DNA from: Cumulibacter soli
Lineage (GTDB): Bacteria; Actinomycetota; Actinomycetes; Mycobacteriales; Antricoccaceae
Direction: 5' to 3'
Assembly: GCF_004382795.1 (NCBI RefSeq)
Contig: NZ_SMSG01000007.1
Coordinates: forward strand, 1 to 64,000
DNA: 64,000 nt
The position numbers and the translations under genes are program-made. The notes under the pieces were generated by a model. It had not been told where the DNA came from. It saw nothing but the letters and a program-made list of their open reading frames with translations, and ran no database searches. The number at the start of each line of letters is the position of its first letter. Positions within the stretch are counted from its first letter, which is position 1. Shown here piece by piece: positions 1 through 64,000 of the stretch.

Positions 1-193
1 CTGGCTTCGCAGAATGCGGCGGCGCAGCAGTCGGTGCCGCGACAACCGGACGTTCAGGCGCGAGTGTCACAGTGTTCTCCCAGACTTCCGAATGCGGCAA
101 CTCTGCCAGCCTCGTGGCGGGATCCCGTGCACCGCCGTGTGCCAGCGCACGGGACCGCCGGTCGAGCGCACACGCGAGGACGAACAGGAACAC
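1..193 (-). CDS. Possible partial hypothetical protein running off the left edge
   Basis: On the minus strand an open frame runs from a GTG at 193 to the window edge, about 64 codons with no stop. The predicted N-terminus begins MFLFVLACALDRRS and the rest is rich in Ala, Pro and Arg. A GGAG lies about 11 bases upstream of the GTG. An in-frame TGA further upstream bounds the frame. Third-position G/C is only about two thirds, so the coding signal is weak. I recognise no domain. The plus-strand frames here look no better. This is the best candidate for a gene in the first 240 bases, but it may be non-coding. Confidence 0.22.
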   Translation of the reverse strand, partial: MFLFVLACALDRRSRALAHGGARDPATRLAELPHSEVWENTVTLAPERPVVAAPTAAPPHSAKP

Positions 194-235
194 CCCACGT
201 GCGACTCCAGCGCCGCGGTTGATGCACCGAACTGA

Positions 236-510
236 CCATCAACCCAACTGGACGCTATCGTCCACTATAGTTGAGGATTGCGCGTCGCTCAAGGGGCAGG
301 GCTCAGAGCTTCGCCGCGACACAGTTAGACCACTATCGACCGTCGGTGTTCACCGAGAGCGCTTTCACACGGCGACACACGACCGGCCCAGTCAATGGAG
401 TGACGCTAGAGATGCCCGCGGCGACGTAGGGTCATGCACCGCGCCGTCCGCATTTCTCCCCGCTGAGTGTTTGAACGGCGCGTAGCCGAACTGATCAGTA
501 CGATGTCATC
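236..510. other. Region without a recognisable gene, upstream of the TetR gene
   Basis: I see no convincing reading frame, RNA gene or repeat here. Just before the regulator there is a small palindrome CTGATCAG (491-498), followed by TACGAT (499-504). That hexamer is about 7 bases from the GTG at 511, which would suit a leaderless transcript, but no well-spaced -35 is visible. Confidence 0.4.
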
Positions 511-1155
511 GTGACTGAGAGTCCGCAAACGACGACTGAGAAGCGTTTAACCGCGCGGGGCGCCAAGACGCGATCGCGCATTGTCGCGACAGCCGCCGAT
601 CTGATTAGAGTGCGGGGCATCGGCGGAACGACCCTCGACGACGTCGTGGCCGCCGGCAACGTCAGCAAGTCGCAACTCTACCGTCACTTCGAGGACAAAT
701 CGGCGCTGGTGCGTGCAGTGGTCGACGTGGCCGGAGAGCGAACAATCGACGAGCAGCGCGAGCACTTGAGCAGAGTTAAGACGTTCGCCGGGTTGCGTCG
801 TTGGCGAGATGCGCTCATTAAGAACGCCGCACTGGAGCAAGGCCGCTACGGATGCACCCTCGGCTCCCTGGCCAACGAGGTCTCTGAAAACGATAGCCGC
901 GCACGAGAGCAGTTGCGCGATCTGTTCGACACCTGGACTGAATTATTCGAGGGCGCACTACAACGGTTGCAGGACGGTGGGCAGATCCCACCAGACGCCG
1001 ATATCCGCCCACTCGCCACCGGATTCGTCGCTGCCGTGCAGGGTGGTTATCTACTGGCGCAGACCGCTCGCGACGTCGAACCGATGGCAGCGGCGATCGA
1101 CATGTCGATCGCACATCTGCGCCTATTGAACGAACGCCACGCCGCGACCAGCTAA
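511..1155 (+). CDS. TetR/AcrR family transcriptional regulator
   Basis: This 214-residue protein has the usual TetR length. The N-terminal DNA-binding part (about residues 20-65) shows the family helix-turn-helix, with TLDDVVAAGNVSKSQLYRHF followed by DKSALV. The C-terminal half is helical and should bind a ligand and dimerise. The start is a GTG without a strong ribosome binding site; a -10-like TACGAT about 7 bases upstream makes a leaderless transcript possible. The gene stands alone, with no divergent partner in view. The nearest same-strand metabolic gene is the MDR reductase at 1705, beyond a minus-strand gene, so its target cannot be assigned from context. Confidence 0.9.
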   Translation: MTESPQTTTEKRLTARGAKTRSRIVATAADLIRVRGIGGTTLDDVVAAGNVSKSQLYRHFEDKSALVRAVVDVAGERTIDEQREHLSRVKTFAGLRRWRDALIKNAALEQGRYGCTLGSLANEVSENDSRAREQLRDLFDTWTELFEGALQRLQDGGQIPPDADIRPLATGFVAAVQGGYLLAQTARDVEPMAAAIDMSIAHLRLLNERHAATS

Positions 1156-1181
1156 CCCAGTCTTTGGCGAGCGGCGTCACG

Positions 1182-1293
1182 TCATGCACCTGAAGCGTTA
1201 CTCTGCGGCGTAGGCCGTCCTAGCTTTGCGTAGGAACTCATGCACCTGAAGCGTTACTCTGCGGCGTAGGCCGTCCTAGCTTTGCGTAGGAAC
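1182..1293. repeat. Perfect 56-bp tandem duplication of the 3' end of the neighbouring gene
   Basis: Bases 1182-1237 and 1238-1293 are identical 56-mers head to tail, each starting TCATGCACCTGAAG. The inner copy contains the last twelve codons and the stop of the minus-strand gene 1254-1535 plus bases beyond its stop. The outer copy repeats this outside the gene, so the protein is not changed. Perfect identity points to a recent event such as replication slippage, or to an assembly artefact. Confidence 0.95.
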
Positions 1294-1535
1294 CCGAGCA
1301 CTTTCTCAGCGGGCATTTCGCATGGCTTGAGCACATAGCCCGCGCTCGTACTCCACACATTGGCGCTAACGAGTTCCGAATCGTCCAAGCGTTCGGCCTT
1401 CACCGAGGTAGTTCTCCCACCGGCCTGAATCGTACGTGTGACAGCCCAACGCCGGCCGTCGATAACCACGCTTGTCCACCCCCGCGGAATCGCTTCGACC
1501 AGCTCGCGAAGTTCACCTTCGAGCGCTTCACCCAT
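1254..1535 (-). CDS. Small conserved hypothetical protein
   Basis: This is a 93-residue soluble protein with no signal peptide or membrane segment. It has the feel of a small actinobacterial family that I recall only as hypothetical or loosely named. Visible landmarks are a central basic stretch (DGRRWAVTRT), VSANVW, and a C-terminal LKPCEMPAEKVLGFLRKA. I chose the ATG at 1535 because GAGGGGGA lies a few bases upstream. A longer form from 1577, also preceded by an AAGAGG, would add 14 residues rich in Arg and Gly. The last twelve codons lie in a 56-bp tandem duplication, but the intact stop comes first. Function unknown. Confidence 0.65.
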   Translation of the reverse strand: MGEALEGELRELVEAIPRGWTSVVIDGRRWAVTRTIQAGGRTTSVKAERLDDSELVSANVWSTSAGYVLKPCEMPAEKVLGFLRKARTAYAAE

Positions 1536-1704
1536 GACTCCCCCTCGTACTCCACGTCGAGTATTAGTGACATACACGCCTCTTAGGCCTTGAGATGCGT
1601 GTAAGAAATCAGACGTGTTCGGGTAAGTAATTGCGTTCCGCCGTCACTCACTCTCAGAACGGGTATGCCCGCGTCCACGCGGACGTGTTGTACGGAGGCA
1701 ACTG

Positions 1705-2622
1705 ATGAAAGCAATAGTCGTCACGGACGAAAATGCAGGCACTACGGGAATGGAACTCATCGAAAGGCCGATGCCCAGGATCGATACCAACGATGTACTC
1801 GTCGAGGTGTACGCATCGGGATTCACACCCGGCGAGCTGACGTGGCCGGGCACCTGGACTGACCGGAGCGGTCGGGACCGCACGCCATCGATTCCAGGGC
1901 ACGAATTCGCCGGTATCGTCAAGGAACTCGGGTACGGCTCGCGCGGCGTGAGCGTTGGGCAACGTGTGGTTGGATTGGCCGATTGGTCCCGCGACGGAAC
2001 ACTCGCCGAGTATGTCGCTGTCGAAGCGCGCAACCTCGTTCCGTTACCCGCTGATATCACCTTCGCCACCGGCGCCAGCTTGACGATTTCTGGACTGACC
2101 GCATGGCAGGGATTATTCGTACACGCTCGGCTTGAGCCCGGGCAAATAGCGCTCGTACATGGAGCGGCCGGCGGCGTGGGCTCGATCGTCACCCAGTTGG
2201 CGCGCGACGCTGGCGCATACGTTATCGGCAGCGGCCGGACAGCCGATCGGCACGACGCCTTAGATTTCGGCGCGCACGAGTTCCTCGACCTCAGCACCGA
2301 TCGACTCGAAGACCTTGGCGATGTCGATTTGGTGTTCGATGTGATCGGTGCTGAGATCGGTGCGCGATCGGCAGGTATCGTCCGGACGGGCGGCACGCTG
2401 GTCACCATTGCTGGTCCACCGCAGGAACGCCCAACTGATGGCCTGGCAATCGATTTCGTCGTCGAGGCCAATCGCACGCAGCTGGTTGAGATTATGCAAC
2501 GCGCTCGCGACGGTCGGCTTCGAAGCAATATTGGCACTGTCGCCGACCTCGACAACGCGGTCGCTGCATTCAACCCGACCGAGCGCGTATCGGGAAAGAC
2601 CATCATCCAGATTCGGTCCTAG
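1705..2622 (+). CDS. Zinc-independent MDR-family NADPH-dependent oxidoreductase (quinone reductase-like)
   Basis: At 305 residues this is a typical medium-chain dehydrogenase/reductase of the quinone oxidoreductase type. The N-terminal catalytic domain has PSIPGHEFAGIV (about residues 61-72), and the cofactor domain begins with the glycine motif HGAAGGVGS near residue 150. The zinc-ligand cysteines of alcohol dehydrogenases are absent. The family reduces quinones or enones with NADPH in the cytoplasm; the substrate here is unknown. The ATG is preceded by GGAGGCAACTG, a good ribosome binding site. It is convergent with the patatin gene, with 33 bases between the stops. Confidence 0.88.
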   Translation: MKAIVVTDENAGTTGMELIERPMPRIDTNDVLVEVYASGFTPGELTWPGTWTDRSGRDRTPSIPGHEFAGIVKELGYGSRGVSVGQRVVGLADWSRDGTLAEYVAVEARNLVPLPADITFATGASLTISGLTAWQGLFVHARLEPGQIALVHGAAGGVGSIVTQLARDAGAYVIGSGRTADRHDALDFGAHEFLDLSTDRLEDLGDVDLVFDVIGAEIGARSAGIVRTGGTLVTIAGPPQERPTDGLAIDFVVEANRTQLVEIMQRARDGRLRSNIGTVADLDNAVAAFNPTERVSGKTIIQIRS

Positions 2623-2655
2623 TTGGGAGCCGATGCCACGGCCCGCGAAGCGGGC

Positions 2656-3565
2656 TCACCGGGATTCTGGCATCCAGAGCAGCCTGACGTCGTCCGCTAT
2701 CGCTCGAGCGTGCTCGAAGCCGGCACGAGCCGCCGATGGACGCAGCGATGCGTTCATCGCGTTCGCGCCGAACAAATACTCGTCGGATTTCGGCGGCACG
2801 ACGGTGATCACGGCACTCCCCTCGGTCTCCAACTGCTTCACCTGCGAGGCGAGGTGCGTACCCCATTCGGCGGGGTGCAACGATCGTCCGCCGAGCGGCG
2901 AGAGCACCAGCACTCGGGCATGGCCGCGCCAAGTCCGCGTTCTCGGCGTTGGCGCGGTATCCACCGTCGATATATGGGTGATCGTCGATGAGGTGCGCGA
3001 AGCCGCCAGCGCAACTCGCAGCTACGGCGTCGACCAACGACACTCCGCTGGAGCGGTCGAACACGACGGGTTCGGCAGACAGCGCGTCGACGGCGGTCAG
3101 TCGAACAGCCCGTTCCGGCCAACGATGATCAGGCAGCCGTGCGGCGACCGTCTCGCGGCGCAGACGCTGAGCCGACTCACTGTGGGATGCCCGGTGCGCC
3201 ATCGACCGTGTCACCATCTTGCGACGGAACTCCGCTATATCGGCAGACTCGGCGATGAGTGCCTTCATGCGCTCGAGGTGATCACCAGTGGCGGCGGCTG
3301 CGATACCACCGCTGTGCGCGTTCGGGGGCGCGTCGAGGGTCGGTTCGGCCAGGACGGCATCTAGCAGCCGCGCGGGTTCAGCTCCGGCGAGCTGCGCGGC
3401 GGCGGTCGCGCCCGCCGACGTGCCGACGATCATGTCAGCCGCGGCGACGTCGATTCCGGCATCGCTCAAAGCGGCGAGAACGCCGATGAGCCACGCATTG
3501 CCGGTGGATCCGCCACCGCCGAGAACGAGTGCTCGAGTGCCTGACAATGGTGTGGATACGTTCAT
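2656..3565 (-). pseudogene. Patatin-like phospholipase with a single-base frameshift
   Basis: Read from the ATG at 3565, which has GGAAGG eight bases upstream, the protein shows the patatin glycine-rich loop LVLGGGGSTGNAW, the nucleophile elbow GTSAG and the catalytic Asp motif YIDGGYRANAENADLA. Near position 2920 the frame fails: the first frame goes on as Arg-rich nonsense. The next frame (to the stop at 2656) carries a normal patatin C-terminus with GHARVLVLSPLGG and SDEYLFGANAMN. Removing one C in the GCGCGGCC run, or adding two bases, joins the halves into about 300 residues. The catalytic dyad lies before the break. This is either a recent pseudogene or a sequencing error. It lies downstream of the TetR gene at 3736 on the same strand. 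Confidence 0.8.
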
Positions 3566-3600
3566 GGGTTTGCCTTCCAGGTGTTCGGAAGGGCGCCCGT

Positions 3601-3618
3601 CGCGACTTTCTAGTCGCG
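3601..3618. promoter_or_regulatory. Short perfect palindrome upstream of the patatin gene
   Basis: CGCGACT-TTCT-AGTCGCG is an 18-base perfect inverted repeat, 36 bases upstream of the patatin start codon and inside the 170-base gap after the TetR gene. The position suits an operator. It could also be a weak hairpin after the regulator gene. No sequence match to the palindrome at 4407-4429 is evident. Confidence 0.35.
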
Positions 3619-3735
3619 CGATCGTGGACGACTCGGAGCGCCCGATGTCATTGGTACATGCACGGGTCTCACCCCCAAGGTCGGAACACGATCTGCTCGG
3701 AAAGTTAGCACGCCTCAAAACCCATCGCCACTGAA

Positions 3736-4377
3736 TTAATCTTCGGCGGGTTCAGCGAGAACGCCCGCCAGGATGACGTCTAGCCCGGCGCGGAACCGCA
3801 CATCGCGATCATCACTGAGAATCGCGACGCCATGAGATGCGCCGGCCGGTTCCTCAACTCCCGATTCCCGCAACGTCTGCACCAGCGAGTCCCATTCGCC
3901 ATCCACGACCAGCCGCACGTGCGCCTGCTCCTCGATCACAAACCCGACGGTGTAGTTGCGCAGCACATAAGCCACGTCGCCGGTGTCGTACCGTGCGGCG
4001 ACGAGTCCGGAAAGCAAGGTCCGCAAAGTCGCGCCAACCCTCGCTGCGGCGGGCAGCGGCGAGTAGGCTCCGGCGACGATTCGGCCGCCGTCGGCGAACC
4101 GCAGGATGGCGGCACGAAGACGCTCACAACAGTCGCGGACATCCGCTGCCGTTGGTTCCGCGACATCCAGCCCACCCAGGTCGACGGCGGCGTACACCGA
4201 GTCCGCCATCGCCCGCTCGATGTCGCGCTTATCACGGAAGTGCTTGTACAAGGCGCCCGGAGAGACCTCCGCTGCCGCCGCGAGTCGCCGAACTGTCAGC
4301 GCGTCCAGCCCCTGCAACGACACGTACTCGTGCGCGATCGCGACGAGGCGGTCGCGATTCAACCCTCTGGCGGCCAT
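3736..4377 (-). CDS. TetR family regulator, divergent from an MFS efflux gene
   Basis: This 213-residue protein has an N-terminal TetR helix-turn-helix (LTVRRLAAAAEVSPGALYKHF, roughly residues 27-47) and a helical C-terminal half resembling the class that controls drug efflux pumps. It is transcribed away from the MFS transporter at 4433, with only 55 bases between the genes, the classic repressor/pump arrangement. A near-perfect palindrome in that gap overlaps the probable -10 element of the pump and is the likely operator for both genes. The inducer is probably a substrate of the pump, but this is inferred from layout only. The ATG at 4377 starts just before the domain. Confidence 0.92.
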   Translation of the reverse strand: MAARGLNRDRLVAIAHEYVSLQGLDALTVRRLAAAAEVSPGALYKHFRDKRDIERAMADSVYAAVDLGGLDVAEPTAADVRDCCERLRAAILRFADGGRIVAGAYSPLPAAARVGATLRTLLSGLVAARYDTGDVAYVLRNYTVGFVIEEQAHVRLVVDGEWDSLVQTLRESGVEEPAGASHGVAILSDDRDVRFRAGLDVILAGVLAEPAED

Positions 4378-4396
4378 CTGCGAAGGATATCGGGCC

Positions 4397-4429
4397 TTGA
4401 CCCACTGGTGACACGCCTATAGTGTCGCC
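4397..4429 (+). promoter_or_regulatory. Promoter and TetR operator for the MFS gene, probably leaderless
   Basis: A 23-bp inverted repeat, GGTGACAC-GCCTATA-GTGTCGCC (4407-4429), has one mismatch between its 8-base arms. It contains TATAGT (4418-4423), a good -10. TTGACC (4397-4402) lies 15 bases upstream as a -35, a short but usable spacing. The GTG start at 4433 is 9 bases beyond the -10, so the transcript would begin at or next to the start codon. A repressor bound here would cover the -10 directly. Confidence 0.6.
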
Positions 4430-4432
4430 GAA

Positions 4433-5866
4433 GTGAACATTGTTTACCTCGAAAACGGCTCGCTGAAGCTGGGACCGATGATCACACTGGCCTGCGGACT
4501 CCAGTTGCTCGTCGTACTGGACGGACTGATTCTCACTGTCGCGCTGCCGGACATTCAGTCGGCGCTCAACTTGTCAGCACTGACCCAATCGTGGCTCCTC
4601 GGCGGATATCTGGTCACGTTCGGTGGCTTATTGCTGCTGGCCGCGCGCCTCGCCGACCACGTCGGCCATCGGCGAATCATCCTTAGTGGGCTCGCGATCT
4701 TCGTTGCCGCCAGTTTGATCGCTGGTCTCGCGACAAACGGGGTGACGATGGTCATTGCGCGGATAGCGCAAGGAGCGGGTGCGGCCGCATTGGCACCGGC
4801 CAGCCTCAGTGTGCTTACCCGCCATTTCAATGCGGACCGGCGTACCCGGGCCTTGTCGATATGGAGTGCCACCTCCGCCGCGGGCGGCGTCCTGGGTCTA
4901 GTCCTCGGCGGGCTGATCACAAGTACTCTGGGCTGGCGGTGGGTGCTACTGATCAACGTCCCGATCGGCGTCGCGCTGGCGATCATCGCCACCCTGGTCC
5001 CAGGTAGGCACTGTGAGGTCCGGCGGTTGGATATTCCTGGCGCAATCGCCGTCACGCTATGTGCCGCCAGTGCGACATTCGCAGCATCGCAACTCGGCGT
5101 ATTCGGCTGGACCTCGCCATACGTACTGATCGCCGCCGGAACATTCGCGGTAATGCTGTTTGTCGCCATCGCAGTCGAGCGACGTTCACCATCGCCGTTG
5201 GTAAACCCCCGCGTCGTACGACGTCCCGGCGTCATCGTTGGAAACACCGTGCTCGCGGCCATGGGCGTCATCATGACCGCGACGACGTACTTCCTTTCCT
5301 TATATCTACAAGGAGTCCGGGGCTATCCGGCATGGATGACCGGCCTGGCACTCGGCCCGATGAGCGTCGCACTCGGTATTGGTGCGATCGCATCGCGAAA
5401 GTTGATGGCCCGATTCGGCGCCTGGCGATTGCTCCTCCCAGGCTCCGGACTGATGTCTGCGGGACTGCTGTGGCTCGCGACCATCACGCCTCACTCCGGA
5501 TACATCTCGGACATCCTTGGTCCGACGCTCATCTGGGGCGCCGGGGCCAGCATCGTCACGATGCCGATCGTCTGGATCGCCACGGCTGGGGTCGCCGTCG
5601 AGGACGCCGGACTCGCTTCTGGTCTGGTGAACACCTCCCGGCAGCTGGGCGGAGCGCTCGGGTTAGCAGCACTCACCGCACTGGCCGCGTCGGTCGCACA
5701 CGACTCAGCGGCGGTTGACGTGGTCGTTGACGGCTACCGCGTCGCATTTCGTGCGGCAGCCGCCCTCGCCGCCCTGATCGGGATCACCGCGGCGTTTGCA
5801 CGACGGTCAGTCGCCGCCGATGAGGCCACCTCCGCACCACCAATACGGTCTACGCTCGAGGAATGA
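4433..5866 (+). CDS. MFS transporter, DHA2 (14-helix) drug efflux type
   Basis: This 477-residue integral membrane protein has hydrophobic segments spread over the whole length, fitting about 14 helices. The first helix contains LVVLDGLILTVALPDIQSAL, typical of DHA2 proton-driven exporters, and motif A (ARLADHVGHRR) lies between helices 2 and 3. Such pumps export drugs or toxic metabolites by proton antiport. The GTG at 4433 fits a leaderless message; an ATG at 4478 with a modest ribosome binding site is the alternative. The stop overlaps the next gene by four bases (ATGA), so the deacetylase is translationally coupled. It is probably controlled by the divergent TetR protein. Confidence 0.93.
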   Translation: MNIVYLENGSLKLGPMITLACGLQLLVVLDGLILTVALPDIQSALNLSALTQSWLLGGYLVTFGGLLLLAARLADHVGHRRIILSGLAIFVAASLIAGLATNGVTMVIARIAQGAGAAALAPASLSVLTRHFNADRRTRALSIWSATSAAGGVLGLVLGGLITSTLGWRWVLLINVPIGVALAIIATLVPGRHCEVRRLDIPGAIAVTLCAASATFAASQLGVFGWTSPYVLIAAGTFAVMLFVAIAVERRSPSPLVNPRVVRRPGVIVGNTVLAAMGVIMTATTYFLSLYLQGVRGYPAWMTGLALGPMSVALGIGAIASRKLMARFGAWRLLLPGSGLMSAGLLWLATITPHSGYISDILGPTLIWGAGASIVTMPIVWIATAGVAVEDAGLASGLVNTSRQLGGALGLAALTALAASVAHDSAAVDVVVDGYRVAFRAAAALAALIGITAAFARRSVAADEATSAPPIRSTLEE

Positions 5867-6543
5867 GCCTGCCGACCTTTCCTGACGACTGGGCCCGCGC
5901 GACGGTGATTGTGGCCCACCCCGACGATCCCGAGTACGGCGTGGCCGCGGCAATCTGCCGCTGGACCGACCGCGGCAAAGCGGTCACTTACGTGATGGCT
6001 AGCAGCGGTGAAGCCGGCATTGAAGGTATGCCACCGGAACAGGCCGGACCGTTGCGTGAGCAGGAACAGATCCGTTCAGCGGCCGTGGTCGGCGTCAACG
6101 ACGTCCAGTTTCTCGGCTTTCCCGATAGCGCGCTGCGCAATACCGGCGAGTTGCGGGCAGCGATCGCCCAGGTGATCGCCTCGACGAACCCGGACGTGGT
6201 GATCACGAACTTCCGAGGGGCCGAGTGGGCGCCCGGCATGAGTAATCAGTCCGATCACATCGAACTCGGCGAGGCCGTGGTCCAGACCATCCGGGAGATG
6301 CCCTCGACCCATCACATCCGGCTATTCGAAAACGGCGCCGAACCGACCCATATTGAGCAACTGAGCGAGCACGAGGTAGCGAAAGCGATCGAGTCATTGG
6401 CGCAGCACGCCGAATACTTGCGAGTGCTCGATCCCGAAACATCCGTGCGCGAGCAAGCAACAGCACAGATCCATAGCGTCTGCTACCGCGACGGCGAGGA
6501 CACCGCAGCCGTCCACTTCAGCGAAATCGACGTCCGCGCCTGA
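5863..6543 (+). CDS. PIG-L/LmbE family zinc-dependent deacetylase
   Basis: This 226-residue protein belongs to the LmbE-like family, whose members remove N-acetyl groups from sugars such as GlcNAc-inositol. The diagnostic metal motif AHPDDPEYG is at residues 18-26, where His19 and Asp22 should bind zinc. The third ligand region, QSDHIELGEAV, contains His132. It overlaps the MFS stop by four bases, so the two are made together. This suggests modification or detoxification of a compound that the pump then exports. That link is inference; mycothiol-type deacetylases are related but usually longer. Confidence 0.88.
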   Translation: MSLPTFPDDWARATVIVAHPDDPEYGVAAAICRWTDRGKAVTYVMASSGEAGIEGMPPEQAGPLREQEQIRSAAVVGVNDVQFLGFPDSALRNTGELRAAIAQVIASTNPDVVITNFRGAEWAPGMSNQSDHIELGEAVVQTIREMPSTHHIRLFENGAEPTHIEQLSEHEVAKAIESLAQHAEYLRVLDPETSVREQATAQIHSVCYRDGEDTAAVHFSEIDVRA

Positions 6544-6552
6544 TCGACCCGC

Positions 6553-7779
6553 CTACCCCTCGGCGTGCAGCACCGAGTCAGTGTCTTCACCGAGACCCGG
6601 CGCGGGAAGTCGCAGCGACCACGGAGTTCTGCTGAACTTGTACGGAGCACCAGGAGCCACCGCCGCGTGACCTAACGCTGGCACCGCGACGACGGCATTC
6701 CGGTCCTCACGCACATGCGGATCGCGCACGAGGTCCCCTGGGCCATGCACCGGAGCCCACGGCAACTTTCGCGCCTGGGCCTCATGGAACAACTCTTCGG
6801 AATCGGTCTGCGCACAGAACCGCTCGATCACCTCGACGATGTGCTCGGTGAGTTCAGTGCGCGCTTCTGGCGTCGCGTACTCCGCAGACCCAAGGTCTTC
6901 GGCGAGCCCGTGCGAGTCCATCCAGTCGACCAGGCCCCGATACCGCCGGTCATCGTCCATATACATCGTCAGGCACATCGCGTACTTACCGTCACGGCAG
7001 CGGAAGAGCTGGCGGGAGGTGATTTCCTTCGGATTTCCGTGGCGCGCAGTGTGTCGGCGGACGTGCTCCTGTCGAAACACCCAGTACGGAATGCCCATCT
7101 CATTCGATGCGGCCACAGCATCGTGTGCGGCCACATCGACGTACTGCCCCCTCCCCGACGTCTCACGGAACTGCAGCGCGCCCATAATCGCTATCGCGGC
7201 CAACGTGCCAGTCATATGCGCGGCCTGTCCCCCTGCCGGGGCGATAGGAAACGACGCGTATCCGGCCTCATCGTCGTAACCGGTCATCGTCATCGTGCCA
7301 CCGAGTGCGAGTTGCACCAGGTCAGAGGACGCGAACTGTGACCACGGGCCAGCGGGGCCGAATGGAGTGATCTGCGCGTAGACCAGGCGCTCGTTGAGCG
7401 AACGCAACTCCGCGTCACCGAGTCCGAGATCCGCCATCGCCTGCGGACCGAGATCCTCAAGGACGACGTCCGCCGAAAGCGCGAGCTTCCGGACAGCAGC
7501 ACGAGCTGACTCGGATGCAAGGTCAAGGACGACCGAGCGCTTGCTCATGTTGTAATGCCAGAAGAAGAGACTGCGCTCAGGACCTTCGACGTCACCGATG
7601 AACGGGGGTACGCGCCGCGCCGGCGCCCCTTCGGGCGGCTCGATCTTGATGACCTCGGCACCCATGTCGGCCAGCAGTTTCCCGCAGTACTGGGCGAGCC
7701 CACGATCAATCTCGACGACGCGGAGCCCCGCCAGCGGTCCTGCGGCTGTGCTCGTATCGCCTCCGTTTTCGACACTCAC
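6553..7779 (-). CDS. Family III (CaiB/BaiF) CoA-transferase, probable non-catalytic subunit
   Basis: This 408-residue protein has the family III CoA-transferase fold, with N-terminal LAGLRVVEIDRGLAQYCGKL and LADMGAEVIKIEPPEG. These enzymes move CoA between carboxylates. At the position of the catalytic Asp (Asp181 in its partner) it has PAGGQAAH, with Gln185 instead. This suggests a structural subunit of a heteromer, as known in two-subunit CoA-transferases. The start is the GTG at 7779, overlapping the stop of the upstream CoA-transferase by four bases (GTGA). The open frame extends much further upstream inside that gene, but that part has no family homology. Confidence 0.85.
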   Translation of the reverse strand: MSVENGGDTSTAAGPLAGLRVVEIDRGLAQYCGKLLADMGAEVIKIEPPEGAPARRVPPFIGDVEGPERSLFFWHYNMSKRSVVLDLASESARAAVRKLALSADVVLEDLGPQAMADLGLGDAELRSLNERLVYAQITPFGPAGPWSQFASSDLVQLALGGTMTMTGYDDEAGYASFPIAPAGGQAAHMTGTLAAIAIMGALQFRETSGRGQYVDVAAHDAVAASNEMGIPYWVFRQEHVRRHTARHGNPKEITSRQLFRCRDGKYAMCLTMYMDDDRRYRGLVDWMDSHGLAEDLGSAEYATPEARTELTEHIVEVIERFCAQTDSEELFHEAQARKLPWAPVHGPGDLVRDPHVREDRNAVVAVPALGHAAVAPGAPYKFSRTPWSLRLPAPGLGEDTDSVLHAEG

Positions 7780-9116
7780 CAGCGTCCCCGATCCATCGGG
7801 ATGACCCGCGGCGTGCCCTCGGGCCACTCCACGTGCGCTTCCTGTAACGCGTTGATGGATTCGTCGTCCATCTGCAGGATCTCCTTCAAGATGTACTCGT
7901 TGTCCTGGCCCAGCAGCGGCCATGTGGGGTGCACTGACGCTGGCGATTCCGACAACTTCATCGCCGGGGTTTCCCATAACCGTTTGCCCAGCAAGGGATG
8001 CTCGAGCTCCACCATGAAATCCCGGCATTGAAGCTGCGGATCCTGCTCCACGATTTGCTCGAACGTCTGCATCGCACCGGCAGGGATACCGCGTGCCTGA
8101 AGCAGGTACATCAATTCCATCTTGTCGTACTGCATCGTCCATTCCGCAACGTGACGATCCAGGTCGTCCTGGTGCGCGATCCGGCTGTCCATCGTTGCGA
8201 ACCGGTCCTCCTCTGCCCACGCCGGCGAGGACATGACGGACTTCAACGACGACCAATGCTCGTCATTGAGCACCGTTATTGCGCAATAGTCCCAGTCGGC
8301 GGCGCCAGCTGTTGGATAGCAGTTGTACGGAGCACCGACCTCACCTCGAAGACCGACGGCTGCGTCGGCACCCGGCCAGACACTACGGTTTCCCGGCGGA
8401 ACACCGACCCTGCCGCCGCCCCGGCGATTCACCGTCGAGTCCAGCATTCCCGCACCGCTCAACGCGAGTCCACTTTCCACCTGCGAGATATCGACGTACT
8501 GCCCCTGCCCGGTTTTCTTCCTGTGGTACAGCGCCATCATCGCCGCAAGCGCGCCGTGATAGCCACCCATGACATCCATATATGAGAAGCCGATTCCCGC
8601 CGGGGATCGACCGGGCAGGCCAGATAGCCCGGTCAGACCGTTGAACGACTGTGCTGTCGGGCCCCACGTGTCATAACTCTGGTAGCGCCCAGAGTGTCCG
8701 AACCCAGAAAGGCTCACATAGATGATTTCCGGATTGAGCTCGCGCATCCGCTCGTAGGTCAGCCCCCAACGATCCAGGACGCCCGCCGAGAAGGATTCGG
8801 TGACCATGTCCACCCGCGCGATAAGGTCCGCCGCGATTTTCCGCCCCTCTTCGGAGCGCATATCGATCGAAAGGCCGCGTTTTCCAGGATTTACCGTGGC
8901 AAAGAAACAGGCACTGTCCAGTGTCGCCGGCACATCGTTAGCGATCATCGTCTTACGCATCATGTCGGGGCGATCCGGCCATTCAACCTTAATGACCTCC
9001 GCGCCAAATGCGGCCAAAAACGCGGTAATTGTTGGCCCTGCGACACTCCACGTGAAATCGAGGACGCGGATTCCATCAAGCGCTTTACCCGCGCATTGCG
9101 TTCCTTCTACGCTCAT
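7776..9116 (-). CDS. Family III (CaiB/BaiF) CoA-transferase, catalytic subunit
   Basis: This is a 446-residue family III CoA-transferase. It shows LDGIRVLDFTWSVAGP at the N-terminus, FGAEVIKVEWPDRPD, NPGKRGLSIDM and the active-site region GFSYMDVMGGY, with the candidate nucleophile Asp181. I prefer the ATG at 9116, which follows GAGGAG and GAGGT; an in-frame ATG at 9140 would add eight residues. It is the first gene of a two-gene operon with the Asp-less homologue at 6553. The divergent thiolase-like and DUF35 genes beyond a 244-base gap suggest one pathway. The substrate is unknown; benzylsuccinate-type or carnitine-type acids are possible by analogy. Confidence 0.88.
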   Translation of the reverse strand: MSVEGTQCAGKALDGIRVLDFTWSVAGPTITAFLAAFGAEVIKVEWPDRPDMMRKTMIANDVPATLDSACFFATVNPGKRGLSIDMRSEEGRKIAADLIARVDMVTESFSAGVLDRWGLTYERMRELNPEIIYVSLSGFGHSGRYQSYDTWGPTAQSFNGLTGLSGLPGRSPAGIGFSYMDVMGGYHGALAAMMALYHRKKTGQGQYVDISQVESGLALSGAGMLDSTVNRRGGGRVGVPPGNRSVWPGADAAVGLRGEVGAPYNCYPTAGAADWDYCAITVLNDEHWSSLKSVMSSPAWAEEDRFATMDSRIAHQDDLDRHVAEWTMQYDKMELMYLLQARGIPAGAMQTFEQIVEQDPQLQCRDFMVELEHPLLGKRLWETPAMKLSESPASVHPTWPLLGQDNEYILKEILQMDDESINALQEAHVEWPEGTPRVIPMDRGRW

Positions 9117-9360
9117 ACCTCGACTCCTCGGGCGCGCCACTAGTTGGGCGGAGACTTAAGTCCGCTGAGAGATTCTCGATCGCTTCATCGCGAAGCCGTT
9201 TTTTGACTGTGACAGCCCACACCATCGATGTCCAGCGCGGAATAGGCAACACCGATGTTGACGAAAACGCAACAGGTCGCCGTCGATAAGTCCGATAGTG
9301 TCCTGGCGAGCGGGAGCGGGTTCTCGCGAAGGTTAGTTCCGGGGATTGGAGTTCGCGGCT

Positions 9361-10569
9361 ATGGCAGCGACGGGATTACGGGGCGAGGCCGCAATAATCG
9401 GCCTTGTTGAACTACCACCACAGCGCAAGTCGACCAGAGCACCGCGTTTCCCCATGGAACAGTGGGCTGAGCTGGCGAAAGCCGCGCTCGATGACGCCGG
9501 CATCGATGCGAGCGCGGTCAACGGCCTGATCTGCGGGCCCATTACCGAGTCCGACCGCTTCGTCCCCTCCACGCTCGCCGAGTACGTCGGGATTCCCAAT
9601 AACTTTGGCGAACTCGTCGATCTCGGCGGGGCGACTGCCGCTGGGATGGTGTGGCGCGCGGCGGCAGCCATCGAGCTCGGACTATGTGACGTCGTCCTGG
9701 CAATCACGCCCGGTTCAGCGATTCAGCCGCGCCCGCCAGAGTCACAAAAGCCCAAGCGACTCCCGTGGCTCGGCGCGTCGAGCAACAACTTCGGCTCGCC
9801 CCAGGCGGAGTTCGAAATTCCATACGGAAACCTAGGCCAGAACGGGCCGTACGCACAGATCGCTCGCCGGTACGCCGCCGAGTTCGGCTACGACCCGAGC
9901 GCCATCGCGCGCATCTCTGTGGACCAGCGCACGAACGCCTGCGCAACACCTGACGCGGTCTTCTACGGTTCGCCGATCACCGTTGAGGATGTCCTCGCGA
10001 GCCCGATGGTGTCCGACCCGCTACACCTGCTCGAAGTGGTCATGCCCTGCCACGGTGGCGCGGGAGTGGTGATCGCCAGCGCCGACATCGCGGAGAAGTC
10101 CAAACATCGCCCGGTGCGAATTACCGGGTTCGGCGAGCACGTTTCGTATAAGACCCCGACGTACGCCGACGACCTGCTGCGATCGCCGGTATCAAAATCC
10201 GCACCCATGGCGATCGACATGGCCGGTATCGACCGTGCGGACATCGACATCGCTTCTATCTACGATTGCTACACAATTACTGTGCTGATGAGCCTCGAGG
10301 ACGCCGGATTCTGCGAAAAGGGTCGCGGTATGGATTTCGTTCGAGATCACGACCTCACGTACCGAGGCGATTTTCCGCTAAACACCTCCGGCGGGCAATT
10401 ATCTTTCGGCCAGGCCGGTATGGCGGGTGGAATGCATCATGTGTGCGACGCGACCCGACAAGTGATGGGTCGCGCCAGCGCACAAGTCCAAGACTGCAAT
10501 ACGGCATTTGTCACCGGCAACGGCGGAATAATGAGCGAACAGGTCGCTCTCATACTCGAAGGGGCTTAG
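9361..10569 (+). CDS. Thiolase-fold protein (lipid-transfer/SCP-x-like), catalytic residues missing
   Basis: This 402-residue protein has the thiolase fold of the SCP-x/lipid-transfer branch: LAKAALDDAGIDASAVNGLICG, then DIDIASIYDCYTITVLMSLED, then NTSGGQLSFGQAGMAGGMHH. The usual nucleophilic Cys region reads LVDLGGATAAG (around residue 89). The GHP motif is GQA and the C-terminal CxG is TGN, so all three classical catalytic residues look absent. Relatives in this branch include steroid side-chain aldolases, which act with a DUF35 partner, and the next gene encodes a DUF35 protein. I expect a retro-aldol or similar CoA-ester reaction rather than thiolysis. The ATG at 9361 has GGAG nine bases upstream; a TTG at 9346 is less likely. 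Confidence 0.85.
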   Translation: MAATGLRGEAAIIGLVELPPQRKSTRAPRFPMEQWAELAKAALDDAGIDASAVNGLICGPITESDRFVPSTLAEYVGIPNNFGELVDLGGATAAGMVWRAAAAIELGLCDVVLAITPGSAIQPRPPESQKPKRLPWLGASSNNFGSPQAEFEIPYGNLGQNGPYAQIARRYAAEFGYDPSAIARISVDQRTNACATPDAVFYGSPITVEDVLASPMVSDPLHLLEVVMPCHGGAGVVIASADIAEKSKHRPVRITGFGEHVSYKTPTYADDLLRSPVSKSAPMAIDMAGIDRADIDIASIYDCYTITVLMSLEDAGFCEKGRGMDFVRDHDLTYRGDFPLNTSGGQLSFGQAGMAGGMHHVCDATRQVMGRASAQVQDCNTAFVTGNGGIMSEQVALILEGA

Positions 10570-10570
10570 C

Positions 10571-10984
10571 GTGGATCTCCTCAATTCTCGACCAATGCCG
10601 AGTCCGACACCTACTTCGCAGCCATTCTGGGATTCGCTGCGCGAGCATCGGATTCGAATCCAATACTCGCCCTCATCGGGGAGTTACGTATTTTACCCCC
10701 GCGTCGTAGCGCCCGGAACACTCGCGGACGACCTTGAGTGGCGCGAGATCGACGGCATGGGAACTCTTTACACATTCACCGTCGCCGACCGCCCGACTGC
10801 GCCGCCATGGCAAGGAGCATCACCCCAACTGCTCGCGGTCGTTGAGTGGGACGAAGGTCCGCGGTTCTCCACAGAATTGGTCGACATCGAACCCGACAGA
10901 ATCGAAATCGGGATGCGGGTGGCTCCGGTGTTTTGCGATGTTCCGGACCAGCAGATAACTCTGCTGCGATACAAGCCCGCCTGA
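10571..10984 (+). CDS. DUF35 OB-fold protein lacking its zinc ribbon cysteines
   Basis: This 137-residue protein matches DUF35/OB-fold proteins, which partner thiolase-fold enzymes. The OB part is clear (DLEWREIDGMGTLYTFTVADRP, TELVDIEPDRIEIGMRV). Family members begin with a four-Cys zinc ribbon. Here the same segment, IQYSPSSGSYVFYPRVVAPG, aligns without gaps but has Ser33, Ser36, Ala47 and Thr50 where the cysteines belong. The GTG start is one base after the stop of the thiolase-like gene, so the two are co-translated and probably form a complex. Loss of zinc may go with the altered active site of the partner. Confidence 0.85.
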   Translation: MDLLNSRPMPSPTPTSQPFWDSLREHRIRIQYSPSSGSYVFYPRVVAPGTLADDLEWREIDGMGTLYTFTVADRPTAPPWQGASPQLLAVVEWDEGPRFSTELVDIEPDRIEIGMRVAPVFCDVPDQQITLLRYKPA

Positions 10985-11033
10985 TCACCGTCCGGCTCAC
11001 ACCTGCGATCCCTGCGTCGAAAGGAAAACAATC

Positions 11034-12611
11034 ATGGGGCGGTCAGCATCTTTGACTGCAGCGCTACTGGGCGTTGGCTTGATCCTGGCCGGATGCGGTG
11101 ACGCACCGAGCAACGAGACTGCAGACGTAGGTGAGTATCCGTTCGAACTGCCGCTCGAGGATGACTTCGATCCGAACGCCGAGTTCCGGTACGGATACAA
11201 CACCGTCTTGTCAGGATGGGACCCGACCAAGAGCGTGAGCGGCGCTGAACTGGTCTGGTATGCACCGGTATACGACCGGCTGTTGTGGGTGGATGAGAAC
11301 GGCGAATTGCAGCCGATGTTGGCCACGCAGTGGGAGCCGTCCGAAGACCTGTCCTCATTGACGCTGACGCTCCGGGAGGGCCTCACCTTCTCGGACGGGG
11401 CGCCGTTCAATGCCGAAGCGGTCAAGTTCAACATCGAGCGAACGGCAGCCGAAGAGAGCACCCTTGCCGGGGAGCTACAGCAAGTCAGCAGCGTTGAGGT
11501 CGTCGACGAGTACGTCGTGAAAATCAACGTGACCGGCGGCCTCGGCTCGTTATCGGTCGCCTTGGCGGCACGTCCTGGGATCATGGTGTCGCCGGAGGCG
11601 GTGGAGTCCGGTTCGCTCGATGATGCACCAGCCGGAATCGGCCCGTACGTGATGACCGAAACGGTCGCGGGCGACTACGCGACGTTCGAAAAGTCGGCGG
11701 ACTACTGGGCTCCAGAGGCGCAGAACGTCGCCAAGCGGACCTACCAGTACATGCCGGATGACCAGACACGCTACAACGCGTTGGCCAGCGGCGAGGTGGA
11801 CGGCGTGTCGATGTCACCGACGATGCTCGACGACGCCCAGCGCGCCGGCCTGCAATCGACGGCTCGCCCGACCGGGCTTTTCCTCTTCCTCGCGCTGAAC
11901 TCCGCCGAGGGCGAGTTGGACAACCCGGAGGTGATGAAGGCGATCAACATGGCGATCGATCGAGAGGCCATCTCCGATGGGCTCTATGACGGACTGTGCG
12001 TACCGCAAATACAGCCCTTTGCCCAAGACAGCCCCGGTTACAGCGACGACCTCGGCCCAGGATTGGACGTTTTCCCGTATGACCCGGATGCGGCCAAGGA
12101 AATCCTCGCCGAGCAGGGTGTGGAGAGTCTGTCGCTCAGCGCAGTGACTCCCAACGTCACGATCTACACGAAATTTGCCGAAGCCGTTCAAGCGCAACTC
12201 GGCGACATCGGCATCGACGTTTCAGTCTCGCCCAAACCCTCGGCCCAGATCGTCGAAGACTTCACCATCACCAAGTCAGAGAACGCCATGGCGTCGGTCT
12301 ACACCGGGATCGCCGACCCCGACGGGGTCGTTCAGCAGTTCCTGACACCCGAGGCGCGGTACAACCCCGGCGGAACGACCTACGACACGCTGATCGAACT
12401 CGCCGAGCAGGGTGCTGCTCCGGTGGATCCTGCCGAGCGGAACGCTGCCTATGTCAAATTCATGGACGCGTGGGCAGATGCGCCACCGCACGTCGTCCCA
12501 GCCTGCATGATCTACATCGCGGCCTCGTTCAGCGAGGAGGTCTCGGGTGTGCTGCAAACAGCCGGCGGGATCACCGATCTCTTGCGCAACGTGGCAATAA
12601 CTCCCGCCTGA
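11034..12611 (+). CDS. ABC transporter substrate-binding lipoprotein, family 5 (peptide/nickel type)
   Basis: This 525-residue secreted protein has a lipoprotein signal peptide ending in LILAGC, with Cys21 as the lipidation site. The mature part matches DppA/OppA-type binding proteins: YAPVYDRLLWVDENGELQPMLATQWEPS near the N-terminus and LTLREGLTFSDGAPFNAEAVKFNIER. It would catch a small molecule outside the membrane. No permease or ATPase gene is adjacent, so it must use a transporter encoded elsewhere. It lies 49 bases after the DUF35 gene on the same strand and may deliver the substrate of that CoA pathway. AAAGGA before the ATG is a good ribosome binding site. Confidence 0.9.
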   Translation: MGRSASLTAALLGVGLILAGCGDAPSNETADVGEYPFELPLEDDFDPNAEFRYGYNTVLSGWDPTKSVSGAELVWYAPVYDRLLWVDENGELQPMLATQWEPSEDLSSLTLTLREGLTFSDGAPFNAEAVKFNIERTAAEESTLAGELQQVSSVEVVDEYVVKINVTGGLGSLSVALAARPGIMVSPEAVESGSLDDAPAGIGPYVMTETVAGDYATFEKSADYWAPEAQNVAKRTYQYMPDDQTRYNALASGEVDGVSMSPTMLDDAQRAGLQSTARPTGLFLFLALNSAEGELDNPEVMKAINMAIDREAISDGLYDGLCVPQIQPFAQDSPGYSDDLGPGLDVFPYDPDAAKEILAEQGVESLSLSAVTPNVTIYTKFAEAVQAQLGDIGIDVSVSPKPSAQIVEDFTITKSENAMASVYTGIADPDGVVQQFLTPEARYNPGGTTYDTLIELAEQGAAPVDPAERNAAYVKFMDAWADAPPHVVPACMIYIAASFSEEVSGVLQTAGGITDLLRNVAITPA

Positions 12612-12634
12612 GCGGACTCGAATCATCACCCGCA

Positions 12635-12679
12635 GCGGACTACCGTACGAAAATGGACATTTTTCGTACGGTAGTCCGC
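12635..12679. promoter_or_regulatory. Perfect 19-bp inverted repeat between the lipoprotein and LysR genes
   Basis: The arms 12635-12653 and 12661-12679 are exact reverse complements, starting GCGGACTACCGTACG, with a 7-base loop TGGACAT. The hairpin lies 23 bases after the lipoprotein stop and just before the LysR gene. It has no T-run after it, so it is not a textbook terminator. A stem-loop stopping the upstream message or an operator for the LysR protein are both possible. Confidence 0.75.
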
Positions 12680-12726
12680 CGCACTTGGTCCTCCAGCCGC
12701 GGGCGCGGAGTGGACCCGGTGAAGCG

Positions 12727-13653
12727 TTGAACATCGAAGAGATCCGTAGCTTCGTCGCGATCGTCACCGCGGGCAGTCTGGGTCGCGCCGCCCCGCAACT
12801 ATTCGTGTCCCGCTCTGCGCTCAGCAGGCGAATTCGTGACCTCGAGAATCGCCTGTCGGTCGACCTATTCGACCGCACCGCGAAGGGTATGTCGTTAACC
12901 GCAGCCGGCGACAGGTTCCTCGTGCACGCCGAAAGGTTGGTGGAGGCCTACGACGACCTGCAGAGGCATGCGACCAACCTGGTCGGCGCGCCATCGCGGG
13001 TACGAGTGGGGATCGGTCCGGCTATGAACGCGTGGCTCCGAGACCGAGTGATGACCACTATTCGCGCACGCTGCGGAACAATGTCGATCGAACTAGTACC
13101 CGGATCGAACCTGGGATTGATTCGGAGTTTGCACGATAAGGAGATCGACCTCGCGCTGCTGCATCAGCGCCCGATTTCTCCCCAGATATGTTCCGAACGC
13201 ATTCTCGAACAACCCACGTTGATCGCCCTCGCGAAGAGTCTGCCGCTGGCGCACGCCAGGAGCATTTCGTTACGCGATCTGCGAGAGTTGCCGTTCGTCA
13301 CCTCGTCTGCGCTGCATTCGGGGACGCCGATGTACTACGCCGCCCTCCGATCGCTGCTCGAGGAGGCCGGCGTCGCGCGGACTATCGACGTGGGGCCGCC
13401 GGACTGGTTCGCCATTCGCGACCATGTGGTCGGCGGATCCGGGTTCACCATCGCTGCTATCTCCCCCGAGTCGAACGAGCCGGGCGCGCTCTGGGACTCC
13501 GCGACCGTCGTTCGCGAGGTGTCCGATCTGCACCTCAGCCTGAACACGTTCATCGCCTGGAACAGTTCCCTGCCAAGCACCGACGGCGTCCTCGGCCGCT
13601 TGGTACAGCCGGTAGTCGACGAGTTCAGCGGCTCCTCCCGGTTGAGCGCCTGA
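12727..13653 (+). CDS. LysR family transcriptional regulator
   Basis: This 308-residue LysR protein starts with the family helix-turn-helix (IEEIRSFVAIVTAGSLGRAA, then VSRSALSRRIRDLENRL). An effector domain follows, beginning about residue 90 with RVRVGIGPAMNAW. LysR proteins usually activate nearby pathway genes when bound to a pathway metabolite. I chose the TTG at 12727, directly before the conserved domain; a TTG at 12685 lies only six bases after the 19-bp palindrome and would add 14 poorly conserved residues. Its location at the end of the CoA-transferase/thiolase-like/DUF35/lipoprotein cluster makes it the candidate regulator. The PH-like gene follows convergently with no gap. Confidence 0.9.
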   Translation: MNIEEIRSFVAIVTAGSLGRAAPQLFVSRSALSRRIRDLENRLSVDLFDRTAKGMSLTAAGDRFLVHAERLVEAYDDLQRHATNLVGAPSRVRVGIGPAMNAWLRDRVMTTIRARCGTMSIELVPGSNLGLIRSLHDKEIDLALLHQRPISPQICSERILEQPTLIALAKSLPLAHARSISLRDLRELPFVTSSALHSGTPMYYAALRSLLEEAGVARTIDVGPPDWFAIRDHVVGGSGFTIAAISPESNEPGALWDSATVVREVSDLHLSLNTFIAWNSSLPSTDGVLGRLVQPVVDEFSGSSRLSA

Positions 13654-14157
13654 TCACGGCGACCGGTACCCGCCAGCGTGGTTCCAGCACTCGGTGAGAT
13701 AGCCGAGCAGGTAGCGACCACCCTGCAATTGGCGAGTCTGGATTTGGAACGTTTTCGTTCGCGTCTTCGAGCCGTCTTTCTTGGTGCGCCCATTCGGAGT
13801 CTTGATGTCAATCGCACCGCGAATGCCAGGGCGAATCTCGGAGATGTCCGCCCACGGAATCAGTACGTAACCCATCTGCAGTCGGGTGATGCCCGTGTCG
13901 TCAACGCGCAGCATCGGCTTCGGCACATACGCGAATGCCAGCCAAAACATGGCCAGACCGATTACGGCGAACACCGCGCCGATCGCGAGGACGCCGCCCT
14001 CTTCAACGCCCTCGCCGCCCCACGTGGCGACCGGCATCACGATGCCCAGGGCTAACATGAGCGCTCCGCTGCCGATGCACAGGTACTTCAGCGCGTTCGA
14101 ACGCAGAATTCCTGCCGTTCCCGGTTCGATTTCCTTCGCCCACTGCGGCACCTGCAT
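13654..14157 (-). CDS. Membrane protein with a C-terminal PH-like domain
   Basis: This 167-residue protein has two hydrophobic helices (about residues 24-44 and 54-77; ALMLALGIVMP and LAIGAVFAVIGLAMFWLAF). A soluble C-terminal part follows that resembles bacterial PH-like domains: PMLRVDDTGITRLQMGYVLIPWADISEI. Such proteins are membrane-anchored and mostly uncharacterised. I prefer the ATG at 14157, with GGGGTG a few bases upstream, over a TTG at 14193. The stop abuts the LysR stop convergently. The next minus-strand gene upstream is PadR, 54 bases away. Function unknown. Confidence 0.65.
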   Translation of the reverse strand: MQVPQWAKEIEPGTAGILRSNALKYLCIGSGALMLALGIVMPVATWGGEGVEEGGVLAIGAVFAVIGLAMFWLAFAYVPKPMLRVDDTGITRLQMGYVLIPWADISEIRPGIRGAIDIKTPNGRTKKDGSKTRTKTFQIQTRQLQGGRYLLGYLTECWNHAGGYRSP

Positions 14158-14211
14158 CGCACACCCCGATTCGGCTCGCCGAACAGCCGTCAAGTGCGCA
14201 TAGCCTAGCGG

Positions 14212-14739
14212 CTATTCGAGCGCCGCGAGTGATTCACGGCACCATTCGACCCACATTCGTTCCGTGGCGATTCCGGCGCGCAACACCATCAACTGCATCC
14301 GCGAGCGCGGATCTAGGCCATCAGCGAACTGCTTGCGCTCGATATCGACGTACTGTGCGAGCCTCGCCTCGTGCCGCTGAAGATGCTCCCGCAGTAGCGG
14401 CCTGATGTCGACGTCCCCGAGCGCGGAGGCGGCCCGAATCTGCACCATCAACGGGTCACGTCGCTTCGGCGCGTCCATCACTTGCAGCGACCAGTCACGC
14501 AATTCGTCGGTCCCGGCCGGCAGGACGGCGAACGTACGCGGATTCCCCCTCCCCGGGGGCTCCGGGCAATCGAGCACCGCGATCAACCCGGCGTCCAGCA
14601 ATTTGTCGAGTTCCCGGTAGATCTGCTGGTGCGTCGCAGGCCAGAAGTAGCCAATCGATCTATCGAAGCGACGCGCCAGCTCGATCCCGGTCGAGGACTT
14701 CTCGGTTAGTGCCGTCAGGATCGCGAAGCGCAGCGACAT
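14212..14739 (-). CDS. PadR family transcriptional regulator
   Basis: This 175-residue protein has the PadR winged helix at the N-terminus (SLRFAILTALTEKSSTGIELARRF, then ATHQQIYRELDKLLDAGLI). The usual helical C-terminal dimerisation part follows (REHLQRHEARLAQYVDIER). PadR proteins are mostly repressors of detoxification or catabolic genes. The ATG overlaps the stop of the upstream NMO gene by one base (TGATG), so it is translationally coupled to it. This points to autoregulation through a promoter upstream of the NMO gene, where a TGCAAC-AA-GTTGCA palindrome lies. Confidence 0.92.
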   Translation of the reverse strand: MSLRFAILTALTEKSSTGIELARRFDRSIGYFWPATHQQIYRELDKLLDAGLIAVLDCPEPPGRGNPRTFAVLPAGTDELRDWSLQVMDAPKRRDPLMVQIRAASALGDVDIRPLLREHLQRHEARLAQYVDIERKQFADGLDPRSRMQLMVLRAGIATERMWVEWCRESLAALE

Positions 14740-15704
14740 CAGGCGCCGACGAGCGCCTGACGTGCCACGTCGTACTCGTTACGCATCCGCTCCACGAATT
14801 CGGCCACCGGCTTCACACCATCGAGTACGCCGACACCCTGACCGCTGCCCCAGATGTCTTTCCAGGCCTTCGCCTTCATGTTGCCGCCGGAGCCGAAGTT
14901 CATCTTCGACGGGTCCGAGGTCGGCAGATCGTCGGGGTCAAGACCTGCATTCACGATCGACTTACGCAGGTAGTTGCCGTGCACCCCCGTGAACAGGTTG
15001 CTGTAGACGATGTCAGCGGCGCCAGATTCCACCAGCATGGCCTTGTACCGCGGGTCCGCGTTCGCCTCCTCGGTAGCGATGAACGCCGATCCGATGTACG
15101 CCATGTCGGCACCAGCAGCCTGCGCGGCGAGAACGTTGCGCCCGTGCGCGATCGAGCCCGACAGCAGCAGCGGACCGTCGAACCATTCACGGATCTCTTG
15201 CAGAAGGGCAAATGGAGACTGAGTGCCAGCGTGGCCACCCGCTCCGGCCGCGACGGCGATCAGACCGTCGGCGCCCTTCTCGATCGCCTTGTGCGCGAAC
15301 TCGTTGTTGATGACGTCGTGCAGCACGATTCCGCCGTACGAGTGGATCGCGTCGTACACCTCCGTACGCGCGCCGAGGGAGGTGATCACGATCGGCACCT
15401 TGAAGTCGACGCAGGACTGAACGTCGGCATCGAGGCGATCATTCGAGCGGTGCACGATCTGGTTCACGGCGTACGGCGCTACCGGCTTCTCGGGATGCTG
15501 GGCGGCGTACTGCCCGAGTTCGTCCTCGATCCGCTGCAACCACTCGTTCAGCAGCGGCTGTGGGCGCGCGTTGAGCGCGGGGAACGAGCCGATAACGCCG
15601 GCCTTGCACTGCGCGATCACGAGCTCGGGGCCCGAGACGATGAACAGCGGAGAGCCCATCACAGGGAGGGCCAGCGGACGGGTCAAGATTTCAGGAAGTG
15701 CCAC
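14739..15704 (-). CDS. Nitronate monooxygenase family flavoprotein
   Basis: This 321-residue TIM-barrel FMN protein belongs to the NMO/2-nitropropane dioxygenase family. It has LPVMGSPLFIVSGPELVIAQ near the N-terminus and the catalytic-His motif VAAGAGGHAG. The phosphate-binding end shows GSIAHGRNVLAAQAAGADMA. NMOs oxidise propionate-3-nitronate and other nitronates with oxygen. The start is the GTG at 15704 after TTGGGGGA; a longer frame to 15758 has no extra homology. It forms an operon with the PadR gene, and the palindrome at 15764 is probably its operator. Confidence 0.88.
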   Translation of the reverse strand: MALPEILTRPLALPVMGSPLFIVSGPELVIAQCKAGVIGSFPALNARPQPLLNEWLQRIEDELGQYAAQHPEKPVAPYAVNQIVHRSNDRLDADVQSCVDFKVPIVITSLGARTEVYDAIHSYGGIVLHDVINNEFAHKAIEKGADGLIAVAAGAGGHAGTQSPFALLQEIREWFDGPLLLSGSIAHGRNVLAAQAAGADMAYIGSAFIATEEANADPRYKAMLVESGAADIVYSNLFTGVHGNYLRKSIVNAGLDPDDLPTSDPSKMNFGSGGNMKAKAWKDIWGSGQGVGVLDGVKPVAEFVERMRNEYDVARQALVGA

Positions 15705-15763
15705 GGTGTTCCCCCAAGGAGTGCGGTTCGTTGCACTCAATGTAGGCAGCACTCCCACCTTTA

Positions 15764-15777
15764 TGCAACAAGTTGCA
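15764..15777. promoter_or_regulatory. Candidate PadR operator upstream of the NMO-PadR operon
   Basis: TGCAAC-AA-GTTGCA is a perfect palindrome 60 bases upstream of the NMO start. A second half-site GTTGCAC lies at 15730-15736, matching the GTTGCAC at 15772-15778. The position and symmetry suit autorepression of the operon by its own PadR protein. Binding is inferred from layout. Confidence 0.5.
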
Positions 15778-15824
15778 CAGACAGTGAGACCGTCATCACT
15801 GCGGATTCATAGTCGACAAAAGCA

Positions 15825-15881
15825 TCTGCGGGGCAGCGAATAACGCTAACCGGCGATTAGCGTTACCCACTGCCCCGCAGA
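15825..15881 (-). terminator. Nested hairpin after the SDR gene, terminator-like
   Basis: The outer arms TCTGCGGGGCAG (15825-15836) and their exact complement (15870-15881) enclose inner arms TAACGCTAA (15841-15849) and TTAGCGTTA (15857-15865). On the minus strand the structure begins 12 bases after the SDR stop and is followed by GCTTTTG, which suits a terminator. It also shields the NMO promoter from read-through. Confidence 0.65.
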
Positions 15882-15892
15882 AGGGCGGAAAA

Positions 15893-16765
15893 CTACGACT
15901 GGCTCGTCTGAACCTGCTTGCCTTCCTTGGCGTTCGACATGTCGGTGATCTTGTCCCACTTGTCGGCCACATCGCCCATGGTGGGGACGTCGTTGAAGAC
16001 GTGGCCCTCACTGGCGTAGTACGCCACGCGCTGCACCAGGCCGCCACCGGCGATGAACACCGAACCGGTATCGGTCGACTCGTCGCTCATCAGGTAGCCG
16101 ACGACCGGTGCGACGTGGTCCGGGCCGAGGGCCTTGAGGCGCTCTTCCGGCATCAGGTCTTCGGTCATCCGGGTAGCCGCGATCGGCGCCATCGCATTTG
16201 CGTTGATGTTGTACTTCGCGCCCTCGATCGACAGCGTGTTGATCAGGCCGACGAGGCCGAGCTTGGCAGCACCGTAGTTGGCCTGTCCGAAGTTGCCGTA
16301 GATGCCGCTAGTCGAGGTAGCGACCAAAATGCGGCCGTACTTCTGCTCGCGGAAGTGCGGCCATGCGGCGTGGGTGATGTAGTACCCGCCGTACAGGTGC
16401 ACCTGCTCCACGGCGTTCCACGCGTCGGCGTCCATCTTCATGTAGGACACGTCGCGCAGAATGCCGGCATTGCTCACCACGCCGTCGATGCCGCCGAACG
16501 CGTCGATGCAGGTCTGCACGATCGCCTTGCCGCCTTCTGCGCTGGCAACGCTGTCGTAGTTTGCAACGGCCTCGCCGCCCTCTGCGCGGATTTCCTCCAC
16601 GACGGTGTCGGCCATTGCCGAGCCGCCACCGGAGCCATCGCGGGCGCCACCGAGGTCATTGATGACGACCTTAGCCCCTTCGCGCGCCAGCAACTTGGCG
16701 TATTCGCGGCCAAGGCCGCCGCCCGCGCCAGTTACAACGATCCGTCGTCCTGCAACACCGGTCAT
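15893..16765 (-). CDS. SDR family dehydrogenase, MFE-2 type (3R)-hydroxyacyl-CoA dehydrogenase-like
   Basis: This 290-residue short-chain dehydrogenase has the cofactor motif TGAGGGLG, the structural NAG motif (VSNAGIL) and the catalytic Ser-Tyr-Lys set with ATSTSG and NYGAAKLG. The N-terminal INDLGG and the tail after the core resemble the dehydrogenase part of peroxisomal multifunctional enzyme 2, which oxidises (3R)-hydroxyacyl-CoA with NAD. I chose the ATG at 16765, with AAAGGA six bases upstream; a longer form adds ten residues. It is transcribed alone. A role in acyl-CoA or steroid beta-oxidation is likely, but the substrate is not shown. Confidence 0.87.
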   Translation of the reverse strand: MTGVAGRRIVVTGAGGGLGREYAKLLAREGAKVVINDLGGARDGSGGGSAMADTVVEEIRAEGGEAVANYDSVASAEGGKAIVQTCIDAFGGIDGVVSNAGILRDVSYMKMDADAWNAVEQVHLYGGYYITHAAWPHFREQKYGRILVATSTSGIYGNFGQANYGAAKLGLVGLINTLSIEGAKYNINANAMAPIAATRMTEDLMPEERLKALGPDHVAPVVGYLMSDESTDTGSVFIAGGGLVQRVAYYASEGHVFNDVPTMGDVADKWDKITDMSNAKEGKQVQTSQS

Positions 16766-16887
16766 GCTGTGTCCTTTCCTCTCGACGCGCCTCATTGCGC
16801 GCCAACACGTCCGTCTTTGAGCATTCTTCTCTCGCGGGCACTATGGCAACCATGGCCGATCTGTGAGTCCCGTCATACGCTCGAAGC

Positions 16888-18297
16888 ATGCCACGCTCAC
16901 AACCACCCGCGATCACGACTCTAGGTGCACTGCGTGCGAGCGGTCACGAGTACCGCACCGTCAAGCAGGAGCTCCGCGAAAACCTCCTGTCCCGACTACG
17001 CGCGAGCGAACCTTCGCTGCCCGGTCTGGTCGGGCTGGAAGACACTGTCATCCCCGAGGTCGAACGCACCTTGCTCGCCGGTCACGACCTGGTGCTGCTG
17101 GGCGAACGCGGCCAGGGCAAGACCCGATTGATGCGGACGATCGCCGGACTACTCGATGAGTGGACGCCGGTCATCGAAGGCTCCGAGATCAACGAGCACC
17201 CGTATGAGCCAGTGACGCGCGGCAGCATCGCCCGCGCCACCGAACTCGGCGACGATCTGCCGATCAGTTGGTGGCACCGCGATGATCGGTACGGCGAGAA
17301 ACTCGCTACGCCGGATACCAGCGTGGGTGATCTGATCGGCGATATCGACCCCACCAAGATTGCCGAAGGCCGCCTGCTCGGCGACCCGGAGACCGTTCAT
17401 TACGGTCTGCTCCCCCGGTTCAATCGCGGCATCTTCGGCATCAATGAGCTGCCGGACCTTGCCGAACGCATCCAGGTCGGCCTGTTCAACGTGCTGGAGG
17501 AGCGCGATATCCAGATCCGCGGTTACGCGCTGCGTCTGCCCCTCGACCTGATGCTGATCGCCTCGGCCAACCCCGAGGACTACACGAACCGCGGCCGCAT
17601 CATCACCCCGCTGAAGGACAGATTCGGTGCCGAAATCCGCACTCACTATCCCGAGACGATCGACGCCGATATCGCGCTGATCCGGCAGGAGGCCGAACTG
17701 ACCGCCGCGGTACCCGACCACCTGCTGCGGGTCATCGCCGAACTCACCACCGGGTTACGCAGCTCCCCGGCGATCGACCAACGGTCCGGGGTCTCCGCGC
17801 GATTCTCCATCGCGGCCACCGAGGCCGTGTCCGCTTCGGCGCTGAGACGCGGCGCGATCGTCGGCGAAGCCGCGCCGGTCGCGCGGATCGGCGATATACC
17901 AGCGATACTCGGCACCTTGCGCGGGAAGCTAGAGTTCGAAATGGGCGAGGAAGGCCGCGAGGACGACGTCCTGGAACACGTAGCGCGAATGGCCACGGCG
18001 TCGGTATTCCGTGAGCTGCTCACCGGCGTGGATCTGTCCTCATTTACCGCCGTCTTCGCCGAGGACGACGGCACGACGATTGAGACCGGAGCGCTGGTCC
18101 CTGCCTCAGATCTATTGCGCCAACTCGACCGCGTCGAGGGTCTGTCTACCGTGCTCACCAAGCTCCAGGTCAGCGAGGACGACGTGACACCTGGACAGGT
18201 GGCAGCGGCGATCGAGTTCGTGCTCGAAGGCCTCTATCTCACCCGTCGGATATCCAAGAGCGCCTTGGACACCGGCAACACGATCTACGGCAGCTGA
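16888..18297 (+). CDS. AAA ATPase, magnesium-chelatase/MoxR type (Rv0958-like)
   Basis: This 469-residue AAA protein has a Walker A motif GERGQGKT (residues 72-79). The Walker B position reads GIFGINELPDL, with Asn where Asp is usual. Sensor and arginine-finger regions (LIASANPEDYTNRGR, LKDRFGAEI) follow, then a helical lid domain. It resembles the magnesium-chelatase-like protein that mycobacteria encode beside a VWA protein. The VWA gene follows after two bases, so the two form a chaperone-like pair of the MoxR/VWA kind. True Mg chelation is unlikely since no other tetrapyrrole genes are near. The ribosome binding site is weak. Confidence 0.9.
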   Translation: MPRSQPPAITTLGALRASGHEYRTVKQELRENLLSRLRASEPSLPGLVGLEDTVIPEVERTLLAGHDLVLLGERGQGKTRLMRTIAGLLDEWTPVIEGSEINEHPYEPVTRGSIARATELGDDLPISWWHRDDRYGEKLATPDTSVGDLIGDIDPTKIAEGRLLGDPETVHYGLLPRFNRGIFGINELPDLAERIQVGLFNVLEERDIQIRGYALRLPLDLMLIASANPEDYTNRGRIITPLKDRFGAEIRTHYPETIDADIALIRQEAELTAAVPDHLLRVIAELTTGLRSSPAIDQRSGVSARFSIAATEAVSASALRRGAIVGEAAPVARIGDIPAILGTLRGKLEFEMGEEGREDDVLEHVARMATASVFRELLTGVDLSSFTAVFAEDDGTTIETGALVPASDLLRQLDRVEGLSTVLTKLQVSEDDVTPGQVAAAIEFVLEGLYLTRRISKSALDTGNTIYGS

Positions 18298-18299
18298 TC

Positions 18300-20261
18300 A
18301 TGGCGCACCGCAGTAGGCGATTCTCGTACGGAGCGTGGCGCGAGGGACCGGACCCCTTGGCTCCGCCGTACGATGTGCGCGCCGCCGTGGAGGATCTCGG
18401 CAAGAACATGCTCGCTGGCAGCAATGCCCGCGATGCGCTGCGAGAACTGCTGCAACGTGGCGTCGGTGATCGACCCGGCCTGGCCCAGTTGCGCGAACAG
18501 TTGCGGCGGCGGCGCGAGGAATTACGGCGCCGCGGAAACCTCGGTGGCGCAGTCGATCGTGCCCGCGGGCAACTCGATCAAGCTCTCGCTCTCGAACGCG
18601 ATCAGCTCGCCCGCGAGGACACCGAAGACGCGCGATTCGCCGAACTCGAACTCGACACACTTCCCGACTCGGTCGCCCAGGCAATGCAGTCGTTGACGAA
18701 CTACGCGTGGCATTCGCCGGAGGCGAAGGAACTTTACGACCAGATCAACGCCGGCTTGCGCGACGAGATCCTCAATCATCAGTTCGACGGGCTCAAAGAT
18801 GCCTTGCAGAACCGCGATCCACAGCAGATGCAGGCGTTGCAAGAGATGATGCAAGACCTCAACGAACTACTGTCGGCCCACGCCCGCGGCGAGGACACCG
18901 ACGAGCAGTTCGCTGACTTCATGGACAAGCACGGCGACTACTTCCCCGATGATCCAAAGAACGTCGACGAACTCATCGACCAACTCGCCCAGCGGCAAGC
19001 CGAGACCGAACGGCTGCTGCGCTCGCTGAGCCCTGAGCAGCGCGCCGAATTGATGTCACTGATGCAACAGGCGTTGCAGGATGCGGGACTCGCCGAGCAG
19101 ATGGAGCAACTCGGCAAGAACCTGCAGTCGCTACGCCCGGGAATGATGCGCGGGAGGCCGATCGAAGGAACTGGCGACGAGCCGCTCGGCTACGGCGAGG
19201 CGACCGGCATGATGGGCGAACTGTCGGACATTGACGCCCTCGAACAACAACTTTCCCAGCAGCATATGGGATCCACGCTCGACGACGTGGATGTCGATGC
19301 GCTTGAGCGACAACTCGGCAGTCAGGCGACTGCACATCTGCGAGCGCTGCGCGAACTGGAACAGGAGTTGGAGCGGCAGGGCTGGCTGCGGCGCGATGGA
19401 TCGGCGCTGAAACTCACCCCGAAAGCGCTGCGGCAACTCGGCGAGGCAACGTTGCGCCGGATCTTCGCCGATCTCGAAGCAGGTCGCGCCGGTGACCACG
19501 ACGACCAGCGAGTCGGCGCGGCCGACGAACGTACCGGCGCCTACCTGCCGTGGACGTTCGGGACCGAACAGCCGATTGACGCCGTTCGCACCGTCACTAA
19601 CTCGGTATTGCGGCGTGCGGGCTCCGGCGACGACGGCGGACCGCGACTGCACGTGGACGACTTCGTGATCGCCGAGACCGAACGTCGTACGCAAGCGGCA
19701 GTAGCGCTGTGCGTCGATCTCTCGTTCTCGATGGTGCAGCAGGAACGCTGGGAGCCGATGAAGCAGACGGCGCTGGCATTGGCGCATTTGATCGAAACGC
19801 GCTATCGACAGGACGCGTTGGAGATCATTGGGTTCAACCTCATGGCGCGACGCCTATCTGCGCTGGAACTTGCCGAGATCGAACCGGAGTGGGTCCAGGG
19901 TACGAACCTCGAACACGCCCTGGTGCTGGCCGGACGGCACGTACGGCGGCACCCGGAGGCCGAACCGATCATCCTCGTCGTCACCGACGGCGAACCGACG
20001 GCGCATCTGGTCAACGGCGAGCCGTGGTTTGAATACCCGCCGAGCCCAGATTGCGTGCGCAGTACGGTCGCCCAGGTGGACGCGTTAGCGCGGTACGGCG
20101 TGACCCTGAATATCTTCCGTCTCGGCAGCGATCCGGGGCTGGAGCGGTTCATCGACGCGCTCGCCCGTCGCGCTGGCGGGCGCGTGCTCGCGCCCAGCCT
20201 GGAGCATCTCGGCCAGTATGTCGTCAGCGACTACCTCCGCGCTCGCACTGGCCGCCGCTGA
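18300..20261 (+). CDS. VWA domain protein paired with the AAA ATPase (Rv0959-like)
   Basis: This 653-residue cytoplasmic protein has a long, charged, helix-rich N-terminal two thirds (many Gln, Glu and Arg; stretches such as RQAETERLLRSLSPEQRAEL). A C-terminal von Willebrand A domain follows. The metal-binding MIDAS motif DLSFS is at residues 473-477. It follows the AAA gene by two bases, as in the mycobacterial Rv0958-Rv0959 pair. Such pairs insert cofactors or remodel target proteins using ATP, with the VWA partner binding the target. The target here is unknown. A GC-rich hairpin at 20300 lies after the stop. Confidence 0.9.
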   Translation: MAHRSRRFSYGAWREGPDPLAPPYDVRAAVEDLGKNMLAGSNARDALRELLQRGVGDRPGLAQLREQLRRRREELRRRGNLGGAVDRARGQLDQALALERDQLAREDTEDARFAELELDTLPDSVAQAMQSLTNYAWHSPEAKELYDQINAGLRDEILNHQFDGLKDALQNRDPQQMQALQEMMQDLNELLSAHARGEDTDEQFADFMDKHGDYFPDDPKNVDELIDQLAQRQAETERLLRSLSPEQRAELMSLMQQALQDAGLAEQMEQLGKNLQSLRPGMMRGRPIEGTGDEPLGYGEATGMMGELSDIDALEQQLSQQHMGSTLDDVDVDALERQLGSQATAHLRALRELEQELERQGWLRRDGSALKLTPKALRQLGEATLRRIFADLEAGRAGDHDDQRVGAADERTGAYLPWTFGTEQPIDAVRTVTNSVLRRAGSGDDGGPRLHVDDFVIAETERRTQAAVALCVDLSFSMVQQERWEPMKQTALALAHLIETRYRQDALEIIGFNLMARRLSALELAEIEPEWVQGTNLEHALVLAGRHVRRHPEAEPIILVVTDGEPTAHLVNGEPWFEYPPSPDCVRSTVAQVDALARYGVTLNIFRLGSDPGLERFIDALARRAGGRVLAPSLEHLGQYVVSDYLRARTGRR

Positions 20262-20299
20262 TCGAGGAAGCGATGACGTACGCCCGGTGACGACCAGGG

Positions 20300-20320
20300 C
20301 CCGCGGTAAACGACCGCGGG
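20300..20320. terminator. Hairpin between convergent genes
   Basis: CCCGCGGT-AAACG-ACCGCGGG is a perfect 8-bp stem 39 bases after the VWA stop and 63 bases after the end of the convergent nitroreductase gene. No T-run follows. It probably ends transcription from one or both sides. Confidence 0.55.
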
Positions 20321-20382
20321 GCGCTGCGGCCGGTGGTTAAGCAGCCGGTCCTCGACCGAATGGGCCGAGTGGGTGGGGTTGA

Positions 20383-21069
20383 TCAGCCGTTGCGGAGCTT
20401 CGCTTCGTGCAGCCATTCAGACGTGTCGGCCCGGTCCGAACGCCAGTTATTGATCGGGTGCGCGGTGTCTTCGTATCCGATGGCCAGACCGCAGAACAGC
20501 ATCACGTCCTCGGGCCAGTCCAGCGTCTCGTACGCCACCTGGTGCCAACTCGTCCACGCCTCCTGTGGGCAGGTCGCCAGACCGCGCTCGGTGGCCAGCA
20601 GCATCACGTTCTGCAGGTACATGCCCACATCTGACCACTGCGGCGGACCCATCCGCCGCTCGATGCCGACCAGCACGGCCGCGGGGGCGCCGAAGAAGTC
20701 GAAGTTATTGCCGAACTGGTTGATCCGACCTGCCTTATCCTCGCGCGGGATGTCGATCGAGGCGTACAGGTCCTGACCGTTCTTGAATCGACGAGAGCGG
20801 TACGGCTCCCACAGGTCCTGCGGATAGACGTCGTACTCACCGCCCTGCCCCATGGGATGGTCGGCCCGCAGCTCGCGAACCTTGTCACGGAACGTCTGCA
20901 GGACGTCGCCGGTGAGCACCCAGATCCGCCACGGCTGCACGTTGCCGCCGGACGGCGCGAGCGCGGCGTCCTTCAGTAGCTGCTGGACGTCGGCCGGATC
21001 GACCTGCTGTGCGGTAAAGGCGCGCACCGACTTGCGAGTCGAGACGGCTTCGGAAACGGACATACCCAT
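20383..21069 (-). CDS. Nitroreductase family FMN protein
   Basis: This 228-residue nitroreductase has the N-terminal FMN phosphate-binding RKSVRAF, then LLKDAALAPSGGNVQPW, and the C-terminal glycine-rich ATERGLATCPQEAW and FCGLAIGYED. These enzymes reduce nitro groups or quinones with NAD(P)H. The ATG at 21069 has AAGGAG nine bases upstream; an ATG six bases further in is equally possible. It is the last gene of a minus-strand operon after an NMO and an MDR reductase. All three are redox enzymes for nitro or carbonyl substrates. Confidence 0.9.
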   Translation of the reverse strand: MGMSVSEAVSTRKSVRAFTAQQVDPADVQQLLKDAALAPSGGNVQPWRIWVLTGDVLQTFRDKVRELRADHPMGQGGEYDVYPQDLWEPYRSRRFKNGQDLYASIDIPREDKAGRINQFGNNFDFFGAPAAVLVGIERRMGPPQWSDVGMYLQNVMLLATERGLATCPQEAWTSWHQVAYETLDWPEDVMLFCGLAIGYEDTAHPINNWRSDRADTSEWLHEAKLRNG

Positions 21070-21124
21070 GAAGAGGGCTCCTTGATCCTGGTTGTACGAC
21101 GGTTGGATGTTGACTCGACGGCGA

Positions 21125-22114
21125 TTATTCGTCGCCCACGCGCACGATAACTTTGCCCATCGCGCGGCGACCGCTCATCCGGGTGAACGCCTCCACCACC
21201 TCGGACATCGGCACCGGCTCGTCGAGTGCGGGTTTCAGCTCACCAGTGGCGAGCCAGCCCGCCAATTGCTCGTTCAACGCTCGCCACACCTCCGGCTGAC
21301 GGCGCGGGACCTGAGCGAGGTCCACGCCCACCAGCGAGGCGCCCTTGAGCAGCGCGATGTTGTAGCGCGCGGACGGGATCTCGCCGGACGCGAACCCGAT
21401 GACTAGCAATCGCCCGCGCCAGCCCAGAGCGCGAAACGCCTCAGCACCGAGGTCGCCACCGACCGGATCAAACACGATGTCGATCTGCGGGTGCTTCTCC
21501 TTCAGCGCCGCGCGCCATCCCGGATCGCTTGAGTCGATCGCGTCGTCCGCTCCGGCGCCGAGTGCGAACTGGCGTTTCGTATCGGTCGATGCTGCCGCGA
21601 GCACCCGTAGCCCGAGCAGTTTGCCGATCGCGATTGCCGCCGTGCCCGTGCCGCCGGATGCCCCGAGCACCAGCATCGTCTCGCCCGCTGTCGCTTGGGC
21701 TCGGTCGGCCAGCGCGTACAACGCGGTCAGGTAATTGACGCGGAAGGCCGCACCCACGTCGAACGAGACACCGTCCGGGAGCAGGCTGGTCGCCTCGGCC
21801 GAGGCCACGGCGTACTGCGCCAACCCACCGCGGGGAAGCTGAGCGGTGACCCGGTCACCGAGGGCGAACCCCGAGACGCCTTCGCCGACTTCGGCGATCC
21901 GCCCGCTGACCTCCGATCCTGGGATGTACGGCAGCGGGTCCTTCGTTTGGTAGAGCCCCTGCACCTTCAACCCGTCTACGAAGCCGAGGCCCAAACTGAC
22001 TACCTCGACGAGTACCTCGCCCGGCCCAGGGGCCGGGCGAGGGGTCTCGGTGACGACGAGCGCCTCAAGCGGGCCGTACTCGTTAACGACAACAGCGCGC
22101 ATTGCGGCGGTCAC
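21125..22114 (-). CDS. MDR-family NADPH:quinone oxidoreductase
   Basis: This 329-residue zinc-free medium-chain reductase shows PYIPGSEVSGRIAEVGEGVSG and, at the cofactor fold, MLVLGASGGTGTAAI near residue 148. It reduces enones or quinones with NADPH. The GTG start at 22114 is three bases after the NMO stop, so the genes are coupled. An internal ATG four codons on is also possible. The substrate is not evident. Confidence 0.9.
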   Translation of the reverse strand: MTAAMRAVVVNEYGPLEALVVTETPRPAPGPGEVLVEVVSLGLGFVDGLKVQGLYQTKDPLPYIPGSEVSGRIAEVGEGVSGFALGDRVTAQLPRGGLAQYAVASAEATSLLPDGVSFDVGAAFRVNYLTALYALADRAQATAGETMLVLGASGGTGTAAIAIGKLLGLRVLAAASTDTKRQFALGAGADDAIDSSDPGWRAALKEKHPQIDIVFDPVGGDLGAEAFRALGWRGRLLVIGFASGEIPSARYNIALLKGASLVGVDLAQVPRRQPEVWRALNEQLAGWLATGELKPALDEPVPMSEVVEAFTRMSGRRAMGKVIVRVGDE

Positions 22115-22117
22115 GTG

Positions 22118-23095
22118 TTAGTCGACGAACATTCCGGCCAGGCGCTCGCGAGTGATCTCACGGGCCTGGGCCACAATGCGGTCGACGAGTTCCTGCACGG
22201 TCGGGATGTCGTAGATCAGACCGGCGACCATGCCACAGGACCAGCCGCCGGCTTCCATCTCACCGTTGACCATGATACGCGGGTATACGCCAGCAACCTC
22301 AGGAGCGATGTCCTCGAAGGTGATCTTGTCGCCCAGCGTGCGCTCCTTCTCCAGCAAGCGCTCGACAGCCGCGTTGGTCAGCACGCGCTCGGTGTTGCGC
22401 AGCGGGCGCATGATCAGCCGCGTGTCCATCTCGGAGGCGTTAACGAGGGCCTGCTTCACGTTGTCGTGAATCGGGGCTTCCTTCGTCGCCATGAATCGGG
22501 TGCCCATGTTGATACCTTCGGCGCCCATCGCGAGAGAGGCAGCGAGCGAGCGGCCATCGGCCTGCCCGCCCGAGGCGATGAACGGGATCTCCAGCTCGTC
22601 CTGCGCGCGCAGCAGCAGGATCATGTTGGGGATGTCGTCCTCACCCGGGTGACCCCCACATTCGAAGCCGTCGACGCTGACCGCGTCACAACCGATGTCC
22701 TGCGCCTTGAGCGAGTGGCGCACCGTGGTGCACTTGTGGATCACCTTGATGCCATTGTCCTTAAGGATCGGCAGCCACTTTGCCGGGTTGTTACCGGCGG
22801 TCTCCACGATCTTCACACCGCTGTCGATGACGGCCTGCACGTACGCCGGGTAGTCCGGCGGGTTCAAGGTCGGCAGGAAGGTCAAGTTGACCGCGATCGG
22901 GTTCGAGGTCATGTCCTGCGCCTTGGCAATCTCATTCGCCAGGTCGCCGGGAGACTTCTGCGTCAGTGCCGTGATGGTGCCAAGTCCGCCCGCGTTCGAC
23001 ACGGCGGCGGCCAGCTCCGCGAGGCCGACATAGTGCATGCCGCCCTGAACGATCGGGTACTTGATGCCGAGCATCTCGGTAATCTTCGTCTTCAT
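22118..23095 (-). CDS. Nitronate monooxygenase family flavoprotein
   Basis: This 325-residue NMO-family protein starts MKTKITEMLGIKYPIVQGGM, the usual N-terminal FMN-binding region. It keeps the catalytic His in FECGGHPGED and has the glycine-rich IASGGQADGRSLAASLAMGA. The ATG at 23095 is five bases after AGGGAG; the frame continues upstream to 23128 without homology. It leads the operon with an MDR reductase and a nitroreductase. This branch includes actinobacterial proteins that have not been shown to use nitronates and may act as enoyl or trans-2 reductases. Confidence 0.9.
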   Translation of the reverse strand: MKTKITEMLGIKYPIVQGGMHYVGLAELAAAVSNAGGLGTITALTQKSPGDLANEIAKAQDMTSNPIAVNLTFLPTLNPPDYPAYVQAVIDSGVKIVETAGNNPAKWLPILKDNGIKVIHKCTTVRHSLKAQDIGCDAVSVDGFECGGHPGEDDIPNMILLLRAQDELEIPFIASGGQADGRSLAASLAMGAEGINMGTRFMATKEAPIHDNVKQALVNASEMDTRLIMRPLRNTERVLTNAAVERLLEKERTLGDKITFEDIAPEVAGVYPRIMVNGEMEAGGWSCGMVAGLIYDIPTVQELVDRIVAQAREITRERLAGMFVD

Positions 23096-23313
23096 GCCGC
23101 TCCCTGGTAAGAAGATTTGCGTGTCCAAAGGTGTTTACCACGCGGGCGTGCCGGTTCTGCGAGCACCCGGATACCAGTGCGCAATTGTCCGGGCTGTTCC
23201 TCAGCGTTTCTCACGTCGGCCGCACCCGCTAGGGTGCTTAGCGAGCGCCCACTACAACTCAGTACACCACATTCGGGCCGGCGGGTGCCTGCTCGACGAA
23301 CAGAAGGAGCTCC

Positions 23314-24213
23314 ATGAGCGACTACAGCGAGATCATCTATGAGGTGGCCGACGGCATCGCGACCATCACCCTGAACCGCCCCGAGCGCCTGAATGCGTTC
23401 ACCGGCACCATGTGCCAGGAGTTGGCGAATGCCTACAAGACTGCCGATGAGGACGACAACGTGCGCGTCGTGATCGTGACCGGTTCGGGTCGCGGCTTCT
23501 GCGCTGGCGCCGACCTGGAGAAGGGCGGCGACACCTTCAACGCGAAGGACCCGAGCCGCGCCGACCGCGCCCAGACCATCGGCACGATCAACGGCTTCCC
23601 GCGGGACGGCGGCGGTTTCACCTCGCTGGCGACCGCGGCGTGCCGCAAGGTCGTCATCGGCGCGATCAACGGACCCGCCGTCGGTATCGGCGCCACGATG
23701 ACGTTGCCGATGGATATCCGCATCGCTGCGGAGTCGGCTCGCTTCGGCTTCGTATTCGCCCGTCGCGGCCTCGTCCCGGAAGCAGCATCGAGCTGGTTCC
23801 TGCCGCGCGTCGTCGGCATCTCGCAGGCGATGGAATGGGTCGCGACCGGACGCGTCTTCGGGGCCTCCGAGGCGTTGTCCGGCGGTCTGGTCTCTCGCGT
23901 CGTCCCGGACGATCAGCTGCTGGCCACGGCCCGTGAACTGGCCAAGGAAATTGTAGACAACACGTCGGCGGTCTCGGTTGCGCTGTCCAGCCAGTTGCTG
24001 TGGCAGATGCTTGGCGAGTCTTCGCCGTGGGATGCACACCGTGCCGATTCCCGCGCGATCTACGAACTTGGCCAGGGCAAGGATGTCGCCGAAGGCGTCA
24101 TGTCGTTCCTGGAGAAGCGCGCACCGCAGTTCCCGGGCAAGCCGAGCGTTGACTTCACCGACACCGTGCCGCGCTGGCCGGCACAGCCCGACGACGTGAC
24201 CTCGGGTTCCTAA
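23314..24213 (+). CDS. Enoyl-CoA hydratase/isomerase (crotonase) family protein
   Basis: This 299-residue crotonase has the two oxyanion-hole segments GRGFCAGADLEKG and NGPAVGIGATM, and the acidic residue region RRGLVPEAASSWFLPRVVG typical of hydratases. It would add water to 2-enoyl-CoA in beta-oxidation. AGAAGGAGCTCC before the ATG is a strong ribosome binding site. It is divergent from the NMO operon with a 218-base gap that must hold both promoters. A long hairpin at 24231 ends the unit. At nearly 300 residues it is slightly longer than standard because of the C-terminal tail. Confidence 0.9.
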   Translation: MSDYSEIIYEVADGIATITLNRPERLNAFTGTMCQELANAYKTADEDDNVRVVIVTGSGRGFCAGADLEKGGDTFNAKDPSRADRAQTIGTINGFPRDGGGFTSLATAACRKVVIGAINGPAVGIGATMTLPMDIRIAAESARFGFVFARRGLVPEAASSWFLPRVVGISQAMEWVATGRVFGASEALSGGLVSRVVPDDQLLATARELAKEIVDNTSAVSVALSSQLLWQMLGESSPWDAHRADSRAIYELGQGKDVAEGVMSFLEKRAPQFPGKPSVDFTDTVPRWPAQPDDVTSGS

Positions 24214-24230
24214 CTGCTCAGCCGAGGAGA

Positions 24231-24285
24231 ATGCGGTGGGCCGCACCTCGCTATCAATCAGATAGCGGCGTGCGACCCACCGCAT
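24231..24285. terminator. Long hairpin after the enoyl-CoA hydratase gene
   Basis: The arms 24231-24255 and 24261-24285 pair over 25 bases with three mismatches around a 5-base loop AATCA, starting ATGCGGTGGG. It begins 18 bases after the hydratase stop and ends 32 bases from the end of the convergent membrane protein gene. It probably terminates both, though no clear T-run follows. Confidence 0.7.
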
Positions 24286-24316
24286 CGTCGTTATATCGGC
24301 GAACTAGACCTCAAGG

Positions 24317-24652
24317 TTACGCCTGCGAAACCATATCGAGGAAACTCGGGTACAGCATCGTGCACATGAGCACGCCGGCTACGACGAGGACGACGCAGGC
24401 GATCAGCGCCACAACCTTCGCCGCAGCTCCGCGGCCATTCACCAGCGCCTGCAACGCCAGCACGATCGCGAAGATCGCCAGCCCGACGCCCAAAGCGAGC
24501 GACAGCGCCCCCATCTGAATTTCTTGGTCAGTGCCCGCTACCGACGCGTCAGTCAGCTCCGACTTTCCTAGCCCATAGGCGATTCCGCCGCTAAAGGGAA
24601 CCAACAGCAGTAACCACAGCAACTTCTTCGAGCTCGCGCGGCGTTCAGTCAT
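24317..24652 (-). CDS. Small hypothetical membrane protein
   Basis: This 111-residue protein has three hydrophobic segments (about residues 10-28, 48-68 and 79-99; LLWLLLLVPFSGGIAY, LGVGLAIFAIVLALQ, VVALIACVVLVVAGVLM) and a short basic N-terminus (MTERRASSKK), which suggests an inside N-terminus. There is no recognisable domain. It stands alone on the minus strand, convergent with the hydratase. Composition and codon use fit the neighbours. Function unknown. Confidence 0.7.
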   Translation of the reverse strand: MTERRASSKKLLWLLLLVPFSGGIAYGLGKSELTDASVAGTDQEIQMGALSLALGVGLAIFAIVLALQALVNGRGAAAKVVALIACVVLVVAGVLMCTMLYPSFLDMVSQA

Positions 24653-24740
24653 GAGGCTTGATACTAAGCGAGCAGCACGGAGGCGGACCGACTACTCCGC
24701 ACTATTCGCCGCGTATGGCTCGGTGACCCGTCGCTTCGTC

Positions 24741-25664
24741 CTACCCTTCGCGCGCGGCGCGCAACTCGTCGTAGTTCTCGTAGGACGCTTTGACGATCGC
24801 ATGGTTCAGCAGCATCTCTGCCACCTGCCGCTCACCGGTTGAGTCGAAGAACCGCGTGCGGATCCAATAGCCTTCGGTGCGCTTACTCTCCGACAGAGCC
24901 ACGATTTCGCGGCGCAACACGTATTCTTCGCCCACGAACAGCGGACCGTCGATCATCCGGATCTCCTGGTCGGCGAACAGCCCGACCGCGGGGCCTTTTA
25001 CCGGCCAGCCGGCTTGACGGTTCGAGTACTCGCCAAGTACCGAGACCATCTCCAGCGGCACGATCGCACGCCCCCACGGAGAGGACGACGGATCGCTGTA
25101 CCACGGTGAGGACTCGGTGATCACCTTCAGCTTCTGGTTCAGCGAGAACGGGTAGAGATTGCCCATGTGCTGATCAGGATCCATCCGCACTACCTCGTCC
25201 TGCGCACCGGTCATGCCCACCTCGAGGTCCTCCAGGACGAGGAGATTGCCGGCCGGTCGCAGCGACTTCAGCCGACTCTCCAGCAGAGTCTCCCCATCGC
25301 CGAGGCTGGCCGATGCGTCCTGGACCGCGGTGCCGTCTTCCTTTTCCACCCAGGCACGGGTCGGGCCGTTGGGCTTCTGCGGCCACTCGACAAACGCCTT
25401 GGTCTTCTCCCCCTCGACGACCATGTTCTGGTAATGCGCGGAGATGCAGCCGCGCTCGAACCACGCCTGACCGTAGATCTTCTGCATCAACGGCGGATAC
25501 AGGCTGAAGTGCGTCGGGCCCTCGATCGGCCCGGCGCGGAATCCGAGCTCCTGTGCCTTTGCATCGTCGTGGATCGAGTTGTGTCCGCCGTACTCCTGGT
25601 CTTCGAGCATCTGCACGGGGGCACGCAGTGGGCCGGACAAGGTGATGGGTGTCGTGAACGTCAT
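24741..25664 (-). CDS. Double hot-dog (MaoC/FAS1-type) dehydratase-like protein
   Basis: This 307-residue protein looks like a two-domain hot-dog fold. The N-terminal half has GHNSIHDDAKAQELGFRAGP and a TRAWVEKEDG segment. The C-terminal half, from about residue 155, has MGNLYPFSLNQ and a second set with FADQEIRMIDGPLFVGEEY. MaoC-type proteins hydrate (R)-specific enoyl-CoA or bind acyl-CoA. The canonical Asp/His pair is not obvious to me, so activity is uncertain. It is monocistronic. The ATG at 25664 has only a modest ribosome binding site. Confidence 0.7.
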   Translation of the reverse strand: MTFTTPITLSGPLRAPVQMLEDQEYGGHNSIHDDAKAQELGFRAGPIEGPTHFSLYPPLMQKIYGQAWFERGCISAHYQNMVVEGEKTKAFVEWPQKPNGPTRAWVEKEDGTAVQDASASLGDGETLLESRLKSLRPAGNLLVLEDLEVGMTGAQDEVVRMDPDQHMGNLYPFSLNQKLKVITESSPWYSDPSSSPWGRAIVPLEMVSVLGEYSNRQAGWPVKGPAVGLFADQEIRMIDGPLFVGEEYVLRREIVALSESKRTEGYWIRTRFFDSTGERQVAEMLLNHAIVKASYENYDELRAAREG

Positions 25665-25749
25665 GCCCGCAGTCTAGGAACTCGCACAAGTACCGACCCA
25701 CCTCGCGACCCAGACGCATCCGCGCCTGCCTCAATCGGTGACCTTGATG

Positions 25750-25834
25750 ACGAGCCCTGAGCCTTATCGCGCACGGATGGGCAGACTTGGGGCTGGACGG
25801 CGGGCAGAACGAGCCCTGAGCGTTACAGCGCGCG
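25750..25834. repeat. Imperfect 26-bp direct repeat at the 3' end of the ABC permease gene
   Basis: Bases 25750-25775 and 25809-25834 match at 22 of 26 positions, both starting ACGAGCCCTGAG. The inner copy includes the stop of the minus-strand permease; the other lies downstream of it. This resembles, in weaker form, the gene-end duplication at 1182-1293. Confidence 0.5.
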
Positions 25835-26980
25835 AGCCAGGCTGCGGCGTAGCAACCAACTGCCCAACACCAGCAGCACGACGGCCATCGCGGCGAGTAC
25901 ACCGAGCATGGGCAGTATGTCGACCAGTCCCCCGCCGTGCCGCTGGACCTCCGCGAAGGCGTCGTAGCCCCAGGCGTGCGGGGTGATGTGCGCGATCTTG
26001 CGCATCGAGTCGGAGAAGATTTCCAACGGCACCATCCCACCTCCGATCGCGGCCAGCACGAGCCCAATCCCAACGCCGGCGCCCACCGCGGCACCGTCGC
26101 TGTCCAGCGCCGAACCGAGCACCATAGATGCCCCTGCGGCGACGAGCGCTACCGCAGCGAGTATCAGGAGCGAGAGCGCGAGATTGCCCCAATCGACGCC
26201 AAATAGCAACCAGGACGCGAGCATGATGTAAGCGCCCTGGAAGACCGCGATTGCCCACCGCCCCAAGACCTGCCCGAGCACGACATGCAACGCGTTCACG
26301 GGTGCGGCGAGCGTCCGCGCCAGCACGCCCTCGCGCCGCGCGCTGATCAGCGTCGAGGCCCCCGCGAGCGATGTGAGGAAGACGAACAGCAGCAGTTGCG
26401 AGGACGCTCCCAGGTCGAATTGACCCAGCCCTTGAAATTCCTGCGCAATTTCGTCGACGTCGGTGACGACGAGCTGCGGTCCGCCGTCCGCCGGCAACGC
26501 ATCGAGCGCTGCGGACGCATCATCGGCCCCGGCACCCGCGGCCTGCAGGGCATCGAGTTGGTGCGCGCGCAGGTCCAGCGATGTGACCGCCACGCGGATC
26601 TGTTCGGCCACCGCGGCGCTGCTGGAATCCGATCCGGAGATCAGGGTGATGTCGGTCGGATCCCCCGCGGCGTACGCCGCAGTGGCTTGCTCGGACAGAT
26701 CGATTCCGGCGCTGGAGCGTCCGCGCGCCACCTGCGCGAGCATCTCGTCGTGCTCGGCGAACTCGACCTCCAGCCCAGAATCTTCAAGTTCGGCAACGAG
26801 TTCGGAACGTAGTTCTCCATCGGCGCCGCTGACGGTGACCGTCGACGACGGACCGCCACCGAACTGCGAACCGATCACGAATACCAGCAGCAGCGGCAGG
26901 ATGAATACGAAGAAGATGTTGCCCTTGTCCGCTACGAAGCGCTTCAGTTCGGCGATCGCGATCGCGAGTATGGCGCTCAT
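25823..26980 (-). CDS. ABC-2 type exporter permease
   Basis: This 385-residue ABC-2 permease has an N-terminal helix (FFVFILPLLLVFVIGSQF), a large extracytoplasmic loop (about residues 45-205) and five further helices in the C-terminal half, including LILAAVALVAAGASMVLGSAL. It overlaps the preceding permease gene by four bases (ATGA) and is the third gene of an ATPase-permease-permease operon. Such systems export drugs, lipids or peptides. The substrate is unknown. Confidence 0.92.
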   Translation of the reverse strand: MSAILAIAIAELKRFVADKGNIFFVFILPLLLVFVIGSQFGGGPSSTVTVSGADGELRSELVAELEDSGLEVEFAEHDEMLAQVARGRSSAGIDLSEQATAAYAAGDPTDITLISGSDSSSAAVAEQIRVAVTSLDLRAHQLDALQAAGAGADDASAALDALPADGGPQLVVTDVDEIAQEFQGLGQFDLGASSQLLLFVFLTSLAGASTLISARREGVLARTLAAPVNALHVVLGQVLGRWAIAVFQGAYIMLASWLLFGVDWGNLALSLLILAAVALVAAGASMVLGSALDSDGAAVGAGVGIGLVLAAIGGGMVPLEIFSDSMRKIAHITPHAWGYDAFAEVQRHGGGLVDILPMLGVLAAMAVVLLVLGSWLLRRSLARAL

Positions 26981-28131
26981 CCGCGCGCTCCCCGGTCAGG
27001 AACCAGCCGGGCAATCAGGGCGGCCACCACCGCGAAGCCCAGCATGATCGCAACTGGCGCACCGACGTCACTCAATCCCCCGCCACCACTGGAGATGCCC
27101 AGTCCACGCACCAGCGCGGCCACCGGGTTCAGGTCAAGAATCGCACCGATCACGCCGGACGCGCTGAACTGCACGAAAGCGCCGCCCGCGATACCGAGCA
27201 CCATCGCCAGCATGGTCTGGATGATGTTGGCCTGCTCGGCAGTTTTCGCCAATCGCGCCACGATGAACGTGAGCGCGGTCGTCGCGAGCACCGCGCACAC
27301 GATCAGCACGGCGACCACCAGCGCCGAGCCGAAATCAACATCGAACAGCAGGCCACCGGTGATCAGCAGCACCGAGGTGGCCACAACGCCCAGCACGAAG
27401 GAGCTGATGGCCTTCGCTAGCACCGGGAACATCCGCGGCATGGGCATCGAGTACAGCCGCGCCAACGTGCCGTTCTGGCGTTCCTCCATCAGCGCGAGCA
27501 CACCAAAACTGACGGTGAACATCAAGAACAACCCGGCCTGCCCAGCGACCAGCGCACCGCTTGGGTCGAGTTGCTCGGAAGACGCCTGTCCCTCGGTCAG
27601 GCTGACCGCGCTTTGACTACTCAGAACCTCCTGCACGATCGCGTCAGGCTGGATACCGAGCTCTCCGGCGGCCTGCGCGGCATTCGCGGCGGCACCAACC
27701 CGATCCAGATAGCCCTGCACCGCCGAAAGCACCACGTCCGATTCGAGCCCGGCACCGTCACCCTCGATGACGTCCAACTGGCTCGGTTCGGCAGCGATCG
27801 CGGCGTCGGTAAAGCCATCCGGGACGATGATGCCCAGCTTCGCGTCGCCGGATTCGGCGAGTTCGTGCACTTCTTCGGCGTCCGCCGCCGTCACCTCGAT
27901 GTCGATGCCGAGCTGCGGCAGCATCTCCTCCAGCGCCTGCCCGAGCTGATCGTTTTCGGGCACTGAGATCGCCACGGTGGCCTTCTGCAGTTCCTGGTTC
28001 ATCGCGCCACCGATAACGAAGTTCAGCGCGATCATCAGCCCTAGTGGTACGCCGATCGCGAAGATCAACACGGACTTATCACGGATCCGCTGGCGCAGGT
28101 CCGCGATGACCAAGGTGAGCAGTTGCGCCAT
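26977..28131 (-). CDS. ABC-2 type exporter permease
   Basis: This 384-residue ABC-2 permease has the same layout as its neighbour: a first helix (VLIFAIGVPLGLMIALNFVIGG), a large outer loop with acidic patches, and a C-terminal set of helices (AGLFLMFTVSFGVLALM, and later MVLGIAGGAFVQF). The two permeases probably form a heterodimer. The ATPase stop is two bases upstream and its own stop overlaps the next permease by four bases. This ties the three genes into one transcript. Confidence 0.92.
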   Translation of the reverse strand: MAQLLTLVIADLRQRIRDKSVLIFAIGVPLGLMIALNFVIGGAMNQELQKATVAISVPENDQLGQALEEMLPQLGIDIEVTAADAEEVHELAESGDAKLGIIVPDGFTDAAIAAEPSQLDVIEGDGAGLESDVVLSAVQGYLDRVGAAANAAQAAGELGIQPDAIVQEVLSSQSAVSLTEGQASSEQLDPSGALVAGQAGLFLMFTVSFGVLALMEERQNGTLARLYSMPMPRMFPVLAKAISSFVLGVVATSVLLITGGLLFDVDFGSALVVAVLIVCAVLATTALTFIVARLAKTAEQANIIQTMLAMVLGIAGGAFVQFSASGVIGAILDLNPVAALVRGLGISSGGGGLSDVGAPVAIMLGFAVVAALIARLVPDRGARG

Positions 28132-28133
28132 CC

Positions 28134-29111
28134 TCAGTCCCGCAAGGCTTTGCCGGTCAGGTGCAGGAAGACCGCTTCTAGGTTGGGCCGGCTGACCTGA
28201 ACGTCAGCCAGTCGCATCCCGGCGGACGTCGCCTCGGTGACGATCTGCGCGATTGCGGCGGGCGCGTCTCGGACCGTGAGTCGCAATCCGCCGGAATCCT
28301 GCTCGACCCGCGATACCCGCTCTAAGTCGCGCAATGCGCCGGCGGCTGCCGCTAGCTCTCCGGTGCCGCGCAGGTCGATGTGATCGACCCCGCCGGTGAG
28401 CGTGATCAGTTCATCCCGGGTGCCCTCGGCTTGGAATCTTCCGGAATCGATGATCGCGATCCGGTCGCACAGCCGTTCGGCTTCCTCCATGTAGTGAGTC
28501 GTATAGAGGACGGCCATACCTTCGCCCGCCAGCGCCTCGACGCTCTCCAGGATCGCGTTACGTGACTGCGGGTCGACGCCGACAGTCGGCTCATCGAGAA
28601 TCAGCAAACGTGGTCGATGCAGCAGCCCGATACCGATATTCAGCCGCCGTTGCATACCGCCGGAGAACTCCTTGACGGCACCCTTCGCGCGGTCGGCTAA
28701 CCCCACCAGGTCGAGGATCTCATCGACGCGCTTACGCAGGTGCGCCCCGGTGATCCGTTGCAGGCGGCCAAAGTAGCGCAGATTGTCACGCGCGCTGATG
28801 TCCGGGTAGATGGCCATTTCTTGAGGCACGAGCCCGATGTGTCGCTTGGGAGCAATCGCGTGCGGGCCCATGCGCTCACCGACCACACTCACCGAACCTT
28901 CGTCGGCACCCAATAGTCCGGCAATCATCGAAATAGCGGTGGTTTTCCCCGCGCCGTTAGGCCCGAGCAATCCGTAGGTCTCGCCCGCGGCGATCTGAAA
29001 GGAAACCCCGTCCACGGCGACCCGTTCGCCGAAAGACTTTCGTAACTCCGACACGAGCAGTGTCGGCTGGTCGGTACTGAGTCGCGCGGTGCTGGTTTCG
29101 GTCTGCGGCAC
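28134..29111 (-). CDS. ABC exporter ATP-binding protein
   Basis: This 325-residue ATPase has Walker A GLLGPNGAGKTT (about residues 47-58), signature FSGGMQRRLNIG, Walker B RLLILDEPTVGVD and the switch His in TTHYME. The C-terminal 90 residues match the extra domain of drug and antibiotic exporters. It starts at a GTG (29111) with GGGAG upstream and is the first gene of the exporter operon. The 126-base gap to the divergent DinB gene must hold both promoters. It energises the two ABC-2 permeases that follow. Confidence 0.94.
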   Translation of the reverse strand: MPQTETSTARLSTDQPTLLVSELRKSFGERVAVDGVSFQIAAGETYGLLGPNGAGKTTAISMIAGLLGADEGSVSVVGERMGPHAIAPKRHIGLVPQEMAIYPDISARDNLRYFGRLQRITGAHLRKRVDEILDLVGLADRAKGAVKEFSGGMQRRLNIGIGLLHRPRLLILDEPTVGVDPQSRNAILESVEALAGEGMAVLYTTHYMEEAERLCDRIAIIDSGRFQAEGTRDELITLTGGVDHIDLRGTGELAAAAGALRDLERVSRVEQDSGGLRLTVRDAPAAIAQIVTEATSAGMRLADVQVSRPNLEAVFLHLTGKALRD

Positions 29112-29237
29112 ACTTACTCCCGCGGTCGGTCTGGTCGCTGCGGATTGTCACCTGACATCGGTAACCCTCTCATACGTCCGCCGTCCGCCGATGTAGTTGA
29201 AGTGGCACGCGCCGCGTGGGCCTGTCAGGATCTAGGT

Positions 29238-30314
29238 ATGGCCACCGCAGCGGTCGATTTCTCCAGGATCTTGCACGTCGACCTCGACCAATTCCAAGTC
29301 TCGGTCGAGCGCCGGCGCAACCCGTCGCTCGTCGGGCAGGTCGTCGTGATCGGCGGCAACGGGGATCCGACGGAAGCGCGCAAGGTGGTGACCTGTGCGT
29401 CGTACGAGGCGCGCTCGCTTGGTGTGCACGCGGGCATGCCGTTGCGTGCGGCGTACCGCAAGATCCCTGATGCGGTATGGCTGCCGGTCGACCAACAAGC
29501 CTATGAGGACGCCTCGGCGCAGGTGATGGATACGCTGCGCGAAGTGGCGCCCGCCGTCGAAGTATGGGGATGGGACGAGGCGTTCGCCGGGACCGATTCG
29601 ACCGATCCGGTCGCGCTGGCGACCGCGGTACGTCAGAGGGTGCACGAGCAGACCTCGCTGGCGTGCGCGGTAGGGGTCAGCGACAACAAGCAGCGCGCCA
29701 AAATGGCCACCGGATTCGCCAAACAGACCGATGCAAGAATCTTCGTACTCGACGAGCAGAACTGGCTGCCGCTGATGGGCGATCGGCCGTGCATCGACCT
29801 GTGGAGCGTCGGGCCGCGGATCTCCGCACGATTAGACGCAATCGGGGTGCACACTGTGTCCGAGTTGATCGACACTCCACGCGAGGTGCTGCTGGATGCA
29901 TTCGGCCAACACCAGGGCACGTGGCTGTACGTGCTCTCACGCGGATGGGGCGACCGCAGCATCACGACAGTCCCCGAGGCGGCCAAGTCTCACAGCAAGG
30001 TGGAGACTTTCGCGGAGGATCTGCGCGGATACGATGAAATGGCGGGCCAACTCAGGCGGCTCACGGCCGAACTGCACCAGCAAATCCTGCGGGAGAACCG
30101 GATCGTGTTTCGCGTCGCCGTGACGATACGAACAGTGACCTTCTGGACCAGAACCAAGTCACACAAATTGGCTGAGCCAACCACAGAACTGGACGTTCTG
30201 GAACGCGAAGTCCTTGCATTACTGACCAAATTCGAGGTTGAGAAACCAGTTCGACTACTCGGGCCCCGCTTCGATCTTCTACCCGTGGACGAGACGGTGA
30301 CCGGGCCGCCGTAA
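29238..30314 (+). CDS. Y-family DNA polymerase IV, DinB2-like, with Gln at the steric gate
   Basis: This 358-residue translesion polymerase has catalytic acids Asp15 and Asp17 in HVDLDQFQVSVE and Asp113-Glu114 in EVWGWDEAF. KVVTCASYEARSLGVHAGMP is the finger region and SDNKQRAKMATGFAK the palm, followed by thumb and little finger. HVDLDQF and the WGWDEA form match mycobacterial DinB2-type enzymes. At the steric-gate position, where most DinB have Phe/Tyr and DinB2 has Leu, this protein has Gln20 (codon 29295-29297). I chose the ATG at 29238, after AGGATCTAGGT; the frame is open upstream to 29145. It is transcribed alone and lacks a visible LexA box. Confidence 0.92.
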   Translation: MATAAVDFSRILHVDLDQFQVSVERRRNPSLVGQVVVIGGNGDPTEARKVVTCASYEARSLGVHAGMPLRAAYRKIPDAVWLPVDQQAYEDASAQVMDTLREVAPAVEVWGWDEAFAGTDSTDPVALATAVRQRVHEQTSLACAVGVSDNKQRAKMATGFAKQTDARIFVLDEQNWLPLMGDRPCIDLWSVGPRISARLDAIGVHTVSELIDTPREVLLDAFGQHQGTWLYVLSRGWGDRSITTVPEAAKSHSKVETFAEDLRGYDEMAGQLRRLTAELHQQILRENRIVFRVAVTIRTVTFWTRTKSHKLAEPTTELDVLEREVLALLTKFEVEKPVRLLGPRFDLLPVDETVTGPP

Positions 30315-30331
30315 TGACGGAATAGCTCGCG

Positions 30332-31015
30332 CTACTCTACGAACGCGCCATCTGTACCACTCGATACAGTTTTGAAGGCATCGCCGTACACCTCGTCAAA
30401 GGTCGCGAATATCAAGTCGAACGGCAAGTCCTCAAACTCACCGCGCTGATCAACATATTCCATATGCCGATTTCCCGCCTCATCGAACGGATGCATCAAC
30501 GCGTCGGTGGTGCCGTCAAAATCAAGCACCTTGGTTCCGAACCGTTCACAGAGTTCCCTATTGAACGCTGAACTCGCCTTACGCCAAGCGCCGTCGATCC
30601 AGATCAATGAGTAGCCGTGGAACACGAATAGATCGGTGCCCATCGTCTCCTGCAACTTCTCACTCTGGAGGTGATTGCGGACATCGGCAAACCCCAGCGC
30701 AGCGGGAATCCCAGCCGCGCGACATAGCGCCGTCAACAACACTGACTTGGGCACGCACCAGCTCGAGGAGGATCTAAGAATCGCGCTCGCGGTGTAATCG
30801 GACTGATCGTAGGAGACGCCGTACGGGTCGTATCGCCACCCATCCCGGACGGCTAAGAACAGCGCGACCGCCTTCTCTCGATCTGTACGCGCACCGGCAT
30901 CGGCAACGATCTTCGCCGCGTGCTCGACGACCTCCGGGTGGTCCGAGTCGATGAATCGGGACGGAGCGCTGCAGGCGTCGTTCGGCGGCGTCGCAACCGT
31001 ATTCGCGGTAGTCAT
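30332..31015 (-). CDS. Transglutaminase-like cysteine protease-fold protein
   Basis: This 227-residue protein has the transglutaminase-like core: AVRDGWRYDP, the Cys region SSSSWCVPKSVLLTALCRAAG, GIPAALGFADVRNHL, and the His/Asp region FHGYSLIWIDGAWRKAS. These proteins may be amidases or cross-linkers; many bacterial members are uncharacterised. I place the start at the ATG 31015, near the domain (RFIDSDHPEV); no clear ribosome binding site is seen. A GTG at 31063 or ATG at 31060 would add about 15 residues. It is convergent with the DinB gene. Confidence 0.82.
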   Translation of the reverse strand: MTTANTVATPPNDACSAPSRFIDSDHPEVVEHAAKIVADAGARTDREKAVALFLAVRDGWRYDPYGVSYDQSDYTASAILRSSSSWCVPKSVLLTALCRAAGIPAALGFADVRNHLQSEKLQETMGTDLFVFHGYSLIWIDGAWRKASSAFNRELCERFGTKVLDFDGTTDALMHPFDEAGNRHMEYVDQRGEFEDLPFDLIFATFDEVYGDAFKTVSSGTDGAFVE

Positions 31016-31122
31016 GATCGCATTGTTGCACCGCGTACCGCGCACGTCGCACCTACTCATCACGCGCTATGGTGCGGAACACACCGCCAAACGTCGAGAC
31101 ATCTAGTTGAAAGAGGCCCGCG

Positions 31123-31644
31123 ATGCCCATGTACGAGTTTGAGGGAAAGGCGCCGCAGATCCACGCCACGGCGTTCATTGCACCGACTGCCAGCCTGATC
31201 GGCGACGTACAGGTCGAGGAGGGCGCATCGGTCTGGTACGGCACGGTGCTGCGTGGGGATTTCGGGCCGATCTTCATTCGTCGCGGGGCAAATGTGCAGG
31301 ACAACTCGACGCTGCACGGCGGCCCAGATGGCACCGAAATAGGCGAAGGTGCCACCGTCGGACACAATTGTGTGGTGCACGGCGCGCATGTCGGAAAGGA
31401 AGCGTTAATCGGTAACGGCAGCATCGTGCTGGACGGCGCGCACATCGGCGATGGCACGCTCATCGCCGCAGGGTCAACTGTCACTCCCGGGACTCAGATC
31501 GGGGATTTTCGAATGGCGCTAGGCACGCCAGCGCAAGATCGCGGCGAGATCAGTGGTGGGCCCCAGAAATGGGCGACCACGAACCAACAGATCTACCGCG
31601 ATCTCGCACAACGTCATCGCGCCAGCATTGTCGACGTGACTTAA
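31123..31644 (+). CDS. Gamma-class carbonic anhydrase-like hexapeptide protein
   Basis: This 173-residue left-handed beta-helix protein has hexapeptide repeats from about residue 17 to 135. The zinc His residues of the gamma-carbonic anhydrase family are visible in DNSTLHGG and in VGHNCVVHGA. The family interconverts CO2 and bicarbonate; several actinobacterial members are named this way without proof. AAAGAGG is the ribosome binding site. Its stop shares four bases with the convergent Lsr2 stop. It stands alone on its strand and no partner enzyme is evident. Confidence 0.88.
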   Translation: MPMYEFEGKAPQIHATAFIAPTASLIGDVQVEEGASVWYGTVLRGDFGPIFIRRGANVQDNSTLHGGPDGTEIGEGATVGHNCVVHGAHVGKEALIGNGSIVLDGAHIGDGTLIAAGSTVTPGTQIGDFRMALGTPAQDRGEISGGPQKWATTNQQIYRDLAQRHRASIVDVT

Positions 31645-31955
31645 GCCTGTTCGTAGGCATCCAATACGTGACGCGGCACCCGACCGCGATCACTCACCTT
31701 GTAGCCGTTCTCGCGCGCCCACACCCGCACCGCACCAAGGTCGACACCACTCGTGCGCACCGACCGAGCTCGCATACCGCGCATTCCGCTGATCTTTACG
31801 CCCGACTCGATGAATTCGCTCAGCGCATCCCGCAGACGTTCACGGTTCTCTTCGGAAAGGTCGATGCGCCATGTCTCACCATCGAGCGAGAACGTCACCT
31901 CACGGGCATCCTCGGTGCCGTCGATATCGTCAACGACAACAGTCCTTCGCGCCAT
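31641..31955 (-). CDS. lsr2: Lsr2 nucleoid-associated protein
   Basis: This 104-residue protein has the Lsr2 layout: an N-terminal dimerisation region (MARRTVVVDDIDGTEDAREV, then SFSLDG-type strands and LSEENRERLRDAL). A basic linker follows, then the C-terminal DNA-binding end with VRVWARENGYKVSDRGRVPRHV. The RGR is the AT-hook-like minor-groove contact. Lsr2 is the actinobacterial silencer of AT-rich DNA, analogous to H-NS. The ATG at 31955 has AAGGAG seven bases upstream, which excludes the longer frame. The 200-base region ahead of it is unusually AT-rich for this window and may be self-regulated. Confidence 0.95.
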   Translation of the reverse strand: MARRTVVVDDIDGTEDAREVTFSLDGETWRIDLSEENRERLRDALSEFIESGVKISGMRGMRARSVRTSGVDLGAVRVWARENGYKVSDRGRVPRHVLDAYEQA

Positions 31956-32009
31956 ACACGCACTCCTTATGAATTGGCTGCCGCAGCGCTTTTCACTCGC
32001 GGCCATGCG

Positions 32010-32095
32010 CCTATTATTGACGATTTATCGCCCAAATAGGGCGATTATTGATTTTCTCGCACACGCACATTACCTATTCGTTTTAGGTACGTGCC
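32010..32095. promoter_or_regulatory. AT-rich island between Lsr2 and the NMO-like gene
   Basis: This stretch is clearly richer in A/T than its surroundings. It carries two ATTATTGA words (one near 32012, one near 32044) and a perfect palindrome ATCGCCC-AAATA-GGGCGAT (32027-32045). A weak plus-strand promoter, TTGATT-N16-TTACCT, may serve the gene at 32163. AT-rich DNA is what Lsr2 binds, so autoregulation is plausible. Confidence 0.5.
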
Positions 32096-32162
32096 ATGCG
32101 ACGCCCCGCCCCCGCGTACCTGATTCGCGTGTCATATTGTGGGCCACAACATAGGAGGCTGA

Positions 32163-33122
32163 ATGGCCGAGTCACTACGCTCGCTGCTCGAGACGTTACG
32201 TATCCCCGCGATCGCGGCGCCAATGTTGCGGGTTTCGGAACTGGATCTAGCGCTCTCCGCCTGCCGCGCTGGGATCGTCGGCTCGTTCCCCACCGTGAAC
32301 GCTCGCACCACCGATCGCCTCGATGAGTGGCTTGGCACCCTCGACGACGCGCAGGCCGATGGCGCCGCGCCGTACTGCCCTAACTTGATCATCAAGGCGC
32401 CCACGCTGACCGAACACCTCGCGGCGATATGCGCACACGAGACGAAACTGGTGATTACCAGCGTCGGTTCGCCTGCACCCGTTGTCGGCCCGCTGCACGA
32501 CGCCGGCGCCTACGTGCTGGCCGACGTCGGCAGCGTCGCACACGCGAAACGCGCGGCCGCGGTCGGCGTGGACGGGCTGGTCTTGCTCACTGCCGGAGCC
32601 GGCGGGCAGACCGGTTGGCTCAATCCGTTCGCCTTCGCTTCAGCGGTCCGCGAGTTCTTCGACGGCGTACTGATCGTCGCCGGCGGCATGTCGGACGGCG
32701 CATCGCTGCTGGCGGCGCGCGCCGCAGGGTACGACGCCGGTTACCTCGGCACGAAACTCATCGCGACCAATGAGAGCGCGGCAGCGCCGGCGTACAAGCA
32801 GATGCTGGTGTCCAGTTCGATGGACGACGTGATGCTGACTCGCGCATTCACCGGTCTGCAGACAAATATGTTGCGTCCCTCGATCGCCGCGGCCGGGATC
32901 GACCCCGACGAGCTCGATGAGCACATCACCCCAGACCTCGCCGGTCGCCTCTTTGGGCAGACCTCCGACGGCCCACGTCGCTGGCAGGACATCTGGAGCG
33001 CCGGCCACACGGTCTCCGGAGTTGGCGAACTGAGCTCGGTCGACGAGATCGTCGACGAGTTGGAACGGCAGTACGTCGCCGCCCGGCGCCACGTCCATAC
33101 TCTCACCGCAGACCCGCGCTAA
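32163..33122 (+). CDS. Nitronate monooxygenase-like protein with Gln for the catalytic His
   Basis: This 319-residue NMO-fold flavoprotein is close to the one at 14739 (shared SACRAGIVGSFPTVNAR and GAYVLADVGS patterns). At the catalytic-His motif GGHxG it reads AGAGGQTGWLNP, with Gln149 (codon 32607-32609). FMN-binding regions (IVAGGMSDGASLLAARAAG) are kept. The swap suggests altered or lost nitronate oxidation, perhaps another FMN reaction. The ATG is preceded by AGGAGGCTGA. A CoA ligase follows 28 bases later, then an MFS transporter, so it may begin a three-gene operon. Confidence 0.85.
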   Translation: MAESLRSLLETLRIPAIAAPMLRVSELDLALSACRAGIVGSFPTVNARTTDRLDEWLGTLDDAQADGAAPYCPNLIIKAPTLTEHLAAICAHETKLVITSVGSPAPVVGPLHDAGAYVLADVGSVAHAKRAAAVGVDGLVLLTAGAGGQTGWLNPFAFASAVREFFDGVLIVAGGMSDGASLLAARAAGYDAGYLGTKLIATNESAAAPAYKQMLVSSSMDDVMLTRAFTGLQTNMLRPSIAAAGIDPDELDEHITPDLAGRLFGQTSDGPRRWQDIWSAGHTVSGVGELSSVDEIVDELERQYVAARRHVHTLTADPR

Positions 33123-33150
33123 ATGCCATGACTTGCCAGCAGGAGGAGCA

Positions 33151-34698
33151 ATGCAGCTGAACGACCATCAGGGTGGACCCACGATGGCCAGGTTGACCCG
33201 CCGCACACTCACGGCGCACCCCGATCGCGTCGCGTTCTCTTGGGACGGCGGCAGCGCTACCTACGCGCAGACCGAGGCGATGATCGGGCAGTTCCAGAAG
33301 GTTCTGGCCGACGCGGGATTGCAACACGGCCAGGGCGTCGCGGCACTCGGCGGCAACCGGATCGAAGTGTGGGCGTTGGGTCAAGCAGTGCAGTCGTCGG
33401 GTATGTACACCACGTGGCTGCACCCGATGGGCGGGCTGTCCGATCAGTTGTTCCAGATCGAGGACTCCGGCGTCAGCGCGCTCGTACTCGATGAGACTCA
33501 TTTCGCCGAGCGCACCACCGCTTTGGCTGCCGAAGCCAAAGCACGCGGCCTCGTCGTGTTCACGATGGGGCCCTCCGAAGTGGCTGACGACTTGGCGAGC
33601 GCAGCCGAGCGCGTGGGCGCCCAACCGATGCAGATGATCGGGCAGGCCGACGACCTCGCGATCGTGAACTACACCGGCGGCACGACAGGTCGGCCGAAGG
33701 GCGCACAGCGACGCCAGGCGAATCAAATTCGCGGCGCGATCGACATCATCTCCGACTTCAACATCCCACGCGGCGCCAACTATCTGTTGGTCGCGCCGAT
33801 GAGTCACGTCGCGGGCACCAACATCCTGCCGACGCTGATCAAGGGCGGCACCGTGCACATGCTCACCGGGTTTGACCCGGCGAAGGTGCTGGAGACGATC
33901 GAGCGCGAGCGGATCAACTTTGCGCTGTTCGTACCGACCATGATCTATGCGATGCTCGATCACCCGGATATCGCCACGCGCGACCTGTCGTCGCTGGAGT
34001 TGGTGCTGTACGGCGCGTCGCCGATGTCAGTGAGCCGGTTACGTGAGGGCATCGAGAAGATCGGGCCAGTGTTCGCGCAACTGTACGGACAGACCGAGCT
34101 CTACCCCGTCTCGATGCTGACCAAGGATGACCACGACCTTTCACGGCCGGAACTGCTGCTGTCCTGCGGGCGGCCAGTGGTCGGGGTCGATGTGTCGATC
34201 CGCGACGATCGCAACAACGAGGTCGCCATCGGCGAGATCGGCGAACTGTGCGTGCGCGGCGCCAGCGCAATGGACTCCTACTGGAAGCGCCCGGACATCA
34301 CCGCCGAAACAATCGTGGACGGTTGGCTACACACCGGCGACGTCGGCCGGCAGGACGCCGAGGGTTACCTCTATATCGTCGATCGCAAGAAAGACATGAT
34401 CATCTCCGGCGGATTCAACGTGTTTCCGCGTGAGGTTGAGGATGCGCTCACCGCGCACCCCGCGGTCGCGACCGCAGCGGTGTACGGCGTCCCCGACGAT
34501 CGGTGGGGCGAGCAGGTAACGGCGGCCGTCGTGCTGAAGCCGGGTGCGTCGGCCACCTCCGAGGACCTAATCGCTCAGGTACGCGAATTGAAGGGCCCGG
34601 TGCAGTCGCCGAAGGCGGTTCACATCGTGGACGAGTTACCGCAAACCGCTGTCGGCAAGATCGATAAGAAGGTCCTACGTGAGCGCGAGAATGGCTGA
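33151..34698 (+). CDS. Acyl-CoA synthetase (AMP-binding) family protein
   Basis: This 515-residue ANL-superfamily ligase has the phosphate loop YTGGTTGRPKG (residues 174-184), an A5-like motif LYGQTELYPVS, the hinge region YIVDRKKDMIISGGFNVFPREVE and the C-terminal catalytic Lys in TAVGKIDKKVLR. It would activate a carboxylic acid to its CoA ester through an acyl-AMP. The ATG at 33151 follows CAGGAGGAG. Upstream NMO and downstream MFS genes on the same strand suggest uptake and activation of one acid, but the substrate is unknown. Confidence 0.92.
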   Translation: MQLNDHQGGPTMARLTRRTLTAHPDRVAFSWDGGSATYAQTEAMIGQFQKVLADAGLQHGQGVAALGGNRIEVWALGQAVQSSGMYTTWLHPMGGLSDQLFQIEDSGVSALVLDETHFAERTTALAAEAKARGLVVFTMGPSEVADDLASAAERVGAQPMQMIGQADDLAIVNYTGGTTGRPKGAQRRQANQIRGAIDIISDFNIPRGANYLLVAPMSHVAGTNILPTLIKGGTVHMLTGFDPAKVLETIERERINFALFVPTMIYAMLDHPDIATRDLSSLELVLYGASPMSVSRLREGIEKIGPVFAQLYGQTELYPVSMLTKDDHDLSRPELLLSCGRPVVGVDVSIRDDRNNEVAIGEIGELCVRGASAMDSYWKRPDITAETIVDGWLHTGDVGRQDAEGYLYIVDRKKDMIISGGFNVFPREVEDALTAHPAVATAAVYGVPDDRWGEQVTAAVVLKPGASATSEDLIAQVRELKGPVQSPKAVHIVDELPQTAVGKIDKKVLRERENG

Positions 34699-34743
34699 TG
34701 CCAGGCTGACTCTGCGTGGGTCAGTATTCCGAGGAGGTTTCGC

Positions 34744-36051
34744 GTGGCACGCCGGCAGGAGTCGCTGAGCCAGGACAGTATCGAGGGTCCGGCCGAGGGC
34801 GCCACATTCCCGGGCATGCGAGTGGTGGCGGGCTGCTTCCTATCGCTGATGACGACGGCCGGACTCGCGTTCTACGGCATCGCCGTCTACCTCAACGCCT
34901 TCAGCAACGAAAAAAGCTGGTCGCTGTCGTCCATTTCGTTCGCGACGACGGTGTTCTTCGTCGTCGGCGGTGTGGTCGGCCTGTTCGTCGCACGCCTGAT
35001 CACCAGATTCGACGCTCGCGTGGTGATGACTGGCGGGGCAATCCTCGGCGCCGTCGCGCTCGCGCTGCTCGGCCAGGCGTCCTCTCCCGCTCAGATGTAC
35101 TTGGTGTACGTGCTGTTCGCTTGCGGATTCGGCGGCGCCGGGCTCGTGCCGGTAACGACCATCGTGACCAGATGGTTCGTCCAGCGACGCTCGGTGGCGA
35201 TTTCGATCGCCTCCACCGGGCTGTCGGTCGGCGGCATGGTCATCACCCCCATCGCGAAGTGGATGACCGACCATTGGGGCTTGTCGACCGCGACGCCGAT
35301 CCTGGCAGTCGTGTGGCTCCTCGGCACTATCCCGTTCATCCTCCTGTTGATCAAACCGGACCCAACAAAACTCGGCTGGCTGCCCGACGGAAAGCGGATC
35401 GTTCAGGGCAGCAAACCTCCGGCACCGACTGGCGCGAAGTACGCCGACGCGATTCGTTCTCGATTCTTCTGGCTGATGACGATCGCGTACGTGATGCTGA
35501 TGGCAGCGCAGGTCGGCGGTATTCAGCAGTTGGTCAAGCTGGCGGAGGAACGGACCGGCGCAACGGCTGCCGCCTTCGCCACGTTCGTCGTCGCTGGCAT
35601 GTCCGTTGTCGCACGGCTGGTGGGCGGGCGGATTGTTCACCTGATGCCGATGGGCAGGTTCACCGTGATCCTCGGCGCTTTCCAAGGACTATCCCTGGTG
35701 GCGGTGTCGTTCACGCACAATGCCGTGCTGTTTTTCCTTTTGTTATTGGTATTCGGCGCCACCGTTGGAAACATTTTGATGTTGCAGTCGCTGATCATCA
35801 GCCACCGCTTCGGCGTACTGGATTACGCACGCCTGTTCTCCCGCAGCCAGCTCATCGTGGTGTTGGGTACCGCCGGCGGCCCACTACTGCTGGGGTGGCT
35901 GTACGACCTCTCCGGCACGTACCAGATCTCGTACCTGGTCGCAGGCTGCATCTCGATCGCGGGCGCCGGCGTGATGCTCATGGCCGGACCAGTCAACGAC
36001 CATGATGACGACCCGATCATGGCGCGTAAGCAGAAGTCGCCGGCCAGTTAG
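34744..36051 (+). CDS. MFS transporter, 12-helix type
   Basis: This 435-residue major facilitator protein has about 12 helices, a polar N-terminal tail of roughly 20 residues, and a central loop (about residues 205-235) between the two bundles. The first helix, VAGCFLSLMTTAGLAFYGIAVYL, and motif-A-like VARLITRFDARVV resemble oxalate/formate and monocarboxylate carriers. The GTG at 34744 has AGGAGG six bases upstream. It follows the acyl-CoA ligase by 45 bases, so carriage of the acid that the ligase activates is a reasonable guess. The stop overlaps the convergent nitroreductase by four bases. Confidence 0.9.
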   Translation: MARRQESLSQDSIEGPAEGATFPGMRVVAGCFLSLMTTAGLAFYGIAVYLNAFSNEKSWSLSSISFATTVFFVVGGVVGLFVARLITRFDARVVMTGGAILGAVALALLGQASSPAQMYLVYVLFACGFGGAGLVPVTTIVTRWFVQRRSVAISIASTGLSVGGMVITPIAKWMTDHWGLSTATPILAVVWLLGTIPFILLLIKPDPTKLGWLPDGKRIVQGSKPPAPTGAKYADAIRSRFFWLMTIAYVMLMAAQVGGIQQLVKLAEERTGATAAAFATFVVAGMSVVARLVGGRIVHLMPMGRFTVILGAFQGLSLVAVSFTHNAVLFFLLLLVFGATVGNILMLQSLIISHRFGVLDYARLFSRSQLIVVLGTAGGPLLLGWLYDLSGTYQISYLVAGCISIAGAGVMLMAGPVNDHDDDPIMARKQKSPAS

Positions 36052-36701
36052 TCGCCCTCGGCGGGCGCGAACATCTGCTCACCGTGGCGATCAGCGAACA
36101 CGAACTCCTCGACGGGGCGCCGTCGTAGCGTGGTCGGGAACGCCTTGACGGGATATCCGACCATCACATGCGCGACGGTGGCGAGGTGCTCAGGAATCCG
36201 CAGCACGTCCTTGACCTGATCTTCGACGCCCACGAGCAGGGTCGTCACAGCGGTCGCGACCCCCTGAGCCCGAAGCGCCAGCGCGAGATTCTGCATCGTC
36301 GGGTAGATGCTCGCGCCACCCACCACGCTGGTGCGGTCGAGGTCGCGATCGACTACCTCGACCCGACTCAGATCAGCGCACAGCACAGCGATCGCGGGGA
36401 TATCGGCCATCGCGTACGCCATTCGGGTCGCATTGCGGACGAATGCGGGGGCATCTGGATCATCAATATCGGCGCCGACCCGGTCGCGGATATACGCGCG
36501 CCAGGGCCCAAGGTATAGCTCGCGCAGCGACTCCTTGAGTTCCCGATCCCGTACGACGACCCAACTCAACGGCTGACGGTTACCACCCTGCGGCCCGAAC
36601 CTGGCTGCCTCAAATGCGCGATAAAGGACGTCCTCGGGAACCGGATCCGGGCGGAAGTCCCGGCAGGTTCCATTAGTACGCATCGCTTCGAACAGGTCCA
36701 T
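36048..36701 (-). CDS. Nitroreductase family protein
   Basis: This 217-residue FMN nitroreductase has MRTNGTCRDFRPDPVPEDVL, the AARFGPQGGNRQPLSWVVVRD flavin-binding region and the C-terminal NLALALRAQGVATAVTTLLVG. The start at 36701 is preceded by GGAGG at seven bases; the frame upstream has no homology. It is convergent with the MFS gene and transcribed alone. It may reduce nitro compounds or act as a flavin-dependent reductase. It differs clearly from the nitroreductase at 20383. Confidence 0.88.
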   Translation of the reverse strand: MDLFEAMRTNGTCRDFRPDPVPEDVLYRAFEAARFGPQGGNRQPLSWVVVRDRELKESLRELYLGPWRAYIRDRVGADIDDPDAPAFVRNATRMAYAMADIPAIAVLCADLSRVEVVDRDLDRTSVVGGASIYPTMQNLALALRAQGVATAVTTLLVGVEDQVKDVLRIPEHLATVAHVMVGYPVKAFPTTLRRRPVEEFVFADRHGEQMFAPAEGD

Positions 36702-36926
36702 CTGTGTACCTCCGCCTCGTCGATCACTGGCCGTCAGGCTCAGTGTGCACTGGCCGTCGATCTCCATAGTGTTCCGGGATCGGCGTTGCCGCGATCCGCC
36801 ACACCAAGACTTGACACCAACGTATAACCGAAACCGATTCGTAACCTATAGATCATTCAGTCCAGCGGGCAGCGCGGCTTAGGGTTCATGAGCCAAGTCA
36901 TCATTTCTCTACAGAATCGAGCTTCC

Positions 36927-38192
36927 ATGAAGCGCACCCCGATGAAGGTCATGACCGCGGGAACTGTTGCGGCCGCCCTGCTGCTGTCCGGTTGCAGCAC
37001 GAAGGCTAGCGATGACTCCGGCGGCGGTTCCGACGGCGACCTGAAGACCGATTTCGGCGTTACCGACGACGAGATCACGTTGCTCGAACTCTCGGATTTG
37101 TCGGGTGTCTTCAAGGTCATTTCGCTGGCGTTCACGAATGGCACCAAGGTGTGGGCGGACGAGGTCAATGACGCCGGCGGTATCTGCGGGCGCGATATCA
37201 AGCTCGAGATTCAGGACACCAACTACAAGGTGGAGAATGCGGTCCCGCTGTACGAGCAGCACAAGGACGACGCCCTCGGCCAGATCAACCTCGGTGGTTC
37301 ACACATTCTCGCCGCGCTCAAGCAGAAGGTCGAGAACGAGAACATGCTGACCGTCCCGGCGTCCTGGGCCTCGGTCAACCTGGAAACCGACGCGGTGATG
37401 ATGGTCGGGCAGACCTACGACGTCGAGACGATCAACGGTTTGGCTTACCTACAAGAAGAAGGTTTGATCGCCGACGGCGACAAGGTCGGACACATCTACG
37501 TCGACTCCGAGTACGGCCAGAACGGTCTAATGGGTTCGAAGGCGTACGCCAAGGACCACGACATCACCGTCGTCGAAGCCCCGATCTCGGCCTCCGATAC
37601 CGACCTCACCGCGACTGTCACCAAGCTCAAGAGCGCCGGTGTCACCGCGATCGCGATCACCACCCCGCCGGCCGCGCTCGGCTCCGCTGCCGTCCAGAAC
37701 GTGCAGCAGGGCCTCGAGGTCCCGATCATCGGCAATAACCCTTCGTACGCCCCGAACCTGCTGGAAGACGAAGGGGTCGCGAAGGCGCTGGAGCACTTCT
37801 ATATGTCCTCCTCGGTTGTGCCGTTCGGCACAGGCAACGACAAGGCGGACGAAGTCCTGGCCGCTGCCCAGGAACTAGCGCCGGACGACGAGCCCAACAT
37901 CGGCATCATCAACGGTTACACCTGGGGTCTCGCGTGGCAGGCTGTGCTGGAGAAGGCCTGCGACAACGGCGATATGACGCGCGAGGGTGTTGTGTCTGCC
38001 AAGAATGAAGTCGACAGCGTCGAGTCCGAGGGACTCACCGGCGCCCTGGACTTCACCGTCCCCGGAGCCCCGAGCAGCCGCGAGGCTTACATCGTCGTCG
38101 CGGACGGCGAAAAGCCCGGCGGTCTGGCTACCGCCAAGGACCTGTTCTCCTCACCCGAAGCCGAGGCGTACAAGGCTCCCGCGCAGAAGTAG
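36927..38192 (+). CDS. ABC transporter substrate-binding lipoprotein, branched-chain amino acid (LivJ) type
   Basis: This 421-residue secreted lipoprotein has the signal MKRTPMKVMTAGTVAAALLL and lipobox LSGC (Cys23), then a Ser/Gly/Asp-rich linker. The mature periplasmic-binding fold has DEVNDAGGICGRDIKLEIQD and, in the second lobe, SEYGQNGLMGSKAYAKDHDI. Proteins of this fold often bind aromatic or small organic acids. No permease or ATPase is adjacent, so it depends on a remote transporter. The start is uncertain; an in-frame ATG at 36888 exists but adds 13 residues before the signal peptide. A TTGACA at 36811 has no well-placed -10. Confidence 0.9.
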   Translation: MKRTPMKVMTAGTVAAALLLSGCSTKASDDSGGGSDGDLKTDFGVTDDEITLLELSDLSGVFKVISLAFTNGTKVWADEVNDAGGICGRDIKLEIQDTNYKVENAVPLYEQHKDDALGQINLGGSHILAALKQKVENENMLTVPASWASVNLETDAVMMVGQTYDVETINGLAYLQEEGLIADGDKVGHIYVDSEYGQNGLMGSKAYAKDHDITVVEAPISASDTDLTATVTKLKSAGVTAIAITTPPAALGSAAVQNVQQGLEVPIIGNNPSYAPNLLEDEGVAKALEHFYMSSSVVPFGTGNDKADEVLAAAQELAPDDEPNIGIINGYTWGLAWQAVLEKACDNGDMTREGVVSAKNEVDSVESEGLTGALDFTVPGAPSSREAYIVVADGEKPGGLATAKDLFSSPEAEAYKAPAQK

Positions 38193-38235
38193 TTCGTTCG
38201 GAAGGTACTGCGAGGACCACATCCCTCGCTGCCTC

Positions 38236-38284
38236 ACGGTGGTGTCACCCAGCGTCCTCGGATGGCCGTGGGTGGCACCACCGT
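38236..38284 (+). terminator. Strong hairpin after the substrate-binding protein gene
   Basis: The arms 38236-38251 (ACGGTGGTGTCACCCA) and 38269-38284 pair over 16 bases with one G-U-type mismatch. The hairpin begins 43 bases after the stop codon. No long T-run follows, but the isolated position between two genes suits a terminator. Confidence 0.6.
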
Positions 38285-38375
38285 CCCATTGGTGACGATG
38301 CGCCCGGCAACCGCGCATGGTTTACCCGATAGTCTGCGAAGGTTCACCCCTTAGCAGAAAGAACGGCGGTACAGC

Positions 38376-39647
38376 ATGCTCGAGAAGGCCCTTGATGGAC
38401 TGAAGGTCCTCGACATGTCCCGGATCCTCGCGGGTCCGTGGTGCACCCAGAACCTCGCGGACCTCGGCGCCGACGTGATCAAAGTCGAGAATCCGAAGGG
38501 CGGGGACGATGTCCGTTCGTGGGGGCCGCCGTACCCGGATGGCACCGGACCAGAGCACGGGTTCTCGTCGTACTTCATGGCCGCAAACCGCGGTAAGCGA
38601 TCGCTCGCGGTCAGTTTCGCTGATGCCGACGGACTCGAGATCCTGAAGAAGCTCGCTGCCGAGAGCGACATTCTTGTGGAGAACTACAAGGCGGGGACGC
38701 TAGCTCGGTACGGCCTCGGATACGAGCAGCTCAAAGAGATCAACCCCCGGCTGATCTACTGCTCGATCACCGGGTACGGCCAGAGTGGGCCGATGGCGCA
38801 CAAGCCGGGATACGACTTTGTTTTCCAGGGAACCGGCGGCCTTATGAGCTACACCGGCCAACCCGACGGTCGGCCCGGCGCCGAGCCACTGCGCGCCGGT
38901 ATCTCGCTGATGGACCTGTCGTCTGGCCTCTATTCGACGTCCGCAATCCTGGCGGCAGTGATCCAGCGTGCCAACACCGGCGAAGGTCAATACATCGATT
39001 TCGCGCTGCTGGACGCGTCCGTCGCGATGAACGCGAACATGGCGCAGACCTACCTGATCAGCGGCGTGCCGCCGAAGCGGTTCGGTAACGCGCACCCGAC
39101 GATTTCACCGTACGAGGTGTACGCGACATCGGACAGCTACATGATTCTCGCCGTGGGAAACGACTCTCAGTTCGCAAAATTCTGCCAGGTCGCTGGTCGT
39201 CCGGAGGTTGCCGAGGACGAGCGATTCCGCGCGAATGCCGGTCGAGTGGCAAACCGCGACGAACTGCGGGTGGTCGTTACCGAAATCCTGTCGACGCGCA
39301 CTCGGGCCGAATGGGCCGAGGGGCTGGAGGCCGCCGGTGTGCCGTGGGGGCCGATCAACAACCTCGCCGAGGTATTCGAGGATCCGCAAGTGCAGCACCG
39401 GGAGATGCTCAAGGAGGTCGTGCACCCAGTGACCGGTCCACATCCCCAGGTGCGCAACCCGATGCTCGCCGGTGCGCCTTTCGATCCGTCAGCGGCGCCG
39501 CCACTGAATGGCGAACACACCGAGCAGGTACTCGAGTCCTTGGGCTACACGCATGCTGACATCGCTGCGCTCGCCGAAGCAGGGACCGTAGGGATCTGGC
39601 GCTCGCCGGATGAGGCAGGTCCTGCCGGCGAGATCAGCGTCGTCTGA
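38376..39647 (+). CDS. Family III (CaiB/BaiF) CoA-transferase
   Basis: This 423-residue CoA-transferase has ALDGLKVLDMSRILAGPWCTQ, DLGADVIKVENPKGGDDVR and NRGKRSLAV. The catalytic region GISLMDLSSG carries Asp180. It transfers CoA between organic acids, as formyl-CoA or carnitine CoA-transferases do. Unlike the pair at 6553-9116 it is a single gene with an intact Asp, so probably a homodimer. The ribosome binding site is weak. The upstream Leu/Ile/Val-type binding protein and the downstream unknown gene lie on the same strand. Confidence 0.92.
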   Translation: MLEKALDGLKVLDMSRILAGPWCTQNLADLGADVIKVENPKGGDDVRSWGPPYPDGTGPEHGFSSYFMAANRGKRSLAVSFADADGLEILKKLAAESDILVENYKAGTLARYGLGYEQLKEINPRLIYCSITGYGQSGPMAHKPGYDFVFQGTGGLMSYTGQPDGRPGAEPLRAGISLMDLSSGLYSTSAILAAVIQRANTGEGQYIDFALLDASVAMNANMAQTYLISGVPPKRFGNAHPTISPYEVYATSDSYMILAVGNDSQFAKFCQVAGRPEVAEDERFRANAGRVANRDELRVVVTEILSTRTRAEWAEGLEAAGVPWGPINNLAEVFEDPQVQHREMLKEVVHPVTGPHPQVRNPMLAGAPFDPSAAPPLNGEHTEQVLESLGYTHADIAALAEAGTVGIWRSPDEAGPAGEISVV

Positions 39648-39680
39648 TCGCGTGTGTCCACCATCGCAGAGCCGGCGCGG

Positions 39681-39718
39681 CGCCCGACCGTGAACCGTAG
39701 TCGGATCAAGACCAGGCG
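39681..39718 (+). repeat. 38-bp interspersed repeat, copy A
   Basis: This is the most diverged copy. It shares the core TGAACCGTAGTCGG and CAAGA with copies B and C but differs near both ends (GACC for GGTT, GATC for GTAC). It lies between the CoA-transferase stop and the unknown gene at 39764, in the same orientation as the other copies. Confidence 0.8.
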
Positions 39719-39763
39719 TTGGGACGGGTCCCGCCGACAGACCACTTAGACCTCGGGAGCATC

Positions 39764-40795
39764 ATGACCATGCCAGAGACGACCACGGATGGCTCGCGCC
39801 GCGCGGTAGCGGAGATCTACCATGCCTTTTTCACCGGAATCATCCTCAGCACGGTCACTCGCGCTGGACGTGATCGCGCCACACGCCTGACCTACGAGGT
39901 TTTCAACCGGCAGCGCGCCGAGAAATTCGTGCCCGGCCTGGCGAAACTCGGCATCGACCATCTGCCTCCGGCCGTGGCCGCCGCCTCGTACCACTACCTG
40001 TCGAACCACATCGGCGGCGTGAAGGTCAAGTTCATGCCGGAATCCGACCGCAAGGCGTGGATCCGGTACGACGTACCTCGTTGGGCCTGGGCAGGCACCG
40101 CGTTGTGCGCGATCCCCAGCGAAGTCTCCGAGGCAATGCTGCGCGGCTGGCACGCGCGTAACGGACTCGCCCTCGGCAACCCACGCCTCGGTTTCGTGTG
40201 CACCAAACAAGCCGCCGACGGCGACGACGCACTCGAGGGCTACTACTTCGAGTACGACGAAGCGCTTGAGCCTACCGAGCGGTTGCGCTTCTCACGCACC
40301 GAGGATGCCCCCGATTTCGATCCCGAACTCGCGCCGAAACTGCCCACGACCGACTGGCCGGAGCAGCGGCTCGCGAAGGCGCACCGCTCGTACGCGATGA
40401 CCTATCCCCAGACCGCGCTGAGCGTGGCCGCCAACCTTTGGGGGATCGAAGACTCCAGCGCGCTGCTGGGACTGTCCGCTAAACAGGTCGGAATGCAGAT
40501 TTACGACGACATCTGCGCGATCCTCCAGGTCACTCCGGACGGCACTGCCGAGAACTACATCGCCATTCTCAAACAGATCCTGGACGGCCACGACGACGAG
40601 TACACGAGTGACGGGAACTCGTTAACGCAACAAACATGGCGATTCGGCGCAGGCGTCACCAACCAGGAAATCGCAAGGCGGGTATGGCCGCGGCTTTTCG
40701 AAGGTATGCTCGCCGCTCACAACCATCGGCTCGCGCTCGAAGTGACCCCGAGCGCGTCTGGTTTCAATTGGCGCGTCATCACCAAGCCCCGCTGA
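39764..40795 (+). CDS. Conserved-looking protein of unknown function
   Basis: This 343-residue soluble protein has no signal peptide or membrane helix. I do not recognise the family. Visible features: an N-terminal AEIYHAFFTGIILSTVTRAGRD, a central KAWIRYDVPRWAWAGTALCAIPSEV, GFVCTKQAADGDD and a FEYDEALEPTERL patch, then a C-terminal WRFGAGVTNQEIARRVWPRL. The many Trp, Tyr and His suggest an enzyme or binding protein. The ATG at 39764 is after GGGAG. Copies of a 38-bp repeat lie on both sides (39681 and 40867), and the CoA-transferase is 117 bases upstream. It might belong to that pathway, but nothing shows this. Confidence 0.75.
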   Translation: MTMPETTTDGSRRAVAEIYHAFFTGIILSTVTRAGRDRATRLTYEVFNRQRAEKFVPGLAKLGIDHLPPAVAAASYHYLSNHIGGVKVKFMPESDRKAWIRYDVPRWAWAGTALCAIPSEVSEAMLRGWHARNGLALGNPRLGFVCTKQAADGDDALEGYYFEYDEALEPTERLRFSRTEDAPDFDPELAPKLPTTDWPEQRLAKAHRSYAMTYPQTALSVAANLWGIEDSSALLGLSAKQVGMQIYDDICAILQVTPDGTAENYIAILKQILDGHDDEYTSDGNSLTQQTWRFGAGVTNQEIARRVWPRLFEGMLAAHNHRLALEVTPSASGFNWRVITKPR

Positions 40796-40866
40796 CCCAC
40801 TTCGCACGCGGCACGGTTGCAATCGCCTACCTGCGCAGGCGCGCACCGCCGGCGCCTGCAGTACGC

Positions 40867-40904
40867 CGCCCGGTTGTGAACCGTAGTCGGTACAAGATCG
40901 GGCA
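40867..40904 (+). repeat. 38-bp interspersed repeat, copy B
   Basis: CGCCCGGTTGTGAACCGTAG begins the copy. It matches copy C at 36 of 38 bases, differing at one base before TGAACC and one before the final CGGGCA. Inside are the small inverted pair CGGTT/AACCG and the outer pair GCCCG/CGGGC. It lies in the gap between the unknown gene and the AbiEi/DUF559 gene. Confidence 0.9.
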
Positions 40905-40928
40905 CCTAATCGCACTCCGCGTGTCCAT

Positions 40929-40973
40929 GTGCGACGCCACGACGTGCGACGCCACGAGCTGCGACGGCATCCA
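40929..40973 (+). repeat. Three degenerate 15-bp tandem repeats
   Basis: GTGCGACGCCACGAC (40929-40943) is followed by GTGCGACGCCACGAG (40944-40958) and a diverged third unit CTGCGACGGCATCCA (40959-40973). The first two units differ at one base. They lie 70 bases upstream of the AbiEi/DUF559 gene and may be control sites or plain slippage repeats. Confidence 0.75.
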
Positions 40974-41043
40974 CAGAGCGGCGTGTCTCCACATCACGTG
41001 ACGGCGAGATGCGGCATGGCGGACCACGCGGCAGGGTCGGGCT

Positions 41044-41964
41044 ATGCATTCACGCACCCCGGTGCCATTGGAAATCCACCGGATTATCGCAGCCCACCAC
41101 GGAGTCGTGCGCCGCTCAGAGCTGCTTGCCGCCGGACTGAGCCAACGCGTCCTCACCCGCATCACCGCTGACTGGAAACGGGTCGCCCCTGCGACCTACG
41201 TGGCGCCGGGACCACATGACCTCTGGCTGCAGAAACTGTACGTCGCGCTCGCGATATGCGGAGAGGACGCATCCGCGTGGGGCGCAACAGCGCTCGCGCT
41301 GTGGGGATTAGGTGAGCGGCCCGGGCATATCGAGGTACTCACCCACAGGCATCACCGAATTCACCTGCCCTGGCTGCGGCCGCGCCGTGACGACGGCGGG
41401 CTGCGCCGCGTACTTCCGCTGGACCCACCACGCGTCTGTGTGGAGGACGCCGTCATTGATGCAGCTGCGAGCGGCCGACCCGACGAGGCGCTCGCGGTCG
41501 TATCTCGCGTCCTTCAAGAGCGTCGAACGACGCCGGAACGACTACTGGCCGCCGTTGCGACCAGGCGGCGTCTGCGGCACCGATCGCTACTGGCGAGCGC
41601 GATCGGAGACAGCGCTGCTGGAGCGCACAGCGTTCTCGAACACCTCTACCTTCAGGACGTCGAGCGCGCGCACGGTTTGCCTCCGATGAAGCCGCAATTC
41701 ACCGTCCCCGAGACCGGCCACGACGCCGACGGCGCCTACGAATCCCAACGACTACTCATCGAACTCGATGGCATCCGGTTCCATGATCAGCAGGCGGACG
41801 AGGCGCTCGACATCGCACACGGTGCGTACAACTACGACACCCGACGACTGACCTGGGTCGCCCTCGTCAGGGATCCGTGCCTCATTGCGCAGATGATCGC
41901 ACAACGCATCGACTTCCACGAATTACGCCGCTGCCCTCGCTGTCCGCCACCCGGGTCCCGCTGA
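41044..41964 (+). CDS. AbiEi-type winged-helix plus DUF559 (Vsr-like) nuclease-domain protein
   Basis: This 306-residue protein has an N-terminal AbiEi-like winged helix (IHRIIAAHHGVVRRSELLAAG, then LTRITADWKRVAPATYVAPG) and a C-terminal part resembling DUF559, with ESQRLLIELDGIRFHD as the probable metal-site region. Such single genes are common and variable in actinobacteria and are annotated as type IV antitoxin-like, but no AbiEii-type toxin partner is present here. The ATG has only a weak ribosome binding site. Its neighbours are repeat copies B and C. It could be a defence or regulatory gene; function unproven. Confidence 0.8.
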   Translation: MHSRTPVPLEIHRIIAAHHGVVRRSELLAAGLSQRVLTRITADWKRVAPATYVAPGPHDLWLQKLYVALAICGEDASAWGATALALWGLGERPGHIEVLTHRHHRIHLPWLRPRRDDGGLRRVLPLDPPRVCVEDAVIDAAASGRPDEALAVVSRVLQERRTTPERLLAAVATRRRLRHRSLLASAIGDSAAGAHSVLEHLYLQDVERAHGLPPMKPQFTVPETGHDADGAYESQRLLIELDGIRFHDQQADEALDIAHGAYNYDTRRLTWVALVRDPCLIAQMIAQRIDFHELRRCPRCPPPGSR

Positions 41965-41987
41965 GGAAGTCTCATGCACAGACTGCA

Positions 41988-42025
41988 CGCCCGGTTATGA
42001 ACCGTAGTCGGTACAAGAACGGGCA
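41988..42025 (+). repeat. 38-bp interspersed repeat, copy C
   Basis: CGCCCGGTTATGAACCGTAG begins the copy. It begins 24 bases after the AbiEi/DUF559 stop, in the same orientation as copies A and B. It is 36/38 identical to copy B. Confidence 0.9.
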
Positions 42026-42067
42026 TATTGCCATTCGCGGTGGACTTCTTGTACGGCGGTACTGCAG

Positions 42068-42886
42068 TCACGCTTTGTAGTAGACGAGTTGGTGAGTGGT
42101 CGCCAGCAGCGTGCCGTTACGGCTCCACAGCTGACCGACGTGGTCGTAGAAACCGCGGCGGAAGGCATCACCGTGTACGACGCCGAGGATGTAGTCGTCA
42201 CCGTGGTGGTTGAGTTCATCCTTCGTCGCGTGGAAGTAAGCCGTCATCGACACCGTGCTGATCGGAACCGCCTTACCGTGCCGCACAAAGACACGCGGGA
42301 AGTACACGTCGCAGAAGGCAGTAAGCGACGCATAGTCGACCGGCCTCGGCGGCACCTCACGAGTCCACAGCGCCATGTGGCTGCTCTCCCCTGACTCGCC
42401 GTCCAGGTAGAACGGATCAGCGACCGTTGCCCCGGGACGGCCGATGTGTCGCATCTCGTAACGATTGAGCCACTCTGCCGTCGAACGTGTCCCCGTCGCC
42501 ACGTCATGCGGCTCCGGCACGATCGGCATCTGGCTTTCAGTTTCGGTCCAGCCATCGCGGTGCGCCGCGGTGACCGCGGTCGCCGTCGCGGCCACCTGGC
42601 CGTCCTGCGAGAGTTCCATGACCCAATGCTGCGAGGACCGGTTGGTGCGCACCGGCCGCGCGGTGATCTCGAACGAACCATACTTCACGGCGGCCGCGAA
42701 GTTCACTGTCAACGCGATCGGCTCGCCGAGCACGTCGGGGTGCTGGATCACCGAGTTCTGCAACACTGCTGCGGTGATTCCGCCGTACGGTCCGATCATG
42801 TTGGCGTACGGCTCGGTTGTCCGGCCACAGAACCGGTCGGGGCCAATCTGCTCAAGCGCAATGGCCTCGTCAAGCACGTGGGTCAT
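42068..42886 (-). CDS. TesB-like double hot-dog acyl-CoA thioesterase
   Basis: This 272-residue protein looks like a two-domain hot-dog thioesterase: an N-terminal half with NMIGPYGGITAAVLQNSV and a C-terminal half with SLTAFCDVYFPRVF and FHATKDELNHHGDDY. It would hydrolyse acyl-CoA products. I chose the ATG at 42886 because GTAGGAGG lies about ten bases upstream, inside the longer frame that starts at 42910. It is the last gene of the operon with TetR, a monooxygenase and two acyl-CoA dehydrogenases. A hairpin at 42914 lies between it and the dehydrogenase, so expression may be attenuated. Confidence 0.85.
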   Translation of the reverse strand: MTHVLDEAIALEQIGPDRFCGRTTEPYANMIGPYGGITAAVLQNSVIQHPDVLGEPIALTVNFAAAVKYGSFEITARPVRTNRSSQHWVMELSQDGQVAATATAVTAAHRDGWTETESQMPIVPEPHDVATGTRSTAEWLNRYEMRHIGRPGATVADPFYLDGESGESSHMALWTREVPPRPVDYASLTAFCDVYFPRVFVRHGKAVPISTVSMTAYFHATKDELNHHGDDYILGVVHGDAFRRGFYDHVGQLWSRNGTLLATTHQLVYYKA

Positions 42887-42913
42887 TCCGGTAAATCCTC
42901 CTACAGACATGCG

Positions 42914-42953
42914 CCGTGGCGTACCTGCCCTCAGCTGGGCAAGTACGCCACGG
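42914..42953 (-). terminator. 17-bp hairpin between the ACAD and thioesterase genes
   Basis: The arms 42914-42930 (CCGTGGCGTACCTGCCC) and 42937-42953 pair over 17 bases with a single mismatch around TCAGCT. The hairpin starts nine bases after the ACAD stop on the minus strand. With no T-run it may only lower read-through to the thioesterase gene. Confidence 0.65.
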
Positions 42954-42961
42954 GAACAGAA

Positions 42962-44113
42962 CTAACTACGGACGTCGCGGAACGGGATGTCCTTCGATGC
43001 GTCCTTGTCCTTCGGCAATCCCAGCATCCGTTCGCTGATGATGTTGCGTTGCACCTGGTCGGTGCCGCCACCGATGGACGTGAAGTACGCGTCGAGAGTG
43101 AAGAAGTTTGCCACTTCCCCATCGCTCGGTGGATCCGCGCGCTCGTCGTACAACGCTTCGGCTCCAACGATATCGCGACGCAAACCGGCCGTACCGTGCA
43201 GGATCCGCGACATCATCAACTTCCCCAGCGACATTGCTGCGGCGTCCTGCCCCTTGCCCTCGGCCGCATACCGTGCCGCATTCAGCCGAGCGGCCGTACG
43301 TTCGGCATATATATCAGCGATCTGGTCAGCGATGACCGGGTCTTCAAGGCGGCCATGGCGCTCGGCAAGAGCCAGTAGATCATCCCCGGTACCGACGTAC
43401 GTGGGGTCGCTGGCGCGGGATCCGACGCCGCGGGCGCCCATCACGAGACGCTCGTAGCCGAGCGCAGTCATCAGTACCCGCCAGCCGTCGTCGACCTCAC
43501 CGAGCCGATTTGCGTCATCGACCCACGCATCGGTGAAGAACACCTCGTTGAAGTGCGCGTCGCCGGTGATCTGCACCAGCGGCCGCACCTCAATTCCCTC
43601 TTGCTTCATCGGGATCACGAAGAACGTCATACCGCGATGTTTGGGGACATCGCGGTTGCTGCGCGCGGCAAGCAGACCGTACGCCGCGGTGCGTGCGCCG
43701 GAGGTCCATACCTTTTGGCCATTGACCCGCCATTGGTCGCCCTCGCGGACGACGCTGGTGCGCACACTCGCCAGGTCGGAGCCGGCTCCCGGCTCGGAGT
43801 ACAGCAGACAACCGCTAACGGTGTGCGTCAGCAAATCGCGCAGATAGGTCGATTTCAACTGGTCGGAGCCGAGCTCGTAGATCACTCGCGCGTGCAGGTG
43901 ATCTCGGTCGGCGCGGCCCGGTGCGCCAACGCGACGGAACTCTTCACCGACGATCTCAGCGTCCTCGGCGGATAATCCTCGTCCGTACCAGTCGGCGCTC
44001 CAGGTCGGAGCCAGCCAGCCCGTGTCGACCGCGGCCTGCAGGAACGTCGCTGAGTCCATACCTGGCGTCCACGCCGACGCCAGGAATTCACGTACCTCGT
44101 CGCGGATATTCAC
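42962..44113 (-). CDS. Acyl-CoA dehydrogenase family protein
   Basis: This 383-residue ACAD has the FAD-binding LLYSEPGAGSDLASVRTSVV, WRVNGQKVWTSGAR, and the C-terminal TSIGGGTDQVQRNIISERMLGLP. It introduces a double bond into an acyl-CoA during beta-oxidation. The GTG start overlaps the stop of the other ACAD by four bases (GTGA), so the two are made together. In steroid-type catabolism such paired ACADs form alpha2beta2 enzymes. I infer the same here. The substrate would be produced by the monooxygenase and ligase of the regulon. Confidence 0.92.
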   Translation of the reverse strand: MNIRDEVREFLASAWTPGMDSATFLQAAVDTGWLAPTWSADWYGRGLSAEDAEIVGEEFRRVGAPGRADRDHLHARVIYELGSDQLKSTYLRDLLTHTVSGCLLYSEPGAGSDLASVRTSVVREGDQWRVNGQKVWTSGARTAAYGLLAARSNRDVPKHRGMTFFVIPMKQEGIEVRPLVQITGDAHFNEVFFTDAWVDDANRLGEVDDGWRVLMTALGYERLVMGARGVGSRASDPTYVGTGDDLLALAERHGRLEDPVIADQIADIYAERTAARLNAARYAAEGKGQDAAAMSLGKLMMSRILHGTAGLRRDIVGAEALYDERADPPSDGEVANFFTLDAYFTSIGGGTDQVQRNIISERMLGLPKDKDASKDIPFRDVRS

Positions 44114-45216
44114 GCCGCATTCTCCTTCGACTTCAGCAGGGTCAGGTAGTCGGACTTCAGTTGTTCTGGAGTACCGAGGAGATGCCGGTTCGCTTCGGCG
44201 CGACGGCGATAAAGGTGTGCTGCCCGTTCCACCGTGAACCCAATTCCGCCGTGCACCTGGATGCCTGTAGCGGCGACATCGACGTACCGGTCAGCGCAGT
44301 AGAACGCCGCGGCCGCGACGAGCTCGTCGGCCTCATCTTCTGCGGCGACGAGCGCCTCTATCGCCTGCCGGGCAACCGAAAGTGCGGACTGCTCATTGAC
44401 GAAGCAGTCCGCGAGCATGTGCTTGATCGCCTGGAAACTACCGATCTCACGGCCGAACTGGACACGTTCACGCGCGTACTGCACAGCGACCTGAAGCGCC
44501 GCGCCCGCCCCGGCGGCACTCTCCGAGGCGAGCGCGAGCCGGGCTGCCACGAGTGCGTCGCGGAATGCCTCGATTGCCTCGTCACCGCTGGCGAGCAGAC
44601 TGGCCGGTGCCTTATCGGCAGCGATGTCGGCGAGGCCACGGGTCAAATCGAACGTCGGCCGCGCGGTGATCCGCAGGTCGGAGGCGTTGACTGCGGCGAT
44701 TTCGGCGCCGCCGGCGCCTACGAGAATCACGACCTCGGCAATGTCTGCGTCGATCGCGTAGCGGAAGGTTCCGCTGGCACCGCCGTCGTCGGTGATCAGT
44801 TTCGCCGCTGTAGCAACGCCGGGATCCTCACCCGCCCACGCGACGGTGACGATCGTTCCGCTAGCGATCCGGGCGAGCAGATCGGCAGCGACCGGGTTGG
44901 TCGCGATCGGCGCGAGCAGTGCGGGCGCGAGCACTCCCGACGAGAGAAACGGTACGGTCGCGAGTTCCGCACCGAGCGCCTCGGCGACCCGACCAACCTC
45001 AATCAAGCTGGCTCCCGACCCGCCGTGCTCCTCGGGAATCAGCAGCGAAGCGACGCCAAGGTCGACGGCGAGGGCACGCCAGTTCGATCTCGCAGCGTCC
45101 GCGTCGCGCACCACGCCTGGACGTGCGACGGTGTGCTCGGGGAGTTTGTCCTGGCAGAAGCCGCGGACGGCGTCCGCGAACTCCGCGAGTTCAGCCCGCG
45201 TGGATTCTTCGCTCAT
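44110..45216 (-). CDS. Acyl-CoA dehydrogenase family protein, paired subunit
   Basis: This 368-residue ACAD has LGVASLLIPEEHGGSGASLIE, YARERVQFGREIGSFQAIKH and the C-terminal TGIQVHGGIGFTVERAAHLY. It is shorter than its partner and its middle domain is reduced, typical of the second subunit of heterotetrameric dehydrogenases. It is 40 bases downstream of the monooxygenase and overlaps the next ACAD by four bases. It probably works only as a complex with it. Confidence 0.92.
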   Translation of the reverse strand: MSEESTRAELAEFADAVRGFCQDKLPEHTVARPGVVRDADAARSNWRALAVDLGVASLLIPEEHGGSGASLIEVGRVAEALGAELATVPFLSSGVLAPALLAPIATNPVAADLLARIASGTIVTVAWAGEDPGVATAAKLITDDGGASGTFRYAIDADIAEVVILVGAGGAEIAAVNASDLRITARPTFDLTRGLADIAADKAPASLLASGDEAIEAFRDALVAARLALASESAAGAGAALQVAVQYARERVQFGREIGSFQAIKHMLADCFVNEQSALSVARQAIEALVAAEDEADELVAAAAFYCADRYVDVAATGIQVHGGIGFTVERAAHLYRRRAEANRHLLGTPEQLKSDYLTLLKSKENAA

Positions 45217-45256
45217 GCGGTGGTCCTTCCATTGTGTCTACGTCGTTCTTACCGGA

Positions 45257-47128
45257 TCAGCTCAACTCGAGGCCGGGCAAGTCACCGCGAGCGCGCCAGT
45301 CCTCCAGCATCTTGAAGAACGGCACCGGTCCGGCGCCGTACCGACCGTCGCCCAGACCACTGAACCGTGACGGCTGACCTTCGTTGTTGTAGTACCCAGG
45401 AGTGCACTCGCGATAAAAGTCCTCGGCCATCGTGGCCTTGTCGATGATCTCCTGACACCACCACTGCTCGGCCTGCTCGCTGACATCGACGACTTGCTCG
45501 CCCCGCGCACGCGCCTCGGTGACGATGTACCGCAGGTGATTTACCTGCTCGCTGAGCGCGTGCGGAACGTTGACGGTCGAGGCGGTGTGCACCAACCCAA
45601 GGAAGAACATGTTCGGAAAGCCCCGCGACTGTAGGCCGTGATAAGTCTTCGCGCCGTCCGCCCATTTCGCGGAGAGCGTGATCCCGCCTCGACCCGTCAC
45701 GTCGTAACCGGAGCGGCGGGTGTAACCGGTACCGACCTCGAACCCCGTCGCGAAGATGAGGCAGTCCACGGGGTACTCGACACCGTCCACGACGACGCCC
45801 TGCCCGGTGAGTCGCTCAACCCCCTTGCCGTCAGTGTCGATCAAGTGCACATTCGAGCGGTTGTAGGTGTCGAGGTACTCATCGTGGAAACACGGTCGCT
45901 TACAGAACTGGCGGTACCACGGCTTAAGCGCCTGCGCCGTGGCAGGATCTCGCACGACGTCATCCACTCGGGAGCGGATTCCCTCCATCTTGCGGAAATC
46001 GGAAACTTCCATCAGGTGTTGCTTCTCGACGGGAGTGAGGCGGCGCCCCAAACGCTCCGAGGCGCGCTTCGCCGCAATGCCAGTCAGCCCGCGGAAGATC
46101 TCGGTCCACCCATCGCCGACCAGGTCGACCTCTTCACGACCGCCGGTCACCAAAGAATTGAAGTTCCGCATCCGCTCGCGCTGCCAGCCAGGTGGCAGAG
46201 AGTTCCACCATTCGGTGTCTGTTTCCCTGTTGCCGCGGACATCGACCGAGGACGGCGTCCGCTGGAACACGAACAGTTCCTTCGCCCAGGCGCCAAGGTG
46301 CGGCACGCACTGGATCGCCGTTGCGCCGGTACCGATAATCCCGACGCGTTTGTCGCGTAGACCGGTGAGGTTTCCGCTGGAGTCGCCGCCGGTGTAGCTG
46401 TAGTCCCACCGACTGGTATGGAAGGTATATCCCTGGAAATCGTTGATACCGGGGATCCCGGGTAACTTTGGACGATTCAGCGGGCCGGTCGCCATTACGA
46501 CGTACTGGGCGCGCATCTCGTCGTCGCGGTCAGTACGAATTCTCCAGCGAGATATTTCCTCGTCCCAGACGATATCGGTGACGCCGGTCTGGAACGTGGC
46601 GTCGTCGTACAGCGCGAAGTGCCTGGCGATATTACGAGAGTGTTCGAGGATCTCGGGCGCGAAGGAGTACTTGTGCTTCGGGGTGTAACCGAGTTCCTCC
46701 AGCAGCGGCAGATAGATGTAGGACTCCACATCACACATCGCACCCGGGTAGCGGTTCCAGTACCAGGTACCGCCGACGTCCCCGCCCTTCTCGATGAGCC
46801 GAATCTTGCCGAATCCGGCCTCACGTAGTCGGGCGCCAGCCAACAGCCCACCGAATCCGGCACCGATGATCGCGACCTCGACCTCGTCGGTGAGCGGGGC
46901 ACGGCTGAACCCGGGATCGACGTACGGATCATCGACATAATTCGAGAACTCGGCTTTGACCTCAACATACTGTTCGTTGCCGTCTTCGCGCAGACGCTTG
47001 TCCCGTTCATGGCGGTACCGTTCACGAAGCGCATCCGGATCGAAGGGGATATCGCCAAGCATGGTCTTGATGGCGTCGATGCTGTCGTTAATCGTCGTGT
47101 CGTTAACGGCCCTGTCGTTCATGGTCAT
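45257..47128 (-). CDS. Baeyer-Villiger monooxygenase, FAD/NADPH dependent
   Basis: This 623-residue flavoprotein has two Rossmann motifs (GAGFGG at 89-94, GTGAT at 266-270) flanking the Baeyer-Villiger fingerprint FQGYTFHTSRWD (231-242). The R-containing QRTPSSVDVR region follows. The roughly 80-residue N-terminal extension occurs in the longer BVMOs. The family turns ketones into esters or lactones using O2. The ATG at 47128 has AAGGGA nine bases upstream, and 19 bases separate it from the TetR stop. With the ACAD pair, thioesterase and divergent CoA ligase it suggests breakdown of a cyclic or branched ketone. Confidence 0.93.
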   Translation of the reverse strand: MTMNDRAVNDTTINDSIDAIKTMLGDIPFDPDALRERYRHERDKRLREDGNEQYVEVKAEFSNYVDDPYVDPGFSRAPLTDEVEVAIIGAGFGGLLAGARLREAGFGKIRLIEKGGDVGGTWYWNRYPGAMCDVESYIYLPLLEELGYTPKHKYSFAPEILEHSRNIARHFALYDDATFQTGVTDIVWDEEISRWRIRTDRDDEMRAQYVVMATGPLNRPKLPGIPGINDFQGYTFHTSRWDYSYTGGDSSGNLTGLRDKRVGIIGTGATAIQCVPHLGAWAKELFVFQRTPSSVDVRGNRETDTEWWNSLPPGWQRERMRNFNSLVTGGREEVDLVGDGWTEIFRGLTGIAAKRASERLGRRLTPVEKQHLMEVSDFRKMEGIRSRVDDVVRDPATAQALKPWYRQFCKRPCFHDEYLDTYNRSNVHLIDTDGKGVERLTGQGVVVDGVEYPVDCLIFATGFEVGTGYTRRSGYDVTGRGGITLSAKWADGAKTYHGLQSRGFPNMFFLGLVHTASTVNVPHALSEQVNHLRYIVTEARARGEQVVDVSEQAEQWWCQEIIDKATMAEDFYRECTPGYYNNEGQPSRFSGLGDGRYGAGPVPFFKMLEDWRARGDLPGLELS

Positions 47129-47147
47129 CGTGCGTTCCCTTCGGTAA

Positions 47148-47798
47148 TCACGCATGCATCCGCGACGCGGCTCGTTGCCCCGCAGGCCGCTGCGCTCGCT
47201 CGTCGTACCCGAGATGGCGCAGGACGGTCCGCTGGTAATGGTCGACAATCTGCTCAAATGACAGCGCGCCAGCTGGGTCGTGCCACTCGCGTACGCCGTT
47301 GAGCATGTCGAGAATCGCGATCGTCGCTAGTCGCGGGTTGGCCACGTCGAATACGCCGCAGCGCACGCCGTCACCGATTGCGCCATGAAAGGCACTGCGG
47401 TACTCACCAGTCAGCGCGGATAGCGCCTGGCGCTGTTCGTCACCGAGTTCGTAATGCACCGGCGCGCCGACGACGAGTTTGAGGCGATCGCGCTCACTGA
47501 TCCACAAATGCAGTCGCACAGCGTCGGTGATCCGCTCCTGCGGTGCTATCGAAGCGTCGGTCAGGATCGGGATGATTTCGCCCGCGAAACTGCGCATGAA
47601 GTCGGTGAGGATGGCGTAGAGGATCTGCTGCTTGTTCGCGAAATGGTGATACATCGTGGACGACGAGATACCTGCCGCATCCGCGAGATCACGGATCGAA
47701 GTGGCACGGAAGCCGCGTTCGCTGTACAGCCGAGCGCCGGCATCAAGGATCGCCTGACGGACCGTCGGTCCTTCATCGAGTGATCGTTTGCGGGCCAT
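47148..47798 (-). CDS. TetR family regulator of the monooxygenase regulon
   Basis: This 216-residue TetR protein has the helix-turn-helix ATSIRDLADAAGISSSTMYHHF and a tetracycline-repressor-like C-terminal domain (LWISERDRLKLVVGAPVHYE) of the kind that binds acyl-CoA or hydrophobic ligands in related lipid regulators. The ATG at 47798 starts just before MARKRSLDEGPT; the open frame continues far upstream without homology. It is the first gene of the operon it probably represses. Two near-identical palindromes in the divergent region, one at its own promoter and one at the ligase promoter, are the obvious binding sites. Confidence 0.93.
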   Translation of the reverse strand: MARKRSLDEGPTVRQAILDAGARLYSERGFRATSIRDLADAAGISSSTMYHHFANKQQILYAILTDFMRSFAGEIIPILTDASIAPQERITDAVRLHLWISERDRLKLVVGAPVHYELGDEQRQALSALTGEYRSAFHGAIGDGVRCGVFDVANPRLATIAILDMLNGVREWHDPAGALSFEQIVDHYQRTVLRHLGYDERAQRPAGQRAASRMHA

Positions 47799-47873
47799 GC
47801 GTGGCCGTCCTGTCGTGGGGCGAGCGGTCGTCGGGTGAGCGGTGATGGACAAGGATTGGCGTGCGATCCATCT

Positions 47874-47895
47874 GTGTCGATCGTTCGATCGGCAC
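47874..47895. promoter_or_regulatory. TetR operator, site 1 (near the TetR promoter)
   Basis: GTGTCGAT-CGTTCG-ATCGGCAC is a 22-bp palindrome with one mismatch in 8-base arms. It overlaps the predicted start point of the minus-strand promoter, so binding should block the TetR-monooxygenase transcript. Confidence 0.75.
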
Positions 47896-47900
47896 CCCTG

Positions 47901-47929
47901 ACGGTAAACGGCCGTTCGCGGGCGGTCAA
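47901..47929 (-). promoter_or_regulatory. Promoter of the TetR-monooxygenase operon
   Basis: On the minus strand TTGACC (47929-47924) is followed, after 17 bases, by TACCGT (47906-47901). The predicted start is near 47894, inside operator site 1, and gives a leader of about 95 bases before the TetR ATG. Confidence 0.55.
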
Positions 47930-47957
47930 CAGCGTGCGCCACGTAGCAGCGGTCGTG

Positions 47958-47986
47958 TTGACGGTCTTCGCGGGACCGACTTATGG
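47958..47986 (+). promoter_or_regulatory. Promoter of the divergent acyl-CoA ligase
   Basis: TTGACG (47958-47963) and TTATGG (47981-47986) are spaced by 17 bases. The start would be near 47993, about 8 bases ahead of operator site 2. The leader to the ATG at 48126 is about 130 bases. Confidence 0.55.
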
Positions 47987-48000
47987 TGTCATCTGATCTT

Positions 48001-48022
48001 GTGTCGATTGTTCGATCGACAC
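48001..48022. promoter_or_regulatory. TetR operator, site 2 (near the ligase promoter)
   Basis: GTGTCGAT-TGTTCG-ATCGACAC is a perfect 22-bp palindrome in the same form as site 1; the two differ at only two positions. It sits directly after the predicted start of ligase transcription. Confidence 0.8.
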
Positions 48023-48125
48023 TGTCATCGATCGGCACGACAGCCGCGCTCGTGCTCGCGGCCCGAATCGTCGTCCGTCCATCCGTCGGCCATACGGTCG
48101 GCACTCGAGGAAGTAGGTCAACCGC

Positions 48126-49823
48126 ATGCCGGTACTCCGCGACCATGCCGAGATCCGTGAGGCGCTCACTGCGCCAGGTTCCGCATTCGAGATGGAAGAG
48201 GTCGAGGTCCGCGGGACACGTGTACGCGCCTGGCGCAACGCTCCGCCATCGCTGCGAGCGATGCTGGAATCGACCTTGGATTCGGCCGATCGCGATTTTC
48301 AGGTGTTCAACGACGAACGAATGTCGTACGGCGAGCATTTTCGCAAGGCCGCGGGATTGGCGCGAGTTCTGCGGGACGACTACGACATCCAGAAGGGCGA
48401 CCGCGTCGCGATCACGATGCGGAACTTGCCGGAATGGTCGGTGGCGTTCTTCGCAGCGGCGAGCCTCGGAGCGATCGTCGTGCCGCTGAATGCATGGTGG
48501 ACGGCGCCGGAGTTGAAGTTCGCTATCGATGACAGTTCCCCGAAGGCGCACATTGTCGACACCGAGCGTCTGGTGCGTCTTGAGGAGGTATTCGCCGAGC
48601 TCGGCACTGTACCGCTGGTAGCCCGCCCGAGCGAGCAGGTGTCGATTCCGATCCGCGATCTCGCCTCGATCGGTGAGGCGACCGAGTTGCCACCTGCGGA
48701 GATCGCACCCGACGATATGGCGACGATTTTCTACACATCCGGCACGACCGGCCGCCCGAAGGGCGCGTTCGGTAGCAACCGAAACATCTGCGGGAATGTG
48801 ATCAGCGTGGGCTACTCCGCGGCGCGTGCGGCGCTGCGGGACGGCAAGACGCTGGAAGATCTCGCGGCACCGAAGCCGCCAATGGTTTCGTTGGTATGCG
48901 TCCCGCTCTTCCACGGCACGGGCTGCCACTCGGTTTTGCTCGGAGCGATGCAAGGCCGCGCAACGCTGGTCCTGATGCATAAGTGGGATCCCGCGGTCGC
49001 ATTGGACCTCATCGAACGCGAACGGGTCACCGCGATGACCGGCGTACCGACGATGGTGCTGCAGCTGTTGTCGCAGCCGGACGTCGAAAGCCGCGACTTG
49101 TCGAGCCTGACCACGGTCGGCACCGGCGGTGCTTCGGCGCCGCATGGTCTGGCCGGACGCGCTCATGCTCTGCTGCCCGGCAGCGACATCGGCAACGGAT
49201 ATGGGCTGACGGAGACCTCTTCGATGACCACGGGCACCCGCGGCAGCGACTACGCGGCGAAGCCGTACAGCGTCGGTCAAGCGGTCGCGATCTGCGAAGT
49301 GAAGTGCGTCGATCCAGCCACCGAGGAGGAGGTCCCGGCCGACGAGATCGGCGAACTGTGGATCCGAGGCGCGAACGTCGTGCACGGGTACTGGAACCGC
49401 CCGGAAGCGACAGCTGCCGCGATCACCGACGGGTGGCTGCACACCGGCGACCTCGCGCGTATTGACGAGGAGGGATTCATTTCCATCGTCGACCGCGCGA
49501 AAGACATGCTGATTCGTGGCGGCGAGAACGTCTACTGCGCGGAGGTCGAGACAGTTATTCATGACCATCCCGAGGTCGACGATTGCGCTGTCATCGGCGT
49601 ACCGCACGAGACTCTGGGCGAGGAGGTGGGCGCGGTCATCCAGCGTTCACCAGGCTCGTCGCTGACTAGCTCGGAACTCCAGACGTTCCTGTCCGAGCGG
49701 ATGGCAAAGTTCAAAGTACCCACGCATATCTGGATGCGCGAGGACGAGTTGCCGCGCAACGCTGGCGGCAAGATCCTTAAGGCCGATCTGCGCCGAGAGT
49801 TCGTTCCCCAGCCCTCGGCGTAG
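48126..49823 (+). CDS. Acyl-CoA synthetase (AMP-binding) of the monooxygenase regulon
   Basis: This 565-residue ANL-superfamily ligase has the phosphate loop YTSGTTGRPKG, the GYGLTETSSM motif, the TGDLARIDEEGFISIVDRAKDM hinge region split around residue 450, and the catalytic Lys near the end in NAGGKILKADLRREF. It activates a carboxylic acid with ATP and CoA. It is divergent from the TetR operon and has its own operator at 48001. It may activate the acid released after Baeyer-Villiger oxidation so that the two ACADs can act on it. The substrate is not known. Confidence 0.93.
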   Translation: MPVLRDHAEIREALTAPGSAFEMEEVEVRGTRVRAWRNAPPSLRAMLESTLDSADRDFQVFNDERMSYGEHFRKAAGLARVLRDDYDIQKGDRVAITMRNLPEWSVAFFAAASLGAIVVPLNAWWTAPELKFAIDDSSPKAHIVDTERLVRLEEVFAELGTVPLVARPSEQVSIPIRDLASIGEATELPPAEIAPDDMATIFYTSGTTGRPKGAFGSNRNICGNVISVGYSAARAALRDGKTLEDLAAPKPPMVSLVCVPLFHGTGCHSVLLGAMQGRATLVLMHKWDPAVALDLIERERVTAMTGVPTMVLQLLSQPDVESRDLSSLTTVGTGGASAPHGLAGRAHALLPGSDIGNGYGLTETSSMTTGTRGSDYAAKPYSVGQAVAICEVKCVDPATEEEVPADEIGELWIRGANVVHGYWNRPEATAAAITDGWLHTGDLARIDEEGFISIVDRAKDMLIRGGENVYCAEVETVIHDHPEVDDCAVIGVPHETLGEEVGAVIQRSPGSSLTSSELQTFLSERMAKFKVPTHIWMREDELPRNAGGKILKADLRREFVPQPSA

Positions 49824-49869
49824 CCCGAGACAACGGCGTCGAGCGGGCGCGGCGCCCCGCGAGGCAACA

Positions 49870-51600
49870 TCACGCCACCGCTTCTGCCGCTGTCGCTGTC
49901 GCTGTCGCAGGACGCGCTACTTCGACGTTATAGCTCGCGAGTAGTTCGGCAAGTTCCTGATGAAAAGCATCCCGATCAGGGGGATCGTCGATGTGAGCGG
50001 CAAGGAACGCTATCAGGTCATCGGCGGGGTCGAGTTGTTCGTCGCTCCTCGCCACCGCCTCCCGCGCTGCGCACGCGCGCCTCGCGATGTCATCAAGCTG
50101 TTCCTGGTCTGGTAACTGGATCCGCGCGTTGAGAATCGGCCTTCGGTCAGGATCGATCCGTGGCGGCGGCGTCCACCACGGAAGCCCGTCAAGCATGTCG
50201 ATTCGCCATCCCGACGAATCGAGTTCTCGGTGGTGCCGCCCGCACACCAGCGTCATGTTGCCGATGTCCGTGTCTCCGCCCCGCCACCATTCGACGACGT
50301 GGTGTCTCTGGCACCAATCAGGCGGCGCATCACATCCGGGGTGCGAACATCCTCCGTCGCGGGCAATCATCGCGAGCGTCTGACCTTCGCTAGCAACCCG
50401 CCGCGATCGCCCGTACCCGATGATCCCCCGCGACTCGCTCATCCAGGTCGGGATCAGCATCGCTTCTCCTGCGAGTCGCTTGAGGTCGTCGAGCGTGATG
50501 CGGTCACCGCCGGCAACCCGTCCGACGTAGCAGGAGCCGGACACCCTCGCGTTGGGCGAACCGATTACGGAGTCGCTGCCCGTTTCGTCGCCCGGTACAA
50601 GCGCGGTCAGCCCGAGTTCCCGCATGATGCGGTCGGCATCAATAACGAGATGGACAGTCGCTGATGTACCCCCACTCGCGGGCACGCCCGATAGATCAAG
50701 GAGTCGCTGCATCGCGTCCTCGAACGCGTCATGTTGGCGCTGCGGGGCGCTTCGCTCGTCCGGCGTACCGTCGTCCGCGGGACGAGGCGCGCCGAGGGGA
50801 CCGAGCACCGCGTCAAGTTTCGCCTTTGCGCTCGCGGTCAGGTAGCCACTGATCGGGTAGAGCCCGTCGTAACGCCTCGTGCCCACGCGCAACCCGCGGC
50901 GCGCTTTGGCGATCTCCGGGTCGGGACCTTGCCCGTCGGGAACGAGGATCTGATTGATCCCCTCACCCACCTTCCGTACATCCGCTGGCCCGACAGAGGC
51001 GCTCTGAGCAATCAGGATCTGCTCCGCCTGCTCGCGCAGCGAGGGGTCGATATCGGGGATCGTCTCTAATCGACGCATGGCTGCGCCGGTCTCGTCAATG
51101 TTGTCGAGGGTGACACTTCCTTCTCGAGCGGCCTCAGCCAAGGCTGGCAGCGCGGGAGGCATTTCGCCTTCGCTGAACCCGTTTCGCGGGAGCAGTTGCT
51201 TCGCTCGGCGAGCACGCGCCGACGCCTCCCGCGAACTTATCTTGAGTTCTGTGGCAAGCACCCGAGCAATGCTCGCGCGCTTCTGCCCTGCATACTCCGC
51301 CAGTCCTTCTGTCTCAGCGGCCTCAATGACACGGCTGTCGAACAGCACGCTACGGGCTCGGTGCGCTTCGAACTCGCGAGCGATCGCGAGCAGGCACTCA
51401 GGACCAAGGGCGGCGAAATCGCCACGCTCACCAATATCGATCAACGCGTTCAGCCCATTCGATAACTGGCCGAACGCATCCGATAGTTCACGCGAGAATT
51501 CCTCAGCCACCGCAATAAGCCGCGGCCCTTCCATCGGATTTTGTCGCGCCACGTCTCGCGTATCAGCGGGCACGAAGCGCAAGGGATCCGTATCACTCAC
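49870..51600 (-). CDS. DUF222 domain protein with C-terminal HNH endonuclease domain
   Basis: This 576-residue protein has the long helical DUF222 region (about residues 30-330; SARARRAKQLLPRNG and later TLDNIDETGAAMRR). An HNH nuclease domain follows: two Cys in CSHPGCDAPPDWCQRHHVVE, then GNMTLVCGRHHRELD. These are abundant actinobacterial genes of uncertain function, often repeated in a genome. I chose the GTG at 51600, which has GGGAGGTGG seven bases upstream. The open frame reaches a TTG at 51660, but that start lies inside a promoter (51632-51660), so it would not be transcribed. The C-terminus carries a short Ala/Thr repeat from a CGCTGT tract. Confidence 0.9.
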   Translation of the reverse strand: MSDTDPLRFVPADTRDVARQNPMEGPRLIAVAEEFSRELSDAFGQLSNGLNALIDIGERGDFAALGPECLLAIAREFEAHRARSVLFDSRVIEAAETEGLAEYAGQKRASIARVLATELKISSREASARARRAKQLLPRNGFSEGEMPPALPALAEAAREGSVTLDNIDETGAAMRRLETIPDIDPSLREQAEQILIAQSASVGPADVRKVGEGINQILVPDGQGPDPEIAKARRGLRVGTRRYDGLYPISGYLTASAKAKLDAVLGPLGAPRPADDGTPDERSAPQRQHDAFEDAMQRLLDLSGVPASGGTSATVHLVIDADRIMRELGLTALVPGDETGSDSVIGSPNARVSGSCYVGRVAGGDRITLDDLKRLAGEAMLIPTWMSESRGIIGYGRSRRVASEGQTLAMIARDGGCSHPGCDAPPDWCQRHHVVEWWRGGDTDIGNMTLVCGRHHRELDSSGWRIDMLDGLPWWTPPPRIDPDRRPILNARIQLPDQEQLDDIARRACAAREAVARSDEQLDPADDLIAFLAAHIDDPPDRDAFHQELAELLASYNVEVARPATATATAAEAVA

Positions 51601-51631
51601 CTGTGCCCACCTCCCATCACCTGACACATCT

Positions 51632-51660
51632 ATAGTACATCTGTTCGACTTGTTGGTCAA
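51632..51660 (-). promoter_or_regulatory. Promoter of the DUF222/HNH gene
   Basis: On the minus strand TTGACC (51660-51655) and TACTAT (51637-51632) are spaced by exactly 17 bases. The start point would be near 51625, about 25 bases ahead of the GTG at 51600. It rules out the upstream TTG start. Confidence 0.7.
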
Positions 51661-51858
51661 GGATCTGCCCCTCTAACCGTTCAAGAGGTCCTTCTGGGCG
51701 CCTGCGCTAGTGGACTTCCATGGCACCCGACGTCCTGCCGAACCCGCGACCCCCTGCGAAACGACGACGCCAAACCAGCACCGGAACTCGTCGCCGTCTC
51801 GATCGACTCCGACGCGCAACGATGACGACAATTCAGCACCGCGGTCGTAGGGTGAATC

Positions 51859-52299
51859 ATGCTCACACTGACGACGTCACTAGAACCATTTGGACCCGCG
51901 TGCGCGATTTTCTTGACCGATGAGCAGGTCGCCGAACTCGCCCCGGTGAAGAATCCACCCGTCATCGTGACGATTGACGACAAGGCGCAACGCTTGCGAA
52001 TCGCCCGGATGGACGGTCGTAACTGCATTGGATTCTCAAAGGCCGCTCGCGCGGCACTCGGGGTCGAGATCGGCGATACTGTCACGGCCACGATCCAACT
52101 CGACTCCACCGAACGCACCGTCGAAGTCCCGCCGGAACTCGCGGCAGCGTTAGACGGCGAGCCGGGCGCCCGCTCTGCGTTTGACGCGCTTTCCTACACC
52201 AAGCGTAAGGAGCATGCGCGTTCCGTGGCCGAAGCGAAGAAGGCCGAGACGCGCGAGGGGCGCATCGCCAAGATCATCGCTACTTTGTCGACGCAATAG
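51859..52299 (+). CDS. YdeI/OmpD-associated family protein (DUF1905-like)
   Basis: This 146-residue protein has an N-terminal DUF1905-like barrel (RNCIGFSKAARAALGVEIGD, then VTATIQLDSTERTVEVP). The YdeI-type C-terminal helical tail follows, with ALSYTKRKEHARSVAEAKKAETREGRIAKI. These small soluble proteins are widespread, with no settled biochemical role. AGGGTGAATC before the ATG is a reasonable ribosome binding site. It stands alone in the plus strand, and the region 51661-51858 before it has no gene. Confidence 0.85.
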   Translation: MLTLTTSLEPFGPACAIFLTDEQVAELAPVKNPPVIVTIDDKAQRLRIARMDGRNCIGFSKAARAALGVEIGDTVTATIQLDSTERTVEVPPELAAALDGEPGARSAFDALSYTKRKEHARSVAEAKKAETREGRIAKIIATLSTQ

Positions 52300-52377
52300 C
52301 CCAACTGGCGCTATCCGCCGAGCGCTGCGGTACTCGCGGCCGCTGAAAGATAGGCGTTCGGGCTCTGGTGCCGTCGA

Positions 52378-53379
52378 CTAACTCTGCTCCGCGACGCGAA
52401 CCATGCGCTTGCCGACATTCTCACCCGCGAGCAGTCCCACCAATGCCTGGGGCAACTGCTCGATCCCCTCGAGCACATCTTGCACGACTTTCACCTTGCC
52501 GTCCTCGACCCAGGATCGAAGCTGCGCGCGGGCCTGATCGAACTCGTCCTGGAAGTCAAATACCAACAGCCCTTCCATCCGGATCCGCTTGGTCGTGATC
52601 AATCCGGGGACTCCACGCGGGCCGGCCTCAGGCGCCTCGCCGTCGTACGCCGACACGCTGCCGCAGCACACAATTCGACCGTGCTGATTCAGCAATCGCA
52701 ACGCATACTCCAGCGTCTGGCCACCGACGTTATCGAAATACACGTCAACGCGATCGGGGCACGCGGCCTTCAGATCCTGGTAGTAGGTCTCGCTGCGGTA
52801 GTTCACCGCAGCATCGAAGCCAAGTTCGTCAGTGAGAAACGCGGCTTTTTCCGCGTTGCCGACGATTCCCACGACGCGGCAGCCATGCAACTTAGCCAAC
52901 TGGCCGACGACGTTTCCTGTTGCGCCGGCGGCTCCGGAGACCAACACGGTCTCCCCCGCCGCAGGGCGGCCAACCGACAGCAATCCGAAGTAGGCCGTCA
53001 GTCCGGTAATGCCCAGGATGCTCATGTAGTGGCTGAGCTCGCCCTCGACCGCTAGGGGCTCTACCTGTCCTGCGGGCAGTACGGCGTACTCCTGCCAGCC
53101 GAAGTCTCCGCCCACGATGCTTCCCGCCGCAATCCCGTCGGCACCCTCAATTACTTCAGCTAGCCCGTAGCCCGCCATCACATCGCCCTCATTGAGCTGC
53201 GAGCGGTACGTCGCGCCCTGCATCCACGCCCGGTTCGCCGGATCGATGGACACCAGCAAATTTCGGCACAGCACCTCACCCGCGGCCGGCTGCGGCATCG
53301 GCGCTTCACCCAACTCGAAGGTGTCGACTCCGAGTGCGCCCGTGGGGCGCTTGACGTATCGAATCTGCCGGTTCTGCAC
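52378..53379 (-). CDS. NADP-dependent MDR oxidoreductase, leukotriene B4 dehydrogenase/CurA type
   Basis: This 333-residue zinc-free medium-chain reductase shows PMPQPAAGEVLCRNLLVSIDP, GYGLAEVIEGADG and the cofactor motif LVSGAAGATGNVVGQLAK (about residues 145-162). A later YFDNVGGQTLEYAL is typical of the LTB4 12-hydroxydehydrogenase family. It reduces alkenals or enones with NADPH. The GTG at 53379 has GGAGG seven bases upstream. It lies downstream of the amidase operon on the same strand, beyond a hairpin, and is convergent with the YdeI-like gene. Confidence 0.93.
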   Translation of the reverse strand: MQNRQIRYVKRPTGALGVDTFELGEAPMPQPAAGEVLCRNLLVSIDPANRAWMQGATYRSQLNEGDVMAGYGLAEVIEGADGIAAGSIVGGDFGWQEYAVLPAGQVEPLAVEGELSHYMSILGITGLTAYFGLLSVGRPAAGETVLVSGAAGATGNVVGQLAKLHGCRVVGIVGNAEKAAFLTDELGFDAAVNYRSETYYQDLKAACPDRVDVYFDNVGGQTLEYALRLLNQHGRIVCCGSVSAYDGEAPEAGPRGVPGLITTKRIRMEGLLVFDFQDEFDQARAQLRSWVEDGKVKVVQDVLEGIEQLPQALVGLLAGENVGKRMVRVAEQS

Positions 53380-53474
53380 GGGGTACCTCCAACGCGGTGA
53401 GCACGGTCACGCCAACGGTACCGAGTCACGCTGGCCGCGCAACCTGCGGCCACACAACTCTCAGGCGCCACGAC

Positions 53475-53517
53475 AACTCCGGGCCCACGGGTTTCGTGCT
53501 CCCGCGGGCCCGGAGTT
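53475..53517 (-). terminator. Hairpin at the end of the amidase operon
   Basis: The arms 53475-53491 (AACTCCGGGCCCACGGG) and 53501-53517 pair over 17 bases with one mismatch. On the minus strand it follows the amidase stop by about 57 bases and precedes the MDR gene. A terminator closing the eight-gene operon is likely. Confidence 0.65.
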
Positions 53518-53574
53518 CCGCACCCGTGTCGTGAACGCGCGCTCACCTCCTTTCGTTGCAGCATCGGTCTGCTG

Positions 53575-54984
53575 CTACGCCGCCGCGAGCGACCCCAGCG
53601 GCGCGATCAGGCCGACGTTCTCGGTGGCCGCCTCATAGGCGGCACCCACACCAAGCAGCGACGCCTCGGAAAACGGCTTGCCCATGATCTGCAGGCCGAG
53701 CGGTAGACCGCTCGCGTTCAGGCCGCAGGGAATCTGCAACGACGGCAAGCCAGTCAGATTCATCGGCAACGACAGCCGGACGTAGCCTGGCGTCGCGGCC
53801 TCGACGCGCCCATCAGGGAACTCGTACACCGGGTTCTCGGCAGGTACGGCCGGCGCGAACGTACTCGGTGCAACGAGAACATCGCAGTCCGACATCATGT
53901 CCATCCACGCGGCTTTGAACAACTGGCGCATCCGCAGAGCATCGACGTAATCCGTGGCGAGGATCGTCTCGCCGACCTCCAGCAACTGCCGTGTCTCTTC
54001 GGTGAATAGCTCAGGACAGCTCCGCATCGCCTTGCGGTGATAGGCGCTCGCTTCCGGCATCATGATCGCCCACTCCATCGCGGTGAGATGCTTCGTCATC
54101 GGGATCTCGACCTCGACGATCTCGGCCCCTAGCGATAGCAGCACCTCGATCCCGGCGCTCGTTGCGGACGCAACCTCAGCATCGACATAGTCGGTGAACC
54201 AGTTGGTCGGCACGCCGATCCGCATGCCCTCGATGCCAGAACTCAGCAGCCGCGCGTAATCCTCCGACGGACGACGCACCGAGGCAGGGTCACCGCCGTC
54301 GTAGGTCGCGATCGCGTTCATTATGAAGGCGGCGTCCGCGACGTTGCGCGTCAACGGGCCGACGTGATCCAACGACCAGGACAGCGAGGTCACGCCTGTA
54401 CGCGGAACAAGGCCGTACGTCGGCTTCAACCCGACCGTGCCGCACAACGCAGCAGGGATCCGGATCGACCCTCCGGTGTCGCTACCGAGACCGGCATGCA
54501 CTGCCCCGTAGGCGATCGCGGCCGCCGTACCACCGCTGGAGCCACCTGGAATCCGGGAGAGATCCCACGGGTTGCGTGTCGTCGGCGTGGTAGCGCCGAA
54601 CGCGAACTCGTGCGTGTGCGCTTTACCGACCATCACCGCACCCGCGCTGTTCAGCGACCGAATCACCGCCGCATCGTCCTCGGGCACGTAGCCGGCGCGT
54701 ACCTGCGAGGAGGACGTCGTGGGGATCCCCGCGGTATTGATCAAGTCCTTGATCGCGATCGGGATCCCATGCAGCGGGCCCCGGTAGCGCCCCGCGACAA
54801 TGTCTTTCTCTGCTGCCACTGCCTGTGCCCTGGCGTGGTCTGCGGTGACCGTTGCAAAAGCGCCAACCTGGGGCTCGAGCGCCTCGATACATTCGAGCGA
54901 AGACTCGACTACCTCGCGAGGGCTGATTTCGCGTTGTGCGATCGCCGTCGCCAGATCGACCATGGTCATCTCACGTGGTTGCAT
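53575..54984 (-). CDS. Amidase signature family hydrolase
   Basis: This 469-residue amidase has the Ser-cisSer-Lys triad: Lys79 in GIPIAIKDLIN, cis-Ser149 in IPGGSSGGTAA and nucleophile Ser173 in SDTGGSIRIPA. It hydrolyses amide bonds in the cytoplasm. It starts four bases after the small protein at 54989 and is the last gene of the operon. The small-protein neighbour resembles AtzG, the partner of the amidase AtzE. The substrate is presumably the compound imported by the ABC transporter of this operon. It is related to the amidase at 55491 but clearly distinct. Confidence 0.93.
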   Translation of the reverse strand: MQPREMTMVDLATAIAQREISPREVVESSLECIEALEPQVGAFATVTADHARAQAVAAEKDIVAGRYRGPLHGIPIAIKDLINTAGIPTTSSSQVRAGYVPEDDAAVIRSLNSAGAVMVGKAHTHEFAFGATTPTTRNPWDLSRIPGGSSGGTAAAIAYGAVHAGLGSDTGGSIRIPAALCGTVGLKPTYGLVPRTGVTSLSWSLDHVGPLTRNVADAAFIMNAIATYDGGDPASVRRPSEDYARLLSSGIEGMRIGVPTNWFTDYVDAEVASATSAGIEVLLSLGAEIVEVEIPMTKHLTAMEWAIMMPEASAYHRKAMRSCPELFTEETRQLLEVGETILATDYVDALRMRQLFKAAWMDMMSDCDVLVAPSTFAPAVPAENPVYEFPDGRVEAATPGYVRLSLPMNLTGLPSLQIPCGLNASGLPLGLQIMGKPFSEASLLGVGAAYEAATENVGLIAPLGSLAAA

Positions 54985-54988
54985 TTGC

Positions 54989-55180
54989 TTACTCCCATCC
55001 CGCGTTAAAAGCGCTGCTCGGCGGTGTCTCGCCGAGGTCGACGTCGTTAGCCATCTGCCGGATCATCTGTTGTGTAGGTAATGCCGCGCTCGTGATCACT
55101 GCCAGCCGATGATCAGGGGTATCGAGTTCGGCCAGGCTCACGATCGCGCCCACGGTCGCAACATCGTCTTGGGTCATCAT
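54989..55180 (-). CDS. AtzG-like (DUF4089-like) small protein, probable amidase partner
   Basis: This 63-residue protein sits just before the second amidase. Its C-terminal half, DVDLGETPPSSAFNAGWE, follows the pattern of DUF4089/AtzG proteins, which end in an acidic or Gly-Glu-Pro-x-x-x-F tail and resemble the GatC subunit of GatCAB. The helical middle (PTQQMIRQMAND) fits. Known members bind an amidase and complete its active site. The ribosome binding site is weak; the ATG at 55180 is the only good start. The match is by pattern, so confidence is moderate. Confidence 0.6.
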   Translation of the reverse strand: MMTQDDVATVGAIVSLAELDTPDHRLAVITSAALPTQQMIRQMANDVDLGETPPSSAFNAGWE

Positions 55181-55252
55181 TTCCGTATCCGTTCTGTCCT
55201 CGATGATTCGAACGCGCCAGCCGGCACAAGACCGTCGGCGCCTGGTGGTCCG

Positions 55253-55447
55253 CTAGGGCGTCGGTCGGAAGAACACTCCCGGTTCTTCGTACTTCACCTC
55301 GCTCATCGCGTACAGGGCCTCGACCTCGGCACGTCGCGCGAGGTAACGATTAGTCAGCCGCTCCTTCTCTTCCGCTGTGGCGGGGAATCGCATCTCCGCA
55401 CAGCGCAGCTCGATGATCTGTGCTGCGTCGGTCGTCATTGCTTTCAT
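55253..55447 (-). CDS. Second AtzG-like small protein, probable partner of the first amidase
   Basis: This 64-residue protein follows the amidase at 55491 by 43 bases. The helical part (TAEEKERLTNRYLARRAEVEALYAM) and the acidic tail VKYEEPGVFFRPTP match the AtzG/GatC-like pattern of the small protein at 54989, with little residue identity. AGGAGAGATCG before the ATG at 55447 is a good ribosome binding site; a longer frame to 55525 lacks one. Each amidase gene in the operon therefore has its own small companion. Confidence 0.6.
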   Translation of the reverse strand: MKAMTTDAAQIIELRCAEMRFPATAEEKERLTNRYLARRAEVEALYAMSEVKYEEPGVFFRPTP

Positions 55448-55490
55448 CGATCTCTCCTGGTCACGTTGGTCGGATGTGTACTCACGCTGC

Positions 55491-56897
55491 TCAGACGGGA
55501 ACGGCGGCTGCCAGTAGCGGCGCACGCTGCAGGTGATAGTCGGTGCGCAGCTGGTATGCGTGCCCTACCCGTAGCGCGGTCGCCTCTTCGAAAGCCGCCG
55601 CTGACAGCGATACGCCCAGCGGCAGTCCGCCCGAGGTGAACCCGAAAGGCATCGCAAGCGTGGGATTCCCGACGCCGTTCCAGTAGCCAGTGAGGTTCGT
55701 CGATCCCGGCCCGTCCCACATCCGTTCGACGTCGTCGAACGTCAAGGCGCCACAAGTGGTCGTCGGGGTCGCGACGACATCGACGTGTGTCATCAGTTCC
55801 TGGACGGCCTTCACTCCCACCCGTCGTACTCGCTGAGCCTGTACGACGTCCGCCGAGCTGTACAGCGTCGCCATGGACAGGCACTCGCGCAAACCTCGGG
55901 AGTAGTCAGCCCACCGATCGATGAAGTCGACTGAGTGGTACGCCGCAGCCTCCACGATCATCAGCATCATCGAAGCCGTGGCAACCTGCTCGTAGAGCGG
56001 GAGTTCGACAGGCACTACGATGGCACCGGCCTCGGTAAGGCGCGCCTCCAGTTCATCGAATGCAGCGCCGAGCTCGGCCCGGGCCGCCGCCTCGGTGTAC
56101 ACGCGCTCAAGCCTGTCGACGCCGACCCGCAGTCCGCTCAAATCCCCGGACAGACCAGCCGTGTAATCCGGGACCGGAACGTCGGCAGAATTAGGATCTA
56201 GCGGTCCGGCGCCAGCCATCACGTTGAGCATCAGCGCTGCGTCGTACGCCGAGCGCGTCATCGGCCCGATGTGATCGAGGGAGAACCCTAACGGTGCGCA
56301 GCCATCCTTTGGCACCCGACCAAAAGTCGCCTTAAGGCCGGTGATTCCGCAGTACGCCGCTGGGATCCGGATACTGCCACCGGTGTCCGTGCCGAGGCCA
56401 CCGAGCATCATTTCCGACGCGACCCCGCCGCCAGTGCCCGAACTCGACCCGCCGGGCCAGGTGTCGGTATCCCAGGGATTGCGTGGAATCGGGAACGGCT
56501 TCTCGGTGTCCGGGGTGCCGATCGCGAACTCCATCGTCGTCGTCTTTCCGACGATGACCGCACCGGCTGCGCGCAACCGCTGCACGACGGTCGCATCCCC
56601 GGACATTGAGGAAGAGTCGAATACCAGGCTCTGACAGGTGGTTGGCCCTTCCTCGGTAGTGATGATGTCTTTGATCCCGAGCGGGATCCCCGCCAGGGGC
56701 CCCATCGGCTCCCCTGCGGCCCGTGCATCGTCGCTGGCCTGCGCCGCGGCCAGGGCAGTCGCGTCGTCACGCCGAATGAAGACGCCCAGCTCACCGTCGT
56801 TCGCGTCAGCGTTCGCTAGCGCGTTCTTGGTGAGCTCGACGGCGCTCGTCTCCCCTGCTGCAAGTTGCTCTAGTGCGGTCTGGATTGTGAGGGTCAT
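55491..56897 (-). CDS. Amidase signature family hydrolase
   Basis: This 468-residue amidase has Lys76 in GIPLGIKDIIT, cis-Ser151 in WPGGSSSGTGG and nucleophile Ser175 in TDTGGSIRIPA. It is the fifth gene of the operon, following the fused ABC ATPase by 40 bases. The ATG at 56897 has AAAGGGA eight bases upstream; the frame to 57053 lies in the ATPase gene and is not used. With the transporter it probably hydrolyses an imported amide. The two amidases may act in sequence on the same molecule. Confidence 0.93.
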   Translation of the reverse strand: MTLTIQTALEQLAAGETSAVELTKNALANADANDGELGVFIRRDDATALAAAQASDDARAAGEPMGPLAGIPLGIKDIITTEEGPTTCQSLVFDSSSMSGDATVVQRLRAAGAVIVGKTTTMEFAIGTPDTEKPFPIPRNPWDTDTWPGGSSSGTGGGVASEMMLGGLGTDTGGSIRIPAAYCGITGLKATFGRVPKDGCAPLGFSLDHIGPMTRSAYDAALMLNVMAGAGPLDPNSADVPVPDYTAGLSGDLSGLRVGVDRLERVYTEAAARAELGAAFDELEARLTEAGAIVVPVELPLYEQVATASMMLMIVEAAAYHSVDFIDRWADYSRGLRECLSMATLYSSADVVQAQRVRRVGVKAVQELMTHVDVVATPTTTCGALTFDDVERMWDGPGSTNLTGYWNGVGNPTLAMPFGFTSGGLPLGVSLSAAAFEEATALRVGHAYQLRTDYHLQRAPLLAAAVPV

Positions 56898-56937
56898 AGT
56901 TGGATTCCCTTTCTCCGGCCTAAGCCGGCGTCCTTGG

Positions 56938-58674
56938 TTACGCGGCTGTCGTGGCGACTCGCGGCTCGAGTACGGCGTCCACAAGGGTTCGCGTGATCGC
57001 ATGCCGCGGATTCTGGAACATGTCATCAACCGGTCCGGTCTCGACGATCTCACCGTGGTTGAGCACCGCGGCCCGCTCGCACATGAACTCCACGAGCGGC
57101 AGGTTGTGCGTGATCAGCAGCAGCGTCAGCCGCCGCTCGGCCTGTAGATCCTTGAGCAGGTTGAGAATCTGCGCCTGCACCGAGACATCCAAAGCCGCGG
57201 TCGGCTCGTCCAGGACCAGAAACTCGGGCTCGCTGGCCAAGGCGCGTGCGATTCCCAGACGCTGCTTCTGTCCGCCGGAGAACTCGTGCGGGTAGCGGCC
57301 GTAGTGCGCCGGTTGCATGCCCACGCGTTCGAGCAGTTCGAGCGTCCGTTCGCGGGCCATTCTCGGCTCACATAGACCGAATTGGGTCATGCCGAACGCG
57401 ATCTGTTCGCCGACGCTGCGCCGTCGGTTGAAGGCTGAGCCGGAGTCCTGAAAGACGATCTGGGTGCGTTGCCGCAGCGATCGCCGGAAGCCTTTGTCTC
57501 GCCCTCTTCCGATGTTCGTGATGTCATTTCCCTCGAACTCGATCACGCCCGATGTGGAATCGACGAGCCCGAGCATCATCCGACCGATCGTCGTCTTGCC
57601 GGAACCTGACTCGCCGATGAGGCCGAAGGACTCGCCACGCGCGATGTCGATGTCAACCGACTTGACTGCGGTGAACGACTTACCGCGCCCGATCGGATAC
57701 TCCTTACGCAGCTCGCGTACGCGAACTACCGGCAGATCGGACGTGCGTCGTTCGGCGGGGGTCATCCCGTCGAGCCCGACATTCACGTCACGAGCGAAAC
57801 GGTTCACGCGAGGCAATCGATCAGGGTTTCCGAGCTCGGTCAGTCGTCGGTCGGCGCGCGGCACGCGGCGCTCCTCGAGGCTGAGGTCGAACTTCGGCAC
57901 CGCGCTGATCAGCGCCTTGGTGTACTCCGCACGCGGGTTTTGTAGTACGTCGTGAACGGGGCCCTGTTCGACGACCTGCCCTGATCGCATGACCACTACG
58001 TGCTGGCACATCCGAGCAACCACGCCGAAATCGTGCGTGACGATCACGATGGCGGTGCCGAGGCGACGGTTCACGTCGACCAGCAGATCGACGATCTGCT
58101 TCTGCACAGTCGCGTCGAGCGCGGTCGTTGGTTCATCGGCGATCAGCAGATCCGGTTTGCACGACAACGCCTGCGCGATGAGGACGCGCTGCCGCTGCCC
58201 CCCGCTGAGTTCGTGTGGATACGCTCGCATTCGCCGCTGCGGCTCAGGCATCGCAACGAGTTCCAGCGACTCCAGCGCCATTGCCGCTGCCTTGGCCTTA
58301 GAGACATCCTGATGCCGCCGGATCACCTCCACGAGCTGCGATCCAACTCGAAAGGAAGGGTCGAGTCCGGTGAGCGCGCTCTGAAACACCATGCCGATTC
58401 GTGACCCGCGGATTTTCTGCCGCTCGGACGGCGGCATCGCCAGCAAATCCGCGCCATCGAAAGTCACTTCGCCGGCGGCGATCTCTGCGGTGTCCGGTAG
58501 AAGGCCCATCACCGTCATTCCGGTCACCGACTTTCCCGAGCCGGACTCACCGACGATGCCGACGATGCCACCGCGCGGTACGGCGATATCGACTCCGTCG
58601 ACCGCTTTAACCTGTCCGGACTCGGTGTTGAAGTAGGTCTTCAGGCCCGAGATCTGCAGAATCATGTCAGTCAT
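56938..58674 (-). CDS. Fused double ATP-binding protein of a peptide-type ABC importer
   Basis: This 578-residue protein contains two complete ABC ATPases (DppD-like then DppF-like). The first has Walker A GESGSGKS (about 43-50), LSGGQRQRV and LLIADEPTTALD. The second has GESGSGKTT, FSGGQKQRL and FLVLDEPTAALD. Each has an oligopeptide-importer C-terminal tail region (ENPRAEYTKAL-like and QNPRHAITRTL). The ATG at 58674 follows TAGGAG. Fusion gives one polypeptide in place of the usual two and fixes their ratio. It powers the permeases encoded upstream. Confidence 0.95.
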   Translation of the reverse strand: MTDMILQISGLKTYFNTESGQVKAVDGVDIAVPRGGIVGIVGESGSGKSVTGMTVMGLLPDTAEIAAGEVTFDGADLLAMPPSERQKIRGSRIGMVFQSALTGLDPSFRVGSQLVEVIRRHQDVSKAKAAAMALESLELVAMPEPQRRMRAYPHELSGGQRQRVLIAQALSCKPDLLIADEPTTALDATVQKQIVDLLVDVNRRLGTAIVIVTHDFGVVARMCQHVVVMRSGQVVEQGPVHDVLQNPRAEYTKALISAVPKFDLSLEERRVPRADRRLTELGNPDRLPRVNRFARDVNVGLDGMTPAERRTSDLPVVRVRELRKEYPIGRGKSFTAVKSVDIDIARGESFGLIGESGSGKTTIGRMMLGLVDSTSGVIEFEGNDITNIGRGRDKGFRRSLRQRTQIVFQDSGSAFNRRRSVGEQIAFGMTQFGLCEPRMARERTLELLERVGMQPAHYGRYPHEFSGGQKQRLGIARALASEPEFLVLDEPTAALDVSVQAQILNLLKDLQAERRLTLLLITHNLPLVEFMCERAAVLNHGEIVETGPVDDMFQNPRHAITRTLVDAVLEPRVATTAA

Positions 58675-58684
58675 GTGTGCGCTC

Positions 58685-59599
58685 CTACTTCGTTTGTTTG
58701 CGTGGATCGAGTGCATCGCGCAGGCCATCGCCGACGAGGTTGAAGCAGAGTGCGACAACCATGATCGCGAGGCCCGGGATCGTTGACACGTGTGGATGTC
58801 CGACCAGCAGAACCTCGGTACCGTCGGCGGTCATCACACCCCAGTCGGCCGTCGGCGGAACGATGCCGACCCCGAGAAAACTCAGTCCGGCGGCGGCAAC
58901 GATCATCAACCCCATCGTCGAGGTCGCATAGACCATCAGCGGGGAGACGACGTTGGGCATGAGTTCACGGAACAGGATCTGCGACCGGGAAGATCCGGCA
59001 GCACGCGCCGCCTCGATGTACTCGCGGTTTGCCTCCTGCATCGTCGCGGTGTACGCGACTCGGGCCATGTACGGCAGCAGCGTGATACCGATCGCCAACA
59101 TCATGTTCCCCAGGCCGCGCCCCAACACCGCAGACAGCGCGAGCGCCAACAACACGATCGGGAACGCGAACACTGCATCGAGGGACCGCATTAGGAACGC
59201 CCCGATTCTGCTGCGACTGCTGCCCGCAAACAACCCGATCGCCAACGCGATGGGGAACACCACCAGCACCGGGACCATCGCGACGGTTAATGAGTAGCGG
59301 CCGCCGTACACGAGACGGGTCCAGATGTCGCGCCCCTGACCGTCGAGTCCCAGCCAGTGTCCCTCGGTAAGCGGCGGCGCAAGCCGTTGGGAGATGTCAC
59401 CGACCAGCGGATCGTACGAGGTCAACAGCGGCGCGAATACGGCGGACAGAATCGCGAGAAGCAGGATCACCAACGCGATGGTGGCGGCCTTGTCGTGTAA
59501 GAACGCCTTCATCGCCAGCCGCATGCGACCGGTCGTCATCGGTGCTGTTTCGGACACAGCGCCCGATCGAGCGCCCAACGCCAGAGAATCAGAGGTCAT
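58685..59599 (-). CDS. ABC importer permease, DppC type
   Basis: This 304-residue permease has six helices, starting at about residue 35 (AATIALVILLLAILSAVFAPL). The EAA loop, EYIEAARAAGSSRSQILFRELMP, contacts the ATPase. The N-terminal tail is the long type of DppC proteins. It starts two bases after the DppB stop and is followed by the ATPase gene 10 bases on. With DppB it forms the membrane pore. Confidence 0.95.
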   Translation of the reverse strand: MTSDSLALGARSGAVSETAPMTTGRMRLAMKAFLHDKAATIALVILLLAILSAVFAPLLTSYDPLVGDISQRLAPPLTEGHWLGLDGQGRDIWTRLVYGGRYSLTVAMVPVLVVFPIALAIGLFAGSSRSRIGAFLMRSLDAVFAFPIVLLALALSAVLGRGLGNMMLAIGITLLPYMARVAYTATMQEANREYIEAARAAGSSRSQILFRELMPNVVSPLMVYATSTMGLMIVAAAGLSFLGVGIVPPTADWGVMTADGTEVLLVGHPHVSTIPGLAIMVVALCFNLVGDGLRDALDPRKQTK

Positions 59600-59601
59600 T
59601 G

Positions 59602-60552
59602 TCAGGCCGCCTTAGCGCGAGGATCAAGGACCGCGGTCAGCAAATCCGAGATGAGGTTGATAACGACGAACACAATCGCCACGAACAGGACGCCGGCTTG
59701 GACGATCGGTAGGTCGTTAGCGGTGATCGCCGTGTACAGCTGCTGGCCGAGGCCCGGCCACTGGAAGACCACTTCGACGAAGATGACGCCGCCGAGCAGG
59801 TATCCGACCTGGAGTCCGATAATCCCGATCAACGATGGCAGCGCATTGCGTAGCACGTGCTTCCACAGCATCGTGCGCTCGGAAATCCCGGACGCTCTAA
59901 GCACAGTCACGTAATCACCACTGAGCGCCTCGATGACCTCGGCCCGAGTGAGGCGCGCGATCACCGCCAGCGGCACCAACGCCGCCACGACCGCCGGCAA
60001 CGCGAGATGCGAGATGAGATCGAGGAATCCGCCGGGCTCTCGCGCGTTATACATGCCGCCGGTCGGGAACCATCCGAGTCCCAATGACAACGCCGCTACG
60101 GCCAGCAGGCCAGCCCAGTAAACGGGAGCGCTGGCACCGCCTAGCGAGAGCGCCATCGCGACCCTGTCGAAGATGCCACCCTGCTTGCGAGCCGCGATGA
60201 CTCCGAGCGTGACGCCGAATACCACGGCGATGATGAGCGCGGCCGCGGCCAGGATCAGCGTGTTACCGAGCTTCGGTAGCAACAGCTCGAGCACTGGAAG
60301 ACCCTGACTGATCGATGTTCCGAAGTCACCGGTCAACAATCCGCCGAGGTAGGTGGCGTACTGCTGCGGCAACGAGTCGTTGAGCCCCAACTCATTGCGT
60401 AACTGCTGTACTGCCTCATCGGTGGCGCCTTGTCCAAGGATGGCGCGCGCGGGGTCGCCCGGCACGAGCTGCAGCAACAAGAACACGATCAAGGTGACGC
60501 CCAGCAACACCAGTAGTGCCGAGCCAATTCGTTTCAGCGAGAAGAGCGTCAT
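59602..60552 (-). CDS. ABC importer permease, DppB type
   Basis: This 316-residue permease has six helices; the first is SALLVLLGVTLIVFLLLQLVPGDPARAI, the classic DppB N-terminus. Residues later include the EAA-loop-like DYVTVLRASGISERTMLWKH. The ATG at 60552 overlaps the stop of the substrate-binding gene by four bases (ATGA). The frame reaches further upstream to 60582, but that part lies inside the preceding gene. Confidence 0.95.
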   Translation of the reverse strand: MTLFSLKRIGSALLVLLGVTLIVFLLLQLVPGDPARAILGQGATDEAVQQLRNELGLNDSLPQQYATYLGGLLTGDFGTSISQGLPVLELLLPKLGNTLILAAAALIIAVVFGVTLGVIAARKQGGIFDRVAMALSLGGASAPVYWAGLLAVAALSLGLGWFPTGGMYNAREPGGFLDLISHLALPAVVAALVPLAVIARLTRAEVIEALSGDYVTVLRASGISERTMLWKHVLRNALPSLIGIIGLQVGYLLGGVIFVEVVFQWPGLGQQLYTAITANDLPIVQAGVLFVAIVFVVINLISDLLTAVLDPRAKAA

Positions 60553-62171
60553 GACAGGCTCACATTCGTCAGGTCGTACCATTCCTCGCTGGCCAGGACG
60601 AAGCCCTCAACCCTCGGGGATAGCACGTACGGAGATTTGTCGTTGACGATCGGGATGAACGGGAGGTCTTCGATGGCGATGGCATTCACGTCTGCCCACA
60701 ACTTGGTCGCCGTCTCGTCATCGGTGGCGAGAATTGCCGCATCGATCGCGTCCTGCATCTCGGGATTGTCGTAATATCCGACATTCGGGCCGTTCGGTGC
60801 GATCAGGTTCACGTTCGTGACGATGCCCAACCAGTACGGTGTGCTCATCCCCCACGACATCTGGGCCATTCCTACGCCGTCCTGCAGGCCCTCGTTGTAG
60901 TGCGAGATGTAGGAGATCCATTCGTAGGTCTGGATCTCGACGTCGATGCCAACCGCTGCCAGATTTTGCTGGATGTACTCCGCCATCTGCACGGGAACCA
61001 TCTGCCCGGAGCCGTCGACGGACGTCTCCAGTACGGTGCTGAAGCCATCCGGGTACCCGGCTTCCGCCAGCAGTTCCTTCGCCTTCTGCGGGTCGTACTT
61101 GTACGGCGTATCAGCGGATGCGAGATACGCACTGTTCGCCGGGGCCTGGTTGCGATAGGCAGGCAGCGCGGTGCTCTCCAGCAGGCCATCGGCCATACCT
61201 TCTCGATCAATCGCCATACTGATCGCCTGGCGGACCCGCACGTCTTGCATCGGCTCCTCGTTCATATTCGCCGTGAGGTACCAGATGTGCGGCGGAGCTG
61301 CCTCGGTGATCACGAATCCGTCGTCCTCAAGTTTCGCGATACTGTCGGGTGTTGGGACCGCGATCATGTCCGTCTCTTCGTTACGCAACGAATTCACTCG
61401 AGCGGCGGCGTCCGGGATCGGCCGGAACACGACCTTTTCCAGTTCTGCTTCCTCACCCCAATAGTCGTCGTTACGCACCAGCGTGACCCGCTCGCCGCGC
61501 ACCCTGTCCTCGAACTTGAACGGTCCGGTGCCAACCGGATGGTTCTGGATCTGATCGCCGTACTTCTCAACCGCATCGGGCGACATCATCACAGCTGCCC
61601 CGGTCCCGCCTTGCGCCATCAGGCGTAAGAATGGCGAGAACGGTTGGGACATCGTCAACGCGACGGTGTAGTCGTCGACCACGGTGATGTCCTCGAGGAA
61701 TTGCCACAAGAACGTCGTGTTGCCCGCCGCTCGTACGTCGTACTGCGGAGCGTCCTTGTCCCACATCCGCCGGATGTTGAAATCGACGGCCTGCGCGTTG
61801 AACGGCGTACCGTCGTGAAACTTCACTCCTTCGCGCAATTGGAAGGTATAGGTCAGCCCATCAGCAGATATATCCCAACTCTCAGCGAGAAGCGGTTTGA
61901 GTTCGGTGCTCGCGGCCTCTGCCGAAGGCTGCGATAGATCCTGGCCGACGAGACCCTCAAACATCTGGTGATTGATTCGGTAGGTCACCCACCCGCCCGC
62001 GCCCTGGGGGTCGAGAATGTCCGGCTCGGACTCGATACCGATCACCAGCGTGTCACTCCACGCCTCACCGGACGCCGGAACCATACAACTCGACGTGCCC
62101 AGTACCGCGGCCATGATGACCACGCAGGCGCCGCTTAACCGAATCCTGTGACGATGAGTCTTTCTGTTCAA
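60549..62171 (-). CDS. ABC importer substrate-binding lipoprotein, family 5 (DppA/OppA type)
   Basis: This 540-residue secreted binding protein has a basic N-terminus, a hydrophobic core and a lipobox ending at Cys29 (LGTSSC). The mature protein matches family 5: SEPDILDPQGAGGWVTYRI, LREGVKFHDGTPFNAQAVDFNIRR and the C-terminal SPRVEGFVLASEEWYDL. I chose the TTG at 62171 because AAGGAG lies inside the longer frame, about ten bases upstream. It is the first gene of the eight-gene operon. The amidases downstream suggest that its ligand is an amide or peptide-like compound. Confidence 0.92.
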   Translation of the reverse strand: MNRKTHRHRIRLSGACVVIMAAVLGTSSCMVPASGEAWSDTLVIGIESEPDILDPQGAGGWVTYRINHQMFEGLVGQDLSQPSAEAASTELKPLLAESWDISADGLTYTFQLREGVKFHDGTPFNAQAVDFNIRRMWDKDAPQYDVRAAGNTTFLWQFLEDITVVDDYTVALTMSQPFSPFLRLMAQGGTGAAVMMSPDAVEKYGDQIQNHPVGTGPFKFEDRVRGERVTLVRNDDYWGEEAELEKVVFRPIPDAAARVNSLRNEETDMIAVPTPDSIAKLEDDGFVITEAAPPHIWYLTANMNEEPMQDVRVRQAISMAIDREGMADGLLESTALPAYRNQAPANSAYLASADTPYKYDPQKAKELLAEAGYPDGFSTVLETSVDGSGQMVPVQMAEYIQQNLAAVGIDVEIQTYEWISYISHYNEGLQDGVGMAQMSWGMSTPYWLGIVTNVNLIAPNGPNVGYYDNPEMQDAIDAAILATDDETATKLWADVNAIAIEDLPFIPIVNDKSPYVLSPRVEGFVLASEEWYDLTNVSLS

Positions 62172-62518
62172 GCGTGCACTCTCCTTCGCCGTCGCCCACT
62201 CGCCCATCTACGGGGAGCGAACCGAGTCCGATTTGCGGATCGCCGCTCACGCGGCGTGCCATTAATTAAGCTCCGCGGATGTTGCGAGTCGTTTTCCCAA
62301 GAATGCCGATGTTGTAAGGGATCTGATCGGATTCTGCGGAATCGACGAAGGATCGGTGAGGTGCGACATACAAAACTGCCGAACAGTTTCGGACATGTTT
62401 CATACCGCCCACGAACGTATCCAGAGCGCGACGCCAGGCCGCTCATCAATTGACGGCCCGCCGCCACCAGCCGTAGCGTGACACCGACGAAGAGCGACAC
62501 CGTAATACCGGAGGTCAT
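62172..62518. other. Divergent intergenic region with overlapping palindromes
   Basis: This 347-base gap between the amidase operon and the SDR gene has no reading frame that I would call. It contains AAACTG-CCGAA-CAGTTT (62373-62389), overlapped by CCGAA-CAGT-TTCGG (62379-62392), and a smaller GATTC-TGCG-GAATC. These are candidate operators for either side, but no regulator gene is adjacent. GGAGGT lies directly before the SDR start. Confidence 0.5.
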
Positions 62519-63274
62519 GTGTTTCCCGATACGCAAGAGTGGTCCGGACTCAAGATCGTCATTACCGGATCCTGTGGTGGACTCGGCACGGCATTGCGCG
62601 AATTACTCGGTGGTTTAGGCGCCCAGGTCGTCGGAATCGACGTCGAAGGCAGCGGCGCACACGTCGAAGCCGATCTAAGCGACGAGATTCAGGCGAAGCG
62701 TGCCGTCGAGGACGCGGCCGCAACCCTTGGTGGCATCGATCGACTGATCGGAGCCGCCGGAGTCGTCGACACGATCCATCGCGCCGAGCGGTTCAGCGCG
62801 GATGCGTTTCGCGGTGATATCGAGGGCAATCTGATGTCGCAGTTCTTCGTTGCGCAGGCCGCGTACCCGCATCTGAAGGGAACGGCCGGAGCAGCGATCG
62901 CGATGGTCAGTTCGGTGGCGGGGCTGGACGGCGGACTCGGACAAGCGGCGTACGCCACGGCGAAGGCCGGCATTGTCGGACTCATCCGTACCCTCGCCGC
63001 AGAATGGGCCGCTGACGGCATCCGAGTCAACGGTGTCGCCCCGCACCTGTTCGCCACACCGAAGGTCGCAGCCCTGCCCGCAGAGACGACCGAGCGTTTG
63101 CTGAGCGCCATGCCGATGAAGCGGGTCGGCGAACTGCGTGAGGTCGCCGAACCGATCGCCTTCCTGCTATCGGGCAGCGCGTCCTATATCACCGGTCAGG
63201 TACTGCGCTTGGACGGCGGTAGTGGCCTGGCAACCGAAGGCCTCTACCGGGGCCGACCCCGCACTGAACAGTAA
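62519..63274 (+). CDS. SDR family oxidoreductase
   Basis: This 251-residue classical short-chain dehydrogenase has the cofactor motif TGSCGGLG, an acidic residue after the second strand (GIDVEGSGAHVEADL) that favours NAD(H), and the catalytic Ser-Tyr-Lys with VSSVAG and AYATAKAGIVG. The C-terminal YITGQVLRLDGG is standard. The GTG at 62519 follows GGAGGT. It is followed 11 bases later by an SRPBCC gene, so the two are probably co-transcribed. The alcohol or ketone it acts on is unknown. Confidence 0.92.
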   Translation: MFPDTQEWSGLKIVITGSCGGLGTALRELLGGLGAQVVGIDVEGSGAHVEADLSDEIQAKRAVEDAAATLGGIDRLIGAAGVVDTIHRAERFSADAFRGDIEGNLMSQFFVAQAAYPHLKGTAGAAIAMVSSVAGLDGGLGQAAYATAKAGIVGLIRTLAAEWAADGIRVNGVAPHLFATPKVAALPAETTERLLSAMPMKRVGELREVAEPIAFLLSGSASYITGQVLRLDGGSGLATEGLYRGRPRTEQ

Positions 63275-63285
63275 GGAGTGGTCTC

Positions 63286-63756
63286 ATGTCCATCGAACAG
63301 CACGTCCGCACCCGCACCATCGCCGCCGCACCAGAAGCGATCTTCGCCGTACTCAGCGATCCCGCACAGCACTCGCGCACCGAACCCACCGACTGGGTCC
63401 GCGGCGCACTCGAATCGAACCCCGACAAACTCACCCGCGTTGGCCAAATGTTCGGGATGGAGATGTTCCACGTAAACGCGGGTCGGTACGAAATCGACAA
63501 CAAGGTGATCGCGCTCGAGCCCAACCGCACGATCGCTTGGCAGCCCGGCCAGACCGAGAACGGCACCTGGGGCAGCGGCGGTTGGTGGTGGCGTTACGAT
63601 CTCGAACCAGTTGATGGCGGCACCGCTGTGACCTTGACGTACGACTGGACGGACGTGCCAGAGGCCGTTCGCGCCGAGTTCGGCGGATTTCCTGCCGTGC
63701 CGGTCGAGTTCATTGATGAGTCGTTGAAGACCCTCGACGCCTACGTCACTGGTTAG
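63286..63756 (+). CDS. SRPBCC family (polyketide cyclase/START-like) protein
   Basis: This 156-residue protein has the helix-grip fold of the SRPBCC superfamily: an N-terminal strand then EAIFAVLSDPAQHSR. A central IDNKVIALEPNRTIAWQPG follows, with GGTAVTLTYDWTDVPEAVRAEF near the C-terminal helix. Such proteins bind hydrophobic ligands; some are cyclases or hydroxylases. AGTAAGGAG before the ATG is a good ribosome binding site. It pairs with the SDR gene, which suggests a shared hydrophobic substrate. Confidence 0.88.
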   Translation: MSIEQHVRTRTIAAAPEAIFAVLSDPAQHSRTEPTDWVRGALESNPDKLTRVGQMFGMEMFHVNAGRYEIDNKVIALEPNRTIAWQPGQTENGTWGSGGWWWRYDLEPVDGGTAVTLTYDWTDVPEAVRAEFGGFPAVPVEFIDESLKTLDAYVTG

Positions 63757-63814
63757 CGTCACTGATCAGGTGACTGCATAAATCAACCGTCCGAGGTTGC
63801 CTCCGCGTCACCGG

Positions 63815-64000
63815 CTAGTTGGCCGCAGCATCCCACGTGCCGACGGTAATCCCGTCAGTACGGAGCACGACTTTGCGAATCTTCTGTGTTGGCGTCTTTG
63901 GCAACTCGTCCAGAAATTCGATATATCGCGGAACCATGAACTTCGGCATCCGCTCGACGAGGTAGGCGTGCAGGTCTGCGGCGGGCAAACTGCCAGGTTC
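63815..64000 (-). CDS. C-terminus of an acyl-CoA synthetase (partial at the right edge)
   Basis: On the minus strand 61 codons run from the window edge to a TAG at 63815-63817. The segment reads LHAYLVERMPKFMVPRYIEF, then LDELPKTPTQKIRKVVL. That is the C-terminal domain of ANL-superfamily ligases, with the catalytic Lys in PTQKIRK, closest in feel to the CaiC carnitine/crotonobetaine-CoA ligase branch. The rest lies beyond the window. A third CoA ligase fits the acyl-CoA character of the region. Confidence 0.8.
   Translation of the reverse strand, partial: EPGSLPAADLHAYLVERMPKFMVPRYIEFLDELPKTPTQKIRKVVLRTDGITVGTWDAAAN

Follow-up and report, generated by a model that had tools for sequence, protein, structure and literature searches.

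DNA polymerases are generally considered to select the sugar by means of a steric gate, to which recent work has added a polar filter, a Thr residue that pulls the incoming nucleotide to the enzyme surface and thereby causes its 2'-OH to clash. We take Cys47 to be the residue at the polar-filter site of Mycobacterium smegmatis DinB2 (MsDinB2). A 2019 study by Johnson et al. reportedly placed this site at Thr43 in Pol IV and at Cys47 in MsDinB2. The steric gate of MsDinB2 has been defined by experiment as Leu14: RNA synthesis is kept by L14A and lost with L14F, and the DinB1 variants F23L and F23A gain RNA synthesis (PMC4176160). Together, these outcomes indicate that loss of the aromatic ring opens the gate. 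The use of rNTPs by DinB2 has been ascribed to a permissive gate combined with a missing polar filter (PMC10159617). Only Leu, Ile, and Val gates are given in the 2014 DinB2 survey (PMC4176160), and we found no report in the open literature of a Gln-gated Y-family polymerase, including any with measured sugar selectivity. Here, we describe such a protein, encoded in a window (the whole stretch of DNA analysed) of 64,000 nucleotides from Cumulibacter soli.

An intact DinB2-class polymerase

The gene forms a single open frame, intact from its ATG at 29238 to the stop codon at 30312-30314 (Table 1). The encoded protein scores 472 bits against the NCBIfam model NF002883 (PRK03352), well above the cut-off of 330, and falls below the cut-off of every remaining NCBIfam DinB model, leaving NF002883 as the only model passed. 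Matches to Pfam IMS (128 bits) and IMS_C (57 bits), together with the residues D15, D113, and E114, identify it as a member of the Y-family. All three acids are invariant among relatives, confirming that the palm acids are intact, as originally predicted. D17, the second Asp of the motif, is presumably not among the three metal ligands.

The nearest solved structures are those of MsDinB2, also known as MsDpo4 (PDB: 4DEZ, 6JUL-6JUO; phmmer E 1e-109), with about 52% identity over 342-348 aligned columns and an ungapped catalytic N-terminus. An AlphaFold2 (AF2) model of the window protein (mean pLDDT 90, pTM 0.72) has its best PDB matches in MsDpo4 (6JUM-6JUL, TM 0.86-0.88) and shows the same fold. 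The NF002883 score and these closest matches bear out the DinB2-like identity that had been proposed. The window protein and MsDinB2 share Cys at the polar-filter site, the catalytic acids, and the fold, but differ at the gate, which is Gln20 in the former and Leu14 in the latter, and at position 25, where the window protein has Arg and MsDinB2 has Leu.

The genome also encodes a Phe-gated DinB1, RNase HII, and Ku. This DinB1 (G000:C6:36532-37554) has the same Y-family palm and catalytic acids as the window protein, but its gate is Phe (HVDMDAFFVSVE), its filter is Thr (VVSTASYEAR), and the two proteins are only 33% identical; compared with the genus's DinB1-type proteins overall, the window protein reaches 33-35%. 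A third, weak Y-family match (L003, G000:C2:360664-360933; IMS 33.5 bits, profile 19-112), in which the usual D-x-D is absent from the stretch read, is perhaps an ImuB-like accessory protein.

Table 1. Coordinates of the dinB2-class gene and its key elements within the window
Feature	Position	Strand	Basis or remark
dinB2-class Y-family DNA polymerase gene	29238..30314	+	358 aa plus stop; NCBIfam, Pfam, phmmer, AF2 model
CAGGAT, 6 bases 5' of ATG	29226..29231	+	Kept in 3/3 species of the genus (upstream alignment)
Codon Asp15 (GAC), first metal-binding carboxylate	29280..29282	+	Sequence; invariant among relatives
Codon Gln20 (CAA), steric-gate position, equivalent to MsDinB2 Leu14	29295..29297	+	Sequence, alignment
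Codon Arg25, second residue tracking the gate	29310..29312	+	Leu25 in 54/54 Leu/Cys enzymes, never with Gln
Codon Cys53 (TGT), polar-filter position, equivalent to MsDinB2 Cys47	29394..29396	+	Ungapped alignment with 4DEZ
Codons Asp113-Glu114 (GAC GAG), catalytic carboxylates, GWDEA motif	29574..29579	+	Invariant among relatives

Genomic context

In the arrangement CAGGAT-N6-ATG at the start of the gene, CAGGAT may belong to a ribosome-binding site, or it may be a -10 element giving rise to a leaderless transcript. No SOS box was found upstream of dinB2, the only nearby match having three mismatches and lying inside the ORF (29293-29308), and we therefore see no evidence for LexA control. This agrees with the reported absence of DNA-damage induction for mycobacterial dinB2. 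Across the window, the actinobacterial SOS box is matched loosely (≤3 mismatches) at 67 sites, compared with 44 expected from shuffles, an excess that is probably due to coding-sequence bias; the best match (11143-11158) has one mismatch. Divergent from dinB2, the minus strand at 25823-29111 carries genes for a DrrA-like ATPase and two ABC-2 permeases, a set resembling antibiotic or drug exporters.

Glutamine at the steric-gate position

The gate motif of the window protein is ILHVDLDQFQVSVE. Gln20 lies five residues past the metal-binding Asp15, matching the D8/F13 spacing of E. coli Pol IV (PMC4176160). The alignment with 4DEZ is gap-free from residue 11 to about residue 120 and superimposes Q20 on Leu14 and C53 on Cys47 of MsDinB2. 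The entry 6JUO, which has Tyr at the gate (DQFYASVE), aligns identically, giving the PDB set an aromatic gate at the equivalent position. The original assignment of the gate to residue 20, and its identity as Gln, therefore hold, and the gate does not lie elsewhere. The window protein thus has the non-aromatic gate of the DinB2 class, distinct from both the aromatic (Phe/Tyr) gate of DinB1 and Pol IV and the Leu gate of the DinB2 clade of Ordonez et al. 2014.

Relatives were gathered from genus and family searches, from draws of 399 genomes across the order and 395 across the class, and from 80 genome loci, using protein searches in place of a short degenerate DNA pattern that was too unspecific over the order. 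One of the six probes in the 80-locus search was HVDLDQFQ, which biases that search to Gln and enriches the resulting 229-protein sample accordingly. The 229 readable proteins of the DinB2 class divide into 76 with a Gln gate, 75 with Leu, 72 with Ile, and 6 with Val, none having an aromatic residue; the even draws plus the genus and family searches (n = 154) yield 27, 49, 72, and 6, respectively. Every locus read from Gordonia (32), Williamsia (15), and Jongsikchunia (1) carries Gln, as do all nine from genus g21, all three species of the window's own genus, and part of Mycobacterium. The gate codon in Gln-gated relatives is CAG or CAA. A Gln-specific DNA pattern matched 7 of 396 genomes in a draw of the phylum, all of them within the window's own order, and no Gln gate was found outside this order in that draw. 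Plasmid and phage records contained no close relative: identity was 42-47% for three records in the plasmid collection and did not exceed about 32% for phage DinBs. Among 55 members sharing Q..VER, 35 of 358 positions are invariant, Gln20 included, a figure that measures divergence elsewhere only, as the members were picked for Gln.

The view of Gln as unusual stands relative to DinB as a whole, but not within the DinB2 class of the window's own order (76/229 in the enriched sample). DinB taken as a whole is not the appropriate yardstick for a class in which aromatic gates do not occur. Nor is Gln the isolated oddity it had appeared to be, as it is a fixed state across the lineage, still reaching 27/154 in the even draws. 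The Gln gate is a natural, conserved, and apparently unreported gate state, ordinary for this lineage however odd it looks in a single gene.

Loss of the second sugar filter

Every Gln-gated enzyme also has Cys at the second sugar-selecting site (C53, equivalent to Cys47), a position that the original prediction missed although it was right about the DinB2-like class, the gate, and the acids. Gate/filter pairs among the 229 proteins are Gln/Cys (76, comprising all 76 Gln enzymes), Leu/Cys (54), Leu/Thr (20), Ile/Thr (67), Val/Thr (6), Ile/Gly (4), Leu/Ser (1), and Ile/Ser (1). By the ungapped alignment, the window protein shows the Cys-for-Thr replacement of the MsDinB2-like subgroup. Residue 25 (residue 19 in MsDinB2) also tracks the gate within the Cys clade (Table 1).

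The independent changes on the tree are few, five for Gln/non-Gln and three for Cys/non-Cys, and a sign test of joint gate and filter change has one informative independent pair and is hence powerless. As the Gln-Cys pairing rests on so few events, it may reflect shared ancestry.

The DinB2-like polymerases of other Actinomycetes with Ile, Leu, or Val gates belong to the same class and likewise have a non-aromatic gate, but differ from the window protein in that their gate is aliphatic and their filter mostly Thr. Thr is nearly always kept at the filter site of Ile- or Val-gated relatives, and it is retained by most Actinomycetes enzymes whose gate is Ile or Val, or Leu in genera other than Mycobacterium. 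Consequently, it may be wrong to assume that every DinB2-like enzyme with an aliphatic gate matches the rNTP permissiveness of MsDinB2.

Evolutionary history

In a tree of the DinB2 class rooted on DinB1, Ile/Thr enzymes lie at the base. An equal-rates model assigns Gln (0.81) and Cys (0.78) to the base of a 61-sequence clade (support 97/96), and the MsDinB2-type Leu/Cys mycobacterial enzymes nest inside a mostly Gln/Cys clade. This order, with Leu/Cys nested in Gln/Cys, is probable but not proven, the two intermediate forks being supported at 93/74 and 93/77. We found 12 Gln-gated Mycobacterium proteins, plus one (L134 in genome G365) that lies inside the Leu (CTG) Mycobacterium group and has Gln (CAG) together with Arg25, so that both residues have changed. 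At the gate, the Gln and Leu codons CAG and CTG are one base apart.

The window gene pairs with a Williamsia sequence inside the Gordonia/Williamsia clade (support 100/99), and two other genera of the window's family carry Val/Thr enzymes of the DinB2 class. These two observations make horizontal acquisition probable, and the genus probably gained dinB2 before its three species diverged, the donor resembling Gordonia/Williamsia. The gene order dinB2-gCA-lsr2, comprising a hexapeptide-repeat gCA-like gene and lsr2, is kept in the genus and differs from that at the Gordonia/Williamsia loci. A separate case is genus g5 of family f3, whose DinB2 enzymes are of the Gln/Cys, Leu/Ser, Leu/Thr, and Ile/Thr types, a variety that suggests repeated horizontal exchange.

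Proposed mechanism and alternatives

We propose that the window enzyme is a ribonucleotide-tolerant translesion/repair polymerase of the DinB2 class that, like MsDinB2, would lack both known sugar filters, and we consider this reading likely. A flexible, non-aromatic Gln (Q20) stands in place of the bulky aromatic steric gate, and Cys (C53) in place of the Thr polar filter. From this combination we would expect, with reasonable confidence, that rNMP insertion is at least moderately good. The presence of Cys53 besides Gln20 makes rNTP tolerance likelier than Gln20 would by itself. The tolerance itself is extrapolated from the characterised Leu14/Cys47 relative; the gate position, catalytic residues, fold, and conservation were observed directly. 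Interchange of Gln and Leu within the Cys-filter clade would be expected if the two residues were roughly equivalent, but it could also mark a functional change, which would count against a permissive gate. More speculatively, the enzyme might act in gap filling or lesion bypass at low dNTP, following the 'ribo patch' idea (PMC4176160), and the incorporated ribonucleotides could later be removed by the RNase HII encoded in the genome.

Alternatively, Gln20 could restore sugar discrimination, at least as a partial gate, with its amide placed across C2' to exclude rNTPs and compensate for the lost Thr filter. The steric gate of A-family polymerases is Glu (PMC4176160), which shows that a long polar side chain is able to block the 2'-OH and speaks against a permissive gate. 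Compensation would also produce the observed restriction of Gln to enzymes that have lost the polar filter (76/76), and all the Gordonia and Williamsia sequences read carry Gln. We nevertheless regard such blocking as unlikely: Leu/Cys enzymes, which have neither filter, persist across Mycobacterium, where compensation is not required, close relatives swap Gln and Leu, and Gln has no rigid ring of the kind introduced by Phe, with which MsDinB2 turns selective (PMC4176160).

Less probable still is a proposal in which Gln20 hydrogen-bonds the 2'-OH, so that rNTPs are preferred or equalised and the enzyme would be a Y-family member adapted to RNA-like synthesis. RNA polymerases, which recognise the 2'-OH by polar side chains, offer a precedent, and conservation of Gln extends over a deep clade, as does the loss of the polar filter. 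The bond is purely hypothetical, however, and the AF2 model is ligand-free. We would give similarly slim chances to an extension in which a clade with this bond prefers rNTPs or does not distinguish them, and an ancestor of this kind gave rise to the studied Leu enzyme of mycobacteria.

That the gene is decaying, or that it reflects faulty annotation or sequencing, can be dismissed: Gln recurs in each of the three species of the genus, which excludes a sequencing error at Gln20, and in dozens of independent assemblies, the frame is full-length, the catalytic residues are intact, and the gene order is kept in the genus.

Implications for sugar selection in the DinB2 class

On the proposed reading, a whole Gln-gated clade has neither filter. 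The sole characterised enzyme, of the Leu/Cys type, may belong to an unrepresentative branch, and most DinB2-like enzymes, in which the Thr filter is kept, may discriminate better than assumed. The class offers the natural gate/filter combinations Gln/Cys, Leu/Cys, Leu/Thr, Ile/Thr, and Val/Thr, and the relative weight of the gate and the polar filter thereby becomes testable with natural enzymes.
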